Source: a virus. From it: a stretch of DNA of 20,317 nucleotides. The position numbers and the translations under genes were made by a program. This document shows positions 1 to 20,317 of the stretch, one piece after another. Under the pieces are notes generated by a model. It ran no database searches. It was given only the letters and a program-made list of their open reading frames with translations, and was not told the DNA's origin. Every line of letters starts with the position of its first letter. The stretch's first letter is position 1. The stretch is from positions 1 to 20,317 of the IMG/VR virus record IMGVR_UViG_3300025909_000019; one strand, given 5' to 3'.

Positions 1-5
1 ACACT

Positions 6-479
6 ATGCACAGCCGCTTCCGGCACGCCCTGTGGGACGTGCGAGACGCCGTTGTTGACGACGTGCTCGACGGCCGTCTCGAACTCAACAAGGCGACCAA
101 GCAGCTGCTCACCACCATCCACTTGGCGATCATGTTCGCGCCAGAGCACACGATGCGCTCGGCGGTGATGGCCGTGAGCCTGCTGAAGGACCGAGAGATC
201 GTGCCGCTCGAGAAGGTGCTCAGCAGCAAGGCCGTTCCCGCTCAGCAGCGGCCGCTGCTGCTCGCGCACTACGACAAGGTGCAGCGCGCGACAACAGAGC
301 ATCTGCTGTTCGGGAGCCCTTCCGGCTGGGTTGCGTCGCTCCTCGCGCTCGTTTTCGGGCCTGTCAGGCGGAAGGAGCACCGTCGCGTGGAGAAGACGGT
401 GAAGCGCGAGCTTTCGGCGCTGCCGAGCTTGTATCCGGATGCGCGTCCGACGTCGAGTGAGTTGGCCTGCGCCATCTGA
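6..479 (+). CDS. Hypothetical protein, convergent to the phage operon (possibly 5'-truncated)
   Basis: I do not recognise this 157-residue protein. It is the only convincing plus-strand gene. The ATG at base 6 has no room for a visible ribosome binding site, and the frame stays open to the window edge, so the true start may lie outside. The N-terminal half is helical and charged (RDAVVDDVLDGRLELNKAT). A hydrophobic stretch near residues 105-118 (GWVASLLALVFGPVR) could be one membrane helix, followed by a basic segment (RRKEHRRVEKTVKRE). It ends 17 bases before a hairpin that also closes the minus-strand operon. It could be a phage early or right-arm gene, or a host gene beside a prophage; the sequence does not decide. 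Confidence 0.6.
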   Translation: MHSRFRHALWDVRDAVVDDVLDGRLELNKATKQLLTTIHLAIMFAPEHTMRSAVMAVSLLKDREIVPLEKVLSSKAVPAQQRPLLLAHYDKVQRATTEHLLFGSPSGWVASLLALVFGPVRRKEHRRVEKTVKRELSALPSLYPDARPTSSELACAI

Positions 480-496
480 CTCGCAGACATGACGAA

Positions 497-530
497 AGCG
501 CCCCCACCGCCGTGAGGCAGTGGGGGCGCT
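497..530. terminator. Hairpin terminator between convergent genes
   Basis: Perfect 11-bp inverted repeat: AGCGCCCCCAC at 497-507 and GTGGGGGCGCT at 520-530, with a 12-base loop that can form an inner 3-bp stem closed by a GTGA tetraloop on the plus strand. It lies 17 bases after the plus-strand stop and about 20 bases after the last minus-strand stop. On the minus strand the stem is followed by TTCGTC, a weak T tract, so it best fits the end of the long phage operon. It may act in both directions. Confidence 0.8.
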
Positions 531-551
531 GTCGTGCGGGGCCGCGTGGTG

Positions 552-1337
552 CTACACGCGGGTGAGGTCCTGCTGGAGCGTCGCGAGGTCGAACCCCTCG
601 ACGGTCCGGCCGCGGGTCTGGTCCTCGATGGTGAGTGGGGCGTACCCCTCGTCCATGTACTTCGTGAGGAACCGGGCGGTGACGGGCTGCCTGCGGCCCC
701 AGGTGATGCAGTCGTAGAGGCCGGTCGTCGGGTCGTAGTAGACGATCGGGACGTAGTGGCCACCCTCGGTCTTGGAGCGCGAGACGACTTCCCACGGCTT
801 CCCGGCGTTGAACTGGTCCATGGCGCTGGTGGGGAACTCGATGCCGATGGCGGCGACGCCGAACAGGTAGAGGCTCTGCTGGATCTGGGTGAGGTCGCCG
901 GGGTGCAGCGCCGTGTAGGCGGTGATCTTGTGCCGTCGCCCGGTGGCGTCGCGGAGGCCCTTGCTGCGGCGGTATCCCATGGCGGTGCGGACGTCGGTGC
1001 CGTTGTCGGTGGAGGGGTCGCCGATGCGGTAGCCGGTGCAGGCGCTGTAGTCGCCGATCGCGCACGCGCCGGTGAAGGTGACCTTCCGGCCGCGTTCGAG
1101 GTTCCACAGGATGGTCTCGTGGTCGCCGCCGGCCCAGACGCAGTCCCCGGCGCCTTGGAAGCCGGGGGTGACGGTGTCGTCGGGGCCGTTGCCGAGCATC
1201 CCCCACGCGTCGGTCGCGACGGTCCGGTCGTGGCCGAGCGGTCCGGGTGGGAGCGTCGGGAGCGCGGCCGTGTAGCTGGCGAGCTTGAGGTCGCGTGGGT
1301 CGTCGACGTGCGGCGTCTTCCCGAGGTGCAGGGTCAC
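552..1337 (-). CDS. Papain-like cysteine peptidase homologue
   Basis: A 261-residue protein with a papain-type layout. A Cys sits in GDCVWAGG (C66) near the start of the fold, a His in GGHYVPIVYY (H194), and a Trp-Gly in ITWG (residues 212-214). This resembles the Cys/His/(Asn or Asp)-Trp order of C1/C39-like peptidases found in actinobacterial and phage genomes. The block around residues 118-170 (GYRRSKGLRD, RHKITAY, LFGVAAIGIEFP) supports that family. No signal peptide is visible. The GTG start at 1337 overlaps the upstream stop as GTGA; another GTG at 1340 adds one residue. It is the last gene of the operon, after the three-helix membrane protein. Its role is inferred only: accessory lysis, virion entry, or a non-enzymatic relic of the fold. 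Confidence 0.65.
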   Translation of the reverse strand: MTLHLGKTPHVDDPRDLKLASYTAALPTLPPGPLGHDRTVATDAWGMLGNGPDDTVTPGFQGAGDCVWAGGDHETILWNLERGRKVTFTGACAIGDYSACTGYRIGDPSTDNGTDVRTAMGYRRSKGLRDATGRRHKITAYTALHPGDLTQIQQSLYLFGVAAIGIEFPTSAMDQFNAGKPWEVVSRSKTEGGHYVPIVYYDPTTGLYDCITWGRRQPVTARFLTKYMDEGYAPLTIEDQTRGRTVEGFDLATLQQDLTRV

Positions 1338-1639
1338 CACGGCTTGAACAGGTCGGTGTGGGCGCCGAGGAGGGACCAGGCGACCAGGGCGAGCAGGATC
1401 GCGGCGGCCATCGCGAGGACCCCGTGGAGCTCCGCATAACCGGCGTCGCTGCCGGTCTTCGCGGTGGGGGTGACCTGCGCGCGGGTGACGGGGATCCCGA
1501 CGAGCGTCGCGATGGTGACGACGGTCGCGAGGATCTGCTCGTCGACGCCGCACAGCGCGAGGACGACGAGGAGGGCGGAGATGAGGCCGCCGTAGAAGGC
1601 GACGGGCTCATGGCGCAGCTTGGTGAGCAGGGCAGTCAT
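1334..1639 (-). CDS. Three-helix membrane protein, candidate holin
   Basis: A 101-residue membrane protein with hydrophobic segments at about residues 15-32 (FYGGLISALLVVLALCGV), 36-52 (ILATVVTIATLVGIPVT) and 74-93 (VLAMAAAILLALVAWSLLG). A short polar linker separates helices two and three. It follows the endolysin immediately, the usual holin place in actinophage lysis cassettes. Holins release or activate endolysin by opening the cytoplasmic membrane; that role here is inferred from size, topology and position. The start is uncertain: ATG at 1639 is chosen, but an in-frame GTG at 1648 overlaps the endolysin stop (GTGA) and would add MIR. A second membrane protein at 3554-3808 competes for the holin role. 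Confidence 0.7.
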   Translation of the reverse strand: MTALLTKLRHEPVAFYGGLISALLVVLALCGVDEQILATVVTIATLVGIPVTRAQVTPTAKTGSDAGYAELHGVLAMAAAILLALVAWSLLGAHTDLFKPW

Positions 1640-1644
1640 GCGGA

Positions 1645-2250
1645 TCACGCCTTCGGGAGCGAGTTGAGCGGGTGGGTCTTCGGGAGCTGCTTCACGTCGG
1701 CGGCGGTCAGGCCGCGGGCCTGGTACGCCTGGAGGCTGATGTGTTCGAGGTGGCTGCCGACGACCTCGTACACCTCGGGGGCGCCGTCGAAGCGGACGAT
1801 CATGCGGGTCTCCTTCGGAGCGGGTGTGGGTGCCGGGGCGGGTGCGCCGAAGACGTGCCAGGGGGCGTGGCTGTCGTAGAACGCGGGGTCGTCCGACACG
1901 GACAGGTGGATGTGGTCGTAGTGCTGGCTGAACCCGCTGTAGGGGCGCCATGCCCAGTCCTGGATGGCGCTGCAGATCCGGCCGCGGTAGATGACGTACT
2001 TGACGCGCTGGTCGCCGGCGTGGCCCATGACGCGGAGGGTTTCGGCGAGGGCGATGGTGAAGGGGGCGGTGGTGATGTCCCAGGCGGTGACGACGCCGGC
2101 GTGGGGCGGGAGGGGGTTGTGGTCGGACTGTTCGGCCTGGTGGCGGGCGTCGCCGATGGTCCCGTCTGACTGGCGCGGCCGGTCGGGGTAGCGCGCGTTG
2201 ACCTCGGCCTGGAGGGTCTTGATGGCTTCGGCGAGTCGCCAGGTGCTCAT
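1645..2250 (-). CDS. Endolysin, M15-like peptidase
   Basis: A 201-residue cell-wall hydrolase. The catalytic part (about residues 1-130) carries the signature seen in phage M15/VanY-like lysins: SDHNP with H44, then VVTAWDIT with D58, then QHYDHIHLSV with H113 and H115. These are the likely zinc ligands and catalytic residues for cutting peptidoglycan peptide cross-links. A Pro/Ala linker (APAPAPTPAP, about residues 136-146) joins a C-terminal module of about 50 residues (VYEVVGSHLEHISL, HPLNSLPKA), probably for wall binding. There is no signal peptide, so export should depend on a holin. The ATG overlaps the HNH stop as ATGA, with GGAG six bases upstream inside the HNH gene. The family call is firm; the exact bond cut is not known. 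Confidence 0.88.
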   Translation of the reverse strand: MSTWRLAEAIKTLQAEVNARYPDRPRQSDGTIGDARHQAEQSDHNPLPPHAGVVTAWDITTAPFTIALAETLRVMGHAGDQRVKYVIYRGRICSAIQDWAWRPYSGFSQHYDHIHLSVSDDPAFYDSHAPWHVFGAPAPAPTPAPKETRMIVRFDGAPEVYEVVGSHLEHISLQAYQARGLTAADVKQLPKTHPLNSLPKA

Positions 2251-2259
2251 GGGTGCTCC
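2247..2259 (-). repeat. Junction repeat, copy downstream of the HNH gene
   Basis: Minus-strand sequence GGAGCACCCATGA. It matches 12 of 13 bases of the copy at 2549-2561. It contains the Shine-Dalgarno, the end of the HNH frame (EHP-stop) and the endolysin ATG. The two copies bracket the HNH gene. Confidence 0.6.
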
Positions 2260-2552
2260 AGGCTTGTCGGGGTGGGGTGCGGCGGCCGTCCGGCCCAGGC
2301 GCGGGCGGCGAGCTGCTGCACGTACCGGCTGTAGCCCTTCCGGACGGCCGGGCCCGGGTCGCCGCCGGCGTGGACGTAGGCGTCGATGAGTCGGTGCGTC
2401 GCGGTGTGGCTGTTCGGGCAGAGCGGCACGAGGTTGCTCGTGATCGTCTGGCCGCCCCATGACTGCGGCAGGACGTGATGCAGGTTCACGACGTAGGCCG
2501 CCGGGGAGTGCTTCGTGACGCAGCGGCACACGGGCGGGACGGGGCTCGTCAC
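2247..2552 (-). CDS. HNH endonuclease
   Basis: A 101-residue protein with an HNH core: VNLHHVLPQSWGG (H25-H26), TSNLVPLCPN (N40, C45) and SHTATH (H49, H53). The early CRC at residues 9-11 together with C45 may form a structural zinc site. HNH nucleases nick or cut DNA using one metal ion. In phages they serve as homing nucleases or, when next to terminase, help packaging. This one lies in the lysis cassette far from the terminase, which favours a selfish or homing role (inference). The GTG start at 2552 has AGGAG five bases upstream and overlaps the preceding stop (GTGA). Its 3' end overlaps the endolysin start. Near-identical 13-base junctions flank it, suggesting insertion between two older coupled genes. 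Confidence 0.87.
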   Translation of the reverse strand: MTSPVPPVCRCVTKHSPAAYVVNLHHVLPQSWGGQTITSNLVPLCPNSHTATHRLIDAYVHAGGDPGPAVRKGYSRYVQQLAARAWAGRPPHPTPTSLEHP

Positions 2553-2561
2553 GGGTGCTCC
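2549..2561 (-). repeat. Junction repeat, copy upstream of the HNH gene
   Basis: Minus-strand sequence GGAGCACCCGTGA. It holds the Shine-Dalgarno and GTG start of the HNH gene and the EHP-stop end of the Cys-rich gene. It differs from the copy at 2247-2259 by one base, G for A in the start codon. Confidence 0.6.
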
Positions 2562-2725
2562 TTGCCGTTCGGGGTGTCGTGGATGTCCCACATGACGCGG
2601 GTGATGAGCCGAAGGCCGCAGAGCCCGGCGGTACAGCCGCACCAGCCGGAGACCCATCCGTCGCACCGCCAGTGCTGCTTGATGCGGCAGGCGGCGCAGG
2701 CGGATGGGGTGATGTCTTCGAGCAC
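2549..2725 (-). CDS. Small Cys-rich protein, probable zinc-binding
   Basis: A 58-residue protein read from GTG at 2725, two bases after the upstream stop, to a TGA at 2549 that overlaps the HNH start. It has cysteines at positions 10, 13, 21, 29, 31 and 36 plus H18, laid out as SACAACR, KQHWRC, GWCGC and GLCG. The CxxC and CxC pairs suggest a zinc-finger or zinc-ribbon fold. No Shine-Dalgarno is obvious, so translation is probably coupled to the preceding gene. The function is unknown. Its tight packing between two other genes and the fact that it fills an otherwise empty 174-base gap support it being real. It ends in EHP, as the HNH protein does, because of the duplicated junction. Confidence 0.65.
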   Translation of the reverse strand: MLEDITPSACAACRIKQHWRCDGWVSGWCGCTAGLCGLRLITRVMWDIHDTPNGKEHP

Positions 2726-2726
2726 C

Positions 2727-3101
2727 TCAGCGGTAGCTGGCGCACGACCCGATGACGCCGGCGCGGGCGGCGGCGGCCTTCCGCTGCTGCGCGAGGCGGA
2801 TCACCTGCTCCTGACGGGCCGCGAGGGATGCCAGCAGCGGGTCGGTCGGGCGGGGGGCCTGCTTCGCGATGTCGAGGAGCTGCTGGTAGAGGTCGGCGTC
2901 GGCCGCGACGCTGTCGTGGTTGCTCTGGTCGTAGCTCTGCCGTTGCAGGCAGCGGTGGTAGATCGTCGCCTTCAGGTCCTTCAGCTGCGCCCGATACGCC
3001 AGCGTGAGGCCGAGGCTCGAGGCGAGCAGGCAGAGCAGCCCGATGAGGGCGAGGACCTGCGTCACTGTGAGGGTCCGCTCGCCGCGCAGTAGGGCTCTCA
3101 T
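2727..3101 (-). CDS. Single-pass membrane protein of the lysis region
   Basis: A 124-residue protein with a short basic N-terminus (MRALLRGER), one membrane helix at about residues 14-36 (TQVLALIGLLCLLASSLGLTL) and a charged helical domain after it. The positive-inside rule puts the long C-terminal part outside the cytoplasmic membrane. Two cysteines there, C51 (YHRC) and C120 (GSCASYR), could form a disulfide in an oxidising compartment. The ATG at 3101 is preceded by GAGGA, overlapping the upstream stop. I do not recognise a named family. Its position among holin-like and lysin genes suggests a part in host lysis or envelope disruption, which is inference. Confidence 0.72.
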   Translation of the reverse strand: MRALLRGERTLTVTQVLALIGLLCLLASSLGLTLAYRAQLKDLKATIYHRCLQRQSYDQSNHDSVAADADLYQQLLDIAKQAPRPTDPLLASLAARQEQVIRLAQQRKAAAARAGVIGSCASYR

Positions 3102-3108
3102 CGTGTCC

Positions 3109-3570
3109 TCACAGGCAGACCGGGCCGATCTTCACCCGGCACGTCGGGGATGGAGTGGGGCTCGGCGTGGGAGACTGGGGCGGTGAGCCCGCTGGTGTTG
3201 GCGTCGGTCCTGGTGTGGCTGACGGGCGCGGTCCTGGTGCTGGTTGCGGTGTGGCCGAGGCGGCAGGTGTGGACGGCTGCGCGGCGGGTGTCGCTGCCGG
3301 CGATGGTGGCTGCAGCAGTGGAGTGCCACCGAGCTTCAGCACCTGGGCCTGAAGCCCTCGAACGAGTCGTTGCTGGGCTGACAGCTCCTGTGTGTTCGCG
3401 GCGTCCCGGCCGAGGAGCGCGGCGACGGTCTGCTGCTGCTGCCTGATCAGGTCGCGGTTGGCGGTGATGTCCTGCCCGAGGCTCCACAGGCTGTAGGCCG
3501 TGGCGAGGAGCCCTAGGCCGAGGGCCACCACGAGGACGACGAGAGATGTCCGGTCACGTCGGGTCGTCAT
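3109..3570 (-). CDS. Membrane protein with coiled coil and Pro-rich stalk
   Basis: A 153-residue protein with a clear modular design. A basic N-terminus (MTTRRDR) precedes a membrane helix at about residues 9-31 (SLVVLVVALGLGLLATAY). A Gln-rich coiled coil follows at about 33-80 (NRDLIRQQQQTVAALL), then a Pro/Ala/Thr/Ser stalk at about 86-143 with repeated TPSP-like steps. It ends in a short tail with two cysteines (CRVKIGPVCL, C144 and C152). The layout is consistent with a protein anchored in the cytoplasmic membrane whose stiff arm reaches across the cell wall. That is reminiscent of spanin architecture by analogy, with no sequence homology claimed. The ATG at 3570 overlaps the upstream gene by 17 bases. 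Role in lysis is inferred from neighbours. Confidence 0.75.
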   Translation of the reverse strand: MTTRRDRTSLVVLVVALGLGLLATAYSLWSLGQDITANRDLIRQQQQTVAALLGRDAANTQELSAQQRLVRGLQAQVLKLGGTPLLQPPSPAATPAAQPSTPAASATPQPAPGPRPSATPGPTPTPAGSPPQSPTPSPTPSPTCRVKIGPVCL

Positions 3571-3808
3571 GCTTGTCCTCGTCGTCGGTGAGGCGTTTCG
3601 CGATGGCGAGCAGCGCGGCGTCGGTGGCGTCCATCGGCTTGCGTCGGAAGCCGATGGCGAGGCCGCCGATCGTGGCGATGAGTCCGCTGATGGCGGTGAT
3701 GAGTAGGGCGATGCCGGCGAGGTCGGGGCCGCTGTGGGTGACCTGGTCGGCGCCGAGCCACCCGAGGGCGGCGGAGCCAGTGACGCCGAGCAGCCGTAGG
3801 CCGAGCAC
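3554..3808 (-). CDS. Two-helix membrane protein, candidate holin
   Basis: An 84-residue protein starting with GTG at 3808 behind a strong Shine-Dalgarno (GGGAGGAG). It has a moderately hydrophobic segment at about residues 2-18 and a strong one at about 31-54 (GIALLITAISGLIATIGGLAIG), then RRK and a highly charged tail (TDDEDKHDDPT). Small size, up to two helices and a charged C-terminus are typical of class II holins. It is the first gene after the tail module and begins the lysis block. A second holin-like gene follows the endolysin, so one may be the holin and the other a partner or antiholin. This assignment rests on topology and position only. Confidence 0.7.
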   Translation of the reverse strand: MLGLRLLGVTGSAALGWLGADQVTHSGPDLAGIALLITAISGLIATIGGLAIGFRRKPMDATDAALLAIAKRLTDDEDKHDDPT

Positions 3809-3868
3809 AAGCTCCTCCCGCAGGGTCAGTGGTGGGACAGGTGCGCGACGAGCAGCAGGGCTGTCAGG

Positions 3869-4444
3869 TCAGCTCGACCAGGCAAGGAAGGTCCGGATGA
3901 AGTAGAGCCCCGCCACCTTGAAGAACAACGTCGTGTCATCGCTGTCCACGTCGAACCACGTGCCCGTGTAGGACGGGCCGCTGACGCTTCCCCCGGTGCG
4001 GGTCCGGACGTAGGAGCCCGTCAGGAGTTCGGTAGCCGACCCGTCGCCCGTGCCCGTCGAGGAGGCGAGGCGCGTGACCTCAGCCCCGAATTCGGTGTAG
4101 TCAGCCGAGGAGTCGAGTTCGGTGTAACACGGCGCATTGGACGTGCCGAAGTAGAACACGCCAGACGCCTCGTGATAGCCGGTCGAGAGTGCGTAGCTGA
4201 GCGGAAGGACGTTCCGCTGTGTTATCCCTTGCCCGGCGAAAGCGTGGCTGATCATGCGCAGGTTCATCGAACGGTAGGTCTCAGGCTTGCCCCCTGCAGG
4301 GACCTCGCGGTTCGGGAGAGGTCGAGGGAGCGGCTGCGCGGTAGGTGATGCGAGGGTTCCTGGTAGCAGCTTGCGGACGGTGGGGAAGACACGATGGCTG
4401 ACAACCATCTCAGGGTCACGCATCGACGGCGGGCGGCGACTCAC
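3869..4444 (-). CDS. Minor tail or tail-tip protein, unknown family
   Basis: A 191-residue protein that I cannot assign to a named family. GTG at 4444 is chosen because it follows the tail-tip gene stop by two bases; an upstream in-frame extension would overlap that gene. The N-terminal third is basic and Pro-rich (MSRRPPSMRD, PLPRPLPNREVP). From about residue 85 it becomes a Tyr/Thr/Ser-rich, beta-like sequence with no Lys (SYALSTGYHEASGVFYFG, YTGTWFDVDSDDTTLFF). The last gene before a lysis cassette in siphoviruses is often a small tail-tip or receptor-contact protein, and that is the best guess. A 60-base gap with no visible gene separates it from the candidate holin. Confidence 0.6.
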   Translation of the reverse strand: MSRRPPSMRDPEMVVSHRVFPTVRKLLPGTLASPTAQPLPRPLPNREVPAGGKPETYRSMNLRMISHAFAGQGITQRNVLPLSYALSTGYHEASGVFYFGTSNAPCYTELDSSADYTEFGAEVTRLASSTGTGDGSATELLTGSYVRTRTGGSVSGPSYTGTWFDVDSDDTTLFFKVAGLYFIRTFLAWSS

Positions 4445-4446
4445 GC

Positions 4447-6048
4447 TCAGGGCTCCGGGTAGAAGTCGACCTCGTACTGCACGAGACCCTCCTGCGGCTC
4501 GGAGACGCTGATGCTCATGCAACGCCCCTTGATCAGCGTGCCCGTCAGGTCAGGAACGCGAAGGACATCACCCAGACCGAAATCGAGGTACGGCTTCGGA
4601 CCCGGCGACGCCGAGGTGATCGTGAACGGGAGCGTGATCTGCGGCGTCGCCTGCTCACTGAAGAACTGGTCCGCGGTCTGCTGCGCCTGAGTCTTCGAGT
4701 CCGTCCCGCCCGTGCTGATCCCCGTAGCGCGCCGCCCATGCGCCGCGATCGACGGGGCATCCTCCACCAGCAGCCACCCGGTGCCGTGCCGCATCAAGCC
4801 GCTGTTGTAGACCGTCCCGTCCCTGACCGTCGGGGCATTCTGCACCACGTCCCGGCCAGGCAGCAGCGCCAGGGTGTCGCTGAGGTCCTGACCGCGACGG
4901 ACCCACGCGTTCAGCGTGTAATCGTGCGCCATCGCGACGTCCATCCCGGCGTCGGTCAGCTGCGGCAGGACGTCGAGCAGCGACGTCCCGACGTTGAGGG
5001 TCATCTCCTGCCTGTCGGTCCAGGCGACCCCATCCGTGTCGAGCGTGTCGGTGAAGCCGAGCGTCACACCGACGCCACCCATCTCCGACCGCGCGACGGA
5101 CTCCGTCACGAGCGTCTTCAGGATCTGCGCCGCATGCCATCCGGGCGTCGGCGGTGCGTAGCCGTGGACGGTCCAGTCGGTCGTGTCCGTCCGGGTGAGG
5201 AGCGTGACGGGGATCCCGTCAGCGTCGAGAGTCGTGGCGACGCAGATGAACCCGGCCGGGTTGAGCCCGACGGCGGCGGTGTTGTCGCACGACGCCGCGA
5301 GGGTGTGCGGCCCGGCCGAGAGGACCCCCGTCCAGAGGAGCAGCTTCTTCCACCCGTAGGGGTCGGTGTAGTCCGACGCGAGGATCTCTTCACCGTCGAG
5401 CTTCACGCTGAAGTAGTTGTCCCCGGAGGCCCAGATCCCGACGGTCGCGGCCGAGGCGAGGGTGAAGCCGCTGCGGAACCAGTTCCGGCCGGCAGCGGAC
5501 GTCAGGAGCGGGTCGGTGCTCCACAGCCAGTAGGCGTTCGTGTCGGGCCAGCCGTCGGGGTTGTCCGCCCGGTGGGTCGTGTCGAGGTCCCACCGGACAG
5601 CGTGCGGCGCGACCCAGTCCGCTGAGACGCGCCACGGACCGTCGGCGCTGGAGAAGTCGAACGCGCGGGTGTCGCCGGAGACGTCCCGCAGCCCGTACTC
5701 CGGGTAGACGACACCGCCGCGGAGCGGCCTGGCGCGCATCCCGGCGCCTTGCGCGGTGAGCCGACGTGCGTTCCGGCCGCCCGTGTCGGTGCGGGTCGCG
5801 GCCTTGTCCTCGATGATCCACCCGACGGGGTCCATCGCGGGCGCGTTCGTGACGCGCATCTTCACGACGTTCCCACCGTCGAGCAGGGTCGGGTGAGCAG
5901 CGAGGAGGGTGTCATCGAGGGCGAGCTCGAGCTGCCCGTTCCCGTCGCCGTTGAGCTCCTCCTGGAACTGCGGGTTGAACCGGCGTGGCAGGTGCGCGAT
6001 GAGCGTGGCCGCGTCCGGCTCGTAGACGCTCGCCCTGATGCTCGTCAC
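4447..6048 (-). CDS. Tail-tip protein, Gp37-like, with inserted jelly-roll-like domain
   Basis: A 533-residue minor tail protein following the distal tail protein, the place of the tail-associated hub protein in siphoviruses. The N-terminal part (about 1-120) and C-terminal part (about 290-533, e.g. GRDVVQNAPTVRDGTVYN, LGDVLRVPDLTG) match the general pattern of siphovirus ReqiPepy6 Gp37-like proteins, which form the hub at the tail tip. Between about residues 130 and 285 lies an extra domain rich in Trp and Asp (VGIWASGDNYFSVKLDGE, SAGPHTLAASCDN, NPAGFICVATTLD). It resembles galactose-binding or PA14-type jelly rolls and may bind surface glycans (inference). The GTG at 6048 lies seven bases after the Dit stop; longer readings overlap that gene and look non-coding. 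Confidence 0.75.
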   Translation of the reverse strand: MTSIRASVYEPDAATLIAHLPRRFNPQFQEELNGDGNGQLELALDDTLLAAHPTLLDGGNVVKMRVTNAPAMDPVGWIIEDKAATRTDTGGRNARRLTAQGAGMRARPLRGGVVYPEYGLRDVSGDTRAFDFSSADGPWRVSADWVAPHAVRWDLDTTHRADNPDGWPDTNAYWLWSTDPLLTSAAGRNWFRSGFTLASAATVGIWASGDNYFSVKLDGEEILASDYTDPYGWKKLLLWTGVLSAGPHTLAASCDNTAAVGLNPAGFICVATTLDADGIPVTLLTRTDTTDWTVHGYAPPTPGWHAAQILKTLVTESVARSEMGGVGVTLGFTDTLDTDGVAWTDRQEMTLNVGTSLLDVLPQLTDAGMDVAMAHDYTLNAWVRRGQDLSDTLALLPGRDVVQNAPTVRDGTVYNSGLMRHGTGWLLVEDAPSIAAHGRRATGISTGGTDSKTQAQQTADQFFSEQATPQITLPFTITSASPGPKPYLDFGLGDVLRVPDLTGTLIKGRCMSISVSEPQEGLVQYEVDFYPEP

Positions 6049-6055
6049 GTACTCG

Positions 6056-6799
6056 TCACAGGTAGGCCGGGGTGTAGCTGGTCGACACCGACCCACCACC
6101 GGTCAGGCTGAGGTTGTTCGTCCCGGCCGCCAGCGTCATCGGGAAGGTTCTGGCCCATGTCAGCGCCCCGGAGACGTCCGTGCCGCCCTGCGTGGCGGTC
6201 ATCGTCTCGACGTCGACCACGACAGGCGTCCCACCGACCGTGCCGGTCCAGGTGACGCTGTCCCCGGTCGTGGAGTTGGTCAGCGTCGGGTTGGTCCCGC
6301 CGGTGAAGGTGATCGTCATGCGGCGCGTGCGGACGTCCCCGAGGACCGTGACTGCGCCGGTCGTGACGGTGTCGGTCGGGCCCGACCAGAACCCGTCGAG
6401 GACCTTGAACACGAGCGTCAGGTCTGAGTCGACCATGGCGAACATCGCCGACGGCTTCAGCCCCGACAGGTACCGGGCCGTCGCGGTGTGCTCCTCATTC
6501 GCCGCGGTGTACGCGAGTCGGCGGGTGAGGGTGACGGTGCCGTCGGGCTTGCACATGCGCGTCAGGACCCGTCGTGCCTCGTTGTAGAGGGCGTCGGTCG
6601 CGTCCTTCAGCACGAGCTGGATGTTGAGGTTGAACGCGTCGAAGGGCCGCTCGTCGACGGAGTCCTGACCGTCCGCGTCGGTGACGGTGAGGTCGTCCCC
6701 GCGGAGCAGCGGCGTCTCGAGGACGTCCTCCCAGACGCGCAAGAGCCGCTTGCCGGGGACCTTGATGTCGGTCCCGTCGATGAGGATCGTCTCGTACAC
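6056..6799 (-). CDS. Distal tail protein (Dit-like)
   Basis: A 247-residue protein directly after the tape measure gene, the standard position for Dit, which forms the ring joining the tail tube to the tip. The N-terminal half (ILIDGTDIKVPGKRLLRVWE, FDAFNLNIQLVLKDA) is beta-rich and fits the Dit N-terminal domain. The C-terminal half (about 130-247) is a Thr/Gly-rich beta sandwich with a Dit-type ending (FPMTLAAGTNNLSLTGGG), where the phrase LAAGTNNL is common in this family. GTG at 6799 begins one base after the tape measure stop. The call rests on position plus this pattern; fine details of the second domain are unclear. Confidence 0.8.
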   Translation of the reverse strand: MYETILIDGTDIKVPGKRLLRVWEDVLETPLLRGDDLTVTDADGQDSVDERPFDAFNLNIQLVLKDATDALYNEARRVLTRMCKPDGTVTLTRRLAYTAANEEHTATARYLSGLKPSAMFAMVDSDLTLVFKVLDGFWSGPTDTVTTGAVTVLGDVRTRRMTITFTGGTNPTLTNSTTGDSVTWTGTVGGTPVVVDVETMTATQGGTDVSGALTWARTFPMTLAAGTNNLSLTGGGSVSTSYTPAYL

Positions 6800-6800
6800 G

Positions 6801-9197
6801 TCACACGCCCGTCAGTGCTGAGGCGGTCCGTTGCGCACTCGCGGTCGGCACGAGGGTCTTCCCGTCGAGCTTGGCCAGGTGCGCGTTAGCGATGTCGAGC
6901 TTGTGGCCCAGAACCTCAGTCGTGCGGCGCTGCTCAGCGATCGTCTTCGCGTACTTGTCGTCCGCGACCGTCTTCCCCACCCCGTTCGCGATGGACGCGA
7001 TCTGCCGCTCAACGCCGTTGACCTGCCCGACCCCACCCTTCCCGCCCGACAGGATCGCCTCCGCGATCTGATGCCCACCATCGACACCCGCCGAGGCGAT
7101 CTGCGCGACGAGCGTCGGGTCCAGCCCGAGCTTCATCAGGTCCCGCAACTCCGTGACGAACCGCTTCTCCTGCGCGAGCCGCTTCGCGAGGAAGTCCCGG
7201 ACCTGCCCGAACCGGCGCTGCGGCCCGAACGCGTTGTTCGCGTTCAAGTCGGGACCCTGGAAGATGTCCGTCAACGCGGACCCGCCCTGCACCGCCTGCG
7301 TCACAGCCTGCCGCAGATTCAGCGACGCCGACACCAGCCCCTGCAACCGGCCCTTCGCAGCGTCGAACTGCTTCTGAGCCGCATCGACAAGAGCCTGCGC
7401 GACGGCCTTCGCGGCGTCGCTCGCGGCCTTCGCGGCATCCTGCCCCTTGAGCTGGTCCAGCAGCCCCTTCAGGTAGGCGTCGCCGGTGTCCTTGCCTGCC
7501 TTGGCTGCTGGTGGCTTCGCCGCAGCCAGGATCTTCGTGACGTTGCCCGTCGCGCCACCCTGGGCACGAGTCGCCGTCAGCGGGTTGTCGCTTCCAGCGT
7601 CACGCGCCCTGCGGTTGTTCGCGATGTCTGTGGCGTTCGCCTCCGCGTAGGCGAGGAGGTCGATCTTCTTGGCCGTGTCCTCAGCCTGACCGCCGAGGAG
7701 CTTCACGGCCTCCTTGTAGACGGTCACGGCCTGCCCAGCACCGGACAGGTTGTTCACGAAGTTCTGAGCCTTGCCGGCCACCGACTCCAGCGCACCCGCG
7801 ACACCGCCGCGGCTCTTGCCATCCTTCACGAGCGCATCGGTCAGGTCCCTCGCCCCCGCCGCCAGCGCGACGGGCCACGCGATGTTCCCGCCGACCTTCG
7901 CGAGCAGCCCGAACTTCCCGGCGGACGTCGCCGCAGCCGTGCCCTCCGCCTCCATCGCGGTGCTCGCCGTCGCGGACGACTCGACGATCGCCGCAGCCGA
8001 CGCCTCCGCCGCGGTCCCCTCAGACGCGAGAGCAGTGTCGACCTCAGCGGCGCTCTCCGCCGCCGCCGCGGCCGAGAGCCGCATGGCCTTCCCCATTCGG
8101 CCGACGAGCGTGACCTGCGCGAGCAGCGCCAACCCTGACATCGCCGGGCCGGCAATCTCGAGCCCCTTCGCCAGCGTGCCCTGCTGCCCGAGGGTGTTCT
8201 CGATCTCAGCCCGGAACTTCCTGAACTCGCCCGACAAGGAGTTGGCCGACGCTGCCGCCTGACCCGCAACGAGCTTGGACACCTTGTCCAGGTTCCGTGC
8301 GCCCGCCTCCGCTGCGTCGCTGGCGTCCTTCTGCGCCTTCCGCTGCGCGTCCGCAGTCGCCGCGGCCTTCTTCTGCGAGTCGATGAGCTTCTCGTGCGCA
8401 TCGGCGAGCGCATACGCCTGCGCGCGCGTCTTCGTCGAGGAGTTGTTCCACAGGTCGAGCTTCTCCGCGTAGCTCTTCTGCGCTGCTGCGACCGCGTCGT
8501 TCGCTGACCGCGCGGCCTTCTGCGCCGCGGTCAGCTTCGCCGTCGCCGCCGACGTGTTCTCAAGCTGCAGCCCGAGCTGCTTACTGAGCCGACCTGTCCC
8601 GTTGAATGCCTGCCCGACCAGCGTCGACGCGTCCGCCAGCGAGATGTGCTTCGCCGCGGCGACATCGAACGCGACGCTGAGGCCCTTGATGGCCGTCTCC
8701 GGATTGTGGGTCGCGAGGACGAGCCGGTTGAGAGCATCCGCGGTCGCGGCGTTGTCGTCGCCGAACTTCGCGCCGCTCTGAGCGGCCTTCTCCAGCTCAT
8801 CCTTGTAGTCGCTGAAGGAGTGGCCCGTCGCGTCGACGGACGCCTCGAGCTGCTGCAGTGCCTGCTTGTCCTTGTCGACGATGCCCTGCAGGAACCCACC
8901 CGCAGCGGTCGCTGCGAGCCCGACACCGAGCAGCTGCCCACTGCGTCGGCTGCCAGCGGACTCCAACGCCTGCGTGAACACGCCGAGCCGGTCCGTCAGA
9001 TCCCCGATCGGACCGAGCGCACCCTGGCTGCTGCTCACCAGCGTCGACGCCATCAGCCCGAAGGACCGGCGGCCTCGCTCGCTGCCCTTCTCGATCTTCG
9101 CGCCGGCCTTGTCGGCAGCATCCCCAACCTTCGACAGCGGCTGACTCGCCTTGTCCTGCGCGAGGACCTCGAACAGGAGCGAGAGCTTGTTAGCCAC
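6801..9197 (-). CDS. Tape measure protein
   Basis: At 798 residues this is the longest gene in the window. It sets tail length and leaves the tail during DNA entry. By the usual rule of about 0.15 nm per residue the tail would be about 120 nm. Visible parts are an N-terminal start (MANKLSLLFEVLAQDKASQ), a hydrophobic helix at about 88-106 (QLLGVGLAATAAGGFLQGIV), and a conserved tape-measure block at about 150-212 (FDVAAAKHISLADASTLVGQ). After these come a coiled coil at about 220-300, a second hydrophobic region at about 348-368, an unusually Ala-rich stretch at about 374-428, and a helical C-terminus. The GTG start abuts the TAG of the gp10-like gene. No peptidase or lysozyme domain is visible. 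Confidence 0.93.
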   Translation of the reverse strand: MANKLSLLFEVLAQDKASQPLSKVGDAADKAGAKIEKGSERGRRSFGLMASTLVSSSQGALGPIGDLTDRLGVFTQALESAGSRRSGQLLGVGLAATAAGGFLQGIVDKDKQALQQLEASVDATGHSFSDYKDELEKAAQSGAKFGDDNAATADALNRLVLATHNPETAIKGLSVAFDVAAAKHISLADASTLVGQAFNGTGRLSKQLGLQLENTSAATAKLTAAQKAARSANDAVAAAQKSYAEKLDLWNNSSTKTRAQAYALADAHEKLIDSQKKAAATADAQRKAQKDASDAAEAGARNLDKVSKLVAGQAAASANSLSGEFRKFRAEIENTLGQQGTLAKGLEIAGPAMSGLALLAQVTLVGRMGKAMRLSAAAAAESAAEVDTALASEGTAAEASAAAIVESSATASTAMEAEGTAAATSAGKFGLLAKVGGNIAWPVALAAGARDLTDALVKDGKSRGGVAGALESVAGKAQNFVNNLSGAGQAVTVYKEAVKLLGGQAEDTAKKIDLLAYAEANATDIANNRRARDAGSDNPLTATRAQGGATGNVTKILAAAKPPAAKAGKDTGDAYLKGLLDQLKGQDAAKAASDAAKAVAQALVDAAQKQFDAAKGRLQGLVSASLNLRQAVTQAVQGGSALTDIFQGPDLNANNAFGPQRRFGQVRDFLAKRLAQEKRFVTELRDLMKLGLDPTLVAQIASAGVDGGHQIAEAILSGGKGGVGQVNGVERQIASIANGVGKTVADDKYAKTIAEQRRTTEVLGHKLDIANAHLAKLDGKTLVPTASAQRTASALTGV

Positions 9198-9704
9198 CTA
9201 CATCGCCCCCCTGATCACTTCGTCGATGACGTTGTCGAGTGCCTTCTCCAGCTCCGGCCGCACGAGAGGGGCAGACCCCTCCATGGCCCGGTCGAACCAG
9301 CCCTCCGACCCAGGGACCTCCTGCCAGCGCCACGTCCACGTCTTGCGGCTCTCCGCAACGGTCAGCGGCGGGTGGACGCGGCCGAAGACTGGCTTCTTGA
9401 ACCGGCCGGCCTCGTTGGTGGTCTTCGCCGCGACGAACCTGCCAGGCGCGACGATCTCCACGCCGTGCTGGTCGCGGCTCGTCTTGACGGTCGACCGGAA
9501 CGGGATCTTCTCCTCACGATCCGCCAACCCGCCACGCTTCGGGAACACCTCATGAGCGGCGCCCTTCGCGACCTTCGTCAGCGGCCTCGCGGCGCGCCTC
9601 ATCGCGTTGTGGAGCTCCCTGCGCATCCCCGTCGCCCCGGCCGCCTTCAGCGCCTTGCTGACCCGGTAGAAGTTGTCCGCGCCGTGGATCTCGAAGTCGC
9701 TCAC
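9198..9704 (-). CDS. HK97 gp10-like head-tail/tail component
   Basis: A 168-residue protein with the pattern of HK97 gp10-like (minor capsid or tail-completion) proteins: a helical start with RRELHNAMRRAARPLTKVAK, then a Gly-rich turn (PKRGGLADRE), then beta strands (VEIVAPGRFVAAKT) and a C-terminal helix (PELEKALDNVIDEVIRG). Such proteins help complete the head-tail joint or the tail end. In many siphoviruses this gene sits among the connectors, before the major tail protein. Here it lies between the chaperone frames and the tape measure. The start is GTG at 9704, overlapping the second chaperone frame as GTGA. Confidence 0.7.
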   Translation of the reverse strand: MSDFEIHGADNFYRVSKALKAAGATGMRRELHNAMRRAARPLTKVAKGAAHEVFPKRGGLADREEKIPFRSTVKTSRDQHGVEIVAPGRFVAAKTTNEAGRFKKPVFGRVHPPLTVAESRKTWTWRWQEVPGSEGWFDRAMEGSAPLVRPELEKALDNVIDEVIRGAM

Positions 9705-9877
9705 CGGAGGCCGAGGGCGATCATCAGGTCCATCTGCTCCGGGTCCATCCGCTCGCCCTCCTCCGCCAGCCGGGCCAGAAACGACACGCGAGCGGCCGCG
9801 AGCGCATCGACGATGACGCCCGGGCCGCTCAGCGTGTGCTCCGCGATGACCTGCCGCTCCAGCCGGTCGAGCACCAT
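9701..9877 (-). CDS. Second tail assembly chaperone frame (probably made by -1 frameshift)
   Basis: A second coding frame lies -1 to the first chaperone gene and ends at TGA 9701. The frame is open without a stop from 10075 to 9701, 124 codons, and overlaps the first frame over 9910-10075. Downstream of the first stop it encodes a protein-like sequence (ELTLVDACDLAESMVL, RVSFLARLAEEGERMD, QMDLMIALGLR). In siphoviruses the tape measure chaperones are made as a short form and a frameshifted long form (lambda G and GT). I infer the same here. I see no classical X XXY YYZ slippery heptamer. The coordinates give the only internal ATG reading (58 residues) as the minimum. The fusion would run from 10353 to 9701. 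Confidence 0.6.
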   Translation of the reverse strand: MVLDRLERQVIAEHTLSGPGVIVDALAAARVSFLARLAEEGERMDPEQMDLMIALGLR

Positions 9878-9909
9878 CGACTCCGCAAGGTCACAGGCGT
9901 CGACGAGGG

Positions 9910-10353
9910 TCAGCTCGCCCTCGCCCGCTCGCTCATGTCCACCACGTTCTGCAGGTCGGGCCGGCCAGCGAGTCGGCCGATAGCCCGCTCGGCGTGCGGC
10001 GATGTGGAACTCTGCGCGGCGACTGGCGGCCCATCCGATGAGTCGGAGGGCCGCGAGGTAGGGCGCAGGCTCACCTCACGGATCACCTGCGCGGCGATGA
10101 GGACAAGCTCCTCGGTCGTCGCGCGGGTCTTCATCGCGTGACGCTGGAACCGGTCCCAGTCCGCCGGGTTCACCGTCGCCTCGAGCAGGTCGAAGATCGC
10201 CGCGGCCTCCTGCAGGTCCGTCAGCTGATCCTGCTCCGCGATGTGCGCGAACCGCATGAGCGCCATCGACCCGGTCCGGTCCGGCATGGTGAACGTCTCG
10301 CCGTGGAAGACGAAGACGTCCCCGTGCACACCGTCGCCGTCGTCAGACACCAC
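9910..10353 (-). CDS. Tail assembly chaperone, first frame (G-like)
   Basis: A 147-residue protein between the major tail protein and the tape measure, where tail chaperones are encoded. The N-terminal part is compact (DVFVFHGETFTMPDRTG, EAAAIFDLLEATVNPADW, EELVLIAAQVIREVS). It is followed by a Ser/Pro-rich tail (RPTSRPSDSSDGPPVAAQ) and the ending LAGRPDLQNVV. This Ser-rich spacer plus GRPDL ending is typical of actinophage short-form chaperones. Two GTG codons (10353 and 10350) can start it; both overlap the end of the major tail gene. The protein should bind the tape measure during tail assembly. A -1 shift would join it to the frame that ends at 9701. Confidence 0.8.
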   Translation of the reverse strand: MVSDDGDGVHGDVFVFHGETFTMPDRTGSMALMRFAHIAEQDQLTDLQEAAAIFDLLEATVNPADWDRFQRHAMKTRATTEELVLIAAQVIREVSLRPTSRPSDSSDGPPVAAQSSTSPHAERAIGRLAGRPDLQNVVDMSERARAS

Positions 10354-10945
10354 GCGCCGACCCTGCGGCGGACATCTTGTACGGCAGGCCAGCGAGCGGC
10401 CCCGACTGCGGCAGCTCCGCGCTGAACGTGACAGGGATCGCCGCGTTCGCCGGGGCCTTCTTGAAAGCCATCTTCACGTCGCCACCGCAGATCGCCTGCG
10501 GGATCACGAGCCGCATCGTGTGGTCGAGCGACTCCCACCCGACCATGATCCGCACCTCCGACCCCGGCACGGGCGGCGTGAAGTCGTACAGCGCCGTGAG
10601 GCTCGACCCGGACGTCGGGGCGAGCGCAGCGGCGCCGCCGTTCCGTGCCCGCTTGAAGTTGCTCAAGGTGACGTTCGCGAGGGCGAGCGCGAACTCCGTC
10701 TTCTGGTCCGTCACCCGGTACTGCACCGGCGCGACGAACTCCGCCACGCTGATCGGGGAGACGGTCGTGGAGTCGGTGAACTCCGAGCCGTCCTCCGTCG
10801 CGCCGGCGGGCAGCCACGCGGTGTCCCACGCGTCGGTGAAGACACCACCGGCGACGGTGTTCGTCGGCAGCGTCGACCCGGGCGGTGCGAACAACACGAA
10901 GCCGGGGTCCTGCAGCAGGTTCGGGGTCGCGATCGCGAGGGTCAT
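10343..10945 (-). CDS. Major tail (tube) protein
   Basis: A 200-residue protein that should form the stacked rings of the tail tube. It begins MTLAIATPNLLQDPGFVLFA and contains beta-rich segments with the sense of actinophage tube proteins (VSPISVAEFVAPVQYRVTDQ, FALALANVTLSNFKRA, VRIMVGWESLDHTMRLVIPQ, AIPVTFSAEL). Identity rests on this pattern, on length and on position between the terminator-like gene and the chaperones. The ATG at 10945 lies one base after the preceding stop, with AAGGAG eight bases upstream, in line with strong expression. No added Ig-like domain is seen at the C-terminus. Confidence 0.85.
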   Translation of the reverse strand: MTLAIATPNLLQDPGFVLFAPPGSTLPTNTVAGGVFTDAWDTAWLPAGATEDGSEFTDSTTVSPISVAEFVAPVQYRVTDQKTEFALALANVTLSNFKRARNGGAAALAPTSGSSLTALYDFTPPVPGSEVRIMVGWESLDHTMRLVIPQAICGGDVKMAFKKAPANAAIPVTFSAELPQSGPLAGLPYKMSAAGSARGV

Positions 10946-10946
10946 G

Positions 10947-11165
10947 TCAGGACTCCTTCTCGGCGGCCGGGACGGTCTCGACCTGGCTCTTGTCGACGAG
11001 GCCGCTCGTCACGTGACTCGTCGGGACCGGGTCGCCCGGGTTGAACGCGCGGGCACCGTGGACGAAGATCGGCTCCTTCGCCCGGTAGTGGCCCCAGTCG
11101 GCGACCTGCTGCCGCTGGTACTCCTCGAGGCTCATGTCCTCGAGCTTCTTCGTGGCTCCAGCCAT
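10947..11165 (-). CDS. Small conserved-type tail-region protein, unknown function
   Basis: A 72-residue acidic-to-neutral protein: MAGATKKLEDMSLEEYQRQQ, then WGHYRAKEPIFVHGARAFN and GDPVPTSHVTSGLVDKSQV. Small proteins of this look, with a WGxYxA start and an AFNxGDPVPxSHV core, appear between terminator and tube genes in actinophages as I recall, but I know of no assigned function. The ATG at 11165 has one of the best ribosome sites in the window (AGGAGGAAGG, about five bases upstream), so it may be made in quantity. The 56 bases before it hold this site and no gene. It could be a virion component or an assembly adaptor. Confidence 0.72.
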   Translation of the reverse strand: MAGATKKLEDMSLEEYQRQQVADWGHYRAKEPIFVHGARAFNPGDPVPTSHVTSGLVDKSQVETVPAAEKES

Positions 11166-11221
11166 GACGGCCTTCCTCCTGATGTGGTGGATGCTCCGGT
11201 CGGCCGTCTGCCGCCGGGAGT

Positions 11222-11668
11222 TCAGGTGATCGGTGACGTGTAGGAGACGGTCAGGACGAGCAGCACCCCTACGCCGCTGTCCTTGCCGGTCTGGACGTCG
11301 GCCGCGAGGCTTGTCGTCGACCCCTTCGGCAGTACACCGGCGGTCCGGTCCTGCCGGAGGTAGTCCTTCAGCGCGTCGACGAGCCCGAACGCGGTCGTGA
11401 TGACGCCGGGGAGGTCGTCGTCTCCGGTCCCGACGAACAGCTCGGACCGGACCTCGCCGCTCTCGGTGTCGAAGAACCCTGACCCGTCTGGGGTCTGCGT
11501 GAACGATCCCGCCGTCGGGTCCCCGTCGACATACCCGACGGCGGCGTAGGAGGTGGTCTGGTCGCCGGCGAGCGGCTGCCCGTCATAGACGGCGACGCCG
11601 GACCATCCGGGCAGCGTCGGGAGGAGCGTGACGAGCCCCGCACGCAGCACCGGCCACTGCGTCGTCAT
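11222..11668 (-). CDS. Tail terminator-like / head-tail joining protein
   Basis: A 148-residue protein following the gp6-like connector and preceding the major tail protein, the usual place for the tail terminator. It opens with a helix (TTQWPVLRAGLVTLLPTLPG). It then alternates strands with a central acidic helix-forming region (VRSELFVGTGDDDLPGVITT, AFGLVDALKDYL) and ends in a strand (GVGVLLVLTVSYTSPIT). This alpha-beta order fits tail terminator folds that cap the tube before it joins the head. The ATG overlaps the connector stop as ATGA, so the two are probably made in step. The family assignment is from position and layout. Confidence 0.7.
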   Translation of the reverse strand: MTTQWPVLRAGLVTLLPTLPGWSGVAVYDGQPLAGDQTTSYAAVGYVDGDPTAGSFTQTPDGSGFFDTESGEVRSELFVGTGDDDLPGVITTAFGLVDALKDYLRQDRTAGVLPKGSTTSLAADVQTGKDSGVGVLLVLTVSYTSPIT

Positions 11669-12213
11669 GCGACCTTCGGCACGATGTACGGCTCGAGCAT
11701 CTGCACCACGCGAGGCGGCATCAGCGGCAACCCACCGCCGCCATACGTCGGGTCCTGCGTGTCAGTGAAGCCAGGGCGGGCACCTGTGCTGGCGCCGCGC
11801 TGCGTCTCCCACAACTCCCGGACGAGCTCCTTCACCGCATGCACCAGATCGGCAGGGAGCGACGCCCAGCCAGCCAGGTAGGTGACGGTGACGTTCCGCG
11901 GCCCGCCCGGGAAGCACCCGTAGCTGTCGCCGTAGTAGAGGATCCCCGTCGTCCCGTCGAGCGTGTAGCTCGACGACCCTGCCGACCCGTCCGCATACGC
12001 GACGGACGTGAGCGACACGGCGACCGGCTGACGGAGCACGATGCTGCCCCGCCCACCGTTGTGAACCTCCGTCACCGTAACGGGAGTCAACGGCCCGACG
12101 AGGTTGCTGATTGCGGCTTCGGCTACGTCGATGAACCGCTGCAGCTCCGTGTCGTTCCCGCTGCCGGCCATGTTCAGATGAGCTTTGACATCGGCGAGCG
12201 TGACAGCACTCAT
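11665..12213 (-). CDS. Head-tail connector (gp6-like adaptor)
   Basis: A 182-residue protein with the standard start of HK97 gp6/SPP1 gp15-type connectors: MSAVTLADVKAHLNMAG, then ELQRFIDVAEAAISNLVGPL. This forms the helical bundle that docks below the portal. The middle is beta (SIVLRQPVAVSLTSVAYADG, VTVTYLAGW) and is followed by a helix (LPADLVHAVKELVRELWETQ) and a C-terminal arm (PRVVQMLEPYIVPKVA). Start ATG at 12213 has GGAGGG four bases upstream. The 109 bases between this gene and the HTH gene contain no gene; they hold a short stretch resembling a tRNA T arm that I do not accept as a tRNA. Confidence 0.87.
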   Translation of the reverse strand: MSAVTLADVKAHLNMAGSGNDTELQRFIDVAEAAISNLVGPLTPVTVTEVHNGGRGSIVLRQPVAVSLTSVAYADGSAGSSSYTLDGTTGILYYGDSYGCFPGGPRNVTVTYLAGWASLPADLVHAVKELVRELWETQRGASTGARPGFTDTQDPTYGGGGLPLMPPRVVQMLEPYIVPKVA

Positions 12214-12322
12214 CGGCCCTCCAACGGTCTACAGATCGGGACGGTGGGAGTGCGGCTTCGAACCGCGCCGAAGGTCACAACGGGTGGTCGGGTCGTCACA
12301 GCGGGTGCGCTGGACGGTGGAG

Positions 12323-12604
12323 CTACGGGCGGTAGCGACCGATCAGCTTGTCGATGTCGGCCTGAGCGGCCTTCTCCCGTGCGCGGCGCGCGAGCTCGGC
12401 CTTGTCCGGCCAGCCCATGTCCTTCGAGATCGTCAGGATCTGGCTCTCGCTCATCCCGGCGACCTTCGCGATCTCCCTGATCGACCCGCCGGCCTTGAGT
12501 GCTGCCAGGATCGCCTGGTTGCGCTCGTCCTTCGCGTCGGCCATGGCCTTCATCGCGCGCAGGAGACGCTCTGCGTTCGCGAGGGGGACCGGCTTCCGCT
12601 CCAC
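12323..12604 (-). CDS. Helix-turn-helix DNA-binding protein
   Basis: A 93-residue, strongly basic and helical protein. Residues about 31-60 have a clear helix-turn-helix pattern (AILAALKAGGSIREIAKVAG followed by MSESQILTIS), similar to homeodomain-like or sigma region 4-like HTHs. The C-terminal helix is Arg/Lys/Ala-rich (ELARRAREKAAQADIDKLIG). A lone HTH gene in the middle of the head genes is not needed for assembly. It might regulate late genes, bind packaged DNA or be a small-terminase-like fold; I cannot choose. GTG at 12604 is the first start after an in-frame stop, but it lacks a good Shine-Dalgarno; internal ATGs (M18, M21) are possible. The 58 bases upstream hold no gene. Confidence 0.75.
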   Translation of the reverse strand: MERKPVPLANAERLLRAMKAMADAKDERNQAILAALKAGGSIREIAKVAGMSESQILTISKDMGWPDKAELARRAREKAAQADIDKLIGRYRP

Positions 12605-12662
12605 GGATAAGGACGCTAGGACGCGATTACCACCGTACCGATGACTGGGGCAGTACTGCGGC

Positions 12663-12815
12663 TTACCGCAAGGTCAGCGACGGGTCGTTCTCCACGGTCG
12701 TCGGCCCGGTCCGCGACCAGTGATGGTGCTTCTCGTTGGCGACGAGGAACCGACCGCACCCAGGGCACGGTGTGCCCTTGTAGTCCGTAGCGTTCATGGA
12801 CTCAGCCACGGTCAT
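12663..12815 (-). CDS. 50-residue protein with CxxC and HHH cluster
   Basis: A short gene from ATG 12815 to TAA 12663, with AGAAGAAGG four bases before the start. The protein begins MTVAESMNATDYKG and has CPGCGRFLVANEKHHHW, with C17, C20 and H30-H32. The cysteine pair and histidine cluster suggest one bound zinc ion, as in tiny zinc-knuckle or HNH-remnant proteins. It fills a gap between the small gene at 12847 and the HTH gene in the same direction, which supports it being real. Use of TAA as stop is rare among its neighbours. The function is unknown; pairing with the HTH gene as a DNA-binding set is speculation. Confidence 0.6.
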   Translation of the reverse strand: MTVAESMNATDYKGTPCPGCGRFLVANEKHHHWSRTGPTTVENDPSLTLR

Positions 12816-12846
12816 CCGGCCTTCTTCTCTGCGGCTTATCGCTAGC

Positions 12847-13059
12847 TCAGGCGGTGGGGTTCAGCAGAGCCAGCGCGTCGAGCGTCGCCTTCTTCAGCCC
12901 GGCGAGGGTGGTGGCTGCCGAGATGGCCGCCTGCGCGTCGGCCAGGGCCTGCGGATCGACGGTGACCTGGACGGGACCCACCGGAGGATCGGGGATCTCG
13001 ATTTCGCGGGTCTCGATGAGCACGCCGTCGGTGTATGTCTCGACCGTCACAGTTGCCAT
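12847..13059 (-). CDS. Small protein coupled to the fibre gene
   Basis: A 70-residue protein whose ATG overlaps the fibre stop as TGATG, so it is probably translated by re-initiation. It starts with beta-like sequence (MATVTVETYTDGVLIETREI), has a Pro-rich turn (PDPPVGPVQVTV) and ends in Ala-rich helices (ALADAQAAISAATTLAGLKK). A GTG at 13062 would add one residue. I recognise no named family. Overlap with the fibre gene suggests a partner, such as a fibre chaperone, base or trimerising piece (inference). The 31 bases downstream contain the ribosome site of the next gene. Confidence 0.68.
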   Translation of the reverse strand: MATVTVETYTDGVLIETREIEIPDPPVGPVQVTVDPQALADAQAAISAATTLAGLKKATLDALALLNPTA

Positions 13060-14258
13060 CACGCAGCTCGCAGCATCAGCGCAGGGATATTGCTACTCAC
13101 GTTGTTGACCGCCGGGGCAGAGGACGGGAAGGCTCCAGAGACTCCCGAGGAGCGGTACTGCGTGTTTGACAGGCCCGACACCGGGCCGTTGGGGAACCCG
13201 AAGTACGGCACATTGGTGTTGGCGGGGTAAGCCGTGATTGTCGGGTAGTTGGTCTGCATCACCACGGCCAACCAGTAGAGATCCGGGGTCAAGGTCACGC
13301 CGGTCAGGGTGGCCTCTTTGAGCCCTAGGGTCGCGCCGGAAGTTTGCCCAGCATCCACGACCAAGTTCGCGGGCACGCCGCCCGAGTTCGTGTAGATCCC
13401 GAGCCGAACCTGACCGCTCGCCGCTTGCATTGTGACGTAGGCCGCGATGCGGTCGAATGTCTTGCTAACCGTCAGCAGGAACGGACACCAATACACGTAG
13501 TTGACGTCGAAGGGGACCAACGTCGTCAGCGCGCCTGAGCTTGGGAACGGGTAGTTGTAGTTGCCAGAGCGCCAGTAGTCGACGCCGCCAGAGGAGGCCG
13601 GAGTCGCCCACTTCACCCCGCCTGCGCTCGCGGTGTCGGCGGTGAGGACCTGTCCGTCGCTGCCGACACCGAGACGTCCCACGGTGTTGTCGGCGGTGGC
13701 GACGAGCAGATCGCCCTTTGCGTCCACGAGGGACTTCGGGACCAGCAGGCCACTCGCCGTGTCCACGTAGGCCGTCGTGGCGAGCTTCGTGCTGTTGTCC
13801 GACGCCGCCGGCGTCGGCGCGGTCGGCGTGCCGGTGAACGCCGGCGAGGCGAGCGGTGCCTTCGTCCCGACAGTCGTCGCGAGCGCCGCCGCAGTCGACT
13901 CATCGCTCGCGAGCTGCGTCGCGATCTCCCCGAGCGTGTCGAGCGTGCCGGGGGCGCTGTTCACGAGCGCGGCGATCTCCGCCCGCGTGAACGCCGTCGT
14001 CGCGACCTGCGTCGTGTTCGTGCCCTGCGCCGCCGTCGGGGCCGTCGGCGTGCCCGTGAGGGCCGGGGAGGCCAGCGGAGCCTTCGCGGCCAGCGCGGCT
14101 GTGGTCGCGGCGGCGTCGGCCTTCTCCGTGTCGAGCTCCGCGAGCGCCGACTGGACGTCCGTCGAGGCGATGTTGCCGGTCGGCGCGACCGCCACCCCAG
14201 ACGCCTGAGAAGAACCGCTACCTCCACCCCCGGGGCCGCCGCCGACGCGGATGCTCAT
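13059..14258 (-). CDS. Fibre protein with tail-fibre repeats, encoded in the head module
   Basis: A 399-residue fibre. A Gly/Ser-rich lead (GGGPGGGGSGSS) is followed by two copies of the phage tail-fibre repeat at about residues 59-90 and 133-165: KAPLASPALTGTPTAPT and ATTAF in the first, KAPLASPAFTGTPTAPT and ATTAY in the second. A common fibre module follows at about 174-220 (VDAKGDLLVATADNTVGRLG, DGQVLTAD). The last 175 residues, aromatic and Tyr/Asn-rich (DYWRSGNYNYPFPSSG, VRLGIYTNSGGVP), look like a beta-sandwich tip. Such proteins trimerise and contact the host. It sits between the capsid and the connector rather than with the tail-tip genes, so it may be a head fibre. The ATG overlaps the preceding stop (TGATG). 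Confidence 0.85.
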   Translation of the reverse strand: MSIRVGGGPGGGGSGSSQASGVAVAPTGNIASTDVQSALAELDTEKADAAATTAALAAKAPLASPALTGTPTAPTAAQGTNTTQVATTAFTRAEIAALVNSAPGTLDTLGEIATQLASDESTAAALATTVGTKAPLASPAFTGTPTAPTPAASDNSTKLATTAYVDTASGLLVPKSLVDAKGDLLVATADNTVGRLGVGSDGQVLTADTASAGGVKWATPASSGGVDYWRSGNYNYPFPSSGALTTLVPFDVNYVYWCPFLLTVSKTFDRIAAYVTMQAASGQVRLGIYTNSGGVPANLVVDAGQTSGATLGLKEATLTGVTLTPDLYWLAVVMQTNYPTITAYPANTNVPYFGFPNGPVSGLSNTQYRSSGVSGAFPSSAPAVNNVSSNIPALMLRAA

Positions 14259-14533
14259 CAGACACCCGTCCGCAGCACATGGGCCGTACCGGAGCCGGAG
14301 GCTGTGACAGCCCACAGGTGCGATCCGGGGTCGAGGTCCAGCCCGAGAGGAGTGTGCGCCGGCAGCTTCGCTGTCGTGCTCGAGGAGGTGATCGAGCTGG
14401 AGAAGCCGAGGTACAGGTCCACGTCGCAGTCCAGGATCCCGACCGACTGGCCGCCCGCCATGTCCGTCTCGGACGCGGCGGAAAGCTCGATCGGGGTCGT
14501 GCTGACCCCGATCTGCGACGCGGACCCGCTCAC
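14258..14533 (-). CDS. Small beta-rich virion-type protein, unknown
   Basis: A 91-residue protein that is Ser/Thr/Gly-rich with alternating strands: SVGILDCDVDLYLGFSSSI, TAKLPAHTPLGLDLDPG and HLWAVTASGSGTAHVLRTGV. The layout recalls small beta-barrel phage proteins that coat the head or sit under fibres, but I have no firm family. GTG at 14533 overlaps the upstream stop (GTGA), and its own stop overlaps the fibre start, so it is locked between two virion-type genes. A capsid decoration role or a fibre-attachment role is inferred from position. Confidence 0.7.
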   Translation of the reverse strand: MSGSASQIGVSTTPIELSAASETDMAGGQSVGILDCDVDLYLGFSSSITSSSTTAKLPAHTPLGLDLDPGSHLWAVTASGSGTAHVLRTGV

Positions 14534-14955
14534 TTGCCTTCAGCCCCGCCCGTGCGCCGCGTCCCGCGCTTGCGGGGCGGCTCCACCACCTTCGTCTCAG
14601 CCGGCTCCGGCTCAGCGCCGAGCTGGCTCGACGGGCGCGCCTCATACCCGGCGTCGGAGTCACCCGACGGGTCGCTCGACAGGCCCAGGGCCTGCCTCTG
14701 CTGCGCGTACACGTCCGGGTCGCCCTGGCTCGACGGTCCGGGCGTCGTGAACTGCACGTCAGCCGGCGCGTCGATGTGCTCGACGACCCGCTCCGGGGCT
14801 GTCCCGATCGAACCCTCGTCGTACATCGGGTACGCCCCGGTGCTCTTGCTGAAGTCGATGTCGCTGTTGTCGACGAAGATCGGCTGCGGGTCCTTCGGCA
14901 TCGGGTAGGCGCCGGTCGACTTCGAGTAGTCGGTGTCGTCGGTGGTCACCGCCAT
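14530..14955 (-). CDS. Acidic disordered protein with repeated SKSTGAYPM motif
   Basis: A 141-residue protein with no recognised family. The N-terminal part holds two copies of one motif: DYSKSTGAYPM at residues 9-19 and DFSKSTGAYPM at 34-44. The two copies use different codons for the same residues, pointing to selection on the peptide. The rest is rich in Pro, Ser, Asp and Glu and probably disordered (GLSSDPSGDSDAGYEARPSS). It ends in a basic patch (PPRKRGTRRTGGAEGK). The ATG overlaps the preceding stop (TGATG) with GAGG upstream. Because it follows the capsid and precedes a fibre, the motif could dock onto a repeated virion surface (inference). Confidence 0.75.
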   Translation of the reverse strand: MAVTTDDTDYSKSTGAYPMPKDPQPIFVDNSDIDFSKSTGAYPMYDEGSIGTAPERVVEHIDAPADVQFTTPGPSSQGDPDVYAQQRQALGLSSDPSGDSDAGYEARPSSQLGAEPEPAETKVVEPPRKRGTRRTGGAEGK

Positions 14956-15302
14956 CAGAGGACCTCACCGGTGACGCCGAACGTGACGCTGGGGGTCGTA
15001 CCGGAGACCGTCCAGGACGCCCGGACCCACCGGTCCAGCCCGGGGAAGGACTTGTGGGCGCTGGTGTTCGCGGCGGTCTGCGCCGTGAACGTCCCGACGG
15101 ACCGCCACGAGTCCGTGACGCCGTTGTCGTAGCTGGTGTCGATGCTGACCGTGATCGAAGGGGTCGTGCCCGATGCGGCGGTCACGATCGACTGGCCGCG
15201 GAACTCGTTCTTGTCATCGACCTCGACTCCCGTGCCGGCACCGGATGCGGTGACGACGGTTCCTGCCGGGACGAGGGTGGTGTCCATGCCGAAGTTCGCC
15301 AT
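14955..15302 (-). CDS. Post-capsid virion-type protein, possible head decoration
   Basis: A 115-residue protein beginning MANFGMDTTLVPAGTVV. Longer readings run into the capsid gene in another frame and look non-coding, so ATG 15302 is used; AAAGG lies about 11 bases upstream. The sequence is a compact beta pattern (EVDDKNEFRGQSIVTAA, TVSIDTSYDNGV, SWRSVGTFTAQ) ending in GLDRWVRASWTVSG and SVTFGVTGEVL. Small beta proteins directly after the major capsid gene are often head decoration or stabilising proteins. That role is inferred from place, size and composition. A strong hairpin separates it from the capsid gene. Confidence 0.72.
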   Translation of the reverse strand: MANFGMDTTLVPAGTVVTASGAGTGVEVDDKNEFRGQSIVTAASGTTPSITVSIDTSYDNGVTDSWRSVGTFTAQTAANTSAHKSFPGLDRWVRASWTVSGTTPSVTFGVTGEVL

Positions 15303-15347
15303 GAGGATCAGTGCCTTTCGTGGAGAGGAGACGCGCAGAAGGTGAGC

Positions 15348-15382
15348 AGCCCCGGGGCGCCGTGTGTGGGCGCCCCGGAGCT
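15348..15382 (-). promoter_or_regulatory. Strong hairpin directly after the capsid gene
   Basis: The arms AGCCCCGGGGCGCC (15348-15361) and GGCGCCCCGGAGCT (15369-15382) pair over 14 positions with one U-G wobble on the minus-strand transcript, around a 7-base loop. It starts five bases after the capsid stop. No T run follows, so a complete terminator is unlikely. It more likely trims or protects the capsid mRNA end, or partly stops polymerase, so that capsid is made in excess over downstream genes. Confidence 0.7.
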
Positions 15383-15387
15383 GTCGT

Positions 15388-16644
15388 TCAGAGGTTCGTG
15401 ACCGTCCCGAATGCACCGGGGCGGTACACGGCGAGCAGGAGACGCTCCTCAGCACGGATCGCGGTCTCGTTGCGCTGGAAGAAGTCCGCATGGCTGTTGG
15501 ACGCCTCGACGGTGATGCCGCCCTTGCGGAACACCTGCGACGCCTTCTGGAACGCCCCGACCAGTGCGGTGCTCGCCGGCATCGCCGTGGTCGGCACCAC
15601 AGGCTTGCCCCAGATCATCGGGGTCTGGACGCTCATGAACGGCCCCTGACCCAAGTAGCGGCCCTGGCTGTCCTTCGCCAGGACGATGTTCTGCCAGCCG
15701 AGCGGGTCGATGACGATCGTCTCCGGCTCGAGGAAGCTCGTCGTGCGGATCGCCGTGATCTGCCGGTAGATCGCGTCCATGTCGTTGTCGCCGGACAGCG
15801 ACGGGCTGGTGCCCTTCGCGATGGACGTGGCGAGCCCGGCGCGGTTGAGGATCCCGACGAGGTTCGTGCCGGTCCCGTCACCGCGGAGGAGCTGGACCTC
15901 CTCCTGGAGCTTCACGAACAGCTCGAGGCGCGAGTCGAGGTAGGACTGGATCTGCGCGAAGTCCTCCAGCATCTCGTCCGACACCGGCAGGAACGTCGCG
16001 ATCTTCTTCAGCGTCTCGTCGACCTTGCTGAAGGTGATCGCGGACTCCGGCTTCAGGCCGAGCTCGGCGACGGTCGCGGCGGCGTTCGTGACGGCCGTCT
16101 CCACGAGGTACCGCAGCAGCGGCGAGTTGGTGGAGCCGGACGGGAACAGGTCCGCGACGGTCAGCGGCTGGAACCGGATGTCCGTGATGCCAGGCAGGAC
16201 CGTCGGTGTCGCGACGAGCGAGTTGCCGGGGCCGGGGGAGCCGCTGGTGCCCTCAGTGAGGGCGGTCTTCAGCTCGATGCCGCCGGACGTCCACTTCCCG
16301 GTCTTGCTCGACACGCCACCGTCGATGAGGGCCTTGTAGTTCGCGTGCTCGACGAACTGCTGACCGAGGCTCTTCTTGCGCCACGGCTCGCTCTTCGCCT
16401 GCGGGTCGGTGTCGGCCGGGTCGGCAGCGCCGCCCTCCGCACCGAGGGTCGCGATCATGCTCTTGCGGGTGTCCTCGAATCGTTCGAGGCTCTGGACCTC
16501 CTCGGTCCAGGTCTTGATCTCGGGCTCGACCTGGTCGAGCACCGCCTTCTTCTCCGCAGTGGTCAGCTTGTCGTCCTGGACGGTGTCCAGGGCCTTCTTG
16601 CTGAGCTCGCGGACCTTGTCCTTCGCCTCAAGCAGCGTGGGCAT
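15388..16644 (-). CDS. Major capsid protein, HK97 fold
   Basis: A 418-residue HK97-type capsid protein. The N-terminal part (about 1-100) is a charged helical delta domain (LSKKALDTVQDDKLTTAEKK), normally removed by the prohead protease and acting as scaffold. The body shows the family pattern: SLGQQFVEHANYKAL, PLTVADLFPSGSTNSPLLRY, KIATFLPVSDEMLEDFAQIQ, GDGTGTNLVGILN, FMSVQTPMIWGKPVVPTTAM and the end RAEERLLLAVYRPGAFGTV. ATG 16644 is preferred because GAGAGGA lies six bases upstream; the ATG at 16650 has no spacer. It follows the protease gene closely. I cannot tell whether the mature shell is chemically cross-linked. Confidence 0.95.
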   Translation of the reverse strand: MPTLLEAKDKVRELSKKALDTVQDDKLTTAEKKAVLDQVEPEIKTWTEEVQSLERFEDTRKSMIATLGAEGGAADPADTDPQAKSEPWRKKSLGQQFVEHANYKALIDGGVSSKTGKWTSGGIELKTALTEGTSGSPGPGNSLVATPTVLPGITDIRFQPLTVADLFPSGSTNSPLLRYLVETAVTNAAATVAELGLKPESAITFSKVDETLKKIATFLPVSDEMLEDFAQIQSYLDSRLELFVKLQEEVQLLRGDGTGTNLVGILNRAGLATSIAKGTSPSLSGDNDMDAIYRQITAIRTTSFLEPETIVIDPLGWQNIVLAKDSQGRYLGQGPFMSVQTPMIWGKPVVPTTAMPASTALVGAFQKASQVFRKGGITVEASNSHADFFQRNETAIRAEERLLLAVYRPGAFGTVTNL

Positions 16645-16671
16645 GGTCATTCCTCTCAGGTCTGTGTGGTG

Positions 16672-17682
16672 TCAGGGGGTGAGTGCGGTCAGGGCGAGGC
16701 CCCGGATGTTGACGAGCCGCTCCTGCAGCTCGTCCTCTTCGGTGGTGCTGACACCAGCGGCGCCGGAGCCGGCCACGTCTTGCGACTTCGTGGCGGGGTC
16801 GGGGGCGGCGAGTGACTTGCCCTCGCGGTCGGCGTCCGCGTCGGGCGCGACGACCTCGTGGATATCGACCTCGGTCGCGGTGCCGAGGAGTGTGGTGACC
16901 GACCCGTCGTCGGTGTAGTCCTGCGTGTACGTCGCGCTGTCGTAGTTGTCCTGCGTGACGCGGCTCGACTGGAAGATGACGGTCCCGCCGTCACCGGCGG
17001 CGTTCGGCAGGACCCCGCGCAGGTAGCCCCAGTAGCCGTAGTCGCTGCCGTAGGCGTCCTCGAGCGCGTCGGAGACGCGTTCCTGGAGCGCCTCGACGCT
17101 CCCGACGATCGCCTTCGTCCCGATGTGCTTGCCGAGGTGCTTCATGGTGCTGTCGCACGTCGCGCCGGCGCTGACGAGGCTGTCGTGGGCCGCCTGGAGG
17201 TACTCGAGGTCCTTCGCGCTGTTCCGCGCCCCGGTCTTCGACGCGAGGATCTTCGCGTCCTTGTTCGCCGGGACCGGCGTGAACGCGCCGTTGAGCAGCT
17301 CAGCCTTCGTGATCTGCCGCTTCCCGTCCTTGTTCTTGGTGGTCTGCTTGGTCAGGTACGCGACCGAGGCGGTGCGGATGTGGCCCTCATTGACGAGGGT
17401 CCGTACCTCCTGGCCGAGGACAGTGCTGGCGAAGGTGCCGCGGACCAGCAGGTTCCCTTCGGCGTCGTAGGACGGGACACCCGATCCGACGGTCGTCGCG
17501 ACGCTCATGCCGTGGTCGATGTCCATGCTGATGTGGTCGGGCAGCGGCTCGAACGCCCTGGTGACGACCGTCTCGTCATCGCGGTCCTCGGTGGGGGCGG
17601 ACAGGATCAGCTCGAACTCGCCGTTCGGGTCGGTGCTGTCGACGGCCTTCACCGTCGCGACGGCCTTCATCACCGGGTTCAC
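16672..17682 (-). CDS. Prohead maturation protease with long C-terminal extension
   Basis: A 336-residue protein whose first 150 residues match HK97-type (S78-like) prohead proteases. The catalytic His is in MDIDHGMS (H57) and the Ser in GHIRTASVAYL (S106), followed by the family ending LLNGAFTPVPANKDAKIL. It should cut capsid delta domains and itself in the prohead. The remaining half is unusual for the basic enzyme. It has a helical stretch (EYLQAAHDSLVSAGATCDST), a Tyr-rich part (AYGSDYGYWGYLRG) and an acidic tail, and may serve as scaffold. GTG 17682 has AGGAGG four bases upstream and overlaps the portal stop (GTGA). Confidence 0.88.
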   Translation of the reverse strand: MNPVMKAVATVKAVDSTDPNGEFELILSAPTEDRDDETVVTRAFEPLPDHISMDIDHGMSVATTVGSGVPSYDAEGNLLVRGTFASTVLGQEVRTLVNEGHIRTASVAYLTKQTTKNKDGKRQITKAELLNGAFTPVPANKDAKILASKTGARNSAKDLEYLQAAHDSLVSAGATCDSTMKHLGKHIGTKAIVGSVEALQERVSDALEDAYGSDYGYWGYLRGVLPNAAGDGGTVIFQSSRVTQDNYDSATYTQDYTDDGSVTTLLGTATEVDIHEVVAPDADADREGKSLAAPDPATKSQDVAGSGAAGVSTTEEDELQERLVNIRGLALTALTP

Positions 17683-19268
17683 GAGTCCTCCTGGAGGGGG
17701 TTGAGTGCGATCTGACCCGCGAGGCGGCGGCGCAGCGCCTTCACGTCCTCACCGAGCGCGAGGGATGTCTGGATGACGGCAGCGACATGCGACGGGTCAC
17801 CGTCGAGGCCGCGCGTCAGAGCAGCCAGGTCGATGCTGCGGAGGTCCGTCACGCGAGACAGGCGACCCGCGAGGGTCCGCCCGTCGCGTTCCGTCAGCGC
17901 CTTGCCCGTCGTGTCCGCGTCGTCGCCGGCGGGCTGTTCCCCTTCGGCAGGGACAGGCGCCGGAGGCCCCTCCGGACCGGGCCAACGTTCCCCGGCGCGG
18001 AGCAGCGTCGTCAGCGGAAGCAGCGCACTGTTCAGGAACAGCTCGTCGCCGCCCTCGATGTCAGGCTTGTTCTCCTGACGGCGGATCTCGTTGATCGTCG
18101 ACTGGCCCGTCTGGATGGCCTGGGCGTTCGCCGGCACCCGCACCTCGTAGGCGCCGCGGAGAACCTCGTCGATGAGGAACTCCGCATAGGAGTCCCCTGA
18201 CGGGTCGAAGTCCGGTGCGAGCTGCGTCGCGAGGGTGTCCTCGTAGTCGTTGAACCGGGGCGCCATCGTGTCCCGGTAGAGGGACCGCATCTGCTCCGTG
18301 ATGTTCGAGAACGTCGCCCGGTCCAGGATGTGCACAGCAGGCGGCGGGACGTCCCACACGGCGCAGCACTCGTCACGATTCAGCTGCCGACCGGCGATGT
18401 ACTGCATGTCGTCCGGCGTGATCTGCATCGCGACGGGCTTCAAGCCCTGCTCAAGGATCGCCGTCTTCCCCCACGAGTCGATCCCGGCATGCGCCCCGTC
18501 CCACTGCGCCGACAGCCGGTCGATCGCGCCCTGCGTCATCGTCTGATCCGTCGACAACGCCACCGAGGGTCGGGCGCCGTTGCGCCACAGCGCCGCCTGA
18601 CCACGCCGGGCGGCATCCTCACTGAGCAGCGTCTGCCGCAGCGGCTCGCAAGGGCTCAAGCCCCGCATCAGCGTCTCAGGGTTGTAGTTGCTGAAGTGGA
18701 CGACGTCCTCGGACGTGAACTCCACCACCACGTTCGCGACGCGAGACCCGGGCGCGTAGATGTAGACCGTGTCGCCTGCCGAGACCTGCCGGCGCTTCCC
18801 GTCGAAGCCGATGATCTCCCGATCCACGTCGGCCCTGCGGACGATGATGTTCGTCGGGTGGATCGGGTGGACCTCCCGCACCCGGCCCTTGTCGTCGCGG
18901 AGCTTGATCCAGATCGCCTCGCCGTACAGCTCGCGGGTCGCCGCAGTCCACAGCCACAGGCGCTTCGCGCCCATCCGCGGCGACGGACGTCGCAGCAGGT
19001 CCGCATACGGCGACTCGCGATCGTCCACGCGACTGCCGTCCGCCAGGCGGCGGTAGTTCTTCACCGGGATCCGGGACGTCGACCGGCCGAGCTTCGTGAC
19101 GAGGGTGTAGACCCACGGCTGCACCTTGTACAGCTCGGCGTAGGCGGCGAACATCCCCGTCAGGGACAGGCCGCTCGAGGCGTAGTACGTCTGGTTCGCG
19201 CGGACCGGATGGAAGTCGGCGAGGCCGTCCGCGTTCCAAGCGACGGGAGTACCTGCGCTGAGCAGCAT
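17679..19268 (-). CDS. Portal protein, HK97/phage_portal family
   Basis: A 529-residue portal, forming the dodecameric channel at one capsid corner through which DNA enters and leaves. Family landmarks include PWVYTLVTKLGRSTSRIPVK, a ELYGEAIWIKLRD strand block, HPIHPTNIIVRR, DVVHFSNYNPETLMRGLSPC, NRDECCAVWDVPPPAVHILD and ATFSNITEQMRSLYRDTMAP. The C-terminal 100 residues are Pro/Glu-rich and then helical (ALTERDGRTLAGRLSRVTDL), beyond the core fold. The ATG at 19268 has GGAGG four bases upstream. It lies after the small Sm-like gene and before the protease, as expected for this class of phage. Confidence 0.95.
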   Translation of the reverse strand: MLLSAGTPVAWNADGLADFHPVRANQTYYASSGLSLTGMFAAYAELYKVQPWVYTLVTKLGRSTSRIPVKNYRRLADGSRVDDRESPYADLLRRPSPRMGAKRLWLWTAATRELYGEAIWIKLRDDKGRVREVHPIHPTNIIVRRADVDREIIGFDGKRRQVSAGDTVYIYAPGSRVANVVVEFTSEDVVHFSNYNPETLMRGLSPCEPLRQTLLSEDAARRGQAALWRNGARPSVALSTDQTMTQGAIDRLSAQWDGAHAGIDSWGKTAILEQGLKPVAMQITPDDMQYIAGRQLNRDECCAVWDVPPPAVHILDRATFSNITEQMRSLYRDTMAPRFNDYEDTLATQLAPDFDPSGDSYAEFLIDEVLRGAYEVRVPANAQAIQTGQSTINEIRRQENKPDIEGGDELFLNSALLPLTTLLRAGERWPGPEGPPAPVPAEGEQPAGDDADTTGKALTERDGRTLAGRLSRVTDLRSIDLAALTRGLDGDPSHVAAVIQTSLALGEDVKALRRRLAGQIALNPLQEDS

Positions 19269-19279
19269 CGGGCCTCCGC

Positions 19280-19585
19280 TCAGGGCTTCTGCATGTACGC
19301 GATCGAGTCGCGGCGGAGGACAACCTCACCGTCCACCGGGAACGGGCGGTCGTCCTTGGAGATGGCTGAGCAGTCGACGAGCACGATTGTCCGGTCATCA
19401 ACTGCCTTCAGCAGCCCGTCGAAGGTCCGGCCGCCCTCGACAGTCACGATGAACCGCTCCAGGAGCCGCTCCGCCAACAGCGACTCCTGCGGGGAGCGGC
19501 GGTCCGTGGTGACGAAGACGTACACCGCGAGGGCCGTCACGACCGTCGTCGCGACGGCGGAGATGATGACGAAGACGGTCAGCAC
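19280..19585 (-). CDS. Membrane-anchored protein with Sm-like pattern
   Basis: A 101-residue protein with one N-terminal membrane helix (residues 2-26, VFVIISAVATTVVTALAVYV) and a small soluble domain. Residues 45-100 resemble the Sm/LSm fold: FIVTVEGGRTFDGLLKAVDD matches the Sm1 pattern (hydrophobic strand, G, then D), and GEVVLRRDSIAYMQ matches the Sm2 end. That resemblance is mine from pattern alone. GTG at 19585 overlaps the preceding short gene by seven bases, and the stop lies 11 bases before the portal ATG. Its role is unknown. A membrane-tethered fold next to terminase and portal could hold packaging at the membrane or bind RNA or protein; both are guesses. Confidence 0.72.
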   Translation of the reverse strand: MLTVFVIISAVATTVVTALAVYVFVTTDRRSPQESLLAERLLERFIVTVEGGRTFDGLLKAVDDRTIVLVDCSAISKDDRPFPVDGEVVLRRDSIAYMQKP

Positions 19586-19722
19586 AGCGTCTGGTGGATC
19601 AGCTGGATGCGGCGCTGCCGGTCGTGATCGTCCTGCTCGGCAAGGAGACGCTGTACCCGGGTCCGCAGTTCAGCCTCAGCGTGGCGCTTGCGGGGTGACC
19701 AGAACAGCCGGCGAAGCCTCAT
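19579..19722 (-). CDS. 47-residue basic helical protein
   Basis: A short gene from ATG 19722, overlapping the terminase stop as ATGA, to TGA 19579. The protein is Arg-rich and helical: MRLRRLFWSPRKRHAEAELR and then VQRLLAEQDDHDRQ. A longer reading in this frame would run into the terminase gene and looks non-coding (Arg/Pro-rich shadow). No family is recognised. The tight ATGA overlap on one side and the seven-base overlap on the other suggest it is translated. A basic amphipathic peptide beside the terminase could touch DNA or the membrane protein downstream, but there is no direct evidence. Confidence 0.55.
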   Translation of the reverse strand: MRLRRLFWSPRKRHAEAELRTRVQRLLAEQDDHDRQRRIQLIHQTLC

Positions 19723-20317
19723 CCGAGCACCACCATTCCTCGCTCCTCGTAGACGTTGGGGTTGCTGTCGAGCACGGCGAGTGCGCGGGTGACAGCGGCG
19801 AGAGGACCGACACCTTCGATGTCGCGGAGCTGCCACTGCTTCGCACCTGAGGTGCCGTAGTTGATCTGCTTCGCCACGCCGATCGCGGCGTTCAGCGCAT
19901 CGTGGTTACCGTGCCGCAGTGCACGTCCGCCCAGCAGGTCGGTGAAGGTTCCGCAAGCCGCGGCGAACTCGGCCGTCTTCACGACCGTCCCACCCGCCAG
20001 GTCAGCCGTGGTCCCGCCACACCCGACAGGGGCAGCGAACGACTCCCGCAGCCGCGCGACCCGATCCTCGAGCGTCAGCGGCGTCACACCCTCGGTCGGG
20101 ACGAGCTCGACCTGCACCAGCCCGTCGTCGCGTCGCCAGGCCGTGCCGATCCAGACCTGACGGTCCGCGTCGACATCCACCCCGAACACCGGCCAGCCAC
20201 GCTCCGCTCGCGGGTCCGCGAGCTCGAGCCACGCATCATGATCGAGACGGTTCTTGCCTGTGGCGGTCGCGTTCCACTGGCCCATGCCCTCACGCAGGAA
20301 CGCGTTCCTGCGTGAGG
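19719..20317 (-). CDS. terL: Terminase large subunit, C-terminal part (cut by window end)
   Basis: About 199 residues of the C-terminal nuclease half of a large terminase. The frame is open to the last base, so the ATPase half lies outside. The start of the visible part (AFLREGMGQW, then DHDAWLELADPRAERG) is typical of the join between ATPase and nuclease domains in actinophage terminases. The nuclease carries VFGVDVDADRQVWIGTAW with a probable catalytic Asp, followed by ALRHGNHDALNAAIGVAKQ and VGPLAAVTRALAVLD, the usual final helix. The enzyme pumps DNA into the prohead and cuts it. The first few residues fall in a perfect palindrome and may be artefactual. An internal ATG at 20285 is not the true start. 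Confidence 0.85.
   Translation of the reverse strand, partial: SRRNAFLREGMGQWNATATGKNRLDHDAWLELADPRAERGWPVFGVDVDADRQVWIGTAWRRDDGLVQVELVPTEGVTPLTLEDRVARLRESFAAPVGCGGTTADLAGGTVVKTAEFAAACGTFTDLLGGRALRHGNHDALNAAIGVAKQINYGTSGAKQWQLRDIEGVGPLAAVTRALAVLDSNPNVYEERGMVVLG
20288..20317. repeat. Perfect 30-bp palindrome at the sequence end
   Basis: The arm CCTCACGCAGGAACG (20288-20302) is followed at once by its reverse complement (20303-20317) with no loop. It lies inside the terminase frame and stops at the last base of the window. The half nearer the gene encodes the conserved-looking FLREG. The outer half would then be a fold-back copy, as produced by assembly or amplification artefacts at sequence ends. 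A real hairpin cannot be excluded. Confidence 0.9.

Follow-up and report, generated by a model that had tools for sequence, protein, structure and literature searches.

In the window analyzed here, which is a whole IMG/VR virus record of 20,317 bases (G000), the lysis cassette includes an HNH gene that we consider, with moderate confidence, to be a small free-standing mobile gene of the homing-endonuclease type, carrying within its own end the ribosome site of the gene that follows. The minus strand carries all of the genes treated below (Table 1). The GC content of the record is 0.69, and mycobacteriophages are the best among the matches listed for its portal against named phages (34.5% identity over 75%); together, these two features suggest an actinobacterial host. 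The region is also spanned by contig IMGVR_UViG_3300005327_000024, which is 100% identical to the window over 2.7 kb and 99.99% identical over 13,057 bases; this twin contig is therefore the same phage and no independent relative. Apart from the twin, the scans made gave no close relative of the window, and the phage collection contained no DNA relative of the region. With protein P0003, 19 matches were obtained from the phage collection, spanning 32 to 50% of its length, and a single one from the plasmid collection, spanning 73%; all of them are below 60% identity.

Table 1. Genes, gene ends, and junctions of the lysis cassette in the window
Feature	Coordinates	Strand	Remarks
Upstream neighbor, 124 aa, hydrophobic N-terminal stretch	2727..3101	(-)	stretch judged by eye
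Cys-rich small gene, 58 aa, GTG start, C-terminal HDTPNGKEHP-stop	2549..2725	(-)	
33-nt tail copy 1, end of the Cys-rich gene	2549..2581	(-)	25/33 bases as in copy 2
Upstream junction GGAGCACCCGTGA: Shine-Dalgarno, Cys-rich stop, HNH GTG start	2549..2561	(-)	
HNH gene, 101 aa, GTG start, C-terminal HPTPTSLEHP-stop	2247..2552	(-)	PF01844
33-nt tail copy 2, end of the HNH gene	2247..2279	(-)	
Downstream junction GGAGCACCCATGA: Shine-Dalgarno, HNH stop, endolysin ATG start; same in L008	2247..2259	(-)	
Endolysin-like gene, 201 aa, conserved D...H...H residues	1645..2250	(-)	
Small holin-like gene (by reading), several hydrophobic stretches	1334..1639	(-)	
Gene with relatives in other viral contigs	552..1337	(-)	phrog_19005, E 2e-34

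The HNH protein passes the cutoff of the Pfam family PF01844 (25.9 bits versus 21.4), as do its relatives in contigs L008 (27.4 bits) and L033 (28.9 bits). Residues H26, N40, and H49, which we take to be the catalytic His, Asn, and His of HNH enzymes, align with those of structure 6ghc and are invariant in three homologues, while one of the usual zinc cysteines is replaced in comparison with 6ghc, giving CPNS for CPNC. The AlphaFold model shows a strand, a strand, and a helix (pLDDT 73.6), the order of elements in the beta-beta-alpha metal fold of HNH enzymes, and a search for structural matches to it returned nothing significant, the best E value being 0.75. The gene is an ORF of its own between unrelated genes, and an Rfam search of the window gave no match and hence no sign of an intron. 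Judged from its sequence, the protein is a putative DNA-cutting enzyme that may act in homing. A genome scan with the HNH alignment also produced three matches of 16 residues, which were taken as chance.

Among the neighboring genes, the 124-residue upstream protein has no family in Pfam or PHROGs and one nonsignificant NCBIfam match, the Cys-rich protein has no match in Pfam or NCBIfam and reaches phrog_19123 only at a nonsignificant E value of 0.027, and the holin-like gene has no confident family match in Pfam or PHROGs. The endolysin-like protein matches phrog_32486, whose function is not known there (E = 5e-8), and has no Pfam match and no sequence relative in the PDB. In an alignment of six lysins of this family, the invariant residues include D58, H113, and H115, presumably those of an M15-type peptidase; Pfam does not recognize the family as such.

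Relatives of the gene at 552 to 1337 occur in 22 IMG/VR contigs, not counting the twin, and its match in one named record is annotated as a cysteine protease. None of these 22 contigs matched the endolysin or the Cys-rich protein, and one, L033, matched HNH; gene content was inspected in L033 and five others. L033 encodes a diverged HNH relative (5561-5881; 24% identity by alignment) directly before its relative of the 552-1337 gene.

When the viral collection was scanned with the HNH protein, a single contig came up besides the twin, IMGVR_UViG_3300045257_000069 (L008), which is thus the one independent relative at this similarity; the HNH proteins of L008 and L033 had no match in the phage collection at an E value of 1e-3. 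The L008 protein is 77% identical to that of the window over residues 9 to 101. Its gene is 82% identical over 260 bases, and the DNA match stops with the final base of the stop codon (position 5282), so that the 3′ boundary of the shared sequence is exact. The remainder of the L008 stretch compared (7.6 of the record's 18.6 kb) has only a 24-base match to the window. The two portal proteins are 23% identical over 260 residues (183 to 442), a weak match that crosses one TGA, and the HNH gene is therefore much closer than the two genomes appear to be.

The surroundings of the L008 gene are different on both sides. It is followed by an identical GGAGCACCCATGA, which leads into a GH25 lysin (PF01183 at 34.6 bits against a cutoff of 27; phrog_291, endolysin) with no significant similarity to the endolysin of the window. 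The gene before it is collagen-like (phrog_18350, tail fiber, E = 2e-13; Pfam collagen below the cutoff), which means that L008 does not have the Cys-rich gene in this position, and the junction between the two reads GGTGACACCATGA, differing from the upstream junction of the window. A scan of the viral collection with the Cys-rich protein found the twin contig only, and scans with the tail protein and with the lysin of L008 led to no contig beyond the twin and L008 itself. Since an identical GGAGCACCCATGA precedes unrelated lysins, the downstream junction most simply belongs to the HNH gene and would travel with it. According to the earlier note on this DNA, a coupling signal came in with the HNH gene itself, and L008 bears this out for the signal, the coupling itself being a prediction. 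On this distribution, with a well-conserved HNH gene in two genomes of weakly similar portals and with one relative to judge by, the gene looks horizontally mobile; a lysin swapped behind a resident HNH gene would look the same as a move of the HNH gene.

The comparison with L008 also bears on the last codons of the gene. The alignment covers 94 codons, including the stop; 73 of them agree in meaning, and 21 of these 73 are silently different. The tail peptide HPTPTSLEHP is the same in both phages, with silent differences in six of its first seven codons, and so the peptide itself seems constrained. The subsequent GAG CAC CCA TGA, which makes up most of the ribosome site and the spacer, is the same at every base; three unchanged junction codons are too few to speak for a separate RNA constraint and are not significant alone.

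The two junctions that flank the HNH gene share the pattern GGAGCACCC(G/A)TGA at 2561-2549 and 2259-2247 (minus strand), where 12 of 13 bases are alike. The earlier note gave these positions correctly, and it was also right that each junction holds a GGAG, an E-H-P-stop ending, and a start codon in a four-base overlap with the stop; an HNH gene does lie between them as described, with its boundaries now corrected to those in Table 1. The GGAG stands five bases ahead of the start at both junctions. In the 20,317-base record, the exact GGAGCACCCRTGA has two copies only, both of them here. RNA folding shows that neither junction is more stable than shuffled sequences (z values of 0.8 and 1.2), indicating that coupling is not needed for ribosome access and that restart after termination, rather than unfolding, is its likely form.

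In the explanation that we favor, the HNH gene would have become lodged between the Cys-rich gene and the endolysin-like gene, and its last codons (..CTG GAG CAC CCA TGA) would serve at the same time as the ribosome-binding site, the spacer, and the overlapping stop/start for the next gene. Through this dual use, a ribosome finishing the HNH gene could restart on the lysin, and ribosomes would enter the HNH gene likewise from the gene before it. The module boundary would be the ATGA itself, which would make the HNH gene and the lysin exchangeable as whole frames with lysin translation unbroken. The upstream junction would represent a recurrent type of ribosome site, and an old tail of about 33 nt common to the two genes may have reinforced it. 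A more far-reaching version, which we regard as doubtful, holds that selection acts on the C-terminal codons in two roles at once, as protein and as the translation start region of the lysis gene behind them; the HNH gene would then be a required supplier of the ribosome site, self-insured against loss, and would seed tail copies for the exchange of small genes in lysis cassettes.

The upstream junction may be either a product of convergence or a copied tail, as in genes 67 and 68 of mycobacteriophage Island3; both alternatives concern this junction and are compatible with the explanation favored above. To the first, in which two strong high-GC RTGA ribosome sites arrived at one 13-base sequence and the resemblance beyond it is due to chance, we give a little less than an even chance. 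Gene 3′ ends were compared in register, starting at the stop codon, with +1 for each match and −1 for each mismatch and with the best length taken up to 60; on this scale, the 13-mer scores 11. One control consisted of 1,505 ORF ends selected by a GC3 filter from both strands of 18 high-GC loci, including L008 and omitting the loci fetched with the 14-mer described below. Many of these ORF ends are surely not real genes, and the test was for this reason repeated with 47 annotated four-base overlaps from R4, phiC31, VWB, phiAsp2, and part of Island3, of which 23 have a Shine-Dalgarno sequence. A score of at least 11 was reached by 15 of 1,081 annotated pairs, or by 11 of 253 when both members bear a Shine-Dalgarno sequence, so that these 11 equal the 13-mer; among the ORF ends, 23 of 4,560 Shine-Dalgarno pairs and 3 of 351 GGAG pairs did so. 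The annotated control is thus the less favorable to the 13-mer (11/253 versus 23/4,560).

The window has seven RTGA stop/start overlaps, three of them with a Shine-Dalgarno sequence, the third being GGAGGACTCGTGA at 17682. For three such junctions, the annotated control predicts a match of the 13-mer grade in about one window in eight, and the 13-mer is consequently no strong evidence for a special origin. With up to two mismatches allowed, the pattern has three matches in the window versus 1.95 expected from shuffles. The junction sequence also recurs between other phage reading frames: at least 119 stretches in the viral collection contain the 14-mer TGGAGCACCCATGA, and 24 of these loci lie between two open frames of at least 50 codons (frames not proven to be genes). 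Seventeen of the 24 are distinct, and two of the 17 are the twin and L008. In a scan of 80 loci of the 14-mer among the matches listed, this HNH gene was found upstream only in the twin and L008. What speaks against convergence is the score of 17 over 33 nt and the rarity of the 13-mer among 30 records searched, where it was present in the twin and L008 only, many of the 30 being lower in GC. The earlier note had treated a 13-mer shared by many unrelated gene pairs of the same phages as evidence against its own proposal of a duplicated junction; on this point the findings divide, in that gene pairs of other phages do carry the sequence, whereas among the 30 records it is confined to these two.

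The likeness between the junctions extends farther than had been noticed, continuing in codon register for 20 bases upstream of the 13-mer (2549-2581 versus 2247-2279), with the peptide pattern HxTPxxxEHP. In all, the two gene ends agree at 25 of 33 bases and score 17. None of the annotated pairs is as similar (0 of 253 Shine-Dalgarno pairs and 0 of 1,081 pairs overall, with a maximum of 15); neither is any of the 4,560 Shine-Dalgarno pairs of ORF ends (maximum of 15), and 3 of 74,691 RTGA pairs are. Shuffling of all codons but the stop gives a P value of 8e-5 for this score. When the Cys-rich protein is compared with the HNH protein by BLASTP, the tail alone is reported (6 of 10 residues; E = 0.012 for a single comparison). 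As a positive control, Island3 genes 67 and 68 score 49 by the same method, while the other pairs of the 13 gene ends there score at most 13.

These values lend some credit to the second alternative, which we regard as possible but rather unlikely: that the Cys-rich gene and the HNH gene owe their 33-nt ends to one sequence through tail duplication or recombination at the boundary, one or the other of the two genes having entered there. Against it, the length of 33 bases and the register were picked post hoc, with the match already in view, and the P value rises to 0.009 (codon shuffling) or 0.002 (codon resampling) if the last four codons are held fixed. Annotated pairs also come near the observed score (3 of 253 Shine-Dalgarno pairs score at least 13), the upstream codons that match are rich in C, and the tail of the Cys-rich gene resembles the HNH tail of L008 no more closely than the 13-mer would make it (score of 11; 21 of 33 bases). 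If a duplication did occur, it would be more economical for the Cys-rich tail to have been copied from, or recombined with, an HNH-type tail.

A precedent for such an event is given in an excerpt of PMC3029335, in which recombination between shared gene ends explains the presence of a small gene in one phage and its absence in the other for Island3 67/68 versus Brujita. As in that excerpt, a small gene here follows another with a common 3′-end sequence, and gain or loss of the whole gene keeps both frames. The cases differ in that Island3, as the excerpt has it, shares a common 60-bp sequence and has a one-copy relative (PMC3029335), whereas here the likeness covers 33 nt at 76%, no such relative was found, and the gene is an HNH gene. 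Recombination of the Island3 type is possible for the two junctions of the window.

The earlier note had proposed a different route, namely, that the HNH gene entered by duplicating the Cys-rich/endolysin junction of its recipient. The two junctions are indeed alike, and loss of one unit would still leave a workable junction: as read off the sequence, deleting 302 bases would join the Cys-rich gene to the endolysin through GTG. This, however, would be true for almost any two RTGA junctions. In L008, moreover, the same downstream junction is attached to the HNH gene in front of another lysin and behind another upstream junction, which makes the proposed duplication improbable. The note expected unrelated junctions in HNH relatives to count against it; in the sole relative this applies to the upstream junction, but not to the downstream one, which is identical. 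The scans made found no HNH-free relative of the cassette. Still less probable is that the HNH protein serves as a packaging nuclease rather than a mobile gene, for which we take HK97 gp74 as the model: its size of about 100 residues with a lone HNH domain would fit, and phage R4 has an HNH gene (gp1) 1.2 kb before the terminase large subunit gene, but the gene here belongs to the lysis region, with about 17 kb between it and the ORF at 19719-20315 (a terminase end by eye), and is far more similar between the window and L008 than is the portal.

Small genes joined to the lysin by a ribosome-site-bearing overlap are also found elsewhere in the lysin family. A Shine-Dalgarno-bearing overlap with a small gene before the lysin is present in two of five family relatives, L004 and phiAsp2. 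In phiAsp2, the 53-residue pas65 precedes the lysin pas66, and the record annotates a putative translational coupling. In L004 (4600-5010), an HNH-like ORF is followed by a small Cys-containing ORF and then by GGAGGTCCGCTATGA and the lysin. This ORF has no Pfam match and was missed by the HNH pattern scan, which is accordingly insensitive, and we call it HNH-like by eye only. The Cys-containing and HNH-like ORFs of L004, the latter of another type, stand in the opposite order to those of the window. In L005 (with its like, L006), L037, and L038, no stop/start overlap precedes the lysin.

In lambda, the ninR genes are interlinked by ATGA, and together with lambdoid boundary sequences they exemplify gene exchange at conserved overlapping junctions. 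The exchange considered for the window is of the same kind, here with two junctions and in a high-GC phage record, and we regard its HNH gene as a modest further example of known phage gene shuffling. It is of interest in that the gene could be swapped in or out without silencing the next lysis gene; a mobile nuclease gene inside a tight lysis operon need not cut the following gene off from ribosomes. The HNH junction also offers a testable site at which whole-gene exchange at overlapping stop/start codons can be followed.

Two phage endonuclease genes are comparable. For mobE, a free-standing homing endonuclease gene of T4-like phages, an excerpt of PMC2988022 states that the AUG overlaps the nrdA stop and that the two are thought to be coupled. 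The HNH gene of the window resembles it as an HNH-type gene between phage genes, with a start that overlaps the upstream stop and with coupling suggested (mobE as described in that excerpt, PMC2988022); unlike mobE, it would in addition supply the ribosome site of the downstream gene. Pumpkin gene 40, in the excerpt of PMC3029335, is a case of HNH homing endonuclease acquisition; similarly, one phage has the HNH gene, and its kin lack it or have it elsewhere. Unlike that gene, the one described here is in a lysis cassette and has its 3′ boundary exactly at the stop/start, and HNH-free kin were not found in the scans made.

Two further repeats were observed. In L031, two RTGA ORF ends share 32 bases in register (score of 22); they are perhaps another case of a shared gene end, or perhaps not genes. 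In the window itself, a 59-base direct repeat (13806-13864 and 14028-14086), 85% identical between its copies, lies inside the long ORF at 13059-14663.
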